DNA of 64,000 nucleotides, taken from assembly GCA_014706385.1 (NCBI GenBank), contig JACGZH010000001.1, positions 1,550,001 through 1,614,000 on the forward strand, read 5' to 3'. The notes below the pieces were generated by a model. It was not told the DNA's origin. It saw nothing but the letters and a program-made list of their open reading frames with translations, and made no database searches. The translations under genes were made by a program, and so were the position numbers. Below, one piece after another: positions 1 to 64,000 of this stretch. This DNA is from Phaffia rhodozyma (lineage: Eukaryota; Basidiomycota; Tremellomycetes; Cystofilobasidiales; Mrakiaceae). Position 1 is the stretch's first letter, and every line of letters starts with the position of its first letter.

Positions 1-755
1 TCCGTTTCTTCCCTCTTTTGTTCCTTTTTCCTCCCTCTTTTGGTTACAATCTCTTTGGGTTTTACAGGCTGGCAATCTCTGTACAATCTTCGTTCGCGTG
101 ATCCGACATAGATACCGTTGTGGCATACACCTTGCGTCTTACATCTTTTGAGAGCTTCGGAGGTGATCTTGATGAAGAAAATTCACCATTGACTCCCATC
201 TCTTGAATGTCCTGACTAAATTGAATTGGAAGCAACTTATATGAAGAGCAAATTGATGGATCCAGAAAGGAACAAGTCTAGAAATCAGTGATTTGTGCGA
301 AAAATCAGCAAATGCCGCGCTGAGCCGCTCGCTGGGGAGTAGACATTGCCCATGCGCGTGATGTTGTCTGACCGTTCTCCTCCATTCCCCCACTCTCAAC
401 CTTCCTCTCTTTGAGAATCGAAGAAGAAGGCGAAGCAAAACCTGACTTGATCCTTTACAGGGTGTTTCTTTTGTTCGTATCTGAGTTACTTTTCCTCCTT
501 TCCTTCCTGCTTGAGTGAATGACTGATCTGACTCCTCCGCCTACCTCGGCGACTGGGCTATATCTTGAGGATAGAATATCCCCCTGACAATCCCATTTCT
601 CAAGATTCTTTCAAACAAGAAAACTAGTTCCAATCAATAGATCATCTGATCAACCTTGTGTGAACATAATCATCTGCAGAAGCACTGAACTGAGAAAGTC
701 TTCCTCAGAGGAAAGAGAATACTAGATAAGATCATTCGGTTGGGAAGGTAAAGGA
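1..755. other. Left-edge intergenic region and 5' leader of the Snt2-like gene
   Basis: No gene can be supported here. The first 60 bases are pyrimidine-rich. A 60-codon open stretch on the minus strand (about 1-180) has plausible composition but no start or recognisable family; it could be an exon of a gene running off the left edge. On the plus strand an ATG at 519 opens a 22-codon ORF ending before the Snt2-like start at 756, so it could be an upstream ORF of that gene. Confidence 0.4.
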
Positions 756-3700
756 ATGAAGTCTGGTTCTGGGTTTAGCTCTGGTTCCGTAGGGGGTTCG
801 ACTATAGTTTCTTCTGTTCGACTAGAAACAGGAGAAACCGTACATGTAAATGGTATGATATTCTTGTCTCTGTATCATGTCCCGCTCATCTCTTTGTTTG
901 CAAGTCACTCTGGAGAATTCGATGGGACTGTTGAAATTGATCTCCTCTGTCTGTTTGTCTTGGTTTTTACTGAATCCCGATCATCGTATACAAACGTACA
1001 TTTTATTCGGGAATAATCAATCATTACAGATCACGTCTACATATCTGCTCCATTCGTCGGTCAACCATCGATCGTGGCCAGAGTGATGGGTTTCGCTGGA
1101 CCTACAACATTGCCGCCTTCTCTAGGCAATTCCGGATCAAGTTCCTCAATCGTTAGTCGAAAGAAGGAAGAGCTGGATGTCAAGTTAGCCTACTATTTCA
1201 GGTTCGACTTTTTCTCTTCCTCATTTCCTCTTTCTTCTCGCGGGAGAAGTCCCCTGAACCAGATGTGATGGAGATTAACATGATCTGTATTAATGCATTG
1301 AATTAATTACACAACCTGTCGTCTCTAGACCTGGGTACGTCTCAACCTGATTCTACCCATCGATGATCTTATAAACGCCTTCACATATTCATTTAATTGA
1401 ATCTCCTCTCTCGATTTTATGGGTGATTCTTCGGAAACAATTGAACAGTGATGTAAATCCTCTCTGGACTGGAGTTCTTGTTTTGTCTCTCCAATTTCAG
1501 TTTCTGACGGTGTAGATCATTTGTCTCTTAATCTCGGAATATACGTTTATTTCTGATAGTTTACCGCAAGGCAGTTAGACCCGCGTCTTTTATTCGCGGG
1601 GATAAATTCATCCGTTAGGTCGACCTCTGATATAATAGGAAAATGCGTTGGTTTGTAAAACATTCCAGTTCTTTATCTCGTGTCCTTCTATTCTCTTCAA
1701 TCGCCTGATAGTTGATGGGTTAATGTGGACGTGGGTTTGACCATGAATGACGGAATTACAGTCTTGCATAAAGACCAAATCGAAAATCTCAGCGCATGTG
1801 AGTTCATCCAACTTCTATCCTGCATTCTCACGTGAATGAAGAAGACACGCGACTCCTTCATCATTTCAAGAATAAGAAGTTAACTGACGTTGTACAAAAT
1901 TGGGAACAACAATGGCCGATAGGGAAACAAAAACCAGATCATTTCTATTACTTCCGGTTTTTTGACCAATACATCAAGTGAGCCTTCCACTATCCCCATC
2001 TACTTGGCGCGCGCGTCGCTTTCACCACAAAGACTGAAAGTTGGATCACTTTCATAGACAAGAGTTTGAGGTCATGCTTGTTTCTCAGATTCGCAATTGT
2101 AAGAGTTTCTCGAGGCTATATAGAAGATGTCAGTTTGCGAGATCACTGATTACCGTCTTCAACGTGCCTCGTTTGAAATAGTGCCAAGCCATATATTGAG
2201 CACTTTGGCTTCACGCTACTCATACATCCTATGTGAAAAGGAGAGCCTTGTCGAATGGTCGGAGCCCTATCAGGTTTGCTCGGTTTGTGATAGATGGGCA
2301 GATCCACGACGGACAGTAACTTGCTAGTGAGTATCATCTTTGTAACCAAAATGAAAACTTGGTTTTACGAGTATCATAGCATGCTAATCATGTATTCTGT
2401 TTCTCTTTCGTAGTCGGTGCCTCAAATTATACCATATGGATTGTCTTACTCCGCCAATAATCTCGAAACCAGCGAAAGGATTTGGGTAAGTATCTTTTTA
2501 TCTTGAGATCTCTCTTGGTTTGTAAAATAGGAAAGCCAATTGACTTGTTTCGCATGTAATAGCTGGGCCTGTGCACCGTGTACACTGCTGGACGAAGACG
2601 AAGTGGACGGCTGGAAGGTTGGAATAAAGAAAAAGGCAATACAACCAGTGACAATCTCGAAAAATTCGAAGAAGATAGCGGGGAGTAAAGTTGTGAAGTA
2701 CTTTCGTGGATTTCCTTATCGATACTTTGGGCAAGTCGATCTCTTTTCTGTTCGAATGTATAGCATTCGGAGACATATGTATTTGGATGTTGACTTTCCG
2801 ATTTTTATGGTAAATGATAGTCAAAATACGGTAGCCGAAGATACATTAGGTATGTCTGCTTTTTTCTCTCATGTGCACTTCGATATATCTAGAAACTCAA
2901 CGTACGTCACTTCATTACAAACTTTCGAAGACCCCGATGATCCCATATTCCCTCAAGTTGTTTCTCGCCTGGGTCCCCGTTATCAAGCTCAATTTATACC
3001 TGAGGCTAACTCCTCGACAGAACCGCGTCCTGAGAGTGAGTCTTGTTCTTTGGCTCAAGTTTTATTGCGTATCGTCATCGGTTGTGATTACATGAGTATT
3101 GATCGTGATCTTTCAATCACCAGATGTCTATGAACGAGGCGGAGATGATACAGTGGAGCTGCAAAGTAAACCTCCTGAATTTGTCGACGAACGTAAGAAA
3201 CTATTTACTTACAAACTTTCTTCACCTTTTGTCCGAGGCAAACGTGTTAACTGTCTCATTTTCTCTTGATTCTGTTCTACGAATTTCAAAAGTGAACTGT
3301 TTCATGGCTCGAGTTCGATTAGCTAGACTACCAGTGCCCTCCTACTATCTGGGCGTTTTGACCAGAGCTGTTCATCTTTATATGTCATATTCTCCTCAGG
3401 AAGCATACGACCAATTAATCAATTGTACACCTCAAGAACTGGATATCATCTCTGTGAGTCCCCGTGTTCGTTGCTTACTAGCATCCTTGCGGTATATTCA
3501 TGTCTGAAGGATATTTTCTTCGAACGTAGTTCTCTCCTAAAGAGATAGAGCTTTTAGACAATTCACTTTCTGAAAAAGGAGGACTAGATGCTCATGAAGC
3601 GTCAACAAGGATTGGCCGATCTCCTGCTGAAACCGTTCGGTACTATCAGATCTTCAAAGAAGGAGCTCTGCGAGCATACTTCGAACAACGCGCGTCTTCT

Positions 3701-6074
3701 CCTTCGCTACGTAAACTACCTCCCCAGCCGTCACTCTTCGGCGCCAACAGTCACCTACTCGAAGAATCGGATCTTTTATATAAAGACGTCACACCCAAAA
3801 CGTCATGTTCATCTTGTTCAACAAAGCTTTCCTCTCGTTGGTGGACAATGCTCAGAGCAGCCCTGTCGGGAGTCTACTGCGAGTCGTGCAAGGCCTATTT
3901 TCTGAAGTATGGCCAGGTCCCAAATAGACCTCTTAGGCCAGAGGAAGTCGTGAAATCAGATAAGCTCTTACGAGAATCGCCACCGGCGGTACCTACAGGC
4001 CCTCGAAAGAGAGTTAGGGTAAGATACTTTTGAAGATATTTGTTTGACCATAGTCAAGATTCACCTGTTTCTAATGTTTTTTCTATCCATATGTTCTCTT
4101 TGCGGGACTTCTTCGTAGGTTACTCAAAACTCTACACCACCACCTTCAGTCCTCACATCACCTCAAACAAAAAAACGGGCGCTTGCTCCTGTTGCATCTA
4201 CGCCACTACCCCCACCACCTCCACCTCCCCCACCAACAAAATGTGCATGCTGCCATCGAGATGAACCCAGTAGCACATTAAGTTTTTGCAGTATATGTCA
4301 TTTCGCAGCTCACGAAGGTCAGTGTGTCGATGATGCGTTGTTTTTTCTCTTGACTTTCTTTTCTAACGATGCTGTGGGGTCTTTCTATTGAATGCTATAG
4401 GTTGTTATGGGTCTTTCCGAGTAACTTCTTCATCTCCTAATACTCAAGTATGCGAGCTTTGTTTCGATGCCAATCACCATCATGCTCGATTAGTAAGTTA
4501 CTCGGTCAGATCCCGGTTTATATGATCTCTCACTACATGGTCTTGATGAACTCCCCTAACTTTTTGTGTCTCCAAAATGTTTACCCCGCCGTAGGATTAT
4601 ACCTGCATCTTTTGCCCCTCTGAGCCAAACCCCTTTAAACCTTCTATTGGCAAAGGAAAGGCCAAAGCAGTTTATCCGGAACCAAGCCAATTACACGCGC
4701 TCAAATCTACGATAAACGGAAATTGGGCTCATCTACTTTGTAGTGTGTTTCATCCTGTACGATATAACGATCCGAAACATCTTAGTAAAATAGAAGGAGT
4801 CGAACATGTTGCCTATGAATCTTGGGCAGCGGTGCGTGTTTCCTGTTGTCTCATACTGTTTTTTTTCGGATCTCTAAGTCTCTGAAGTATGCACTGCTAA
4901 TCTATTCACTTCTTCTCGTGGTGTATTGTACATGTAAAGCGGTGCACACTATGTGGAAAATCAGGTCAAGGAGCTGTAATTGAATGTATGGACTGCAACA
5001 CCAGTCACTTTCACGTGTCATGTGCTTTCAAAGCTGGCTTCACTTTCGGTTTCGAGATCACCTTGGTAGGTTTGACCTTACGTTCGAGCTCTGCTATACT
5101 ATTTTTGAGGAGACGAAAACGCAATTTCATATTCATCAACGACTGACTATGACCCGATGGTATCAGGTAAAATCGAGTCGCAGGGATGTCAATGTAATAT
5201 CTTTCAGGGCTGAGAAAGGAATGTTAGTGGATTTCTTATACAAATACGATCATCTTTTCATATCCTTCCTTTTTCTGTTTAGTCGGGTTACATAAAGACT
5301 GACCACACACGTCTCCCCGTTTATGGATTTAGGATGCACCCTGGTATTTGGTGTAAAGATCACAACCTCGATGGACGAATCATTTACCCACTTCACGATC
5401 TAGATGAAACACAAAACAAAGTGAATAATTTTTCCATTATTTATACGCTATCCGCTGCCTTCCCTTATGGCTGTCATGGACGAGTACTGATTGTTTCGAA
5501 ATCTTGTGTATGATTTCTCTTTCTTCTCTTCTTTCAAATAGACGGCGCTCGAAGTCTTCACTTCGACTTACAAGAGGCCGATTCCTTCAGGAACATTCCC
5601 ATTATTACAAAAAGCAGAAGTTTTGGAAAGCTTATTCATCGATCGGCTCGGGTCCGGGTCTTTGACATATCGACCTATTGATACAGAGTCAGAATTTGTG
5701 GGGCCAGATGAAAGAACAATCAAAATAGAAGAGAAAGGGACGGATGAGATTGAGAATGGATGTGGATTCACGAACGGAACCGAGAGTTCAAGTTTGAATG
5801 GGAATGGGAATGGGATCATGAACGCAAATATGAATGGTGACACGAATGGGGACGAAGGCCGTCAGTCAGGACATGGTGGATCACCATCGCAATGTAGTCG
5901 ATGTCCATCTCTGTATTCTGTATGTTTCTCTTATCACTTTCCAATTTTTGACTGGTTTATCCCGAGAAACTGACTGTTCTCTCATCCCTTACTTGGTTTA
6001 TATGAATTCAGCCGCTTTGGATAGAGGAGGAGGAAGGGCCAATTTGTGTCAAATGCCATATCAATAGTACATGA
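756..6074 (+). CDS. SNT2: Snt2-like BAH/PHD/ELM2/SANT/GATA-type zinc finger chromatin protein
   Basis: Large multi-exon nuclear protein with the domain order of fungal Snt2, a reader in histone deacetylase/demethylase and E3-ligase complexes. Exon 1 is 756-852; splicing to 1030 restores a BAH start (reading DHVYISAPFVGQPSIVARVM). The BAH domain continues in very small exons to about 1980 (DHFYYFRFFDQYI); I could not fix every junction there. A first PHD finger (VCSVCDRW, then RCLKLYHMDC and WACAPC) spans about 2270-2600. An ELM2-like segment with FPYRYFGQ and SRLGPRYQA lies at 2700-3000, a SANT-like helix set (SPKEIELLDNSL, ETVRYYQIFKE) at 3530-3670, and a GATA-like finger (CSSC, then YCESCKAYF) at 3805-3900. 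A PHD plus extended PHD pair (CHREDEPS, CELCF, CIFC, CTLCGKSGQGAVIECMDC, HVSC) follows at 4240-5060. The last exon ends CVKCHINST before the stop at 6074. Family call strong; exon map partial. Confidence 0.8.
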
Positions 6075-6439
6075 TCCCCTTCATCTCTTTGCTCCTTATC
6101 TCGAGGTCGACTTTCGGAAAGCCAGCCACCAAATAAGTAGCTTGTGTTGTCAAATATCTCAAGAGAAACAGTGGGACGCATGAGGGAAAATGTATATGGA
6201 CCTAAGGGCAACGAGGGCTGCAAGGCAGAATGACTAGTAGTGCAGATGATTCAACGAACGAACGAACGGATGGATGTATTGACACACTAAGAAGTACAGA
6301 GTGAAGAGTAAAATAAAAAAGAATACAGGCCGTGGAAACGAGGTAAAACCTTATTTGTTATCTTTTCGCTGTCCGTAGGCTAGCGTCGCGTACTATTCAC
6401 CCACAAGAGATAGGTAGAAAACATGACAATGGAAGAGGA
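6075..6439. other. Convergent intergenic region between SNT2-like and FDH
   Basis: This is the 3' flank shared by two convergent genes. It holds a short GAAC/GGAT-type tandem stretch near 6253-6272 and AT-rich segments suited to 3' ends. I see no further gene. Confidence 0.5.
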
Positions 6440-8708
6440 TTAGACTGGATAGACTAGGATAAACCCAAATCTACAGAGGAAAAGAAAAGAACAAACTTGT
6501 CCATCGGCGACGATCAAGTTCTGCTTGTCAATGGGTTTTCCAGCAAGGAATTGTTCGATGATCAGTTTCGTTCCGTCTGCGTATCGTCTATAGAATATCA
6601 CAAGCAAAAACCCCGGAATGTTTCAGGTTGTAAAATAAGCATTATTCCTTCAATATATATCATGCGCTGCCAGACTAGTCACGTACTTCTGAGCATCGAG
6701 AGTTGTTCCAGACATATGGGGAACCATTCCATTTCTGTACGTATTGATATGACGAGAACAGAGAAGTCAGCGACAGAGGCAAGACAAAGGTAAATCGGGT
6801 GGTTAATACTTGCCCTCCTCCAAGAGGGTTCGTCATGGTCCTCCAAGGATGGTCCTTGGGAGCAGGTTGAACATTCCACACTAATTAAGACCGAGCGTGA
6901 CCGGTCAATGTTCTGCTCAAGCCTACAAAAGAATTATGGGAGCGTATCAGATGAAACCACCAACCATCACCGCCATAGCCGGCAAGTTGTCCGCTCTCCA
7001 GAGCATCTCTTACGTCCTCAGCATTGCAGATTGCGCCTCGTGCCGTGTTGACAAGCCAGGCGCCTTTATTCAGCGGAATACAGGAAGCGCAGATTTTATG
7101 AGCAGGTGTGAAGAGCGCGTTCAAGCAAGTTCACGAACAGTCGAAGAGAAAGTGAAGAATACTTGCCTTTCTTAAAGTGTTTCAGAGTGTCTTTGTTGAT
7201 CAGGTTCCTCGTCTTTTCGTGTAGAGGGCAATTCTGTTATGGATCCAATACGCCAAAATCAAGTGCTGAGTACTTCAGTTCCTTCTGTCTTGTTTTCGAT
7301 GCCGCGCTATCTACATATACAGAAAAAGGATTGCAAAAGACTGACAACACTGATAACGTCGCACTGAGAAAGGAACTCGTTGAAATCATCTACCCGTCGG
7401 TGTTTGAATTCGTTGGCATACTCTTTTGGATTCACGTCAAGAGTTAATAAAAGTTAGTGAGACGGCGAGAGCACACGAGAAAGATTGCCTGGAATTTTAT
7501 CTCTCACGGTCAGGAATTGGAGTATAATCATAGTAGAGAAGTTCTTTGCAGTTGAAGGGGACGAGTCGTTGGAGAACTGAAAATCATAAGCGCAACAAGA
7601 TTGATGAGATGACATGTTCAGATCAAGCCTACAAGCTCTCTCTATTCTTCGGAAGACCATACCTCGGTATCCAATACGACCGGCTCCGATTACACCGCAG
7701 ACCTGGCGCACAACGAGGTATAGGAGAATTGCTACTTGAAAATCTATTCGAGAATATTGCACGGGAAATTGTAAACGATTGATGGTACAGACCTTTCCTT
7801 CGAGATCGAAGGCGTTCCTTGCAACCTCGGCTACATTCCAGTTTCCTCGCACGGTTTGCTCATGAGCGGCTGGGAATTAGGTACAGAGATAGAATATTAG
7901 ACGGTATTCAGGAGACGGATCGATCGTAAAGAACTACTCACGTATGAAATTTCTGACCAAGAGAAGGATGGTCATAATGACATGCTCGGCGACACTGACG
8001 ACGTTCGAACCAGACACTCTGTATTCAAGATACATTAGACATCAATTCTGGGTATTCGGTTCCGAGGCGAAGCAATTGAACTAAACGGAGGATACACACT
8101 CAGCGACAGTGATCTTGCGCTTGTTACATTCGTTGAGGTCGACGTGATCGGATCCTACTCCCGCAGTGACACAGAGTTTGAGGTTAGGAGATTTCTCTTT
8201 TGAGAGTAGATCAGCCGTGAGGTACGCGGGATGGAAAGGAGTCGAGATCAGGATATCGGTCTGGATGGAGAATCAATCAGATAAAGCTTCACGTTTCCCA
8301 TCATGTATAATCAGAAGAATCACTTACATCCTTGAGTTCCTTCTGAAAGACAGACGAGGCGCCTTCCTTGTCGTCAGTGACGACTAAGGTGTGACCTTGG
8401 CTCTCGAGCCAATCTTTGATTCCAAGCTAAGAAGGTTTGAGAAAGGATGGTCAAAAGAAGCGAGAGGTAGACATGACACAGGCGTAAGGTTAGCCGATGG
8501 AAGAGAAACTGTGAAGACCAGGCCTTACGCTATTCTCTACTGTGCCAAGGAGCCGGGATTCTTCTTCGGCTGCCTTTCCTCCAACATACAAGATAGCGAG
8601 AACCTGGTTGGATTAAGACGAGCAGTGTCATGATCAGTGTCATGATCAGTGTCAGCTCCGATGTTGATTGATTAAATGTAATGTCATCGAGCGAATACAC
8701 ACTTTCAT
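6440..8708 (-). CDS. FDH1: NAD-dependent formate dehydrogenase
   Basis: Oxidises formate to CO2 with reduction of NAD+; a cytosolic enzyme for formate detoxification and C1 metabolism. Read on the minus strand, the protein begins [12 protein letters not shown] and includes [20 protein letters not shown], an exon with GVGSDHVDL and [15 protein letters not shown], the Rossmann motif [26 protein letters not shown] with the substrate-binding arginine, GYGGD followed by [13 protein letters not shown], and [15 protein letters not shown] with the catalytic histidine. This is the D-2-hydroxyacid dehydrogenase fold in the FDH branch. Exon 1 supplies only ATG AAA (8708-8703) before a GTGTGT donor, and the next exon starts at VLAILYV. 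The reading frame after [17 protein letters not shown] runs to a TAA at 6440 with an untypical tail, so a small 3' intron or other end is possible. The gene has at least six introns. Confidence 0.9.
8622..8654. repeat. 12-bp tandem repeat inside FDH intron 1
   Basis: The unit AGTGTCATGATC is repeated about 2.7 times without mismatch. It sits in the first intron of the formate dehydrogenase gene, so it does not affect the protein. Confidence 0.8.
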
Positions 8709-9020
8709 AGCGACTTCGACAAAGTGGTTTAAGTGTATGGAGTGATATCAGATGGTATTGAGATGGGTACAAGATGGATGTATAGATTTGCTAGGAGTCT
8801 GTGATCTTTATAGTCTCAACGAAGAGAGTCCACATGGCCGAGAATAGCTGCAAGCGAAGCCGGTAAAGCCATTGGACATGCAGCCGATCAGAACGGACGG
8901 ACGGACGAACGGACGAGTCGAAAGAGCATGGTCAGGATACCTCCTGTTTAACCCGAGCAACGTGGAAAGACCGATTCCCTTCTCAAACAGAACGGGCTTT
9001 GATGTTAATTCAACCGAACG

Positions 9021-9222
9021 TTAAGCTTCCTGCTGGTCAGTCCCCTCGGTCAGAAGACGTTCTCGGCGCCGTTGCTGTTGCGCGTCAGTTGGGTGGTTCT
9101 CAATCATTCTCTGCATTCTGAGTGATTCCTCCACATCGATGAATTCTTGACCTCTTAGCCATCTGATGAGTGGAGGATGACGTAGGCGGGCTTTCACTAG
9201 CCTAGCAAATCGACACTCTGAA
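9021..9222 (-). CDS. Terminal exon of an unidentified small protein
   Basis: A minus-strand frame ending at TAA 9021-9023 reads C-R-F-A-R-L-V-K-A-R-L-R-H-P-P-L-I-R-W-L, then RGQEFIDVEESLRMQRMIEN and a charged tail ending DQQEA. It is strongly basic/acidic and helix-forming, with no stop for about 60 codons, and begins just after an acceptor-like ATTCAG. I could not connect an upstream exon with a start codon. I do not recognise the family; a short mitochondrial or ribosome-associated protein would fit the composition, but that is a guess. It lies in the 1.5 kb between FDH and PRP40. Confidence 0.35.
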
Positions 9223-9239
9223 TACGATGCTTAAGTCAC

Positions 9240-10249
9240 TATAGACCAATGAGATGGCACGATACATCTAGTGAGCAACATTCGCGACAGAAGGGAGGGA
9301 CTCGGACAGAGAAAATATGATAGATCATGATGCCAGTTCTAATAATACCATCGATTAGTTATATCGGACAGTATGGACTTTGTAAAGATAGCTGGTCGCC
9401 TCTCCACCAGGAAAGACCAACTCGCATACATGACACCAACAGCAGCGCATCATATAAAACACTTAAGTTCAGAAGTTATGATCAAGAGGAAAGGGTATCG
9501 AGCGACTGATGGTCTTGTGAACAAGATGGAGGATGTCGACTTGTTCTTCACTTAGAAATGCATCTCTTCTCCCAAACTCGTCTATCTATGTATTCATACA
9601 TACATAACTCAACGGACAGGCAACTGAACATATCAAGAAATAGTAATTATCATATCGTCTCGTGAAGCATGTGAACAAACAATGAATAGACAAAACACTA
9701 CAGATACAACAAATGCTTTTAGAGGAGAAAAAGAGGAGATGTTCAATGATTCGACGTGCCATCAAATAAATCTGCCAAATATGCGAGATGTTTCAACAAG
9801 TCAATCCTCCAATCATTCACGCTGTTGTGGATAATACTCTTTGAGCGCAGAAGCAGCTACCGTTCATGATTCTCCAAACAATAAACTTGATGTGTTGAGT
9901 GACTTGGAGGAGCGAAACATACTTCAAATGCGTATCAGTGTATCTGGATTACACTTGTACCAATAGTGATGCCGGTCAAGCGAGATTGAGAATAAATCTT
10001 CTAGGTTCTCATCTATTATAAACGAAGGATACGAATCAGAATACTATCAGTAGATCATTGGTAACAAGATGCGATCTTTCCCGATGTTAGATGGTCATCA
10101 GCTCGAGTACGGAGTTGCAGCAACAAAGAGTGCACGAGAGAACGCACGAACAGACAAACCTACTTTTTCTAACTATCAACCATCACCGGCCAGTTAGATA
10201 AATTCGAATCGTCTGTCTAGCCTCGTTCATCCAACATATTCATCATCAG
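9240..10249. other. Intergenic region upstream of PRP40
   Basis: About 1 kb with no convincing gene. A 60-codon plus-strand ORF at 9373-9555 and a 33-codon open stretch on the minus strand ending at 9743 have no recognisable similarity. Upstream exons of the small minus-strand gene may lie here. Confidence 0.4.
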
Positions 10250-13200
10250 ATGGACGCATCCCCCTCTCCAGTTCCGACTACCCCGGCTACACCAGCCACG
10301 CCAGCTGCTGTCGGTGTTGCCTCGGAGGCAAGTCCGGCTGGTGCCGTAACACCCGGAGGGGCCGCTGTTCCTTCCTATGTAAGCTCTCTTCGTTTGTCGC
10401 TTGCTGTCATGTTTCATGAACTTCGGCTGATCAGTGCATGCATCTTATCATCTTGTTTCTGTAATTGACTGTCGTGTGCACGGCGTTTAGACCGAACACA
10501 CCAATGCAGAGGGCAGGATGTAGTAAGTTGGCATGCCTGATCTTCGTCGCGACTCTCGTTTGTTGTCAACCTTTGCTGGATTGGTCTTATTTCTCTTCAC
10601 TAACATACTTTGCCTTCCTATAGTTGGTATGACACCGTAAACAAAGTCTCTGTCTGGGAAAAGCCGGACGCCCTCAAGACTCCGTTCGAGCGGGCGATGG
10701 CTCAGACCGCGTGGAAGGAGTATGTAGCAAAAGGTCGGAAGTATTGGGTGAATAAAGTGACGAAAGAATCTGTGGTAAGTGGCAATATATCTGGAACTTT
10801 CTTGCCCGCCTCTCTTCTCTAGAGCTTCTCGATTGATTCTTACGCGTGAACTCAATGACTGAAACAGTGGACAATGCCAGAAGAGCTACTTCTCCTGCTA
10901 GAACGGGTGTCTGCTTCGCTCGCTCCGCCTCCTCCACCACCAGTCAAGGTGATGAACTTTCCTCCTCCAGCAGTTCAAATGCCATCCCCATCACCTTCGG
11001 CCGCTGCTGTTCCCATTAAGCCTTCTGTGGGTATGTCTCCAGCTGATTCGATTCCTGCTCCTCGGGCTCCGGTAGCCGACAAGTATGTAATCCCCGATGG
11101 AGGTTGGCCCACTCAGGAGGAAGCCGAAGAAGCGTTCAGATACCTTTTGAAAAAGGCAGGCGTGGACATCGGTTCCACCTGGGATGTCACCATGAGAGCC
11201 ATCATCACTGACCCGCTCTACAAGAGTTTGGGAAGCTTGGCCGAGAAGAAGGCGGTTTTCACTAAGGTCTATCTCTTGTCTTCATTTCATCCTTTCCTTT
11301 TTTTATTCCTGACACAACACGGAGGAAAATTCTGACATGCCTCTCCTCTTGACTAGTTCATCGCCGAGACGAAAGCACGGAAGACAGAAGAAAAGGAAGC
11401 CCGACTAGAACGGCTTCGACCTCAGTACAAAAAACTCTTGTCAGAAACACCGTCTGTCAAACCATACTCTACCTTCCGAACTGTCGATAGGCTTCTTCAG
11501 GATTCTTCGGTCTGGAAGCAAACTCAGGAGGAGGAGCGCAAGTCGCTTTTTGACGAGTTCATCTCTGAGCTGAGGAACAGAGAATCAGTCAGTCGGCCTG
11601 TCCTTATCTCTTCTTGATCCGACTTGAGATGTGTTGAACCCTGACTCCCTTCTTCTTATTTCCTCTGTTCATCTTTATCTCCCCTAACAGGCCGACCTTA
11701 GAGAAACTCGACGACAAAACATTGCTAAACTGACAAGTCTCTTCAAATCGCTTGACTTGACGGTCTCGAGTCGATGGCGCGAAGCTGAGGAACTAGTTCT
11801 TGGCTCCAACGAATGGAGATCAGACGCGTACTTGCGTTCTGTGGAACCACTAGAGATTCTTGTATTGTTCGAAGAAAGGATGAAGGAGTTAGAGCTGGAG
11901 CACGACATTGAGATTAGGAAGAAAAAATCGGAAAGACTTCGGGAGGCGAGAAAGGCCAGGGAGAGTTTCAAGGTTTGTTCTTGCGATATTCTGTGCGTGT
12001 TTTCGAGAATGGTAGAACAAAATTGACAGAACACACTTGAACATCAAAACAGAACCTTCTTCTCGAACTCGTAGCCAAAAAAATACTCACTGCAAAATCA
12101 AAGTGGAAAAAGACTCTCCCCCGGTTCGCAGAGGATGAGCGATACCTCGCCCTCCTTGGCAAGCCAGGTTCAACGCCACTTGAAATGTTCCAAGATGTAG
12201 TTGACGATCTCGATCAACGGCTCGAACATCTCTCTGGAGATGTAAGAGATGTGTTTGCAAGATCTGGGTTTGTGTTTGATCTAGAAACCTCATTCGAAGC
12301 CTTCGAACAAGCGTTGGAGAAAGCGAAATCAACAGATTTGGATATCCCTAGGATGGAAGAAGATGAAGACCGATTGGTTTTCGAGCTAGTCAGTTCAATG
12401 TTCCCGTATTCTTTCGAGCATTGGTATAGGGTGTTGACCCTACCTTTTCTCTCTTGTTGGTATAATACAGATTCACGATAAGCTTGCGTACAGAGCGGCG
12501 GAGGAGGCAAGACGGGCAGAACGAAAAAGAAGACATCTGATGGATGATCTTCGGTACGAAATGAAAAAAATCGAGCCACCTCTTGATCTCGAGGCTACCT
12601 ACGAAGACGTATGTATTCTTACTTCTGTAGCATCTCTCCATCCAAGAGTTTATCTCGTTGACATGTTTAAAATTCGTGATTTGTGATTTTTGAAACACTA
12701 TCTCAATAGGCGATTCCTCGATTACAGACAATTAAGCTATTTAACGAGCTGACAGATGAGGAAGATAGGAAGTACACCTACTCTAAATTCGTCAAACGGC
12801 AAAAGGTAGATATTCCGCTCTCCTACAAATGACCTTACCACGATCAACGTTACTGATTCTTGCTCTCTATATTTTCTTATCATCACAAACTGAATTTAAT
12901 CAACCAAGGAAAAGATCCGAGAACAAGCAGAAGAGGACTTGAACTCTCGGAAAGACCGATCCGTCGATCATTCCCGTGAATATAGGGATAGAGATCGTCG
13001 AAGACCAGATTTGGAAAGCCATCGATCAAGAGATGCTCCTATGGATTACTTTGATGGGGTTCCGTCCACAGCTACCCATACGTCAGATAGAAGAAAGGAC
13101 AGGTCTTCGACGAGGGACAGGGAGAAGGATAAGGATAGGGATGTTGATGACCGAGCCTCGAAGGTTCGTTCTTTTGCTTTTCTTCGTTCCCTCATCTTTA

Positions 13201-13340
13201 GTTCGTAACTGATCTATTGAATCTGTATTCCCTGGTTTTGTCTTTTTCCTTTGGTTTATTTGTCGGAAATCGCTTCTGAGCAGAGGGCGAAGATCACCGT
13301 TCCGTCTAATCCAGATGATCTCGAAGACGGAGAGATTTAG
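10250..13340 (+). CDS. PRP40: Prp40-like U1 snRNP splicing factor (WW and FF domains)
   Basis: U1 snRNP-associated protein that bridges the 5' splice site to branch-point factors and contacts the RNA polymerase II C-terminal domain. The start at 10250 opens an alanine/proline-rich leader. Exon 1 ends 10378, exon 2 is 10491-10522, exon 3 is 10624-10774 and exon 4 starts 10868; together they give two WW domains (GRMYWYDTVNKVSVWEKP and GRKYWVNKVTKESVWTMP). A proline-rich linker (LAPPPPPPVK) follows. The FF-domain region begins near 11110 (AEEAFRYLLKKAGVDIGSTW) and continues through repeated helical segments to about 12790. The C-terminus is rich in Arg/Asp/Ser (EYRDRDRRRPDLESHRSRD) and ends LEDGEI. 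Domain order and length match Prp40/PRPF40. At least eight introns. Confidence 0.9.
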
Positions 13341-13907
13341 AGACTTGTCGCGAAGCAGAGCATGGATGAATCTTCTTTATTGTTCCTGCCAGATGATCAT
13401 TATAAGATCTGAATTGGGCAAATTACTATATGAAGAGAAAACAGATAAAGTAGAAGAAGAAAAGGGTACTCTATAACGGATGGACGGGCAAGTCAATTTG
13501 AGTATTAGAGAAGGTGATAGATCGGCGTTGAGACGTCATCTTGTAAAGAAAGGGAAAAAAGTCAAAAACAGTTTGGGATAGAATGAGGCCAACGTGTCGC
13601 CATGCGGCCGACCTGTAAAGGTGTACGCGAAATGGAACCGAACCATTTGAAGGTACGTAGAACACGCCTCGCGAGGAAGCAAGATAAAGAAGAGCGAGGC
13701 GTAAGGAAGAAGAAGGAAAAGAAGGGGCAGGTGACATGACGAAGCAGAGAAGAAGCAGAAAAAAAGCGAAATGTCCGCCGGTGAATTACGTATTGATCGA
13801 ATCAAACTGAATATAGATAAATCGGATGAAATATAAAACAAGAGGAATTCCTTTCCTCCCTCCCTGTTCCATTTTACTCCTCTTCACAAGTGGAACTCAA
13901 CCAGAAC
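13341..13907. other. Convergent intergenic region PRP40 / LCB2
   Basis: 3' flanks of two convergent genes. Open stretches here show no conserved motif. I see nothing else. Confidence 0.5.
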
Positions 13908-16770
13908 TCATGGGGCCGAAGAGATCTCCTTCGCGTTCGCCAGTACATCCTCCAACTTCCACCTTCCGCCTTCCGGCGAAGTCTGCTTGAGATCAAGAAC
14001 GTCGCCAATCTCATCACATGCTCGTAGAATAATATCAATATCGTCTTTAGTGTGAGCAGCGCTAACACAGAATCGAACTCTGCTCGTCACGAGCGGTGTA
14101 GCAGGGTAACCAACAACGACAACGCTGAAAAAAAAATGGACAGAGACGTCAGTACGAGCAGCATGAGGAGCGATAAGCAGAAAACACAGAACTAACACTA
14201 TTGGTGTGGTATCAGGGCCGCCTAACCGATCAAACATCATTCGGGAGAAAAGCGGCATCTTGGCAGGATTAAACGTTAACATGGGGACAATTGGTGAATC
14301 CCTGCTACCATAAACGATGCTGTGAGAATTGAACAAAAGGAAAAAAAGAAATGTTAAGTTCGTGTGATCTCGATCATCAACTATCACACAAGGGAACAAG
14401 AACCAACAATCCAAGCTTCTTGAGACCTCCAGAGAGATACCTCGCGTTGAAGGCCAGCCTTCTTAATCGTTCCCTTCCCTCTGTTCCATTCATGAGGTTT
14501 GGCGGCAAGTTCATCCAAGAAGGAAGACCTGAAGCTGGCGCGGGTCCATAGACTGGCGCATCATAGATCACCCCGGTTTGAACGGTGGTTGAGTGTCCTT
14601 CTGTTTGAACGTTACTGTTATCGGGTGCAGGAAGTGCCAGGGGAGGAGCAATACCCATGATAGATCCTATGGAAGCGATGATCTGGGTGATCACGGCGGG
14701 TGACATTGCCTCGGCATAACACATTGCATGTGATCGAAGTCGAAGGCGGCTGATCAACGATTTGTCGGCAGCGATGTAGCCACCGGCGGCTCCGAAAGAT
14801 TTGGTAAGGGTTCCCATCAAGATGTCGATGTTTCGGGGGTCGATACTGAAATAATCGCATACACCTCGCCCGTTTGGTCCAAGAGCTCCAATAGAATGTG
14901 CTTCATCGACGTAGAGATAAAACTGTGTGTTTTCGATAAAAACAGTCGAAGGATGAGACACAAGGCGATAGCGAAATGAGAAAGGACCGACATGTAGATG
15001 AAAAACACGAACCTTGTACTTTTCCTTCAGCTGAATCAACCTTGGTAGATCAACTAGGGTACCTTCCATTGAATAGAGACCCTCCACAATCACCATGATC
15101 TTTTTCCATGGTCTATGCGTCCTGGGCTGGCCCTGACTGATGACCTCTCTAAGCAAATTCTCGAGATCCTTCATGTCGTTATGCTTGAATTGCCTAACGC
15201 TGGCCCCCGAGAGCCTGACTCCGAATCGGATGGAGGAATGATTAAACTCATCCGAGATAACGAGACATCCCTTGCTGACCAAGGCAGGGATTGTAGTCGA
15301 ATTTGTGGCGAAACCCATGGAGACCACCATCGCGTCCTCTTTACCAACAAACTTGGCGACAAGCGATTCTGCTTGGATGTGAAGATCCAACGTGGACGCA
15401 TCCAGCCGAGCCCCAGCGGCGGTGACTCCGTAACGTTTGATGGCCTCCTCGACCGCATCGGCGCATCCGCCCGTAGCCTGGGCAAATCCGAGATAGTTGT
15501 AAGACGAGATATTTAGGCATCGTGTCTTCGTGCCTGGGTACTGGAAGGTCAGGTTTGAATCGTTTGATGATCGGTCGAATGTCTGAATGGATCGACCGGG
15601 CACACCCGTAACCGGGTGTGAGAAGCAGTCCTCGATTCGAGTTTTCAAGCGACGGGTGTAGAACGAATCAAAATCCGAGTTCAGAGCGGCGTATCCCTGT
15701 TATGAGGATGAGGGGACGATGGCAAGAGTCGTAAGTACCTTGTTGATTATCTCGCAGGAGATAACAAGTATGAAAAACGAAATACTCACATCATGCGGCA
15801 TAAGCTCTCGAAAGAACGAAGGATACATTCGTTTTCCGAAAAAGTCCCTCATATGTCCTACAAAGATGAGGAGCAAATAACTGACAAGGAATCGAAAGTA
15901 ACACTGTATCAGACGAATCTTATATCTCAACTAGCCAGAAGTTGATGTGAGATTCAGTAAGTATGAACTTACCTGACATAGGTGGTGAGAAAGACGTAGT
16001 ACGGAGGTTCAACGGGTTCTTGATGAATAGGTTCCGAGTTCGTGTACTTTAGAATATGCAGGAGAAAATGCGATTAGCGTTCCATCGGATTGATCGAGGA
16101 GATGCATAAAGGAAGGATTAAGGGAAGAAACGCGTAGGGTACGGGAAGCGAACATCGTCTACCCTCCCTCAGTTCTCCGTTGCTCTCGGCAACGTTCAGA
16201 AAAACAATGAAAGAACGACGAAAAAAGCAGTATTTATATAAGAGATAACGGGCTTACCTGGGAGACATGTCGGTAATCCTGATTGGCACACCAACCAAAC
16301 TCCTCGTGTTTAAATGAGGGCACGCCGAGCTGATCCACTGGATAGCTGGTGATGGGAGTTTTCAGAGGATCGTATTTCGGATCTCCTGGGCTCAAAACTG
16401 TTCCTCCGATAGGGAGTGACGACGACGATGTCAAAGTCGGCGTCTGTTGTTTTCCCTGAGCGAACGGGGCTGACGACGTCAACCCGACGACGGGGGGAGA
16501 GAATCCGGACATTGAGTCGTTCGACCGTCTGTTAACTACTCTCAGCAGAGAACCATGAGCAGTTAAAGTATCTTTCGAGACAGTGGGTGCGAGTGACTTT
16601 GAACGAAGAGAGAACCTGGAGGTAGGAGAAGTAGATAGCATCGAGCTGGCATTATTATGGGAAGACAAGGGGGACATGGCGGGGATGGCGGCAGCAGCGG
16701 AGGAAGGGGACGAAGGCGACCCAACAGTTGTCGAATTTACGGGAAGAGATCGTTTCTTGGAAAAGGGCAT
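13908..16770 (-). CDS. LCB2: Serine palmitoyltransferase subunit 2 (Lcb2)
   Basis: PLP-dependent catalytic subunit of the first step of sphingolipid synthesis (serine plus palmitoyl-CoA to 3-ketodihydrosphingosine), active in the ER membrane with Lcb1. Read on the minus strand it has a Ser/Pro-rich N-terminus from ATG 16770 (MPFSKKRSLPVNSTT), then PIHQEPVEPPYYVFLTTYV and a hydrophobic segment before GHMRDFFGKRMYPSFFREL. The large exon (15648-14950) carries NISSYNYLGFAQATGG, GARLDASTLDLH and FATNSTTIPALVSKG. DEAHSIGALGPNGRG and GTLTKSFGAAGGY follow, the latter with the PLP-binding lysine. The C-terminal exons give VVVGYPATPLVTSRVRFCVS and end NAKEISSAP at 13908. Length and motifs are those of fungal Lcb2. 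The N-terminal extension before YTNSEPIHQEP is low complexity and the exact start is the least certain part. Confidence 0.92.
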
Positions 16771-17093
16771 ACGATGTCGGTTCTCCCTATCGGATGCCTT
16801 CCTGTGGTCGCTCGGTTGCTTTAGAAAGGAAAGGATGATGGGCGAGCAAAGGTGGGTTGATGATCGATGCGGTCGAAGGGGTGAAGACCAGAGAGGAACA
16901 AAATACAAAATGGCAGGTGTTTGTTGCTTACGTAAATGAATCAGACATAAACTCCCATTTCTCGGCTTGTCCGTCAAATCTCCGTCCTATACTCACACTG
17001 ACAATTGTGTTCCAACTGAGGTTGTAAATGTGAAAGAGAGAAAGAAGAGAGGCAAAGACTACATGGGATCATATGTACGACATTATCTCGTTC

Positions 17094-19626
17094 TCAAGCA
17101 TCAGTATCAATAAGGCGCAAAATCTCCGCCAACGTCCGTGGCCGGTTGATCGAGAAATGACCTATAGCAAAAGGTTCAAAAAGAGGATGGAGAAAAAGAC
17201 CGAATTAGTAAAATCAACCTGAGCACACACATTCTGTGCCCAGAACTCACCATCGACTACAGCGCTCAAATCAACATTCTCAATCCCTTCAATTTCGACC
17301 TTACACAACCCAGCAACAGACGCGCCATCGACCCTTCCCTCACCCACCTTTCCTACAACCTCATGTAATCTGACAACTCCGGACAGAACAATGTCTCTTC
17401 CGGACCAGCCGTTCACAACTCTCCTACCCACAACCGATCTTGCTTTCTTCCATTGAACCTCAGATGGGCTGGAGGGTAGAGAGATCAAATAGGCCGAATC
17501 CACGATTGAAAGCGCCTCAGGAGAATCAGAGGAAGCGAGAGCAAGCAGACAGTAAAAAACGGTGAGTGCGCCTAGCGAGGTTCCAACAAGAACGACTGGT
17601 CGAGAGCCTTGGACTTTTGAAATTAGAACATCCGCTAGGACCTGGCCGGCTTTCTTGGACTTGTCGACCTATGCAAACAAAGAGAGTTACGGGAGGTTCA
17701 TATCTGTCCTCAGCTAGTACAGTATCATTTGAGTTGAAGCTTCACATACGGCTCGCATCCACGAATTATCCAATGCAGTGCCAGCCCAGCCGTCTTGCGG
17801 AATAGAGAAAGGAAAAGGAAGATAGTGGACAGCAAGTGAGCATCAGATCACCCAAGGCGAGGAATCGTGCAAAGTAAGATCCACTACTCACAAACAGTCA
17901 AAGGTAATGCCACAGCAGATAGATCTAAGCAAGCCAGATCAAACGTATCAGCCAATGTACTTTGTCTAATTTAAAGGAAATAGCTGTGACTAACAAGCGT
18001 TCACAAACGTCCGTTTGATGATTTCTCGGCCAGCTTTGCTGATAAGCTGATGAAATATATGATAGAAGCGAAATGAGCAACAGTTCTAACAAGCAAGCGA
18101 GCTGTGCGATGTAGGAAGTCTAGCCTACCTTAGTCGTGATCCATTGATTGATCTCCTTTCCGGTACTCAACATGATCTCCGTCTCAATCTTAGCCAAGAA
18201 AATGTCCCTTCCTCGAAACATAAGCACCTTTTCGTCTTCGTAATCGAACGCAATTTTTCTTAATTCGATCTCCTCAAGAACCTGATTCGGTTGTCCTTTG
18301 GTTTCTACATCATCGGGGACCGGATGAACCATTCCGTCCATAGAGGTTTTCTCTGACGAAGGTGACGAAGACGCTGCCTGGATGACAGAAATGGGCCCTT
18401 TCTTAGATGTTTCAGAGATTGATCTCCATGTTCGAACACCTTCAAGTTCATCCTCTGTCAGCAGACCTGGTACAACAATAACCACTGAAAGAGAAGGAGC
18501 TTTTGACGGTATTTCAATCGTCGTGTTTCTTTCCTCTTTCTCTTCTCTCGCCTTATTTACCTCGTCCACCTCTTCCGAGACTGATAAAGCCTCTAGCTTG
18601 GGTTCCAACAGAGGTGGCTTTGTCCCACTATTCGGACTCGTCTTTTTTCGAACCGCGTATGGAACTTCCACTCGATTGGCCTCCTGTTCCCTGTAGTGAT
18701 TTGGTTTTGGCCTACCAAGAGGATCGATTTTGTCGTCAATCTGTACAAATTCAAACTGCTTTACTCCACTCCACCTGTTTCGAACTCTTCTGCCGGCGAG
18801 ACCGCCTCCAGTGAGTCCAAAGAAGGTGCCGAGAACAACAGGCGCAGTGGCAGGAGTGAGGAGTCCGATGGTAGGCAAGAGAGCAAGGATGGCAGGGGCT
18901 GCAACTCCACCGGTGATACCTAGAGCAACAGAACCAATGACAACGCCTGCGCCTGTGGCTGCCCATCGTCCCCATTTACCTCCCCAACCTTCTTCGCGTT
19001 CTTTTCTAGCCTTTTCGACTCGTTGATGCTCCTCTAGCTCGCTTTGAGCCTTATCGGATGATATTGCTTGCAGCATCTTGAAAAGTTCAGCAGCGACAAC
19101 TGTCTCCTCGGGGATGATTCCTGTCGAGGGAATATTGAGCACATCGGCGGTTCGGTAAATGGCCGCTCGTGAGATTGAGGTATACTCGATCGGAGGCGGA
19201 GGAGATCCCTTGGTAAGTAGAGAGAACCCTTTGGAATCTGTGTCCTTGTTTCTATGTAAAGAAAAAATGGAGGAGTACACAAGGGCGCGCAAGACTCGTG
19301 CATGGGTTGAAGGAGTGACAATCGGGCGCATGGCTTCTATGTCTGAAATAGATGGACTGTCCGGTAAGACTGCCGGATTCAGTTGTAGCTGTTTTTGAGG
19401 AAGACGAGGAGAAGAGCAGACGGATAAGACTGGTCACGATCTCTTCAACAAACATAGCTACAAAGTGGTGTAACAAAGGAGAAACACGAACATGATCGCA
19501 GACCGATGTGGCCCATGGATCGGGTCCATTTTGTTTAGGAGCGGCCACTCGAGCCGCAATGGCTACCACCATAGCCAGATCGCGTTCCAGTGGAGGCTCC
19601 TCGAGATTCATTTGGGCAGTATTCAT
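17094..19626 (-). CDS. DUF726 alpha/beta-hydrolase, TMCO4/Mil1-like membrane protein
   Basis: Member of the DUF726 family (human TMCO4, yeast Mil1), membrane-anchored proteins with an alpha/beta-hydrolase-like domain. Yeast Mil1 binds an AP-1 clathrin adaptor subunit; whether that holds here is unknown. The start at 19626 gives MNTAQMNLEEPPLERDLAMV. After a helical N-terminal part (SELEEHQRVEKARKEREEGW) come glycine/alanine-rich hydrophobic segments (ATGAGVVIGSVALGITGG, APAILALLPTIGLLTPATAP), typical of the family's membrane region. The hydrolase part includes VVIVVPGLLTEDELEGVRTW and the nucleophile-elbow-like VVLVGTSLGALTVFYCLLAL (G-T-S-L-G). It continues DSAYLISLPSSPSEVQWKKA and VVGRRVVNGWSGRDIVL, and ends LAEILRLIDTDA before TGA at 17094. 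A long charged insert between membrane and hydrolase parts is unlike the compact animal protein. It lies in tandem upstream of LCB2. Confidence 0.8.
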
Positions 19627-20059
19627 GAGCTTTATAGATTAGTTCTCAACGGCCTACAGGAAAGCTCTAGATTGGATTCGTTCCAAAAGAACTTCGTGGT
19701 TTGGATTTGATGGAAACCCATGTATGAGAGCGGACGAGCGAGAAGTCGATGACGTAACTAGGTATGATGGAAGTCGCTGCTGCGCTCGTTTGATCGGCCC
19801 CGTCAGGAGGCAGCCCTTCCCTTCAGGTCTGTCACTGTTCCTGTTTTTGTGGCTGTCTTGTTTTCGTGTTCTGTTCCTAGCGCAACTATTATCCTTTTTT
19901 AGCTGCTTTGATCTTGGCAGCTCACCATCCGAGTTTCATATTATTTGTACCAGCCTTTTTTCGTTTCTTCTTTTTGACTTCTGACTTCCACCCATCCATC
20001 CATCCATCTATCGACGAAAAGCCGGTCCCACTCTCAAGTACCTTCAAGTATCCTTCAAC
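19627..20059. promoter_or_regulatory. Divergent promoter region, DUF726 gene / secreted-protein gene
   Basis: 433 bp separate two divergent start codons, so both promoters must lie here. It ends in a pyrimidine-rich leader with an ATCC tandem repeat (about 19991-20009) just before the plus-strand gene. No defined operator was recognised. Confidence 0.4.
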
Positions 20060-20738
20060 ATGCTCGCTTTCAAGAACTTCATTCCTGCTGTCATCCTGAC
20101 CGCGTTCGCGTCGGCCTCCGTCATTCCTAGAGCAGGCGCGCCAATCACTCAGCAAACGCTCGAGGTTTCCAACCTGACAGAGTGTGGAGTGGCCAACATC
20201 TCCTGGACCGGACCTGGAGTGGTCAGTTTTTTTTTGTTGAGCTACTTCTCCGTTTTCGCTCTTCGTTGAACCTTGAAACTCATGTTTCATAATCGTGATG
20301 GCACTCCCACTCCTATTTGTCACCTCTACAGGAACCCTACTCGTTGGTGATCGCTGATGGTGGGTACTACCAGAACACAACGTTGATCGCAAGCTACGAA
20401 AACATCACTGGCGTCAACAGTTTCTACTGGATCGTCAATCAGTCGTCCCTCGTCAGCTCTCTGTTCGTCTCCATCTATAACTTTTCTTTCTCCTTAGTCA
20501 ATCTCTCGCTTGTTTCAGCGTCAATCTGACCAAGGCCTCTATTCTTACCCCCACCCCTGCTTCACAAAGCTTCTTCGAGATCACGGACGCCAACAATCAG
20601 AAGACCCATCTTCAAAACTTGATCGTTCAACCGGCTCTGAACCAGTCCTACGCTCCTCATTACTACATCAACGGCACATTCTCCTGCCCTGCGGGAACCG
20701 GAGAAGTTACTGAAGAGGTCGCTGAAGCATGGGAGTAA
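20060..20738 (+). CDS. Small secreted protein, Kre9/KNH-like basidiomycete family
   Basis: Three-exon gene for a short extracellular protein of unknown function. Residues 1-20 (MLAFKNFIPAVILTAFASAS) form a signal peptide. The mature part has NISWTGPGVEPYSLVIADGG, which resembles the Ser-Thr-rich/Kre9-KNH beta-sandwich found in many fungal wall proteins, followed by YYQNTTLIASYENITGV and FYWIVNQSS. Several N-glycosylation sequons (NLT, NIS, NTT, NIT, NQS, NGT) fit secretion. Exon 1 is 20060-20221 and exon 2 begins 20332. Exon 3 begins at 20519 (VNLTKASILTPTPASQSFF); the donor before it is not fixed. The protein ends TEEVAEAWE. There is no obvious GPI signal, so it is probably released or loosely wall-bound. 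Confidence 0.7.
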
Positions 20739-21677
20739 AATATAGAGCAACAGTTGTCCTTCCCTCCGGATGTGACACGCTAAAAAGAAGCTTGCTATAT
20801 TTTTCGGACTTCGAACATCTTGCATCTTTTTTTTCGTGTCTCTATCGATCACACTTCTCTCCTCTCACCTTTGTGTTCTTTCATTGCTTTTTCCCGTTGG
20901 ATTCAGAAGGAACTAGGCTAGACAACTTCCCTCATCATATCTTTCTTCTTAAAACGTACTTACATCTTCATTCGGCTGGCATTTCTTTTTCTTACGATCT
21001 CGCGCATAATTTCGTTCTGGCCTTGACTTCTCATTGTCCCTTATCAGAGCCAGAATTTCGGACTCATCTTTGTTGTCCTTTCTCTTCGCCATATTGCATA
21101 TTGAACTTTGTTCCAACATATATCTGCATCAGCGGCTCTCATGTGATCTCTTTTTTTTTGTTCTTTTCTCTTAATTGTTCTTCAAACCTTTTTGTCTTTG
21201 CGTCTATCCTTGGTCATCCATGTCACTTTCTTGTCAGCTTCTTCTGCATCCTCTGCTTCCGTTTGTCTCGTTGAGACTTGGTTTTGTCAAGAGAAATAAG
21301 TGTACACAAACGTACACATACCTTAGACTGTAACCCTACGTTTCGTGGTCTAAATTTCTTCTTTCATCTGAACAGCCGTTCGAAAAGAACGCTGATTCGG
21401 ACTGCTGAGTGGCAAAATTTCATTGATGTATGTGATTCTATCGGAACTATCTGATCATGAGTGTTTACCCTCTCAGTTTGAGATTCTCTATCCGTTTTTT
21501 AATCCAAAACTATCCGTTTGCTCTTTGAACCCCAAGATCCGTATTCAGTACAAAGAAACAATTGTCTCGTGCGTTTTTTTCTTCATGTCATCAAGCCCAC
21601 CACAACATTCACATGAGAGGTTAAAAGAAAATAAACTAAGCGTTAAAAAGTTAAGGGAAAGGTAGTTTTTAAAATGC
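20739..21677. other. Convergent intergenic region, T-rich
   Basis: About 0.9 kb between two convergent genes. It is markedly T-rich on the plus strand, and the long plus-strand open frames are products of that composition. No conserved protein or RNA was recognised. Confidence 0.5.
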
Positions 21678-23338
21678 TTAGTTCATCTGCTTGATGAGAG
21701 CGTTGATGGCGTTCTCCCTGAGTCCCTCGTCACCGCCCTCGACGTAACCGGTGAACTTTCGAGCTCGCCATCCACCAGTAGGGGAAGAGAGCTTGAAGGG
21801 CCAGAGGAAGTTGGAAGCGGCCTTGAAGTTAGGTCCGGCAGTAGCGATCTCGTGAACAAGATCCTCGATGCAGATGATTCCCTTCTCTCCGAGAGACTTC
21901 TCAATGGTGGAGTTCTCCGAAAGGGGGATTCGCTGCTTCTGGACCTTACCGTATCCTCGCTTGTAGATAAGCGATCGGATGGCCGAGACGTTGGGCTCTC
22001 CGTAGGTAACGTAGGGCTCGACAAGCTTGAGCATCTGGGCGGTGGCCTTGGTGACCTTGACGAAGACGGCGTTGTTGATCTGCAGCAATCGGAGGAGCTG
22101 GAGGATCTTTCGGGGCTTGGGAGCGATCTCGTTGATACTGTAGTTTGAGTAACGATTAATAAAATACAGGACCAATGTCAATTTTGTCTTCCTTTTGACT
22201 GTATACAAGATCTAAACTGACCCTCGGATTCGGATCACAAAGTAGATCTTGGGCTGAGCAGGGACGTAGAAGTCACCGGAAGCTCGAGCCTCTCGTCGGA
22301 GTCGGATCTCCTCCTTCTCGGCGGTAGCGTACTCCTTAGTGTACTGCTCGGCTCGCTTGAAGATGACCTGTCGTTGAGCTCGCTTGGTCTAAGGAGAGAA
22401 AGTTCCGTAGATTATCCAAGTTCAACATCATTGACAAAGAAATTCGTTCACACACAAACGACCAAACAGAAAGACGATCTATGTCAGCCTCTGGGCCAGA
22501 TGGAAAAATCGCAAAGTCAAACGCAGATGTGTTCGAGAGAACGAGGACGGAGAGGAAGAAGAGCTTGTCGTAATTCAGTCCCGAAAGATGGTTAACTTGA
22601 GGACATCATCGTCGTGCAAGACTAGTCGTCAATTAGCGTCATGGATAGACGTATGCATCATTTAACAACAGAACACTCTTCCTCTTTCTAAGGAAACAGA
22701 TATGGAGAGTCGAGAAGGCCAAATTTGTCGGCGGGACAGGTGTGATGGAAAAGTGTTGACAACATTTGGGAGTATAGAACGAGACTTGGTTGCCCTTGAG
22801 AAAATGCCGGATGGAGGTGGACAAAGCGTACGGTGTTGAAAAAGGTAGAGTTGCAATCAAAACGTACCTTTCGGGCCTCAGCGGCAGCAGCAAGCTTCTC
22901 CTCTCGGGTCTTCTCAGCAGATCGCTGCTTCTTGAGAAGAGACTCGGGGACGGCAACTTGCTATAATATCAATAATCCGGTTCCGGGAGGAAAGAGAAGT
23001 CAGAACGGTGATATTCTTTCGGCATTCCAAAGAAAGAAAAGAAAGAGAAAAGAAAAAGCCCTTGTCGCATCTAGTCCTTCCCTCCTTTCTCAATACCAAC
23101 TTTCAAATTTCATCTCCTGAGTCTCTTTGAATCCAACTTTGCTACTGATTCTACTCCTAGATTATTCCCGCTTCTACGTCCCTTCTTTCAAGCCATCGAT
23201 TTATCGGGAGAAAAGTTATGGTCGAAGGGATAAGACGGAGGGAGGAAAGGGAGAAAGTGGGGCTGAAGAGTGAAGGAAAAATTGTAGCCTATGCCGCATA
23301 CTAACCTCGGCGGAGGGAACGGTGGTCTTGACAGCCAT
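21678..23338 (-). CDS. RPL7: 60S ribosomal protein L7 (uL30)
   Basis: Cytosolic large-subunit ribosomal protein. Four exons on the minus strand: 23338-23306 ([11 protein letters not shown]), 22960-22868 ([20 protein letters not shown]), 22388-22222 ([20 protein letters not shown], ending IYFVIRIRG) and 22137-21678. The last exon carries [25 protein letters not shown]-like [32 protein letters not shown] and the C-terminus [11 protein letters not shown]. Length and motifs match eukaryotic L7. Intron 2 (22867-22389, 479 nt) is far longer than the local average and contains a box C/D snoRNA. The start codon is only 323 bp from the stop of the upstream ubiquitin protease gene on the same strand, so the ribosomal-protein promoter is compressed into that gap. 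The C-rich codon choice differs from neighbours, as expected for a highly expressed gene. Confidence 0.97.
22565..22668 (-). ncRNA. Intronic box C/D snoRNA, snR39b-like, inside RPL7 intron 2
   Basis: On the minus strand a terminal stem TTGTTAA (22668-22662) pairs with TTACGACAA (22573-22565, GC bulge). It brackets a C box ATGATGC (22661-22655) and a D box CTGA (22578-22575); an internal C'-like ATGATGT is near 22611-22605. The 13 nt ACCATCTTTCGGG upstream of box D are an exact antisense match to the conserved 25S/28S rRNA element CCCGAAAGATGGT (recalled from yeast 25S near position 805). The fifth base upstream of box D pairs with the G of CCCG, predicting 2'-O-methylation equivalent to yeast Gm805, the snR39b target. 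Yeast RPL7A and RPL7B introns carry snR39 and snR59, which target the nearby A807, so the host gene also fits. The C box deviates at its last base. Confidence 0.85.
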
Positions 23339-23660
23339 TTTGACTTGATGATACATGCACAGACGTAGAATGTATGTCAGCTTCACATGAACTACTAAAT
23401 AAACAAGGATCTCAGGACGGTGTGCTCACTTCTCTTGAGGATAAGCTGAACACCAACAGAAGGAAGGAGGAAAAAAAGTGAGGGGCGAGGGAAAAAAAAG
23501 ACAAAAATGCGAGGTGTGTGAATGCATTTGGAGAGGTTGGTTATGCATTTTTGCAGGCTATATATTTTACGTAATTCATATATGTAACTTTGATTAAGTC
23601 TATTGTATTCCAAAACCACGATTATCTCTTCTTGATCTCTCAGTTCATAGGTTTCATTCA

Positions 23661-26600
23661 TCATAAACTCCGAGTCGCTGGTACTCGGCGATAGAATCTA
23701 TAGAGAGATCGTTAAACAGAAATAAGAGCGGTTAGTAAACCATGTTGATGTGTAGTCGGCTTTCGCAAAGTACAAACGAAGATCTACTAACAGGATATAT
23801 GCGTTCTTCGTCTGATATGAGATAAGATTGAGAAGGTTATCATACAGCGTAAGCTAGACATCCAAACAAAGAAGACCATAGAAAATACATTAAACGAACC
23901 ATCACGTTTTTCTCATCCACATCGGTCACCGTTCTATCGTCGCAGTATTTCCAATTCTGTTGTGAACTCTTTACATACGCCGTATCTATTTAGTTGCCCA
24001 TCGATTATCGGTCAGTATTTCTTCTCGTCCAGTGACTGAGTCGAGACTGTCATACGTACAATGACCACTGCTCAGGCTTCCAGTATGGTTTGATACAGCA
24101 TCTATCAGCAGAAACCGGATCTACAAGTTAATAGACTGAACCTATCATTCAAAGACGATAAACTTAGACGCACAAAGTTCATAAACGTATGGAGGAGTCT
24201 GAGTTCGTGCGTCCCTCCTATACTTTGCCTGTAGATTTGGATCCGGTTTGTCCGACAACGGAGCGGGCATGTATTTCGTAAGGTCGAGGTATTTGATTGG
24301 AAAGTCTTGATTCACCAAAAATAATTCGAGTTACAAGATTGTTAGTCGGAAACAAAGGGGTAAAGAATCTGAGGAAGACAAGAAAACGAACCGACGACTG
24401 TCTCAGCCTTATCCCAAAACACGCCATTCTTGGACGAAAATCGTTTGAGGTGGATGAGTAGCACAGGCGGGAGTCGAGAGAGAGACAGGCTCTTGCTAGC
24501 CGTTCTCGGTTTCTTGCATTTCGGGCAATTCCAAGCGTTTCCTTTCTCCATCACTTCCTCTCGAACGAATGTATCTAGACACTGGTCAAGTGACACTCTG
24601 GTTTTCAATCGACTGGTCGGAACTGGCAAAGAGAGGTACATGAACGCGTCGTACGTTGTCGATGTCTAGTTAAAACGAAAAATGTATTTCTAGTTCCCAT
24701 GAGTCTCGCGATTGAAGAAGATAAAGAACCGAGGAGATAGGAGGACAAAAAGAAAGACGCAACGAACCTGATGGCATGTCAGACATTCCATCCTCGACCT
24801 GTACTGTCCCTGGAACAGATCAACCACTACCGAGTCATTTCTTTTCTGATAGATCACCCATTCTTTTTCGCCCGCTACTTGAGGCGGAAGGGCATTCAAC
24901 TCTGCCTCTCGCTCAGACGTCATAGGGACAGGTTCGGGTCGGACAAGGACTCGGTTGAGATCTTCGTGAAGACCGTCGAGTAGGAAGGCGAGGAATTCTT
25001 GAGAGTCGTGTTGTTCGGTACCGTCAAAGATCGGTGAGAACTTGACGATCGATTTTCTAAAAGATAGCGGTTGAACAAAATGAAACTCTCTTGACCAAAG
25101 AGTCGAAATCAACGAGCAGTACGCCTGAGCCAGATTTCCTTTCGTGCCCAATACATTTGATGTGTTCACCGCTCGTTTCCAGCGACCATCTATGAACAGA
25201 GCAAAGGAGAAGCAGGATCAGTCACCCAGCGAGCAATGTGATGTAAGAAAACAGATATACAGACCTCTGAAGAACGTAGAGAAAGGTACAGTAGCACTTA
25301 AACATTGCAATGTTGAATTTTGATAACAAGTGTTTCCCAAATTCTTCAACCCGCTCATTCCCACAAATTCATTTCCCCAATAGACGACCTCTCGCTCATC
25401 CGTTCTCCCCTGACCGAGTCCTGTTTGCCCGTAGGTCTGTCCGTCCAATAAACTTATCGAGCTTGACCTTCTCACAGGAACGACTGCTCCTCTGCTAGAC
25501 TGTCTCTCTAGCGAAGGCGCTGCTGCCATCGGTGGCTGTTGAATCCCTAGACCCAGACCTGTCTTCAAGTTTGGATAGTCAATGCTCGGCCTAGCTGAAT
25601 GATGGGAGGTGATCGAGCTTAGAGTAGGTCCTGAAAGAGAGCTTGGTCCCGCGGAAGGAGAAGATGAGGAAATAGGAGGTTGATAGGGATAAGGAGCACC
25701 TGAATACGCCTGGGAAGCCTGGTCTATATAATCTGTCCGTCTTCTTGAATTAGGAGAGGCAGTCGAAGGCGATGCTAGTGGCGGGGGCGATGTTAACACT
25801 GGTGCCGGGTATGTCAACGAGGAGCTAGCAGTATTGGCACTTGACGATGAGGGACGGGGGAGAGAAGGATAAGTGTAATCTTTCGAAAACGGCTCGTAGA
25901 TTGTAGAGGGTGGCGTAAAGGTGGAGGGAGGTTGGTAAGACGCTTGGGAAGATGTCGTCTTGTAGATGAAAGTTGAAGCATATTCGCATATCAGCACTAG
26001 CCCAACAGTAATTTCGCGTTGCGTCATGATCAGAAGAAGTAAAAAAATCCAAACTGCACTCACCATCGGCTGATAGTTTCGGCTCAGATTTAGAGGAGGA
26101 GATGAAACGGAGAGAGGAGTTGAAGTCGAAGCGTTTGAACCCATTCTTTGAGGAACCGACACAGGAGGAATCGGATCTAGTGAGCCAGATCCTTGTCTAG
26201 TCGGTATACTACGAATGCAATAGATGTTTGGTCAAGACCACCGGACCAATCATGATGCAATCCCAAGATGAGAAGGGAGGAGAGGAGCAAGGGAAAGCAA
26301 AGCAAAGAATAAGAAGACGCACCTAGGAATCAACGGTTTCATTACTCCTAATCCTCCAAACCCACTGGGTGGCAGTCTACATTCACTTTCCCACCCTTCC
26401 CATCCACCCATCAGCACTACTGGCGCTCTCTTCAATGTCTGACCACCGAATTCTCGCTCATAGATCATCTCTCCCAACCGGCCGACCGTTCCTTCTTTTA
26501 CTTCTTTCCGTCCACCAGCCTGGTTGTATATGACGACGAGATCAAAGGATGCTCGTTGGTGAAACGCCGAGTCCGGAGGGAGATGCCCTCCAAGTTGAGT

Positions 26601-28728
26601 GGACGAAAGCGATGTCGATGAGTTTAACCATTGAGGATCGACGTTGACGATCTCTGGCAAAGGGGATTCTTGTAGCGAGAGAGGATGGGGTATATGGCCC
26701 TGTCTGAATTCTGCGTAAGGCCGAACATCCAACAAGAGGATGCGGGCTGATGTTTGAGTAAGATATTGACGAAGGGCAGAAGCGAAGATTGTGTTGGCAA
26801 GCGGAAATTCTGGTTTTGAAAGCCTACCGGCTCCAGTCCCTGTGGACGAGGAGGATGACGATACAGACATGGATGCTGAAGGATTTTCAGCCGATGAAGA
26901 GATTGTGGATGTGTGACCGAGTGAAGCCAAGTTGACAGAGGACGAGCCGGACCCCGAAGACGTAACAGACAACGAGGGCGGCTGGCCAAGTTCTAGGCCA
27001 TGCAAGTCGATAGCCGAGGAGGGATTATTCGAAGAGCCGACTACTCCTCCACTGATGCTGGTACTACTCACCGGAGATGAACTAGTTGAAGTAGGAGCAT
27101 GATGGAGCCCGGAGGAGAGTGAAGCCGCATTCTGAGGAGGTGACGGTAATGGCCGAGATCCTTTGACGGGCAACGATGTGGGGGCATCAGGCAAGATTGG
27201 AAACCCGTTTGAGATATTGTCGCCATTTTCTGATGATGGATTAAATTTGTTAGTCAAACCTGAGGGTGGCGACGACGACAAATTACCATTCATGATGGGA
27301 ACAGCCACGGAAGACCGTCTGGAAGGTCCGTTAGAGGGAACGACTGGAGGCTCGACAAACTTTGTGCCAGTCTCAAACTCGATGATACTTGGGAATTGAT
27401 GTTCGAATGTTGTGGCATCAAATGGTGTATTTGGCTCTAGAATTTGGGAGAAATTGATCTCTGTGTCTCTATCTTCTCTCTCTTGTTGTGCTGCTTCTAT
27501 GAATGGAGCGGAAGCGATGATAGGGGATACATTCGCCGACAGCGTAGAGGGCTTGAAAGGTTTCGGAGGGGGCTGAGACAAGCGAGGTTGATATTGTTGC
27601 GTTGGAGACAGAGGTGGAGGTGACTGATGCCTAGGTGGCGGAAGGGAAGCGGAAGGCGAGTGAGACGAATGGTTTGTGGCATTTATTGGTTGAGAAGGCG
27701 CCACTTGGGATTCGGACGGGGAGAGCGGATTCACAGAAGGCTGCGAAGACGAGTGGGAAGGAGTGACACCTTTTCCAGGAAACATAGAAGATACTCCAGA
27801 GGGTGAAGTCCCATTGAATGGACTCGATCCGCTGAACTTTTCTATACCTGGTGAAACCTGACCGGAAGAAGTCTTGTACCCGTTTAACCCATCTAGCCCG
27901 GATGACTTCACGAGAGGAGCACGTTTAGCGGCTGATACCGGCGTCCCACTACCGGTATCGAGTCCTGCGCCTGCAAGAGCTGCCATTCGTTGTTTTATGC
28001 TCATCGGAGCAGCGCTAGGGGGTGAGGAAGGGGATGATAGGGATGTCGGATCGGGATGCATGGTAGCCGATGACGAAGACACCGAAGAGCGCTTACGTGC
28101 CTGATCTCGAGCAGTGAGGATGTGTTCTGCTTCACTGACGTTTCTCTTGAATTCGTCCGAAGTCTATTGAGAGGCAGAGAAATCAATGACGGACGATGAG
28201 TCGTGGCGGATAACATGAGGTGAAAGAGACCAGCGGCAAGCAAGTAAGGCGGTGAGCTACAGAAGCTCGGGAGGCGACAGAGAGGACAGAGCATACTGAC
28301 CGTAAGTCGAAGTAGTGGGAGGAGAGTTTTTGAGTTCTCTGTTCCCTGGGCCGATGAATGGTTAGATGAGACCGAATTTAGTTCGACAAGCTGTAGGGCG
28401 ATACTTTGGGCGATACAACATGGAAAGGTAACGAGAAAGAAGGAGAGACCAGAAGATTCTATGTTTCAGCATCGCAGTAGGCATCCTAAGCTTTGGAAGC
28501 ATAAACAAGAACCTACTTAGCAGCCTTTCTAGAATATACAAAGAACGTCTCCCAGTCCTGGTTGTCTTGTGCAAGCTTTGCCTGTGTGAGTAAGGTAAGG
28601 GCGGACGAGACGAGTACTTTCGGAGAAAACGATCTCAAGTCGGGCTGGTTGTCGACCCTCGCAAGGTGCTTGAGATCGGGTACGGACTTGTTTGCAAACT
28701 GACCAGAATTGGGAGATGCCAAGGGCAT
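23661..28728 (-). CDS. Ubiquitin carboxyl-terminal hydrolase with N-terminal USP8-type helix bundle and rhodanese domain (Doa4/Ubp5-like)
   Basis: Cysteine protease that removes ubiquitin from proteins; the domain order is that of Doa4/Ubp5 and animal USP8, which act at endosomes and the proteasome. From ATG 28728 the N-terminus (SVPDLKHLARVDNQPDLRSF, WETFFVYSRKAAK) is a USP8-dimerisation/MIT-like helical region. A very long Ser/Pro-rich linker follows (28082-26990). The rhodanese domain is near 26860-26400 (ARILLLDVRPYAEFRQGHIP); its active-site loop region reads DLVVIYNQAGG with no visible cysteine, so it is likely a binding module. A second Ser/Pro/Tyr linker precedes the catalytic core. 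The Cys box reads GMSGLKNLGNTCYQNSTLQC (near 25330). The core continues FDGTEQHDSQEFLAFLLDGL and Zn-ribbon-like CPKCKKPRTASK. The His box is NHTGSLSSGHCT, where the family usually has GHY. The last exon ends FYRRVPATRSL at TGA 23661. About a dozen introns. Confidence 0.88.
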
Positions 28729-29047
28729 GTATGTTGTCGTTTATAGCTTATCGATGAATAGCTGGTGTCGTGCAGTGAAAGAAAGGAAGCAAGATGTCAC
28801 TATAAGTTTCCGAAGTGGCTCAAGAATGGAGGTCAATGTTGATGGTGAACACCGGATGAGATGAACGATGAATAATGAACGAGATGCCGGAGCAAGTCAG
28901 CGGGGCCACCGTGAGAAGGTGAGTTCATTGGGAAATTTCAATAGGAATTTGTAGTTGTACTTGTAATCAATTTTCAATTTCTTCTATTCTTTTTTTCTTC
29001 TGTCAACCTTTCTTTCGTTCACCTTCATCCCTCACCTATCAAAAGCA
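28729..29047. promoter_or_regulatory. Divergent promoter region, ubiquitin protease / NUP35
   Basis: 319 bp between two divergent start codons. The half near the plus-strand gene is pyrimidine-rich. No specific factor site was recognised. Confidence 0.4.
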
Positions 29048-30744
29048 ATGTCCAAGGCTCCGTCTTCCTGGTGGGCGATCGATTCGTCCGTCAACGGTCA
29101 GGCTAACTCTGTATCCTCGGCTTTTTCTTACGGAAACCATTCCTTGCTGGACGATAAGATGGACGAACCAGAGGTTGCACCTAACCATTTACCTGGCTAT
29201 CTGACATCCAGCATGAAGGGGGTTTGTTCTCTCTTTCGTTCTTGCATTTTGTCTTGATGATGAATTTACTTACTTTCCTCATTTCTTTCCCTTCTTCTCA
29301 TCTGATATGCAGACACCTCCGGGAGCACAAAGTCCAGAGACTCCCAACAGAGCAAACCCAACATTAAATTCGTCGTCCTCGTGGCTCAACAATGGCAGCA
29401 ACAACAACGGACAGTCACTCAACCATTCAGGGTCTTTTCGTACAAATTCCGGCCTCCCTAGCCCTCCGTCCACCCGATTTGGTTCTGGAGGACTGTTTGA
29501 TCGGTACGATTCTGCTATCGACATCGTACATATATTCTTCTCCTCGTTCTGAAATGCAAACTCACGCTGTATGTTTCTTAGAACATCGCCATACAATTCG
29601 CCTAGAGTAGTCAACTCGCAGCCCCTTCGAGTGACCGTCGCTCCGTCCCAAGACTATGCGCCCCCTACCGCTTCGCTTGAGGACGGAGATATGGATTCTG
29701 GAGATATCGAGGTACGTTAGCATGTAATCCGTTGACTTCCTGTTTGAGAACAAGGGAAATAGTGGAATGGTATATCCTTACCCTTGCTTGTTCATCTGTC
29801 TTCTTGTTCGTGATCATGTCCTCAACAGTACTCGTCATCTCCTCGTCAAAAGTGAGTGGTTCGGACTCATATCACTAGCTTTTCTCTCATCATCTCATCT
29901 GACAATTCACCTCCGACCGTCCTTTTTTGTTCGAATCTAGTCAAAACTTTTACTCCTCGTTCTCCCAGCCATTACAGCAAAACACCCTCTCCACCGCTAC
30001 CTCTATCCCCCCACCAGGCCCTTCTTCGTCTTCCTCTTCTTTGCTTCTCACTACAGTAACCATCTTTGGACCTCCATCATCCCTCCTCGACCCACTCCTT
30101 CAGCATTTCTCCCAATTCGGAGAGATTGTCTCGGCTCTTCCCGATCCTAATGGTGGAAACTGGATTAGCGTGACATTCAAGACGGAAGCCGAGGCAGAGA
30201 GGGCGATTAAACATAATGGGGAGGTCCTCGGAGGAGTTTGGATGATCGGGGTCAAGTGGGCGGTGAGTTCTACAGCGTTCCGATGTCTGCGTCCTAGAAA
30301 CATGAATTGGGATATGTATTCTCATCATTCATTAACTTGTATTTCTTGCTTGTTTGGCTTTATACATGTCTTTGACAGGATCCTCATCACCCATCTAGCT
30401 CCAGACAAGGTCTCCTCAGCCCATCTCATCCAGCCACGCCATCTCTTTCGACCAGTCCGTCTCACTTGCAACTGTCCTCTTCTCCTAAACCCGGCATGCC
30501 ATCCACTCCAAAACAGAGCTCGAGCTCGGCTTCGACTTCAGCGAACGGAAGACCGATTCAGTTGGCTCCTTCCAATTCGGCGTTCAGAAGATTAAACCAG
30601 ACTCCCTCTTCCCCTGCTGTAGCCCGATCTTCGGGAGGAGGGTCGGCGATGACGACTGTGTCAGGTTCTGCGACCGGGACTCAGGGGTCTCAGGGAGGAG
30701 GAGGAATCATAGGAAAGTTGGGAGAATTGGTGTTTGGATTCTAA
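29048..30744 (+). CDS. NUP53: Nucleoporin Nup35/Nup53
   Basis: Inner-ring nuclear pore protein that links Nic96/Nup93-type scaffolds to the pore membrane. The start MSKAPSSWWAIDSSVNGQAN opens a Ser/Asn/Pro-rich region with LPGYLTSSMKG. The central RRM-like (MPPN) domain lies near 30040-30270: TTVTIFGPPSSLLDPLLQHF, FGEIV, GGNWISVTFKTEAEAERAIK and GVWMIGVKW. The C-terminus is low complexity and ends GGGIIGKLGELVFGF, an amphipathic helix like the membrane-binding tail of Nup53/Nup35 proteins. Splicing joins GVKWA to DPHHPSSSRQGLLSP after 30261. About five short introns. Family call rests on the MPPN fold plus the terminal helix. Confidence 0.88.
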
Positions 30745-30927
30745 GATTGCAAGCAAGCAATAATTGGGAAGGAGGCAGCTCGTTTCTCTTCTTTTTGTTA
30801 TCTTATACATCGCACTGTCCGAGATAGAATGGTCGTGTGCTCTCACTCTCTCTCTCTTCCGAATCTAATGACGTGTATCCTTCTTGTTCTTGAAACTGAG
30901 TGGCCTAATCGGTATCGATAATTTTTT

Positions 30928-33900
30928 TTAATAATGTTCCATCCGAAAAAGTTCGTAAACCTTTGCGCTTAACGCTCTTCCAATCGACCGTCTTCCTACG
31001 CCCTGGATTGTGTCCGCCAACAAGTTCTTCGCCATAGGCACCCTGTCCTGTTGTCGTTTCCCCTTCCCTGGTTCGAGACTGATTCCTGAAACCGTAGTCG
31101 CTTCGGTAAGCTTAGCCTCTTCCCTTTCTGCCGTCTGAAAAGCTCTCCATAGACTCATAGGAGTTCGATAAACCTCGACGACGGCGCCCACTTTTTCTGC
31201 ACTCATCCCTTGTATGGTTAACAACATCCTACACCAAAGTTCGTGCAGTGTCAATGAGTTTGATTTAGAGTTTAAATCAACATAGGCGCTGTAGGATATA
31301 AGATGAGGCGTCGAGGCGGAGTGATTTCGGAGATAGGACTGGAGGGACAGGTAGGTTGATCGAGAAATATTTCTATCAGGGATGATCGTCAAATTTGCGC
31401 CCTATCGAGAAAGGAAGAGAACCGATTTTGTGGAGTTAGTGATGCGTTCCAGATATGAAGAAGAAAAGGTAAAGACAACTTACCTCGTGAAGGGTTTTGA
31501 TTGTATCATGCATACACCTCAGATATTCAACTGTGGCATCTAAACTCTGGGTCCTTTTCACGAAGAACCCTTCAACGACTTGAGTAGACGAGACTGCCGT
31601 TGCGATCTGAGGTGCCCAAACCTGTTCTTGATAGGCGACATTGTAATCTTCGATGAGATAAATCACTTGGCCGATTCCAGAGTTCCTTAGTCGATGCTGT
31701 TCGGTTTAAATGCACAGGACACCACACTCTCTCATCAGGTCGACCTGATCACAAACGCACTCTTGAGAAACAAACGCCGGCCTTACCTTTTGTTCGTGAA
31801 ACCTTCCGTCCTTGATACTCATGATCAAATCATCCAACCTCTTCCTTTCTACCACAAAATCTAAAACCACCTCTTCTTCCAACCCCGTTCCAAACCCATC
31901 CCTTCTCTTCGCTATCCACACCATGTCACCCACAGGTAACGCTCTTCCTTGAACATCCACGCCTGTCAGCTTAATCTTGTCTAAGAACGCGTCTCTCTCG
32001 GACCTCGATTGGACTTCTCGTGTATCGAGAAGGAGGAGGATGTCGTACGAGCCAGCTTCCCATGTGATGGGTTTCATTGTCTTAAAATCTATCGGCATCT
32101 CGTTCTCGGCAATCACACCACCCCTCGGCTCGTCAGATGTCATTCCTACTCCTGTTTGTGTAGTTGTTGTCGTCGGTAGAGGAGTAGTTGAGTAGTTTCG
32201 GTTCTCATCAGACTCGTGAAACACAGACGACAGAGGAATCGGGACTTCTAGGCGATGCTGTATCGAGTTGGATCTAGCTATCAATGAACGCCCAAGTCCA
32301 GATATGGGCAATGGCGCGGGTCCTGATAAATTCGAAGATTTTTGTGGTCCCAAAGTTTGATGGCCAACGCTTGAGATGGAGATATCAAGCACCTGAGTTT
32401 TGAACGATGAATCCAATAGTCGGGTCTGATGCCCCGAGGAAACACTCCGGTTGAAAGTTGAATCAGCTTTGGCTGACTCAGGTATGGAAGCAGAGGCGGA
32501 GGTCGATCGAAGTAATCTAGAATTCTGACTTCTTGTTACTGAAAGCGGAATTACATCCGGGTTCGATGGTTGAGGAGGGATAATTTGTGGTTGATGGAGG
32601 ACATTCGGCAACCCTAGCCCTAACGTTCGATTAGTAGCCGGTAATGATGATGCAGCGCCATTCAAAAGGTGTTGATCTGGAAACCCAATGGCAATTCTAG
32701 GGACGTCCGCGACAGGTACCCACCCGAAAACAGTTGGCCGATTTGTAGGATCTCGTCCTGAGGGTGCATCCTCAGCATCGACGACGCTTGCTTTGACAAA
32801 ACTCAGTTGGTGTTGGGAGGAGAGAAACTCGATCCGAACAAGCTGCTCGCCACTGTCATCGACTTTGATACGGGCCTTATCAATCTCACGAATCCTATTA
32901 CTTCCTCGATCTACCGCCGAAGAAGGATACAGATGTATAGCAACATATTTAGATGAAATGATACGTGAATCTTGATGACGGTTTATCGAGAGAGCACTGA
33001 CCAAGGAAATGAAATCCAAACTTCTCATTTGCGCTTGTAGACTGGTGGTTCGTCACTGGAGTTCTAGAGACCCCATCGAACCGAGATTTATCACTAGAGC
33101 GTTGTACTGATCCACTGAGTGTATCGAACGGAGGTATAACATTCCGAAGAGGCGGTTCTGTTCTTGTGAGTGGGTCCGCTTGACGCTGATGTTCGTGATA
33201 AGGAACTCTATCCGGTCGGTCTCGTGAATTTGCGAAACCTTCCAATGATGCGCGCAATTGACAAGCTAGTTCACTATTCACAACAGTGGTTCAGAACACA
33301 ACCCTGTCAGTTAGAAAGTTCTTCTTTGATTGAAATCAGAAGCTGATAGCACGTACTATCCTAATTCTGTGAGGGACCACCTAGCTGGCTGACCTCTGGC
33401 GTAGATCAGCTCATGGTTCATTAACGTCTTTATCCTAGACCGTGCCAAAGAACAACCATTTTTCAGCCGACAGAAATACATAAAAGAGAAGTTCGGCCTG
33501 CATCGCAAGATTGCCTGTTCCATTACACATTTGATTGAATGAAGACGAACCCATTCCAAGCGGTATGATGTTTTCCGGGTTCAGGCACGACGAAGCTCTT
33601 GAGACACCAACTATGCCTCGTAGCGATGTCAATGATATCTTGCTTTGTTACTGGAACGTCTTGATCTTGCTCGGTCGTATGAGACACAAGAGCTAAAAGG
33701 ATGGCATATGGTCCAGTGCCTTGGGCAGGCACGTACATCTTTGTTGTAGCGGTCTTCTTAGCTTTTTTGGCTTTGAGCGCGGATGGCCGAAGGGAATCCT
33801 TTTTACGAAGGAATGCAGGTTCGCCATTCTCAGATGATGATTCCTTGTCTTCATCGCTACCGTCTATGTTGGAGGTCATAGCTTTACGCTTAGATGGTGG

Positions 33901-34615
33901 AAGGAATTGGGATTGAGAACCAGAGCCAGAGGCGATGGGTTGGGACGGTGGGAAACCAAATTCAATATGATTGTCTTCTGGAAGTGGGCTTCGGGCTTGC
34001 GACAAGGGTACTGCTTTCTTGCGGGTCTTAGGAAGTCCCTCTGTATGGAGAATTTAGAAAGCATGAGGAACAAGACTTCGTGTACAGGTTGAAATCTGAT
34101 GATGGTGGTCCTGTTGGGAGATGAAGAGTACTGACCTGGTAAAGGTGGCTCCGATATCCCCGTTTGCTTACAGTGTGCTGCTAATTTTTTTGAAAGCCTG
34201 TCCACAGAACACCAGCAAGTTGAGAGATTGAATATTTGCTTTTTTTTAGCATGTTAACAAGGAATAATCCGAACAACAATCATTGTGAGATCATACTAAC
34301 CTGTCGATGATCGTAGGTCCAACGCCTACTAACTGGGCACATTGGGCCGGGTGAATGAACTTGATCGGACAGAGTCTAAGTGAATTAGCAGCCTTGGCGT
34401 AAGTGCTCGCCGACTTCATTCCCTTCTCTTCCGCCTCGCCCCTCATCTCTTTTTATTTTGGTAAGAACAGGAACAAAACAAGAAGAAGGTAGCTGACTAC
34501 TGTTTTAGACACACCTGCTGGAGAAGAGGTCCTTCCAGCCAAAGGAAGGGAGCTTACCTTCAACCCATTCTAAGAATAGAGGATTTCCACAAACCGTCTT
34601 TGGCCTTGACGGCAT
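30928..34615 (-). CDS. MUS81: Crossover junction endonuclease Mus81
   Basis: Catalytic subunit of the Mus81-Eme1 structure-specific nuclease, which cuts branched DNA at stalled forks and in meiotic recombination. ATG 34615 gives MPSRPKTVCGNPLFLEWVE, the conserved N-terminal helix-hairpin-helix start. A basic linker (DGSDEDKESSSENG) and a winged-helix segment (GTGPYAILLALVSHTTEQDQ, DIIDIATRHS) follow. After a long Ser-rich spacer the ERCC4 nuclease is seen at 32090-31790: YDILLLLDTREVQSRSERDA, LPVGDMVWIAKRR and VVERKRLDDLIMSIKDGRFH, with the family ERK-x3-D metal site intact. Downstream come IGQVIYLIEDYN, VVEGFFVKRTQSLDATVEYL and the C-terminal tandem HhH (LLTIQGMSAEKVGAVVEVYR), ending VYELFRMEHY. 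At least eight introns. Four MluI cell-cycle boxes lie 120-180 bp upstream. Confidence 0.93.
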
Positions 34616-34734
34616 TTTTGAGGTCCAGCTTAATCGTGTTTGGCTTGAAAGGTTGCGATAGGGGAGAACGAGTTTGATCGTGTATTGAGATTTAGGAAGC
34701 TTGCTGGAGTTCTCGTGAAGAAGAAGCAAGACAC

Positions 34735-34795
34735 ACGCGTCGTACGCGTCACACCCTTTTCACGCGTCACCGATCGAGACGAGACAGAGACGCGT
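34735..34795. promoter_or_regulatory. Cluster of four MluI cell-cycle boxes (ACGCGT) upstream of MUS81
   Basis: The 6-bp palindrome ACGCGT occurs at 34735-34740, 34744-34749, 34762-34767 and 34790-34795. Three of the copies are followed directly by CA (ACGCGTCA), the classic extended form. In fungi ACGCGT is the binding site of the MBF complex (Mbp1/Swi6-type), which drives G1/S transcription of replication and repair genes. The MUS81 ATG is 120 bp from the nearest copy; the divergent P450 start is over 330 bp away, so MUS81 is the more likely target. Confidence 0.75.
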
Positions 34796-35128
34796 CAATA
34801 CGGTGGGAGAGGTGATGCCGAAGCTGGTTGACGAGATGATTCTCCTCTGTAGGCCAGGATATGATCATGCTCGGAACTGTACAACAATATGTTCATATAT
34901 GTCAAACAGATAGAGTCGAATCGATTAGAGGGAATGTTTAAATCGGTCTGCAGAGAAAGAGACCGGGAGTGATGAGATAATACAAGATAAACTATGTAAT
35001 AATCTAACGCATTTCCTTTTTGCCTCATAGGTTGCTTTCTTCTACAAATTGTTTCACCTTCTCTTATCCTTCTCCTTCCGACATACTCTGTTTCTCTCAT
35101 CAGATCGTGTGCATCACACAATCTACAG
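34796..35128. promoter_or_regulatory. Promoter side of the P450 gene
   Basis: About 330 bp between the MluI-box cluster and the P450 start. The final 120 bases are C/T-rich, as in other leaders in this window. No further gene or defined site was recognised. Confidence 0.4.
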
Positions 35129-38100
35129 ATGCCTTCTCTGTTAGCCTCTCTGATTCCCTCATGGGTATCAATCCTTATATCTATTCCGGTTCTCTTTATC
35201 TCTCTATTTATCTTCCAGTTCTATATCCGGCCTTCCTTGACGTCCTACTCGAACCTACCCGGGCCAAAGATCGAGAGCTACATTTGGGGAAACATGAAAG
35301 GCCTTATGAAGTCTGTCTTTTTTTTCTGTTTCGACGTGTTACGCCTTGCTCTTTCCTGTCGGAAGTTGATCATAGTTCGGATTTGTTCTTCCGATTCGTC
35401 TGCAAAGCAATGAACCTGGAGTTGGACATGAGGCTCTTGTGCTCAAATACGGAAAGACCCTGCGATATAATGGTTTCATGGGCGTGAGTGCTTCTGTCTC
35501 GTTTGGCATTGATACTGCCCAAAACTCAAAGACGGCATCTTTGTTTCTTCAGATGCAACGGTTCTACACTGCTGATCCTCGGGCGGTTAGCTAGTCAGTC
35601 TGTCATAGTCTCCATTCATTATTTCTTTTACCTGAATTCTAATATCTTCTTCGTCCTGTTGTCAACTGTTTCCTATCGGACTATCCCGAACGCTCCTCAG
35701 TGTACTCAACAACGGATATGACTATCCCAAACCAGCCAGGGTCAGAGTCCTTCTGGAAGAGATTCTGGGTACTGGTATGTCTGTTTTTTCTTTTCCTTTC
35801 TTTCATCCAATGGTGGTCATCAAAGTTGAATTCAATCATACTGTTCGCGTTGCCATCCTTCCAGGTCTTTTGTCCGCTGAAGGTTTGTCTTCTTCTCCTT
35901 TTTAGGATTTGTGAGAAATCTTTGTACAAAGAACGACCTTGACTGATGCCTATGATGAATGGCTCTAGGTGGAGTTCATCAAAGACAGGTTAGTAGTCTA
36001 TCCTAGTCCATGGTTGTCTTAGATAGGAAAGACCCTATACTGATCGACCGCGGTTTCGAATCTCCATTTTTGTCAACAGAGGAAGATCGTCGTTACTTCA
36101 TTTTCTCGAAATTATATCCGAGATATGACACCTGTCTTTATTGAACATGCCTATGAAGTACATCTCTTGATCTTAGGGTATCTTTTGTGCCGATCTTATA
36201 TCCCGCTAATCGTGCCTAACGAACTCCTTGAAATGTCAACGGTTTCTCCTTCTTCATCAGCTCAAAGACAAGTTCTTATCCATGATCGAGGATGACAAGC
36301 CTACCCGAATAGATGTCTTGGAATGGATTGGTAGAGCTACATTGGACATTATCGGAAGAGCTGGTCTGTATCGCTTCTTTTTGGTCTTCCTCAACTGATC
36401 GTGAGCGTATGTTTGTACTGACACTGCCCGTCGATCTTGATCAACTAGGCTTCGACTATCATTTCAATGCTCTGAAGACTGAATATAATGAACTGGCGGA
36501 TGCGTTCCAAAAGATGTTTGTTCACGGTTCGGATGTTACCTTGTTGCTTGTCCTTCAGAACTTTTTCCCTTTCTTGAAGTTTATCGTACGTTTTGTTCAG
36601 TCTCGGCTTGTGAACTCAAGTTAGATGCACGTGGCTCATGGTTTCTCAAACTTATAATTCCTCTCTAAGCCTACCGCGCAATCTCGGTCGGCTGGTATTG
36701 CCCTTGCTACCATGGAACGAATTGGTGGAGACTTGGTTGCCAAGAAGAAGGAGGCCGTTCTCGAGTCCCTCCGAACAGAACAGGCCGCTGGAGATGAAAA
36801 TGAAAAAACCGAGGTTCAGCCTGGAAAGAAAGATTTTTCGGGCAAGGATATCTTGAGTTCGCTCAGTAAGCCCTGCGAACTTCTCTTTGTGCCTGTTTGA
36901 AGAGGTTCTGGAGCTCATCGAAAGGATGTCGGATTTCACTCTCTGATCGGGTTTTTTCTTTCTTTTTCCTTAGTCCGGTCAAACATGGCACGAGATCTGC
37001 CCCCAAGTCAGAGATTGCATGATAAAGAAGTCATCGGCCAGATCTCTACTTTCGTTCGTCTCCTTCCACTCTACCCAGAGTATGAACTCCTCACTGAATC
37101 ATTCTTCATTCTCTCCTGCTTTGGGACAGATGCTTGCGGGACAGGAGACATCGGCGACATCACTCGCATGGTGCTTGTACGCGATGTGCGAGAACACTGA
37201 GATTCAAGACAAGCTGAGAGCAGAGCTAGTCCAGGTTGAGAACGATGAGCCCTCGATGTAAGTGTTTGGGTCTTTATTTTCCTTGCAGCTCCGTTGGAAA
37301 TGACACGATGCTGAAGACAACACATCGCACGCGCGTGGCTAAAAAAAAAGGGATGAGCTTAACGCATTACCTTATCTTGATGCTGTAAGTCCCGATCGAT
37401 GATCACGCAGCCGTTACATGTCTTGCGTTTCGTTCCCTGTTTTGATCTCAGGCGACCATCTATCCTTCTCTTTGTCCCTCAAACTAGGTGTGCCGAGAGA
37501 CTCTTCGGCTCTACGCGCCTATTCCATCGACACTCCGAGTGGCATCTAAGGATGATGTGCTCCCTCTGTCGGAACCGATCAAGAACACGAGGAACGGAAA
37601 GATGATGACCGAGGTGCCGATCGCGAAAGGGACGAGTATATTTATTCGTAAGTCTGGTTCCCTTGATTCGGACCGAGGGGCGGATCTGATATTTCTGCCG
37701 AATGTTTCTCTGCCTTTTTATCTGTAGCAATCTTGAACCTGAACACTTTGGACGACATCTGGGGTGGTGATGGTCAGATCTTCAGGTTTGTCTCGATTTT
37801 AGAATCCGTTTGTGTGCTTCTTCATCTGCCAACATCAATTGAATGCAAACAGCTGACTGTGGAGATTGTTCAAACGCTCGACCATGATTTCAGACCCGAA
37901 AGGTGGATGGGTGAGAACTTTAGTGATGCCGCGAAAGAAGTGCCGGGTGTGTGGACCCATATGTCTACCTTTATCAGTGGCCCTAGATCTTGCGTGTACG
38001 TTCTAGATGTTTTCGGGGTTTTTTTTTGAAGATGTGATTGTTGACTGGTCGGCTTTTGGGATGAACAGTGGCTATCGATTTGCGCTTGTAGAGTCAGTTT

Positions 38101-38430
38101 CTAGACATTTTGCAAAGACTGTGATAAGGATGAGTCGAATGTCATGCTGATCGTCCTTTCTGTGTGCGTTTTCGGGAAAACTCAGGATCAAAGCTGTTTT
38201 ATTTGTGCTCTTACGATCGTTCGTGTTTGCGCATTGCGACCCTCGGCCAAACTTTATAAAGAAGCTTTCGTTGTCAGTTCCGCTTATTTACATGTCATCT
38301 TTGGGCCGTTGGCTCATGCGCTGATAACCTTATATTTTGATGCTGGCAGCTTGATTGTCCGTCCGAGGATCAAGGGAGAAGAAAGCTTTGGAGCACAGCT
38401 GCCTATGATGGTCACACCATATAGGCCTTG
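35129..38430 (+). CDS. Cytochrome P450, related to the astaxanthin-synthase (CYP5139-type) group
   Basis: Membrane-anchored heme monooxygenase of unknown substrate. The N-terminus (WVSILISIPVLFISLFIFQF) is an ER anchor, followed by SNLPGPKIESYIWGNMKG. Later exons give FYTADPRA, YDYPKPARVRVLLEEILGTG, WIGRATLDIIGRAGFDYHFN and the linker GKDILSSLIRSNMARDLP. The I-helix motif is AGQETSAT (near 37135), the K-helix ETLR (near 37500), then FRPERWMGENF and the heme loop FISGPRSCVGYRFALVE with the ligand cysteine, reached by splicing near 37997 and 38070. It ends LIVRPRIKGEESFGAQLP and VTPYRP. The order GRATLDIIGRAGFDY ... AGxETS ... FISGPRxC matches the basidiomycete family that includes Xanthophyllomyces CrtS, but paralogues are common and a carotenoid role cannot be inferred. 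More than ten introns. Confidence 0.88.
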
Positions 38431-38963
38431 AAGGAGGGAGAGGGAGGAAGTGTATATCAGCGAACTCTACGCGACGCTTGGGTCATAGATTCTGAATCTT
38501 GAATTTTCTATCTTAGTTTATCGTATCTGTTTTATCTTTTGTCTTTTCATGTCTAATCATTTATTGGTTCTATCCAATGTCTTGTCTCGTATATGTGAGT
38601 GTGAGTGTGGGTGTGGTTGTTTGAATTCAATTGCCATGATGGACGTTAACAAGACTGATGAAAGATGGCTGAAAGGAAGATGAAACCATTAATGGGAAAA
38701 AAGGGGGTCCTGGGTGGAAAAAAAGGGGCACGTTCTCGACTTTATGCTTGATCCGTCCTGGTTATGTTATCTTGAGTCGCCATGGATTTCTTTCCTCCTC
38801 CAGATCCCTTTTATAAGAGTCTTGCTCTTTGTTTGCATGCTTGTCTTTGAGAGAGGGCGTTGTGCTCTTTGACTTGATCGTTGTACCACATTCCCATATC
38901 CATATACATATATACATATATATATATATATATCTTGCATACATCTTGCCAATATCTGATCCG
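38431..38963. other. Intergenic region between P450 and Msb1-like gene
   Basis: 3' flank of the P450 and 5' region of the next gene on the same strand. It holds a short TA repeat (about 38914-38932) near the next start. No gene recognised. Confidence 0.5.
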
Positions 38964-41862
38964 ATGCTGTCCTTGTTCACGCTCTCTCCAAATAGAAGAA
39001 AACAGTCGAGGTCCTACAAAGGCCGTCGAGGGGTTGTCGGTGGTGCTGGTGGTGCTGGTGGTAACTCATCTGATGAGAAATCCAGTTTGAGCGGGAAGTC
39101 TTCTCAAGCTGGAAGCTTCAACTCAAGTGAGTCGGATCAAGCTCTTCTCCTCTCCAGGAAGACAAGAGGCAGACAAACGATACCGGCGACACCTTCTCCA
39201 CCTTCTCGTCGTCGTCTCACCGGCGGACCAAACTCAACAGCCCTTCCGTTATCTCCTCCGGGGTCGGAAACTAAAAAACCATCAACTTTTGATGCTAGAC
39301 CAACGGACCTGGATGAAGCGTCGGAACTAGAATGGAGATTTGCCAGCACGTCGATTCCCTTGGTTGATACCGGCCGGAAAACCATCAAGTGGGGTCTTAT
39401 GAGCGAGCGAAATGATGTGGTGCGTTCGGGTTCCTCCGTCGGTTTCGTTGCTCTGGGAATCTAGGCTTATCCTCGAAGTTGTTGCTCTATTTTTTCTTTG
39501 CTTGTTTCGCCTTCTTAGATACTGGGCCTGGAAGATCTAGGTATTCTCGTGCAGACCATCTGCGCAGAACTTTCTAAGAGAGGTCCGTCTTTTGTGTTGC
39601 TTACCATTCACTGTTTCCCTCCCTCGCCAAAAGAGTGTAGGCTGATTGTTAGCCCTTGCTCGTCAACCTCCTACCGCAATCACACAAGGTCTTGAAACAC
39701 CTCTCTTATTTTCCTCGCTTGCGGTGAATCTGTCGTGTCAGAAAATCAAATCCCTTGTCCGGACGTATGTTGCCTCTGTGCAGTCCGCTTTTGACTGGAC
39801 CATTCCGCGGCCTACTCCTCAGGAGGATACTTGGGCCCGGGAGATTTCGCTTTCGGGTGAGCGAGAACTCGCCTGGGTCCTCCGATGGGCCCTCGCTAGA
39901 GTCTTACAGATTCGAGAACGAAATGAGGAAAAGAGGGGGTTGGCCGATTTGGACCAATATGCCGAGTGGAGGAAGAGCGAGAGAGGTAAGTGTGCTTCTC
40001 CTTCTTTCTTTCTTTCCTTCTTCTTTTCTTGTGGTGTCAAGCTCTTTCGGCAGTTTCATTATCGAGCACTGCCCGCTGATGTGCATTTCTGTTGGTTGCA
40101 CATTCATTTTCCAGCCGCCGATCATCCTCAGACCCATATTTTTGCGTTTGCCGCCAAGCTCGGAACGCTCGTTCAACCAATTTTTGTCGATCTTCTTACT
40201 TTATTCTCCAAGCTTGTGGCACATAGTCATTTGAGTGGATGCGTGAGTACATCTTCGCTTGTCGAACGTTTCAAAGCAGCAGTGCGAACCACTCAATCCC
40301 TTCCTTCTATCAATCAGACACCTCCCGTTATCGGAGGACTATTTGGGTAGGTTGAATGTCTTTTGCTCGATCTATAGGTTTACCAAGCTGATGAACTCTG
40401 TTGTTTACTACGACCCGCTCAGGCCTCTGGTCTTTGGTCTTCCGGTCACCTTGACACTCGTTGACACTCAGAAACATTTTGTCAAGTCCGCGCTCGCCAC
40501 CGAGCATCTCCTGCTCTCGTTCATCCGATCCCAATCCTTTGCTTCCCTCCAGAAGAACTTGCCTCTGCCTCCCCGACTGCAGAGCTGGGCGAAGAACTAT
40601 CCGGCGACGATCGTTTCCGACCAAGTCTGGCTTTCTGGTGATCCTCGAAAGGACGGACGATCTGTGCGTTCAGAGCTGGTCCGGAAAGATGTCCGAGCAT
40701 ATTCGGTAGAGCTCTTCCGTACGGCAGAGTCCTGGGTTGGCGAGTTGGAGAGAGCGTCGGACGGGTACGAGGTCTGTGGTGCGTGGGTGAGAGACGTGGT
40801 GGCCCCTGTAAAGACAAAAGCAGGCTCGGTCGCTTCCAACAGAGGTCCCCGCTTTGCTTCGGACTACAGAAAAAGGTTGAACATCCCGAACACTACGCTT
40901 CCGTCGTACCGGGTTGGATCCCATGGGTCTCTCTGCGCGCTTGCGGCTGGCGAGGCGGATGATGATGACGACGACGACGGATGGGACAAGGACGAAGGAG
41001 GAGCTGGGTGGGAGACGTTGGCAGAGAAGAAGTGGGGGTTCTTTGCTCAAGATGGGTTTGACTTTATCGGGGAGAACCATGAACGATCGCTTGATCTGAA
41101 TAAACCGGAGGATCCGGTCAGCGGAAAGCTGCAATTTGATCTGACGGAGAGTTCTAGAGCTGTGAGCAATCTCTGGCTTTCTCTTTTGTTTCCTCTCTTC
41201 GTCTTCCTTTTCTTTCCTTTTCTTTTTTTTTGTCTTTCTCTTCCTGAACAGCGCTCAACTGATCTCGATCTCTCTCTCTCCTTGGCTTGTCATATCGAGA
41301 ATGTAGGCGAAAATGGCTGAGAAAAGAGCATCGATCACGTGGAACGATTTTTCTAACACTGGATTCCCAGACTCTGGAATCACGCTGTCCGATCCGCTGA
41401 ACCTGTTTCTGCCCATCCAGAAAGAGATCACCAACTGGCCAGAACGTACGAGGCAGACTCTTTCTCTTTTTCGGCATCTCTTTCTCTTGCGTCAACTCGG
41501 TTGGGAGTTGTGATTGATGGGCTGATACATATGCTTTTACTCTTTTTGAAATCTTAGATCGAGAGCAGGTCTACCAACGTTTGAAGAGCTCGCAAAAGAA
41601 CCTTCCTGCGTTTGACTATGATGTCCGGTCAGTCGGATTTAGGCTTAGGTTCTAGAGTTTGGTATCCACTGACCGAGGGTCTTTCCTCCTTCTTTCTTTT
41701 TTTAATTTTTATTTTGCCTTGAAGACCACGGGTGTGTGAACCGGTGACGATGGAAGAAGCGTTTGTCGATGCCTGGGCAGATCTTTTGTTTAGCGCAGGC
41801 TGGATGAACCGGGTGGACCCAACGGCGAGGGAGTGCAACTGGGCCATCGTGAATAGATTTCC

Positions 41863-41906
<44 letters not shown>

Positions 41907-43943
41907 TCCTTTTCGCCTATTCTTCTTTTTCTTTTCTTTTTTTTTGGTAGGTGTTCATCCAGGGAACAAGATCTGACGAAAAGCCTTATTCATTACTCGG
42001 CATGTTATCTGGATAATCAGGTTCAGTACAAGACGATCAGCCGAAAGGAGGGCCCGACCAAACCGGACACGTTGTATGTCGTGTTTGAGGAGATCGTGAG
42101 CGCATCTCTGGTTGTTCTTGCGTTGGGTCGTCGAGAGGATGGTGATCGTGATGACTAAACGATGTGTGACCGGTGGAAAACACTTTCTTGTTCGCCGTTG
42201 GTGTAGGTCCCAATCGAGTATCAACGTCAGCTTGTCGCTCCACCTCCGAGGAAGCAGATCAACTTTAACTTGTTCAACCCTAGACGATCGAAACAGAAAA
42301 GGGCAGGCAAGGATCCGGTTCGGATTCGTCGGGAGCGAGAGCGAGAACGAGAACGAGAACGAGAACCAGAACCAGAACCAGAACCAAATCGAGAACTAGG
42401 ACGAGATGAGAAGAGTGACCCGGCAGTCTGGCAGGATCGGTCGACTCGACAACACCTGGTGTTTCACAGATCGTACTCTACCCATCTGGACGACCGGACG
42501 AATCTTCCCCGGTCGCATTCTTCTACCGCAATCGATCGGTCGGAGTTGAGGCCGGAGCCGGGAATAAGACCGAGAGGGGTTCACGGCTCGAGATCGGAAC
42601 CGAGTCTTGTCAACATCAGGAAGGGTCTCGTGAAGTCGAATCAGGGCGTTACAGGAAATCCTGGAAAGGACGAGAAGGACGAGAAGGATGATGACGCTCC
42701 GAGAAAGACGAGGGCGGCGGCGATGACTAGAGAAGCGGTCGTGAGAGATAGAATCGACCGATATATGCAAGAGTTCAGAGGTTCGTCCGAAAAAAAAAGT
42801 CTCTCTCTCTCTTTTTGCTATCTATCCCGTCTTGATTTTCCTTGTTTTTCTTTGTGGGAAAAGTAACGAAGGCTGACCATTTGACTGATGCTCCGGGATG
42901 GGATTGAATTGAATTCAAAAAAAATGACGATTAATACCTCATGATTAAAATGGTTGACGACCCAAAAAAAAATTAGAAACAAAAGACACAACAAACCCGG
43001 TCAGATCCCCGGCCGAATCTTGTACGGGTATTGCGCGACCGATCGTGCGTGACCTTAGTGAACCCCCGGAACCTGGACCGAAGCTTGTTGGATCCGTTTA
43101 TTCTCTTACGCCTGTGGTCCGAGTGACGACCGAGTCTGGAGAGAGCGTATCGGTCGGTCCGACCGGACGGTCGATTGATACGACCGGCATGGTCCGATCG
43201 GGAACGGGATCCGCGCAAAAAGAACTCCTCCGGGTGGGTGAGAGTGGTGGTGATGGTGGTGATGGTGGTGGTCGTGGTCGTAGAGGCGAGGATGAGCGAA
43301 CGAAAGCTGGTGTCGAACCACTCCGAATCTTTCCGCGACCCGACGTCCGGGCGGAGAGTCACCGCCTGACGACCGACCCTGCTTGCGATCTGGACGAGGC
43401 CAGGAACGATCTGGCCCCATTGGGCGCGCCACTCTTGGTGCGTTCTGGCCAGGCGTCCGGAGGTGGCGGGCGCCAGGAGGTCGTTCCGCTTCAGAGGCCT
43501 GTTGTGGCCGAGGTGATGCCCTTGGCCGTGGGGGTGTCTATGTATCTGGGCGAGGTGGTCCGCCCGACGAGGCCCCGGGAGGAACCATCGGGAGAGAGAC
43601 GAACGACGGATGGCGCAAGATCCTGGTCGAACGGGGATGAGCGAATCATCCGAGTGCTGAGGGATCTGTTCGTTCCTGTCAGGTGGGTTTAGGCTCAGCC
43701 CAGTCGAGTGAGAGAGTGTCTGAGAATGAGAATGAACGATGATCTGATCACCTCATGTTTTGTTTTGTTTTGTTTTTCGTCTTTGTGTGGGTGTATCTTG
43801 ATTTTCGGGGTATCAGCTCGTACGTTCACGGACAGCCTTTACACAATCTTTTGGAGGAAGAAGAGGAGGAAGAAGAAGAAGAAGAAGAAGAAGAAGAAGA
43901 AGAAGAAGAAGAAGAAGAAGAAGAAGAGGAGGAGGAATGGTGA
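38964..43943 (+). CDS. Msb1/Mug8-like morphogenesis protein with C-terminal poly-glutamate
   Basis: Probable member of the fungal Msb1/Mug8 (DUF1708) family, RhoGAP-like scaffold proteins of polarised growth. ATG 38964 gives MLSLFTLSPNRRKQSRSYKG and a Ser/Gly-rich leader. The conserved part begins KTIKWGLMSERNDV, then ILGLEDLGILVQTICAELSK and RGLETPLLFSSLAVNLSCQ, with ELAWVLRWALARVLQIRE and HIFAFAAKLGTLVQPIFVDL. LLTLFSKLVAHSHLSGC follows; these match the family's repeated helical pattern. A long exon (40423-41160) includes an Asp run (ADDDDDDDGW). The C-terminal third is disordered, with an Arg-Glu repeat near 42340-42380. The last intron joins DLFVPV to SSYVHGQPLHNLL and then about 30 glutamates before a final Trp (stop 43943). 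Junctions near 42780-43000 are not fixed. Family call is by motif memory. Confidence 0.68.
41863..41908. repeat. (TTTC)n microsatellite in an intron of the Msb1-like gene
   Basis: About eleven TTTC tetranucleotides in a row, within an intron near the 3' part of the gene. A polypyrimidine tract continues to the acceptor at about 41950. Confidence 0.85.
43853..43941 (+). repeat. GAA/GAG trinucleotide repeat coding for poly-glutamate
   Basis: An almost pure run of GAA codons flanked by GAG codons, in frame at the end of the Msb1-like protein. It encodes about 30 glutamates followed by Trp and stop. Triplet repeats of this kind change length easily but stay in frame. Confidence 0.85.
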
Positions 43944-44306
43944 GGTCTACACCGTGTTCGAGTTCACATTACGTTATCTTTGTTTCCTATCCTCCTCTTT
44001 GCGCGCTTCCGTTCGACTTTCTCCTTGGCCTCCTCTGTGTATCTTGTATTGCATCTTCTTCTTCTTCTTCTTTTTTTTTTTTACTTTCCATGTCCTTTGC
44101 GATCTGAATACCCGATCTAGGTTTCTTCTTTCTTTCCTTTCTTCCATTCTCTCTATCTCCTCCTCCTCCTCTCCAGCCGTTTTGACGAAATCCAATTTTC
44201 CTCTCCCGGACCATCGGGTTGGAGGTCTCGTATGTATATATATGTTTATTCGATCATACTTATAGTTTGTTCCGGAGAAAAGGCAGAAAGAGCCAGGAAA
44301 GACAGT
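43944..44306. other. Convergent intergenic region Msb1-like / small membrane protein
   Basis: Shared 3' flanks, with a T-run near 44072-44081 and CTT/CTC-rich stretches. No gene recognised. Confidence 0.5.
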
Positions 44307-45515
44307 TCACACTCTCGGAGTCGTGACAGGAGAGGAGGAGGAGGATGGAGAGGACGCCGACGGGGACACTGTCGGGGCGGTACTTGTCTTTTGGAATTCT
44401 GTGATGTAGTGTCTATTTTGGTGGATGGTCGAGGGTGAGAGTGTGGGCGTGAGAGTGAGAGTGAGAATCAGGGTGAGATGATTGGGTGGCACATATGAGA
44501 GAGAGAGGGGGAGGAGAAAAGGGCTACGGAAGAGATACTGACGCGACGAGTCCACCGGCGATACCCAGTCCACCACCACCGACGAGTGCCCAGGGTAATC
44601 TCGCCCTTTTCAACGCAAAGGCCTTTGGGTGTGGATGTGGGTGATAGAAAGAAAGAGAGACAGAGAGAGATAGACAGATGTATACGTTTTTTCAGACGCT
44701 TCATCCGCAGGATACACACTAGAGCAAAGGCAAAAAGAGGGAACGTACGGTGGTGAAGAGTGAACCTACGACGCCGCCGATGAGAGTGTAGTCGTCCATC
44801 TGAGTTTTTCCAAACTGTTGGTGGATGTTTTATCCGAGAGATGTTTGTCAGTCAAAGGGCGAAGAGAGAAGGTGGTGTCGAGATGACAAGGCTAAAGGCA
44901 CTGACGTCGGACTTGAGGGCGAGCACTCTAGAGTTGACTTCTTCCTTTGTCTTTACAAAGTTCAGTTGCAAGGCGGCAAGACAGGCTCCTACGGACGGAC
45001 CGACGGCTGCGACTCCTATAGCGGCTGGAGTGTGACGAAACATGAACGGAGAGGGGGGAGGAGGGAGGAGGGAGGAGGGAGGATATTGAGGATCAAGAGA
45101 GAAGAGAAGACGATAGAATAGGAACAACCAGGATGGATGAGCACGAGAAACCAACGATGGTTGGATGAAATACAAAGCAAGGTAAAAATTAAAATTAAAA
45201 TTAAAAAAAAAAAAAGATATAAAAAAAGAACAAAAACGGACTGACACGCTCTGAGGAGACCGTTTACGGAAAACATCTTTGTGCGCGTCGAGTTGAGCAG
45301 ATAGATCACTGGAGATGCTACCGAGAAGATCTGGATTCCTGTGGAGATGAGGGACAAAGCCAAGGGGTGAGCATGGATGGAAAGAGAAGGAGGCCAAACA
45401 AGAAACCGAGGTTACCATCGATGGCAGCCTCTCTGATGAGAATCATCTGGTTTAGTTCGAACTGTCTCTGCTCCGCGGTGGTGGGCTGTGTTGGGTTCCC
45501 AGAGAACACGGACAT
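44307..45515 (-). CDS. Small multi-pass membrane protein of unknown function
   Basis: Reconstructed from about six exons on the minus strand; family not recognised. ATG 45515 gives MSVFSGNPTQPTTAEQRQFE then LNQMILIREAAIDG, spliced to IQIFSVASPVIYLLNSTRTK and MFSVNGLLRA, then AIGVAAVGPSVGACLAALQL. NFVKTKEEVNSRVLALKSD follows, and a further exon gives FGKTQMDDYTLIGGVVGSLF. After that come AFALKRARLPWALVGGGGLG and IAGGLVAS. The glycine-rich hydrophobic segments suggest three or four short membrane passes, with TTAEQRQFE as a polar N-terminal helix. A Ser/Pro/Thr tail ending TPRV (stop 44307) closes the gene, but the last junction is uncertain. Splice phases agree at four junctions, which supports a real gene. 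Mitochondrial inner membrane or ER would fit the pattern; this is inference only. Confidence 0.6.
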
Positions 45516-46389
45516 CTTGAGGGTGGCTGGAGAGATTAGAGTAGAGAGTGGGCAGAGGATGGTTAGATGATGGATACAGCGTGAGGTTGAGGCGAGCCGG
45601 ATGTTGTCGAACGGGCGGTGAGGAAAAAGAAGGAGGCGACGAGAGATGATGACGTGTGGGGGGGAAAGGCCTTGGAGGTCGGTTAGGGTTAAGAGGGAGG
45701 GTTAACGTGGTGATCATGGTTATGCCCATGGTTACGTCCGAAGGCACGAGCATAAAGTACATCCATACGCGCAGCTGGCGACGCACACAAAAGGTCCATC
45801 CGGTGACCAGGAGGGCCTTATCGCCTGCGGTGGAGAGCGCAGCAGGGATCTGATTGCCCTGGAATGCTTCGGCTGGGACCTGACGGTTCGCCAAGTCTCG
45901 GAGAGGGTTCATTGAGGAGGCGGAAGAGGTCGAACGGGGATTAAGGTTCAAGACCTCGGCGGCCGATTACCAATCGATCGACATGTGCCTATGTGGGTTC
46001 TCTCGGTGGAAACGAGAGCCGCGTGGGCGTGGGTGTGGGCGGTGTGTGCGGTGCGAGCGGATGATGACGACGATAATGATTTAATTGAAAGACATGCAAT
46101 CACCTCGATACGCTCTCCGCCGGCAACAGGCGGAGGGCGGAAGGCGGAAAGCGGAAGATCGTCGGGAAGTTGACCGAATTTCTGGACTCACGTGCTTTCA
46201 TTAGAAGGTTGGTCTGGCGCGGCCAACGCACGAGGAAGAAGAAGGAAGACGTGGCGTTTTTGTATTGTTCTGAGTGTGTGGGTGTGCCTGTGTGCCTAGG
46301 CCCCGAGGTCTGGTGCCTGGAAGTCGCCGCCACGTTGGACGAGCCAGGCACCAGGCACAGAGGCACCGTCCGCGCCCGACATGAATGCC

Positions 46390-46411
46390 CCCCCCCCCCT
46401 CCCCCCCCCCC
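46390..46411. repeat. Interrupted poly-C tract
   Basis: Two runs of C separated by a single T. Similar C-runs recur at 46686-46698, 46719-46726, 46741-46752 and 46754-46760, so 370 bp contain several G/C homopolymers. Confidence 0.85.
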
Positions 46412-46468
46412 ACAAAGATAGCACAAGGAGGGAAAAGAACAGCCAACGTTTTCTGCGCGCGCGCCCAA

Positions 46469-46526
46469 AGTGTGAGTGTGGGTGTGAGTGTGAGTGTGGG
46501 TGTGGGTGTGGGTGTGGGTGTGGGTG
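46469..46526. repeat. GTGTGG/GAGTGT hexamer-like repeat
   Basis: A G/T-rich strand with repeats of GTGTGG and GTGTGA for nearly 60 bases. It resembles G-rich telomeric or G-quadruplex-forming sequence but is internal and irregular. Confidence 0.8.
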
Positions 46527-46984
46527 GAGATAGAGGTGGGGGTAGAGGCAAAAGCAGATTCATGGAAGTGGACGAGTGGATGTATTCGAGAAAGACACGC
46601 ACACGAAAGAGAACGAGGGGAACCGAAGGAAAAGAAAGACGAGGCGGAAAAACGAGGGGGCATTTTTGTGAGCCAAACTGAGTTGGCCCCCCCCCCCCGC
46701 GCCCCTGACAGTCTTTGGCCCCCCCCCTTCTCTCTCATCTCCCCCCCCCCCCTCCCCCCCCTAAGGCAAGCCCCCCTAATCAAGGTAAATCCCCTCCCGG
46801 GGGCACTCTCTTCCTCGATCTTCTTCCTCTTTCTTTCTTATCGTCCTCTCCTCGCCCCCGTCGAGTGTCTCCATCAGTCGTCCAGTTGGGTGGATAGGTC
46901 GATCGCGCATCCATCCAGCTTCATTCAGAGCTCATCAAGCACCCAGAAACACGACCGAGTTCTCATTCGGACAAACTGTGGGGG

Positions 46985-46985
<1 letters not shown>

Positions 46986-47021
<36 letters not shown>
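46986..47021. repeat. 36-base T homopolymer
   Basis: Uninterrupted T run followed by CTTCTTCTT. It is the longest homopolymer in the window; its exact length may not be reliable in the assembly. Confidence 0.85.
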
Positions 47022-47602
47022 CTTCTTCTTCCTCTGGCGCGTCCGAGATTTACCTGACCCGGCGGGCTAACACACTGACTCCCATGTTCTCCCACCCGGA
47101 TTGCATCGGCCAAAAGAACATCAAATAACATCACCCACACACATCCAACGAGGGGGAACAAGAAGACAAGACAGCTAGCAAGCAAAGCCACCAAGAAGAA
47201 AGAGAAAGAGAGACGAAAAGAAAAGAGAGTTCAAGAACGCAGAACGTTCATCGTCATTCCTTCATCCCTCCGCCTTGCTTCCCTCATCCTTTCTTGTCCG
47301 TTCGACGTTTGATTCAACTTTCCATCCCGTTCGTGTTCTTCGTCGTCGTCGTCGTTGTGGTCGTCGTCAACGCACCCTCACACACACACACACGCTCTCA
47401 CCCAGCCCGATCAGTATCTGTATCGCCCACGTCTTTTGCCCACGTCTTTTGCCCGGTTCGGTTCCAACACGGAGGTACACCCATCAGTTCATCCCTTGGC
47501 ACGTCCAACCCCGATCTTCTCATTCTTTCATTCGTTCTCTCTTTATTCTCTCTCTTTATTATCTCTCTATCTTCGCCCCCCGCCCCTCCCCCCTAAAACC
47601 GT

Positions 47603-50600
47603 ATGAAGGTCGAATTGGTCACACCCCCGTTCAGGGGTATCGTCGAGTAAGTCCGGCCGTGTCTGTCCGAAAACCCTCCATCTCTCTATCTTGCCCATCA
47701 TCTTTCTTTGCCCCCCCCCCCGTTCTTCGCTCGTTCAAATCAACCCGCATCTCACACATACATCCATTCTCTTCCCCCCCTAAAAAGAACCACACTCGAT
47801 GCTCTCGTCATCTTCCAGGCAGCCAAACAAGGCCTCATCCCGAGAGTAACCAGGCGACTGTCTGAGAAAGAACGAGGCATGATTCAATCCGGAGCCGTTT
47901 TTGTGAGTGCTCGTCGACCATCTCTCATTTCTGCCAGACCATGTTACTCAATCCGTATCTTTCTCTTTCTTCTTCCCTTTCTTTTTCTTTTACCTCCCAT
48001 CTTTGCTTCCCCCCCCCTCCAGGTCTTTGACGAAGGCGAAAGCGGGATGAAACGATGGACCGACGGCTTGGTCTGGTCTCCATCCCGGATCCTAAGCAAC
48101 TTCTTAGTCAGTCCAACATATATAGATAAACAGAAAACATCTCTTTCCAATCCATAGCTCTTTTTTCCTCTTCTTTTCTCTCCTTCTCTCTTCCAAAAGA
48201 ATACGTTTTTTTTTTAAAAAAAAAAAAAAAAAAGAAGAAGAAGAAGAAAAAGCTGCTGACCTCGTCCCCTTCACTCTATCCCCCCCCACAGGTCTACAGA
48301 GAGGTCGAGAAACGAACAGAAAAAGGCATGGCCGCGTTGACGTCCTACTCGGCAAACACCGTGGACGCCCAAGGAAACCAGATCCTTTCCTCCCGGATAG
48401 ATGACCCTAACGACTTTAGTCCGAACGAAGTCAGCCCAGATGATTCCAGACCGAGCACCGCCGGAGCAGACACCCACCAGCTTGGTCGCCACGACGGTCC
48501 CTCCGGCATGACCCGCTCGTTAGAACAGGCAAGAGAACGCCAGCTCGTCGGCTCTCTCACCGCCTCCGTCCGTTTCAAAGAGGGTGGTCTCGTAAAGAGA
48601 GTTCGTACTCGTTTCCTTGTCCTTGTCCTTTTTTTTCTTCTTCTTTCTCCTCCTCTCCTTCCTCCTTCGCACCACTTGGGCATGTCCCCGTTCCTCCGAC
48701 TCACTCTGCTCTCCTTTTGCGCTCTTCTCCGTTCTACCTTTACCTTTACCCCTACCCCTACCCCATCCTTCTTTCTCGCAAACACAACCTCCCCCCGCCC
48801 TCTCCCAGACAATGTCGGCCAGCATCAACGGGGTCGCCCAACACCTGGTATCATACTACACCCTCGAAGACGCAATGAACGGCCGGTTGCGCACACCTTC
48901 CAGTCTACCAGAGCTCGCCTCGCTCGAGATCAATCCAGAATACGTATGTCGATCGAATCTCCCGTTTGTCAGATGTTTCTTTCCTCCCTTGAAAAAAAGG
49001 ATTCACACCGTCGTCCCCACCATCTTCCGTGTTCCCTCTTTCCTTTCTCTTGACCGCCTTTCTTCCTTCCTTGGGTGTGCCCTCAAAAGCTCCGGGACAC
49101 GTTCTTCAGAGACCCTCCAAAGATCGAAGAGGATGCCTCCGGCGTGCTCAGGTATTGGTACGTCCTGTTCTTTATCTCTACTCCTGTGTCTTCCTATCTT
49201 GTCTGTGCTTATCAAGCTTGCTTCCAACTTGTCGGCCGCACCTCACCCGCCTATATTGTTCCCTTTCTCTTTTCCCCTCCTTTCTCTCTCTCTCTCTCTC
49301 TCTCTCCCTCCCCCCTCTCCCCCCTTCAACACAACACCACACCACCACAAAGGGGTGAACCAGAAAAACAACCGTTATCTCCTCCCCTCAGGCACACACC
49401 CCTACCAGCCGCCCTCCCCATGGTTTCATCCTCCTCGCCTTTCATCACCGGCTCGAGATCGAAACAAGACCAAAGATCGAGAGCAAAGTCGAAAACAAGA
49501 ACGATGACCATCCGCGCGTTGCCACCAAACCAACTGACGACCCAGAAGCAGTCCCAGAACCAGTACCACACAATCTCACCGGCAACACCTACAGAGCCGT
49601 TCTACCCGGCCGGCGCCGAAGCCCCGTTCATCATCTCACCCTCCCCGTATTTCCCGTCGTATCAAGCCCCGTACGATAAATCTCCACAATCACACCCACA
49701 CCCACACCCACACCCACACCCCATCCCCAACGGTTATCCCAGCGGAGAGCCACCAGGCAGCGCAGACTCCACCTCCGGCTCCTTCCCCATGGTCGACACC
49801 GGCTTCCCCACCTCGTCCACCAGCGCTGTACGACCTCTGCCGATCCAGCAGTCAGACGTCCATCAGACATACTCGGTAGCCGGCTCGGCAGGAGGCTCAG
49901 CACCACCAGTACCGCCAGGGGGAGAGATCCGTCGGTATTCGCACGCCCATGGAGTTCCCGGTTCTGACTATGGCTCCTGGGGCTCGTCCTCCAGAGCGTC
50001 CAGAAACTACCACCCGTACGGAAACCCAGCCCCGACAGCCACATCCGACTCGTTCCCCATATCCGGTACCAGTCTGGACTCCTATCGACCTGGCTCCCGG
50101 GCCAGGTATATGGCCACACACCTCCAGCCCGGGTCGTATGTCTCTCCGGAAACAAACACAAACACAAACACAAACTCAGACTCGATACCCATCCCGATGA
50201 GCGCCTCGGCTGCCGCGTTTACAAACCCTTCGTATCCTCATCCTGCTCCTCCCACTGCTCTTTCTGCTCCCGCTCTCCCTGCCCCTGCTCCTGCTCCTAC
50301 TTCTGCCCCTGCTCCTGGCTCCGCCCAAGCCTCTGCTTCTCTTACGCTAGCGTCGTCCTCCTCAGACGGATACCCCAATAATCGACCAAGCTCGTCTAGA
50401 CGTCCGTACCAGGACCAACCACCGTATGATTCCGAATCGTTAATCGTTTCTCCTCGGATTCAGGCCGGCGGCGCTCGTCAGACGTACGCGATCCCTCCAT
50501 CAGAAGGTAGATCCTCATACGCATCCGGTCTTTTGTCTTCTTCAGCTTCAGCTTCCTTGCCACCTCCCCCACCGCCCCAGCCACAACCGTTCTATCCGTT

Positions 50601-51159
50601 CCACCCTCATCCCCACCAGGCAAACAGCACGTACGACCAACGCGCGTTCGAACCCAGCACCCAACCCTCTCACAACATCCGTCAGCCGATGGACAATCAT
50701 TCGAACCGGCCGTTCACCAGCTATCACAGCTCGTCCACCAATTCGTACTATCCCCCACCCCCTTCGTCCGCCCCCCAGGGATCATCAGGAACAGGGTTCC
50801 ACCAGCCCATCAGCGGCCCCTCCACATCGGCCGGTTCTGACGGCTTCCAAGGACACCCGTTAGGCAGGCCGTCCACCGGGGAACCGACCTCGTCCAGGTT
50901 AACAAACGCCTCCTTCAGAAGAGACCATCATGTCTACCCTGGAGGACCACCGTCGTTCGACCTGGCCAAAGCCAACGGTGCCGGTTGGGCCGATTCATCC
51001 TTCCATCCTTCTCCTCGGCAGCAGCAACAGCAGCAGCAGCCGGCAGGAGGAGGAGGAGGAGGAGGACAGGAACCAGATCAATTCACACAGGTCATCTGGG
51101 GCTATGAAGGCGAGCATACCAACCACGATCAAGGCGAATACGCCTACGGAGCAGTTTGA
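47603..51159 (+). CDS. WOPR-domain transcription factor (Gti1/Pac2/Wor1/Ryp1 family)
   Basis: DNA-binding regulator of the fungal WOPR family, whose members control morphological switching, sporulation or virulence. Exon 1 (47603-47646) ends in phase 2 before a perfect GTAAGT; joined to exon 2 at 47788 it reads MKVELVTPPFRGIVETTLDA then LVIFQAAKQGLIPRVTRRLS and EKERGMIQSGAVF. The next exons give VFDEGESGMKRWTDGLVWSP, SRILSNFL and VYREVEKRTEKGMAAL, which is the complete first WOPR block. The second block is QHLVSYYTLEDAMNGRLRTP, SSLPELASLEINPEY and LRDTFFRDPPKIEEDASG. From about 49360 a long exon encodes a disordered Ser/Pro/Gln/Tyr-rich C-terminus with His-Pro and Ala-Pro repeats and a Gln/Gly run, ending EGEYAYGAV-like (stop 51159). 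Its size and composition fit condensation-prone activation regions of Wor1-type factors. Confidence 0.9.
49282..49306. repeat. (CT)n microsatellite in a WOPR-gene intron
   Basis: About twelve CT dinucleotides just upstream of the acceptor that opens the long C-terminal exon of the WOPR gene. It extends the polypyrimidine tract. Confidence 0.75.
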
Positions 51160-52430
51160 GTTGATAGTGTTTTCCCTTTGCTTTTTAGTCGGTGGGTTGG
51201 TATGTTTCTGTTTCCGATCCCGTTCCCGTTTCGTCGGCTCGCCCGCCCCTCCCTTTCGGTTTCTTTCTTTCAAGCATATTTTCTCTTTCTTCTCTCTCTC
51301 TCTCTCTCCTCCCTTTTCCAAGTTGTCTGTCCTCTCCGTTCCATGTGCTCTCATCATCCTTCTCACTGCCCAAAGTTCATCCCTTTGAAACACTATTTAT
51401 CATTAGACTTTCTTTGTCTTTGCCATTCTCTTGTGTCTCCTTATCTTCTCGTGACGTCTTCCGATTCAACTCTGATCCGATCCTGATCCCTCGCTTGTTA
51501 TATTTTCCTCACACTTTATTTATCTCTATCTTATTTCATCTTTTACCTTTCACTCTTCACTTTCATCTTTTCTCATTGAAATTTCACTCCATCGGCCTAG
51601 CCTCTTCATTTCTTCTCTATAGAATCCATTCACGCCTTCCCGGTCTGTCCCACTCTCGGATACATCAGTCAACTCTCTCATTTTCTCATTTTTCTCAATT
51701 TCCCAAATTTTTCCTCAATACTTTTCCTTTTCCTTTTCCTTTTTTTTTTCCTTCAATTTTTTTTTTAATTCTTCTAATATCCTCCCCCCCCCCCCCTTTT
51801 CTCTTTCTCTCTTTCTCTCTTTCTCTCTTTCTCTCTTTCTCTCTTTCTCTCTTTCTCTCTTTCTCTCTTTCTCTTCCCTCTCTTCTCTCTCTTCCCTCTT
51901 GTTGTTGTTTGTATTCGGTATTCGATTATTCGATACCATATTCTCGCTCTAGGTGAACGGAGAACAGATACTTATGTTGACAATTCACTGTGCGTCCCGT
52001 TCCGATCGGGCTTTCTCATCTTGTCTCTGAGCGAACCACAGACACACGCGAAGCAGTGCTTTCAACCATGAGGGGGAAAGAGGAAAAAAGAAAAAGAAAA
52101 AAAAAGGAAGGAAGGAAGGCGCAAAAGGTGAACGTTGTCTTTGTCGCTTTGCTCGTTTCTTTTCTTGTCACTTGCCAACGGGAGACTCTCCTTTGCACTG
52201 CCAGCTCTGGACGTTCTCGAATCGACGGCGAGAATGATGAGATCTGTAAGAAACATTTGATGAGTTGAGCTTTGTTTTTTTGTTTTGTTTTTCTCTTCCT
52301 TCTCTTGCCACCTCCACCTTTTTCACATGCGCGTGTGCACACACACACACACACACACGAGACAACGTGAAAAGCGTTTTTCTTCTTCTTCTTCGTCTTC
52401 TTCTTCTTCTTCGTCTTCTTCTTCTTCTTC
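51160..52430. other. Convergent intergenic region WOPR / HSP60, simple-sequence rich
   Basis: 1.27 kb without a gene. The first 750 bases are strongly pyrimidine-rich on the plus strand. It contains a CTTTCTCT octamer array (51800-51880) next to a C run (51784-51797), a CA repeat (52338-52358) and CTT/CTTCG triplets running up to the HSP60 stop codon. Confidence 0.55.
51798..51880. repeat. CTTTCTCT octamer tandem array
   Basis: About ten copies of an 8-bp pyrimidine unit with almost no variation, preceded by a C homopolymer. Confidence 0.85.
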
Positions 52431-52432
52431 TT
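52378..52432. repeat. CTT/CGT triplet repeat abutting the HSP60 stop codon
   Basis: CTT triplets interrupted by single G-containing triplets. On the HSP60 strand this is a GAA-rich tract beginning immediately after the stop codon, so it forms the start of the 3' untranslated region. Confidence 0.8.
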
Positions 52433-55033
52433 AGAATCCACCACCCATGCCTCCCATTCCTCCCATACCGCCCATCCCTCCGGCAGGGGAAGGTCCGGTC
52501 TTCTCCTCCGGTGCGTCGACGATGCACGCTTCGGATGTCGTCAGCAGACTTGCGACTCTTGAGTGTCAAATGTAGACAGAGAGAGAGAGAGAGAGAGAGA
52601 AGACAAGGCCACGTCCGTTAGTTCCGATTCGGTCCAAAAGGGGAGAAAACAAGGGCAGACGAAAATAAAAGAAAAGACACCCACCCGCTGGCATCAACCA
52701 AGGCGGTTCGGACGACCTTGAGAGGATCGAGAATACCCTTCTCGATCATGTCGACGTACTCTCCCACCGAGGCATCGTAACCCATCTGGAACTCCTGGCC
52801 GTACTTTTCCAACAGCCGGCCGACCACGACGGAACCCTCCTCACCGGCGTTATCGACGATCTGCTTGCACGGTCGGACGATCGCCTTTCGGATCATCGAG
52901 ATCCCGAGGGACTGATCAAAGTTGTCAAACTTGACGTCGTCCAACGCGAGCGACGCCTTGAGCAACGCCGTCCCTCCACCCGGGAGGATACCCTCCTCGA
53001 CGGCCGCCCGAGTGGCGTTCAACGCGTCGTCGTACCTGTCCTTCTTCTCACCCACCTCGACCTCGGACGAGCCACCGACCCGGATGACGGCCACCCCGCC
53101 CGACAACTTGGCGAGCCGCTCCTGGAGCTTGCTTCGGTCGTAATCCGAGGTCGACCCATCGGCGATCAGGTTCCTGAGCTGCTCGGTTCGGGCGTCGACG
53201 TTCGCCTTGTCACCCGATCCGTGGAGGAGCAAGGTGTCGTCCTTGGTGATCGTGACCGAGCCGGCCGAACCGAGATGGTCCGGCTGGGCGCGCTCGAGCT
53301 TGACGTCGATCTCGTCGTTGAACACCACCCCACCCGTCAGGATGGCGAGATCACCGAGGATCGACTTTCGGTTGTCACCGAACCCGGGCGCCTTCACAGC
53401 GGCCACCAGGAGCTGACCCCGGAGCTTGTTGAGCACCAACGCGGCCAGAGCCTCCTGATCGACGTCCTCCGCGATGATCAACAACGGTCGTCTCGCCTGG
53501 GCGGCGTACTCGAGCGTAGGGAGCAGGTCCTGGAGAACAGAGATCTTCTTCTCAGACAGAAGGATCAACGGCTTCTCGAACTCGACCTTCTGAGCCTTGA
53601 GGTCGGTGATAAAGTAAGGTGAGATGTATCCTCGATCGAATCGCATGCCCTCGGAGATCTCGACCTTTCAAAGATTAACCCGTTTCCATCAAAGAAAAAG
53701 AAAAGAAAAGAGAAGAAAAGAAAGCAAATGGCAAAAGAAAACGCGAGAGAGCGAGCGCGCGCGCGCGCGCGTTAGTTTCACATCTTCCATTTCGTTTCGT
53801 CTGGATCAAACGCGTTTTGCAGCAGAGCCGGAATCAACTTACCGTGTCGTCGATGGTCTTTCCCTCCTTGACGGTGATGACTCCTTCCCTACCGACCTTC
53901 TCCATCGCGTTGGCGATCAAGTTCCCGATGTGGGTATCTCCGTTGGCAGAGATGGTGGCGACCTTGATATGGGGAGGGAAGGAGAAGAGCAACCACAGAG
54001 TTAAGATCTTAGTTTTTCGCCGAAAATCCGAGCATTTTGTTTACACAAAAAAAAAAAAACTCACCTGGGCGATCTCAGCGCTGGTAGTAATGACTCGCTT
54101 GTTGGCCTCCAAGACCTCAAGAACCCGCTCGACAGCTCGCTGGGAACCTCGTCGGAGATCCATAGGGTTGCAACCTACGATTAATACGGAAAACAACAAC
54201 AACAACAGAAGTTCGGCCAAACAGTCAGTGTAAGCTTTTGTGGGTGGCTTTTCCTTCTGTCTTTTCCCTTGGGCGTAAAACCGAAATTAGACTTACCGGC
54301 AGCAACGGTCTTGACACCCTCGGCATAGATTGCCCGGGCGAGCACGGTGGCGGTGGTGGTTCCGTCTCCGGCGACCTCGTTGGTCTTGCTAGCGACGTCC
54401 TGGACGAGTCTGTCGGTTGAACGCAGAGGCGATACCGCAAAGTGAAGAAAGACAAGCCGATCAGAAACTTGCTCATAGATATACTTGCGGACGTCCGTCT
54501 CTACAGAATCTGTTTCGAAAAAAGACGCGAGAAGAGAAAGCAAGAAAGAAGGACTTTACTCACCGAGCACCGAGGTTCTCGAACTTGTCCTGGAGGACGA
54601 TAGCCTTGGCGACAGTGACACCATCTAAGGAAAGCAGATGATGGGAAGCATAAGCGAACAAGCTGAGAGTCCGATCGAAAGCTGAAAAGCGAGCTTACCC
54701 TTGGTGATCTTGGGAGCACCGTAAGGCTGCTCGATGATCACATTTCGGCCTGTCTCGACAAAAGATAAAGATCAAGACGCATCAGAAGTGCGACCAGAAT
54801 CGTACATCGACAACCAAAACAAGAAGCAGAAACCAAAGAAGAGGGAACCCCAAGAACCCACCTTTGGGGCCCAAAGTGACGCTGACGGCGTTGGCGAGGA
54901 TGTCGACTCCTCGGAGCATAGCGGCTCGGCCATCGTTAGAGAACTTGATCTCCTTGTGGGAAGCATAAGCTCTGGAGAGAACCGGCTTGGAGGACCTAGG
55001 AAGAGCCCTGGTGATAGCTGAAAGTCTGTTCAT
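52431..55033 (-). CDS. HSP60: Mitochondrial chaperonin Hsp60
   Basis: Group I chaperonin of the mitochondrial matrix; forms heptameric rings that fold imported proteins with Hsp10. ATG 55033 gives [20 protein letters not shown], a basic amphipathic presequence, then [20 protein letters not shown] and [16 protein letters not shown]. The following exons read [40 protein letters not shown] (the ATP-binding GDGTTT) and [19 protein letters not shown]. The large 3' exon (53646-52680) includes [40 protein letters not shown] and [14 protein letters not shown]. It ends with [15 protein letters not shown] and GGM repeats ([15 protein letters not shown]), the classic GroEL/Hsp60 tail. About seven introns, one with a 17-base alternating GC run. 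Divergent to HSP10 across 221 bp. Confidence 0.97.
53757..53772. repeat. Alternating GC dinucleotide run in an HSP60 intron
   Basis: About eight CG dinucleotides in a row, a sequence class able to form Z-DNA. It lies in an intron and is rare in this AT-balanced genome. Confidence 0.75.
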
Positions 55034-55254
55034 CTGTGAGTGAATCGTTGGGTGGATGGATGGATGGGTGGTGATGAAGAGAAAGACGATGTGCGGAAAA
55101 GAAAAAGAAAAAGAAAAAAGGATTTTCTAGAAATTTCCAAAAAAACAACCGTATTGAAAATCGCAACTTTTTTGTAGTTCGCTTTTTCTTATTTCCTAGT
55201 CTGTTCTTTCTTTCCCTAACCTCCATCTACCATCAGTCCAGTTGATCACTCATC
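55034..55254. promoter_or_regulatory. Bidirectional HSP60-HSP10 heat-shock promoter
   Basis: 221 bp separate the two start codons. It contains a perfect three-unit heat-shock element TTCtaGAAatTTC at 55125-55137, near the middle and readable in both directions. The GGATGGATGG repeat and an A-rich tract lie on the HSP60 side. Hsf1 binds inverted nGAAn pentamers, so a single shared element could co-induce both chaperonin partners. Confidence 0.85.
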
Positions 55255-56121
55255 ATGGTATGTTCTCATGTCTTTTTAAGAGCAATCTGTATTCGTGTTA
55301 GATCCTTGGCTAACCACTATCTGTCATTTTATAAATACACAGTCTGCTACATTCAAAAACATCAAGTCCCTCGTCCCTCTCTTCGATCGGGTCCTCGTCC
55401 AGCGATTCAAGCCGGAGACCGTACGTTCCCAATTTTTTTCCTCCTTCCTTTCCTTCCCCTCCTTCTCTTCTTAAGCCTTGTTTCGACGTGTTTCTTGCTG
55501 ATAATAATGTCATGTTTCCATTTCCGGTAACGACACTCTTTCCTTAAAATAGAAAACCGCGTCGGGAATCTTTTTGCCCTCGTCCGTGACGGCCAACCCG
55601 TTGCCGGAGGCTACCGTCATTGCCGTCGGACCCGGAGCTCCCAACGCCGTTCGTTCCTCCTTTTTCCCCACTCGCTATATCCTCCTCTCACGATCTACAG
55701 ATATCCGTTCTTTTCTTTCGTTATCATACTGACACACATACATGCCCTGCTATCTATCTCGCACCTTCTGCGCTTGTGCAACAACACAGGAGGGCGTCGT
55801 CCAGCCCTGCGCCGTCCAGGCCGGTGATCGAGTGCTCCTTCCTGGATGGGGAGGAAACTCCATTAAGCTCGGCGAGGAGGTTCGTTCTTTCTCGTTTTTC
55901 TCTTTCTTTCTCTTTTTCTTTTCCTTGTCTCTGTGTTTGCCTCTTCTCTTTTTCCGGAGAATCGGCTGGTGCGCGTGTGTGATGTAGTCAGTTGCAACGA
56001 TGGAAACCATGAATGTAAAACAAACTAACGAGCCTTCTATTTTCTCCTCCTTTGGCCGCGAAAACTACAGGAGTACTTCCTCTTCAAGGACTCTGACATC
56101 CTCGCAAAGATCAACGAGTAG
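55255..56121 (+). CDS. HSP10: Mitochondrial co-chaperonin Hsp10
   Basis: GroES-type lid of the Hsp60 chamber in the mitochondrial matrix. Five exons: the first contributes only the ATG (55255-55257) before GTATGT. Exon 2 (55343-55420) reads SATFKNIKSLVPLFDRVLVQ then RFKPET. Exon 3 (55553-55648) gives KTASGIFLPSSVTANPLPEA and TVIAVGPGAPNA, containing the mobile loop. Exon 4 (55790-55879) gives EGVVQPCAVQAGDRVLLPGW and GGNSIKLGEE. Exon 5 (56071-56121) gives EYFLFKDSDILAKINE and stop. All junctions agree in phase and the result, about 105 residues, is the usual family length. The N-terminus lacks a cleaved presequence, as is normal for Hsp10. Head-to-head with HSP60 over a shared heat-shock element. 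Confidence 0.97.
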
Positions 56122-56504
56122 GGGGACTTTGACTCAAGCCGATATAAAAATTAAAACGATTAGTATATAAATTCATGCAAAGATCAATCTTGAATGGCTC
56201 AACCAAATAAAGACATCATTCAGACGGCCAGACCGATTCTCAATCTCGCTTCATGGTGACGATGATGCACAAAGAATCCAAGTAGAGACAAACGAGAGTG
56301 AAACAGAGAAGATGAAATGTTCATATATATATCCTGGGTATCAACCAAGACGACACGAGATCTATCTCCAGTGATCCCGTCGTACCTCATATCTTTTCTC
56401 CACCTTCATCGTTTTTATCTCTTTGCTTCTTATTATCATTCTTCTTTCTATTCCTTCTGCTTCCACAAGCTGAGACCCGTATGGTTTCAGTTCTTTTTGT
56501 TCCT
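56122..56504. other. Convergent intergenic region HSP10 / arginase
   Basis: Shared 3' flanks, AT-rich just after the HSP10 stop. No gene recognised. Confidence 0.5.
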
Positions 56505-58582
56505 CTAGAGCAAGGTCTCGCCTGTAAAACAAAGTCGAAAGAGCGTATCAGTACAGGCCATACGCGCAAGTGCATCAGCGAAAGTAGAATCAGATGAAAC
56601 AAAAAAAAAAAACAAAAAGGCTGAAAAAGAGCGCACCAAGAGCAGATCGAGCAAGGGAGCATCCGACGGCTACCGTCTGCTGGACCGAAAGCTCATCTCG
56701 CAAAGAAGGGTTCACCTCCTGTTGTATAAGATCGTAGGATCATGGGAAAGAAGGAAGACAGACAGGAGGAAAAGTCAGCGTGTACGTTCAAAATCGAAGC
56801 CGTCTTCGAGACAAGACCCAACGACGAACCATGATATCCAAACTGTAACAAAGAATCAAGCAGGATGAGGCATTAGTCCAAGTCAACCTCCTTGACAGGC
56901 GACAAGAGGGGAAAGAGAGAGCGGAAAAGACTGACGCGACGAGCATACCGGTCTCGGCAATGGCCTCGACAATGTAGTGGCCTTCTCTGAAGGAAAGACC
57001 TCCTCGGACCGGGGTTCCGGTCGAAGGAGCCACCGCGGGCTGTCATAGATGGACGAACAAGGAATCAGCCAGGTCCTACTGAAATGAAAAGAGACACAGC
57101 GAGACAATAGATTGAACAAACATCCAAGGCGTCGACGTCGTAGGTCAAGTGGATCGGTCGGTCTCCGTTGGGGTTCACAGCTTCCAATGCCATCTCGACA
57201 ACTTTGCCAATTCCGTGCTTATCGACATCGTGCATACTGAATGCCTTGATGTTGTTCTCTCGGAGGATAGCCTTCTCGGCAGGATCAACATCTCGGACTA
57301 CGTAGGAGAGATAATCATGAAGGATGTCAACCAGAGGTGTTTATTGAGAAAGCAGGGAAGAGTGGAAGGGACAGACGGCCAATGTAGACAATGGACTTTG
57401 CGTCCAAGCACGGCGAAAGCCATTCAGAGAAGGGAGCGAGATCCTTTGCTCCCTTCAAACCAAGTCTATACAGAGGCGGACGGGGGTTCTCTGTTGTGAG
57501 CGAAAGAGACTTTTTTTGCTTTCGAGGACCACGCAAGAGAGAAATAGAGATACACACAGGAAGGAAACAGGGCATCCGTGAAGGTTACCGGACTCTGTCG
57601 AGTTAGGAGTGTTAATGTCGGCGTGTGCGTCAACCTGAGAGGTATATGCAGTAAGCTTGGTGAGGGATAGAAAAAGAAAAAATAAGGAGAAAGCAGAGGA
57701 AGGAGAGAGAACATACCCAGACGACACAGGCGTTAGGGTACTTGCTGTTCGGACGGCGAGAATAAGAACGTCGAGAGAACCAATATCCATATTAGTGGCC
57801 CAAGCTAAGACATACAGAGATGAACTGGATGAGCACAAAGTTGCGCACCTCATAGTTCCAGCAATCGTTCCCATTGCCTATATAGTGTCACACATCAAGA
57901 AGCATCAGCCAAAAGAGACAAAGTCATGTAACAGAGAACGGAAACCAAGAAACGCTTACCAGACTGTGGTCTCCACCAAGAGTCAATGGCAATTCACCAG
58001 CCTTGCAAGCCTCGCTGACTTGTTTGCTGACCTCTTTGCAGACCTTGCTGACACTGCGCGGGTTCTGCATCCTGCCAATCGGCGGATCATCCTTTGGGTT
58101 CAACGCGAGAAAAGATTCAGGCAACGGCTTCTGGAAGTTGACTTTCCAGTGGAGAGCCTCGAGTTGAGGGATCAACCCAGCCGAGAGGAGGGTCGAAGGA
58201 GCGATATCTGTTCCTGGCCTGGGCTGAAGGGTTTAAAACCAAACAAAAAAAAGTGATCAGAGAGGGTCGAACGCAAACATTTGGGCTTCAAATATGTTAT
58301 CAAGTGTAAAAGGACGAAGAGACAACGAACCTGACCACCACTGAATATGAGCCAAATAATCAATTGAGTGATGAACGATTGACAAGCAACGAGGCAAGAT
58401 GGAGAGAAAAAAAAGGGAACATGGCTTTGTGAGAACTGGACTGAAAGATGTCATGACACGAAAATCGAAAGGACTGACCTGAAAGGACAAGCGACGACCC
58501 TGATGGTCGGAGGGCTCTTCAGAAGCTTGCAAGCGTTCCTCACCGTCCGGGCGGTAAGCTTTGGGAGTGTGCTAGCAGACAT
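56505..58582 (-). CDS. CAR1: Arginase
   Basis: Binuclear manganese hydrolase that converts arginine to ornithine and urea, the first step of arginine use as nitrogen source. ATG 58582 gives [20 protein letters not shown] then [14 protein letters not shown] 10-nt exon near 58345-58336 adds SGGQ, and the next exon reads [20 protein letters not shown]. Then follow [33 protein letters not shown] (first metal-ligand region), [20 protein letters not shown] with the DAHAD motif, and [27 protein letters not shown] carries the last metal ligands within [20 protein letters not shown], then [20 protein letters not shown]. The end reads [15 protein letters not shown]. Family motifs are all present. About ten introns. 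The 160 bp upstream contain a tandem GC-rich palindrome, a candidate operator. Confidence 0.95.
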
Positions 58583-58702
58583 GATTGGAAAGTAGGAAGG
58601 GAGGATTTAATGTAGATGGTGGGCAGAGAGAAAGAGATGAGAGAAGAAGAAAAGAACTCTACGGACACGAGAGACCGGAGGACACATCACACATATACCC
58701 AC

Positions 58703-58740
58703 AGGCGGTCCGCGGACCAGGCGGTCCGCGGACCAGGCGG
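58703..58740. promoter_or_regulatory. Tandem palindromic repeat upstream of arginase, candidate operator
   Basis: The 16-bp unit AGGCGGTCCGCGGACC occurs twice without gap (58703-58718, 58719-58734), followed by a partial third AGGCGG. Each unit contains the perfect 12-bp palindrome GGTCCGCGGACC with CGG/CCG ends, like sites of Zn2Cys6 regulators. The nearest ATG is arginase, 121 bp away; the bZIP gene on the other side begins over 1 kb away. Confidence 0.7.
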
Positions 58741-59361
58741 TAAGTCGAGTAAGGACGAAATGAAATAAAATAAACGAAAGATGAAATAAAAGATAATCTA
58801 TTTACATAAGTTTTTGCACAGCTGACCCCGATTTGTCCATATCATGGGTAGGGTCGGGGCATTTTTTTGGTGTCCCGATGACCTCAAGGGAAACACGTGA
58901 ACGAGACTGTGAGTGATCCCAAGTTGCATAGCTGTCTGCCCCAGATTGTTCCCAAGTGAAGCCCGAATGTAACCATGTTTGCCCTTCATCAGCCCTTCCT
59001 CGGGGTAAAGACAGCCAAGGCCGAGGCTGGATCTGCATAGTTTTCAGCGCGCAGTAGAGTTATCCGTTTCTGATTGGCAATCTCTGGCGTTTTCCCCTCT
59101 TTCCTGTCCTGATACTGTCCCTTTTTCGTTGATTTCCTCTTTTTTCTCGCCCTCGTCTTTTCTTCCTCTCATCTCTCCCTTCCTCTTTCTCTTTCGTCCA
59201 TCACCTTCAGTTTGTTTCCGTCAAGTTTATCTTTCCTCCTCTTTCTCTTCCAAATCCTCAACACACTCCCTCAGGGCACCTATCTTTGCCCTGCTGAACC
59301 CAGAGACCAGTTCTCCAAATCCCATCTGATACACAACAACACGAACAGAAATACGGTTATA
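58741..59361. promoter_or_regulatory. Intergenic region between arginase and the Gcn4-like gene
   Basis: About 620 bp before the first upstream ORF of the bZIP gene. Two overlapping minus-strand frames (58798-58989 and 58802-59038) have no recognisable similarity and no exon structure, so I treat the region as promoter. The segment 59100-59290 is strongly C/T-rich. Confidence 0.4.
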
Positions 59362-60429
59362 ATGTCCTTCTTCGCCTAAGCAACCAGTTCTTTCCCCGAG
59401 AACCGCCCCCAATTTCACTCAGTTTAAATAACCAGTAGGTGTTTTCTTCTCTTCCTTCTCGCGTCCTCTTCCTTCTTTTTTTTCCCTTTCTTTCTTCTTT
59501 CTTCTCTCTTTCTTTTCTAGCTCCGAACAAAAGCGTTTTTGAGAAGGAGAGAAGAGAGGATAGAAAAAAAGTTGACAGGAAGAATTGGTCGTGGCCACTT
59601 TTTTCCTTTCTATTCCTATCACTTTCGTAATCTATTACTCCCGTACCACGCGGATTTTCTTTCTGACTAATCTTTTCATGCGTTTCTCTCTCATCCTTTA
59701 GTGTCCCCCCCTCAAGCTACTTTTCCCGTACATCCAGTACAGGTTTTGACTTTTGTCTCCCCACCCAACATGCGTAAGTGTTCTTCCATCGTCCATATTC
59801 CATCCGGTCTTGCTTCGGGGATTCGCCTTCTCTTCCCTACCACCGAACTCCGGTAATCTGCTGCGCATATTCGGTCAAACCCTTGTATCGGAAGTAATTC
59901 CGAGGAATCACTGCGCGTGCATTAAATTCGACTAGAGAGAAATTAGAACCGAGGCGCCCGCAGATCTCAATTCTTCAAATCCACCCAGAACATTCTTATC
60001 TGATCTTGTTTGTTAACCTTCTTGTCTTTTGCTTTGCTTTCCTTGGTCGGTTTGGTTGTCTTTGCCTTGCCTCGATCTCGTTCCGCCTATTCTTCTCTAT
60101 CAATAGGCCCGTAACACCTCTACCACCCGGCTTCGGCCACCAAACTAACCTAGTTTCCATCCTCCACAAAAATGGTGAGTTCTTTCGGCTGTCTATCTAT
60201 ACATCTTCTTTTTCGACCTCACTTCCTTACTGACAAAATGCCAACAACATCTCCTTAGGTCTCCCTACCCGTCTTCCGCCTATACCAATTCGAAAAAAAC
60301 CAGAACAAACGAAAACAGCACCCGCCGTCTTGTCCACACAAGATTCCTCAACCAACCCCGTCCACACTGTCCTGCGCCCACAACGCACGCATCAATCCGA
60401 ACTTCCTCCCCTTCCCAACCGGTCCATAG
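59362..60429 (+). promoter_or_regulatory. Multi-uORF leader of the Gcn4-like gene
   Basis: Four upstream reading frames precede the main start. uORF1 is 59362-59379 (MSFFA). uORF2 is 59678-59701 (MRFSLIL). uORF3 starts at 59770: if the intron at 59774-60106 is removed it is only M-R-P-stop (ending 60114), if retained it has 28 codons (ending 59856). uORF4 starts at 60172, immediately before a GTGAGT donor, continues at 60259 and stops at 60429 (57 codons). In yeast GCN4 and Neurospora cpc-1, such uORFs couple translation to eIF2alpha phosphorylation by Gcn2. Some uORFs may lie in introns; transcript data would decide. Confidence 0.6.
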
Positions 60430-60527
60430 CCCCTGCTACCGTGCCCGTCATCACCGTCGATTCCCCCGACAACTTCTCTTCTTTCTCCTATCTTTCTAAC
60501 AAACCCCCACATCACACTTTTGACGAT

Positions 60528-61986
60528 ATGGCTCTTCTACAAAACAAGGCCTTTGGCTTTGGCGCCTTTTCTCAGCCGGCCCATCAGCAAGGCGAACAGA
60601 GTTGTCAGACCGGTCAGACCAGTCCCCTTCTGAACGAGTCTGGCTTTCAAGATATGGTCGGAGGTTCAGGTGTGTATATCTTTCGACCTTTTCGTGTCTG
60701 TCCATGGTTTTGTTCTGATCCCCTTTGTCTTCCACTTCCTCTTTCCTTTTCCTTCCTCTGTAACAAACACCAGCCTCCACCGCTCCTTTCGACCCTTCCG
60801 TCTCTCTCGACATTCTTGGCAATCTCTTTGATCAGATCCCTCTCGCTCCCGGCTCGCCTACGCCCAACCTTGACTATTCCCCTCTTTCCAACTTTACTGC
60901 TTCCCCCGAGTGGGCGAGTGCTAGTTTGTTTGGAGATTCGGGTGCACAGGCTGGTATCGATGACGTCGCGCTGTACGTACTTTCCGTTTGTTGACGTCTT
61001 GAAACTGACTACCCCGCTAACATCTTTTCAAACTTGTTGATCTCTACAGCTCCTTCAATGATGATAACTTTGATTTCATCTTTGACGGACCTTCCCTGTT
61101 TGGTGATCTCCCCCTGTTCCCAACTTCAAAGTCATCCACCTCGAACGCTGTTGCTTCCGTCACCCCTGCCGCTCCTGCAGCCCCTGTTGTCGCTACTGTC
61201 GCTACTTCTACCCCTCATCCCTCTCCGTCCTTGTCCCTTCCTTCCGTTCTTCCACCGTCCTTGACGATCTCTCCTGAGGCCTGCTCGCCCCCTCTTCCCT
61301 CTACTCACGCTCCCTCCCAGACCCCTCCTCTTGGCCTTGTCCGACAGAACTCTTCGCCTTTCCCCTCCCGTACTATTTCTGCTGCTCCTCGACCTGCGCC
61401 TCGCCGATCATCTGCCCCTACTGGACACCGAAAAGGCATACAGGCCGACCAGCTTCTCGACTTGGACGCACCTATCCAAGAGAGAACCTACGCCGGACCG
61501 AGTGCGACGAGCAAAAGAAGAATTCCTGCTGCCTTTGAAGCACGACAAGCTGGCAAAAGCGGTAATAAGAAAAAGAGGGTCTCGACTGATGCGACTCCTG
61601 ACGCTTCCTCCGCCTCTACCTCTTCCACCCCCGTGCTTTCCTTGATGTCGATACCCGGTGAGGACGAGCCACTCCCGGAAAACCTGGCAAACTCGATCGA
61701 GTTCAAACGACGACAGAACACGCTCGCTGCCAGGCGATCGAGGATCCGAAAGCTTGAGCATGTCAAGACGTTAGAGAACAAGGTGGAAGTGTTGGAAGGA
61801 GAAAACGAGAGATTGTTGGCCTTTGCCCGAGCCGCCATTGGTCGATTCCCCGAACTTGCCTCTGGTGAGTGGACGGGAATGATCGAACGATTCGAGCAGT
61901 CCGCCCGGGAGATGACCGCTAGAGAAGAGGAGGAAGGCGCTCGAGGGATGCGGGAAGCTTTCGGTGATGATGAAGACGATGATTGA
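60528..61986 (+). CDS. Gcn4/Cpc1-type bZIP transcription factor
   Basis: Probable activator of amino-acid biosynthesis under starvation. The C-terminal bZIP reads EFKRRQNTLAARRSRIRKLE, HVKTLENKVEVLEGENERLL and resembles Gcn4 in its basic region (NT-x-AARRSR-x-RKL) and LE-x-KVE zipper start. The N-terminal part is acidic and aromatic (FNDDNFDFIFDGPSLFGDLP), a typical activation segment, followed by a Ser/Pro/Ala-rich linker. I chose ATG 60528 because it is the first ATG in this frame. The frame is open further upstream (RPVTPLPPGFGHQTNLVSIL and LPTRLPPIPIRKKPEQ) but offers no ATG, so a non-AUG or differently spliced start cannot be excluded. Introns begin at 60670 and about 60973. The protein ends with an acidic DDEDDD tail, stop 61986. 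It is divergent from arginase. Confidence 0.82.
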
Positions 61987-62761
61987 GTGACCTGTCGGGT
62001 CTGTCGTCTTTTGTTTATATTCTTTTCTTTTCTTGTCCCTCTGCTCCTTTTTACTTTCTTTCGCTGCTATGTGTTTCTTCTCTTTCGAAAAATTCTATCT
62101 GTCTTCGAGTCCATTCTTACTCTATTCGTTCCTTGACATAATTCCATACAAAACCCAAAAAAATTATCATAAACAATGACTTTCTCTACCAAAAAAAATC
62201 GTACAAACCTCGGAACCTTTGGCTTTGCTCCAGTGTCTTCTATCCTTCCTGTTCTTTATTACCTCTTCATCTCTCTATGCTTTCGTCCTTCTTGGGCTCT
62301 TTCGGAATCTGCTCCTTTTCCCTTCTATCCACTCTCCAATCCAGTCCAATCCAACTCCAATCTACATAGTTCAGCTCAGCTCAACTCCAATCACCCTCCC
62401 CTCCTCTCCACTACTACACCACCTTCCACCTTCCACCTCGCCTTAACTCTCTTCTACTTTCTCTTTCTCTCACCCTTCCTTCTTCTTGCCTCTTTATCTC
62501 TTGTCGATCTATGAGTCCTGAACATATCGCATGGAAAAGACCAAAGGAAAAACTCTAAAGGAAGAAGATGTATAACAAAGCCTAGTCGCTTCCGGCGAAC
62601 GCCGGGCCGGAGATCTTGCCTTTCCGGACGAGTTATCTCCGGAGATCTGTTTCGTCCATCTCTTGAGTTTTTGTCTGTTTTATACTTTCTCTCATTCACA
62701 CCATCTTGCACCCACTCATTCTTCAACCCATCTTTCTCTACATCTTCGAGACTTGACTGAC
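61987..62761. other. Intergenic region upstream of the short-chain dehydrogenase
   Basis: 3' flank of the bZIP gene, then C/T-rich sequence. A plus-strand frame at 62176-62514 is low complexity and not supported. Two GC-rich elements near the next gene are listed separately. Confidence 0.5.
62592..62648. promoter_or_regulatory. GC-rich palindrome and direct repeats upstream of the dehydrogenase gene
   Basis: A perfect inverted repeat CCGGCGAACGCCGG (62592-62605) is followed by two direct copies of CCGGAGATCT (62607-62616 and 62639-62648). They lie 114-170 bp before the dehydrogenase start. CGG-containing inverted repeats suggest a Zn2Cys6-type regulator, but no factor can be named. Confidence 0.5.
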
Positions 62762-64000
62762 ATGCCTGCTACTATCGATTATTCTGGAAAAATTGCTTTA
62801 ATTACCGGTTCGTCCTACAGCCCTCGTCTTTGCCTCGTCTTGCCTGGTATTCTCTCGGAATCAAGGTTGGAAAGTTTCAGAGGAAAGTAGAACTCACAGT
62901 AGGCTGAAAATCTATTGATGGTTATCATTCTATAGGTGGAAACCGAGGAATAGGGCTTGCCATCGTCAAGGAGATGGCCACAGGTTTGTCTTCTCAGTCT
63001 TATATCGTCCTCAGTCACCGATTTTCACTATCATCTTCGATCTCGATGGGGCCGCTTTGGCTGGATGAACGCAACTTTAGCTGGAGCAAACATCGCATTG
63101 ACATATGGTTCGACTCCGAAATCGGAGGTGGATGCTCTGCTTCAAGATCTTCAATCAGAGTTCCCAGATCGTCAATTCAAAGCTTTTCAACTGAACGGTT
63201 CAGAATCGAAATCCTATCAGGCTCTTCTGCCTGCAATCCTTCAATCCGGACTGGAAGGAAGTTTGGACATCGTAGTCGCAAACGCAGGAATTGCGCTATG
63301 GAAGGAGGCAGAAAACATGACAGACGACGAGATGTTGAACATCTTTGGCGAGTTCCGTTCTTTTTAGCAGCTGATTCTTGCTTCTTTGTAATCTTTGGGG
63401 AGAGACAGACGAGAAATTGTTTGGTTAACCCGGGTGATCATCGCTTTGTCGGGGACAACAATAGGAGTCAACACGTTCGGACCGTATTATCTGATGCGGG
63501 AATGTGTCAACACCTGGCTTCCTGCCGGAGAGGAAAAGACGAAAGGAAGCCTGGAAGGAAAGGTCGGTTTGGTTGTTTCTAGTGTTAGTGGCCATGTTGC
63601 CATGTCCCCTCAAAAGTGAGTGATCTTTTTTCGATCGGTTTTCTCTCGTATGTGTGTTCTCTTCTCTCTGAATGAACGAACCGCTTTGCCTCTCTTGATA
63701 TTCCTTCTCGATGGAAATGATACTCTATAGGCAAGCCGCTTATAATGCTTCTAGTACGTCAAATTTCTCGATCAGGTTTATCTTGGTGGTAGTTTATGCA
63801 CTTACCTTCCTGGTCTTTCCCAACCTATATCTTGTTCTTATTCCCTTTTTCAGAGGCTGCCGTGACGGCTTTCTCTAAGGTGCGCTGGTCCTGAACCGAC
63901 GGTCAGATCGAAGCAAAGGAGAACTAACACATCTTACTTTGATGGATGGAGTTCTCTCCAGTCCTTGGCTATCGAATGGGCGCCGTTAGGGTTCCGAATC
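62762..64000 (+). CDS. Short-chain dehydrogenase/reductase (partial, runs off right edge)
   Basis: NAD(P)-dependent oxidoreductase of the classical SDR family, resembling fungal mannitol/sorbitol dehydrogenases. ATG 62762 gives MPATIDYSGKIALITG, spliced to GNRGIGLAIVKEMAT (TGxxxGIG cofactor loop) and AGANIALTYGSTPKSEVDAL. It continues GSLDIVVANAGIALWKEAEN (NAG motif), VNTFGPYYLMRECVNTWLPA and KVGLVVSSVSGHVAMSPQKQ. The active-site YxxxK region is split over short exons as AAYNAS, KAAVTAFSK, and the last visible exon reads SLAIEWAPLGFRI. At least six introns. The C-terminal part, which fixes substrate preference, is outside the window. Confidence 0.9.

What the first reader, a model, noticed from the sequence alone, without database searches (positions are those of the whole stretch)
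22565..22668. Box C/D snoRNA in RPL7 intron 2 aimed at the 25S rRNA G805 region
The intron of a ribosomal-protein gene contains C and D boxes, a closing stem and a 13-nt exact antisense to the CCCGAAAGATGGT element of large-subunit rRNA. The rule of five points to the G equivalent to yeast Gm805 (snR39b). Yeast RPL7 introns host snR39 and snR59, aimed two bases away. So host and target region appear kept between ascomycetes and this basidiomycete while the exact methylated base may have shifted.
Basis: partly seen in the sequence, partly recalled or inferred. Interest (0 to 1): 0.8.

Follow-up and report, generated by a model that had tools for sequence, protein, structure and literature searches.

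The report
RPL7-intron snoRNA of Phaffia yeast
An intron of a ribosomal-protein gene in a red basidiomycete yeast carries a small guide RNA that probably directs a methyl mark onto ribosomal RNA; this gene-within-a-gene is already known across fungi, and here it occurs in three copies.

Summary
On the minus strand, intron 2 of RPL7 (uL30) carries a box C/D snoRNA: C box 22661-22655, C' 22609-22603, a 13-nt guide 22592-22580, D box 22578-22575. The fifth base before the D box (C at 22583) faces the G of a conserved LSU element, equivalent to yeast G805. The genome is Phaffia rhodozyma or very close. Three copies were found: identical bodies (87 of 87 nt) in intron 2 of both RPL7 paralogs, and a diverged copy on contig 12 outside RPL7; flanks show no substantial similarity, which bounds the RNA. 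Rfam snR39 (RF01197) matches end to end, but below its cut-off. The host-snoRNA link in ascomycetes and basidiomycetes is in print (Stajich 2007; Lim 2021). Neurospora CD47 is assigned to the same G, so a target shift in the basidiomycete is not supported; the odd one out is the A807 assignment of yeast snR39/snR59. New but modest: an RPL7 duplication, apparently on the Phaffia line, with the snoRNA in both copies, as in yeast; a third copy; and no convincing A807 guide in a limited search. rDNA was not found in the assembly, and no expression data were available.

The parts
21678..23338 (-). Host gene RPL7 (uL30), paralog A; exons 23338-23306, 22960-22868, 22388-22222, 22137-21678
   Evidence: Spliced translation of 250 aa; matches RPL7 of fungi
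22389..22867 (-). Intron 2, phase 0, GTACGT...CTTAG, 479 nt
   Evidence: same position in the second RPL7 paralog
22566..22670 (-). Box C/D snoRNA with terminal stem TGTTGT (22670-22665) / ACGACA (22571-22566)
   Evidence: a different complementary stem in each of the three copies
22655..22661 (-). C box ATGATGC
   Evidence: sequence; identical in 3 of 3 copies
22629..22632 (-). putative D' box TTGA (ATGA in the contig 12 copy)
   Evidence: sequence; no D' target found (partial and recalled rRNA)
22603..22609 (-). C' box ATGATGT
   Evidence: sequence; identical in 3 of 3 copies
22580..22592 (-). Guide ACCATCTTTCGGG, antisense to LSU element CCCGAAAGATGGT
22583..22583 (-). Fifth base before the D box (C), facing G equivalent to yeast 25S G805
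   Evidence: rule of five applied to the sequence; numbering of the yeast element recalled
22575..22578 (-). D box CTGA
   Evidence: sequence; 3 of 3 copies

Best explanation
An intron-encoded box C/D snoRNA of the snR39 kind, in the same host gene as the RPL7-intron snoRNA of other fungi. It would be spliced out with RPL7 intron 2, freed by debranching and trimming to the C/D core, bound by Snu13/Nop56/Nop58/Nop1 (proteins recalled), and pair through 13 bases next to the D box with 25S rRNA to place a 2'-O-methyl on the G equivalent to yeast G805. Shown here: anatomy, intron position in both paralogs, three copies with essentially only the body kept, family resemblance. Inferred: expression, processing, protein binding, methylation.
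For: Boxes and guide in the right order and spacing. Body 87 of 87 identical between the two RPL7 paralogs (a 90-nt BLASTN block at 100%), while their four-fold sites are identical at only 87 of 115 and no other BLASTN hit between the two introns has E below 0.29. Third copy 91% identical over 94 nt with C, C', D boxes and guide unchanged. Different complementary terminal stems in the three copies, each stronger than every combination of its own flank with another copy's. End-to-end Rfam snR39 match, E 0.0033 for 501 bases searched against all families; the three copies are the best three of four hits of that model in the genome (E 0.031, 0.033, 0.33). RPL7-intron snoRNA published for ascomycetes and basidiomycetes (passages); in Fusarium graminearum intronic SnR39 falls when the debranching enzyme is deleted (passage).
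Against: No expression data. Rfam scores (29.2, 29.0, 24.9 bits) lie below the gathering score of 40; over the whole window E is 0.42; and the snR39 model rings below its cut-off in 8 of 14 control genomes at E up to 10. rDNA was not found in the assembly, so the target was not read in this organism. Last base of the C box off consensus. Each terminal stem alone is not rare: 6.6, 6.6 and 16% of random flank pairs have as long a helix and 12, 34 and 6% as low an energy. A forced global alignment of the two introns 2 has 335 of 459 aligned columns identical over 582 columns, body included, so some flank similarity cannot be excluded by that measure. Folding z-score 0.75. Orthologs of snR39/snR59 were not found in three Candida-clade yeasts (PMC5033589, passage), so the snoRNA is not universal.
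Confidence: 0.9

Rival explanations
1. The same snoRNA, but its methylated base is the A two positions downstream (A807 equivalent), as annotated for yeast snR39/snR59.
For: Yeast snR39 and snR59, in the second introns of RPL7A/B, are listed for Am807. No convincing separate A807-register guide was found: 30 exact 11-mer sites and 31 near matches screened.
Against: The only D box at the guide puts the fifth base on C, opposite G; the spacing is the same in 3 of 3 copies. Neurospora CD47 is assigned to the G.
Confidence: 0.06
2. A chance 13-mer or a dead snoRNA relic in an intron, without function.
For: Score below the Rfam cut-off; no expression data; one contig of the viral collection holds the 13-mer plus N plus CTGA (L004), so the word alone can arise elsewhere.
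Against: Zero changes in 87 nt between paralogs where four-fold sites changed at 28 of 115 (about 3e-11 at that rate, worked out by hand from those counts); three copies with all boxes intact. L004 shows no C box in the 140 nt printed upstream of its word.
Confidence: 0.03
3. Not exclusive of the main reading: the identity of the two RPL7 copies reflects recent gene conversion or copying of the RNA rather than constraint.
For: The identity stops almost exactly at the ends of the RNA (90-nt block), as expected also for copying through an RNA.
Against: Both introns sit at the same position of duplicated genes, so descent by gene duplication is simpler; boxes and guide are also kept in the more diverged contig 12 copy.
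Confidence: 0.2

Closest known systems
snR39 family, Rfam RF01197 (snR39/snR59 in yeast RPL7A/RPL7B intron 2)
   Same: Host gene, second intron, C/D anatomy, guide sequence next to the D box, a GACUAG stretch shared by the Rfam consensus and the two RPL7 copies; two RPL7 paralogs each with a copy
   Different: Score below the cut-off; yeast snR39 and snR59 are annotated for A807 and described as divergent in sequence, whereas the two Phaffia bodies are identical
Neurospora crassa CD47
   Same: Intronic C/D RNA, D-box guide, G805-equivalent target (26S Gm785)
   Different: Host gene not named in the passages read; 16-bp guide, 75 nt
snR39b / SNORD2 (RF01299), Gm805 guides
   Same: Same target base; the SNORD2 model matches the contig 12 and RPL7B copies over its whole length but below cut-off (21.1 and 25.4 bits, cut-off 37), the match running on downstream of the D box
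   Different: Other hosts or gene types (EIF4A2 intron in chicken; class M rather than I in yeast)
Tetrahymena TtnuCD19 (RF02295)
   Same: Identical ACCAUCUUUCGGGACUGA guide plus D box and AUGAUGCAUA start
   Different: Other organism; weak overall match (25.9 bits, cut-off 70)

Membership tests
Box C/D snoRNA | C and D boxes near the ends, closed by a terminal stem | tested here: met
   the C box deviates at its last base and the stem is short and not rare by itself
Box C/D snoRNA | 10 or more bases antisense to rRNA directly upstream of D or D' | tested here: met
   13 Watson-Crick pairs, one base before D; rRNA element recalled, not read in this genome
Box C/D snoRNA | Stable nucleolar RNA bound by Snu13, Nop56, Nop58, Nop1 | not testable with these tools
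   no RNA or protein-binding data
snR39 family (RF01197) | Score at or above the Rfam gathering score of 40 | tested here: not met
   29.2, 24.9 and 29.0 bits, end-to-end alignments; so it is called snR39-like by host and guide, not a certified Rfam member
snR39 family (RF01197) | Location in the conserved RPL7 intron | tested here: met
   intron 2 of both RPL7 paralogs; exact identity with the yeast intron position was not tested (recalled only); position kept in 82% of fungal species according to PMC8476143
Am807 guide (yeast snR39/snR59) | Fifth base before D or D' faces A807 | tested here: not met
   fifth base before D is C at 22583, facing G
Gm805 guide (snR39b, SNORD2, CD47 functional group) | Fifth base before D or D' faces G805 | tested here: met
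   methylation itself not testable

The most novel reading that the evidence does not exclude
The RPL7-intron snoRNA of the fungal ancestor guided G805, as in Phaffia and probably Neurospora, and the yeast line re-aimed it by two bases to A807 while a separate gene (snR39b) kept G805; Phaffia has only the ancestral guide, in three loci, and may lack Am807 altogether.
Probability: 0.25. Interest if true: 0.4.

Novelty: new member of a known kind. Interest (0 to 1): 0.25.

Why it matters
It adds a clean basidiomycete case to a known and old host-snoRNA link and corrects the direction of the proposed target change. RPL7 was duplicated, apparently on the Phaffia line, and both copies carry the snoRNA, as in yeast, which makes dosage of this guide testable in a second yeast. 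The rest is ordinary.

Tried and rejected
Rfam at gathering score found nothing in the window or in L001, L003, L004.

Hunt for an A807-register guide: the 11-mer search gave 31 places, 30 with sequence; 27 of the 30 lack the anatomy. A relaxed pattern with up to 2 mismatches gave 31 places; 20 came as loci and 11 were fetched, so 31 of 31 were screened, in 33 rows because two places appear in two loci. Four rows (L044, L046, L047, L057) have a C-box-like word upstream. Three of them lack a proper D box (CCGA, TAGA, CTGT); L046 has TTGA but two guide mismatches. I judged none convincing, but they are not excluded: my stem measure gave them 2-3 pairs and gave the three true copies only 3, 2 and 2, so it does not discriminate.

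C2:1859749, the fourth hit of the snR39 model (E 8.3), was fetched (L011) but taken as chance and not studied. D' target: the 27 nt from the C box onward are identical in all three copies, yet outside the guide no antisense run stood out against partial yeast rRNA (best score 8.5; best scores of 60 shuffles of the first 69 nt ran from 9 to 15); the 5' parts of 18S and 25S were not covered. The LSU element as a 30-base pattern was found neither in the viral nor in the genome contigs.

Literature: no paper in the library holds both 'Phaffia rhodozyma' and 'snoRNA' (the synonym Xanthophyllomyces was not searched). 'RPL7 intron' with snoRNA and fungi gave 0 papers. Canzler et al. 2018 (fungal snoRNAome) is not held, so whether it lists Phaffia is unknown. 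A conserved structure in the yeast RPL7B intron, found in most Saccharomycetaceae, is mentioned in PMC8216456 (passage); I did not look for it here. Of the papers cited I saw passages, plus the outline with abstract of PMC2780460 and one short methods section of PMC8476143; supplements were not open to me.

Full report
Setting. The window lies in a 19.77 Mb, 15-contig genome. The second RPL7 gene of that genome encodes a protein identical (250 of 250) to the NCBI RPL7 of Phaffia rhodozyma, which is also the best hit of the window's own RPL7, at 225 of 250. The organism is therefore Phaffia rhodozyma or very close, a tremellomycete yeast.

Anatomy. RPL7 runs on the minus strand with four coding exons. 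Intron 2 (22867-22389) holds, in sense orientation, C box ATGATGC, a possible D' box TTGA, C' box ATGATGT, the guide ACCATCTTTCGGG, one A, and D box CTGA. The C box starts 206 nt after the 5' splice site and the D box ends 186 nt before the 3' splice site. By the rule of five, C at 22583 faces the G of CCCGAAAGATGGT. I assign that G to yeast G805 from recalled numbering of the yeast sequence; papers list Gm805 for snR39b and Am807 for snR39/snR59 (passages). The guide-target duplex is predicted at -27.2 kcal/mol (target element recalled).

More than chance. The 13-mer followed by one base and CTGA is expected 0.002 times in this genome and was found three times, each in a copy of one RNA. The copies are at C1:1572573-1572665 (the window), C1:564839-564934 and C12:204430-204524; they are the best three of four hits of the Rfam snR39 model in the genome (E 0.031, 0.033, 0.33, then 8.3). 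The same model gives hits at E up to 10, none over its cut-off, in 8 of 14 control genomes, so its score alone proves little.

The copies. The C1:564839 copy lies in intron 2 of a second RPL7 gene at the same phase-0 position. A protein search with P0001 found pieces of these two RPL7 loci and no others (6 matches). Coding sequences are identical at 672 of 753 bases and at 87 of 115 four-fold sites, whereas the snoRNA bodies are identical at 87 of 87. BLASTN between the introns gives one 90-nt block at 100% and otherwise only matches of 11 to 22 nt with E of 0.29 or more; a forced global alignment has 335 of 459 aligned columns identical over 582 columns, body included. In a tree of 16 rows (the two genes and 14 chosen from the 120 listed proteins) they group together at 100/99, apart from Mrakia. 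This suggests a duplication on the Phaffia line, though only one Mrakia row was used and gene loss elsewhere was not tested. Yeast has the same arrangement, on my reading by a separate duplication. The contig 12 copy is 91% identical over 94 nt, differs mostly between D' and C', and keeps C, C', D boxes and guide. The 10 kb around it show no RPL7 similarity (tblastn best E 1.4). A lone GTGAGT within 300 nt upstream, 66 nt before the C box, with CTGAC and TGTAG downstream, would fit an intron of a non-coding host, but this is only a lead. The terminal stems of the three copies use different bases (TGTTGT/ACGACA, TTTTTG/CAAAAA, and 5 pairs in the third). In 6 of 6 cross-combinations the pairing is weaker than either parent's own stem, although two of them (-5.4, -4.4) are stronger than the weakest native stem (-4.1); each stem alone is not rare among random flanks.

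Family. Rfam snR39 aligns end to end at 29.2 bits (E 0.0033 for 501 bases; E 0.42 for the whole window), under its gathering score of 40. TtnuCD19 and SNORD96 and, for the other copies, SNORD2 also match below their cut-offs; the alignments printed share above all the guide plus CUGA. I therefore call it snR39-like by host, intron and guide, and not a certified member of the Rfam family.

What was known. Stajich et al. [quoted passage not shown] Lim et al. 2021 (PMC8476143, abstract and passages) report the RPL7 intron position in 82% of fungal species, and the legend of their figure 7 says that the RPL7B introns of eight intron-poor species encode box C/D snoRNAs; four of these (Ustilago, Malassezia, Pseudozyma, Meira) are basidiomycetes by general knowledge. 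Palumbo et al. (PMC5295604, passages) describe snR39 and snR59 in the second introns of yeast RPL7A/B, guiding A807. Liu et al. 2009 (PMC2780460, passages) assign intronic CD47 to Gm785 in the snR39b row; a text search of that paper for Am787 found nothing. They also say that snR39 was one of four Rfam-annotated Neurospora C/D RNAs, so CD47 is probably that one (my inference). Its row carries the marks N and R for expression but also an asterisk, which the footnote explains as annotated but not detected by experiment, so its detection is unclear. Against universal conservation, snR39 and snR59 were not found in three Candida-clade yeasts (PMC5033589, passage). Together with the printed snR39 consensus (UCGGGG-CUGA) this makes the G805 register the usual one among what I saw.

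A807. No convincing C/D site in the A807 register turned up among 30 exact 11-mer places (of 31) or 31 near matches. Four of the near matches have a C-box-like word upstream and are weak but not excluded (see Tried and rejected). A guide with a poorer match, or one in a gap of the assembly, would have been missed.

Limits. No RNA data. rDNA not found by three patterns, either missing or withheld from the assembly, and the LSU family search did not complete. No other basidiomycete DNA was compared here. The 27-nt stretch from the C box onward, identical in all three copies, has no assigned target.

Noticed in passing
L009:5600-3692 (G000:C1:565600-563692, minus): Second RPL7 paralog with the identical snoRNA in intron 2; its protein equals the NCBI Phaffia RPL7 (P0001), while no exact match to the window's RPL7 stood among the 120 proteins listed (best 90%).
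   Followed up: yes
L010:4523-4437 (G000:C12:204523-204437, minus): Third, diverged snoRNA copy outside RPL7; upstream ACCCTAA, CAGTCACG and CACGTGA words (resemblance to yeast Homol-type boxes is recalled) and a possible host intron.
   Followed up: partly
L009, plus strand from about 6856: An eL8-like gene (Pfam PF01248) lies head to head with RPL7B, which may mean a shared promoter region.
   Followed up: no
window:22635-22661: The 27 nt from the C box onward are identical in all three copies but have no identified target.
   Followed up: partly
window:43858-44088 and 48137-48274: MicroRNA-precursor models score below cut-off; the first place is an AAG/CTT simple repeat pair, the second shows no inverted repeat of 20 nt or more; the family names are probably chance.
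   Followed up: partly
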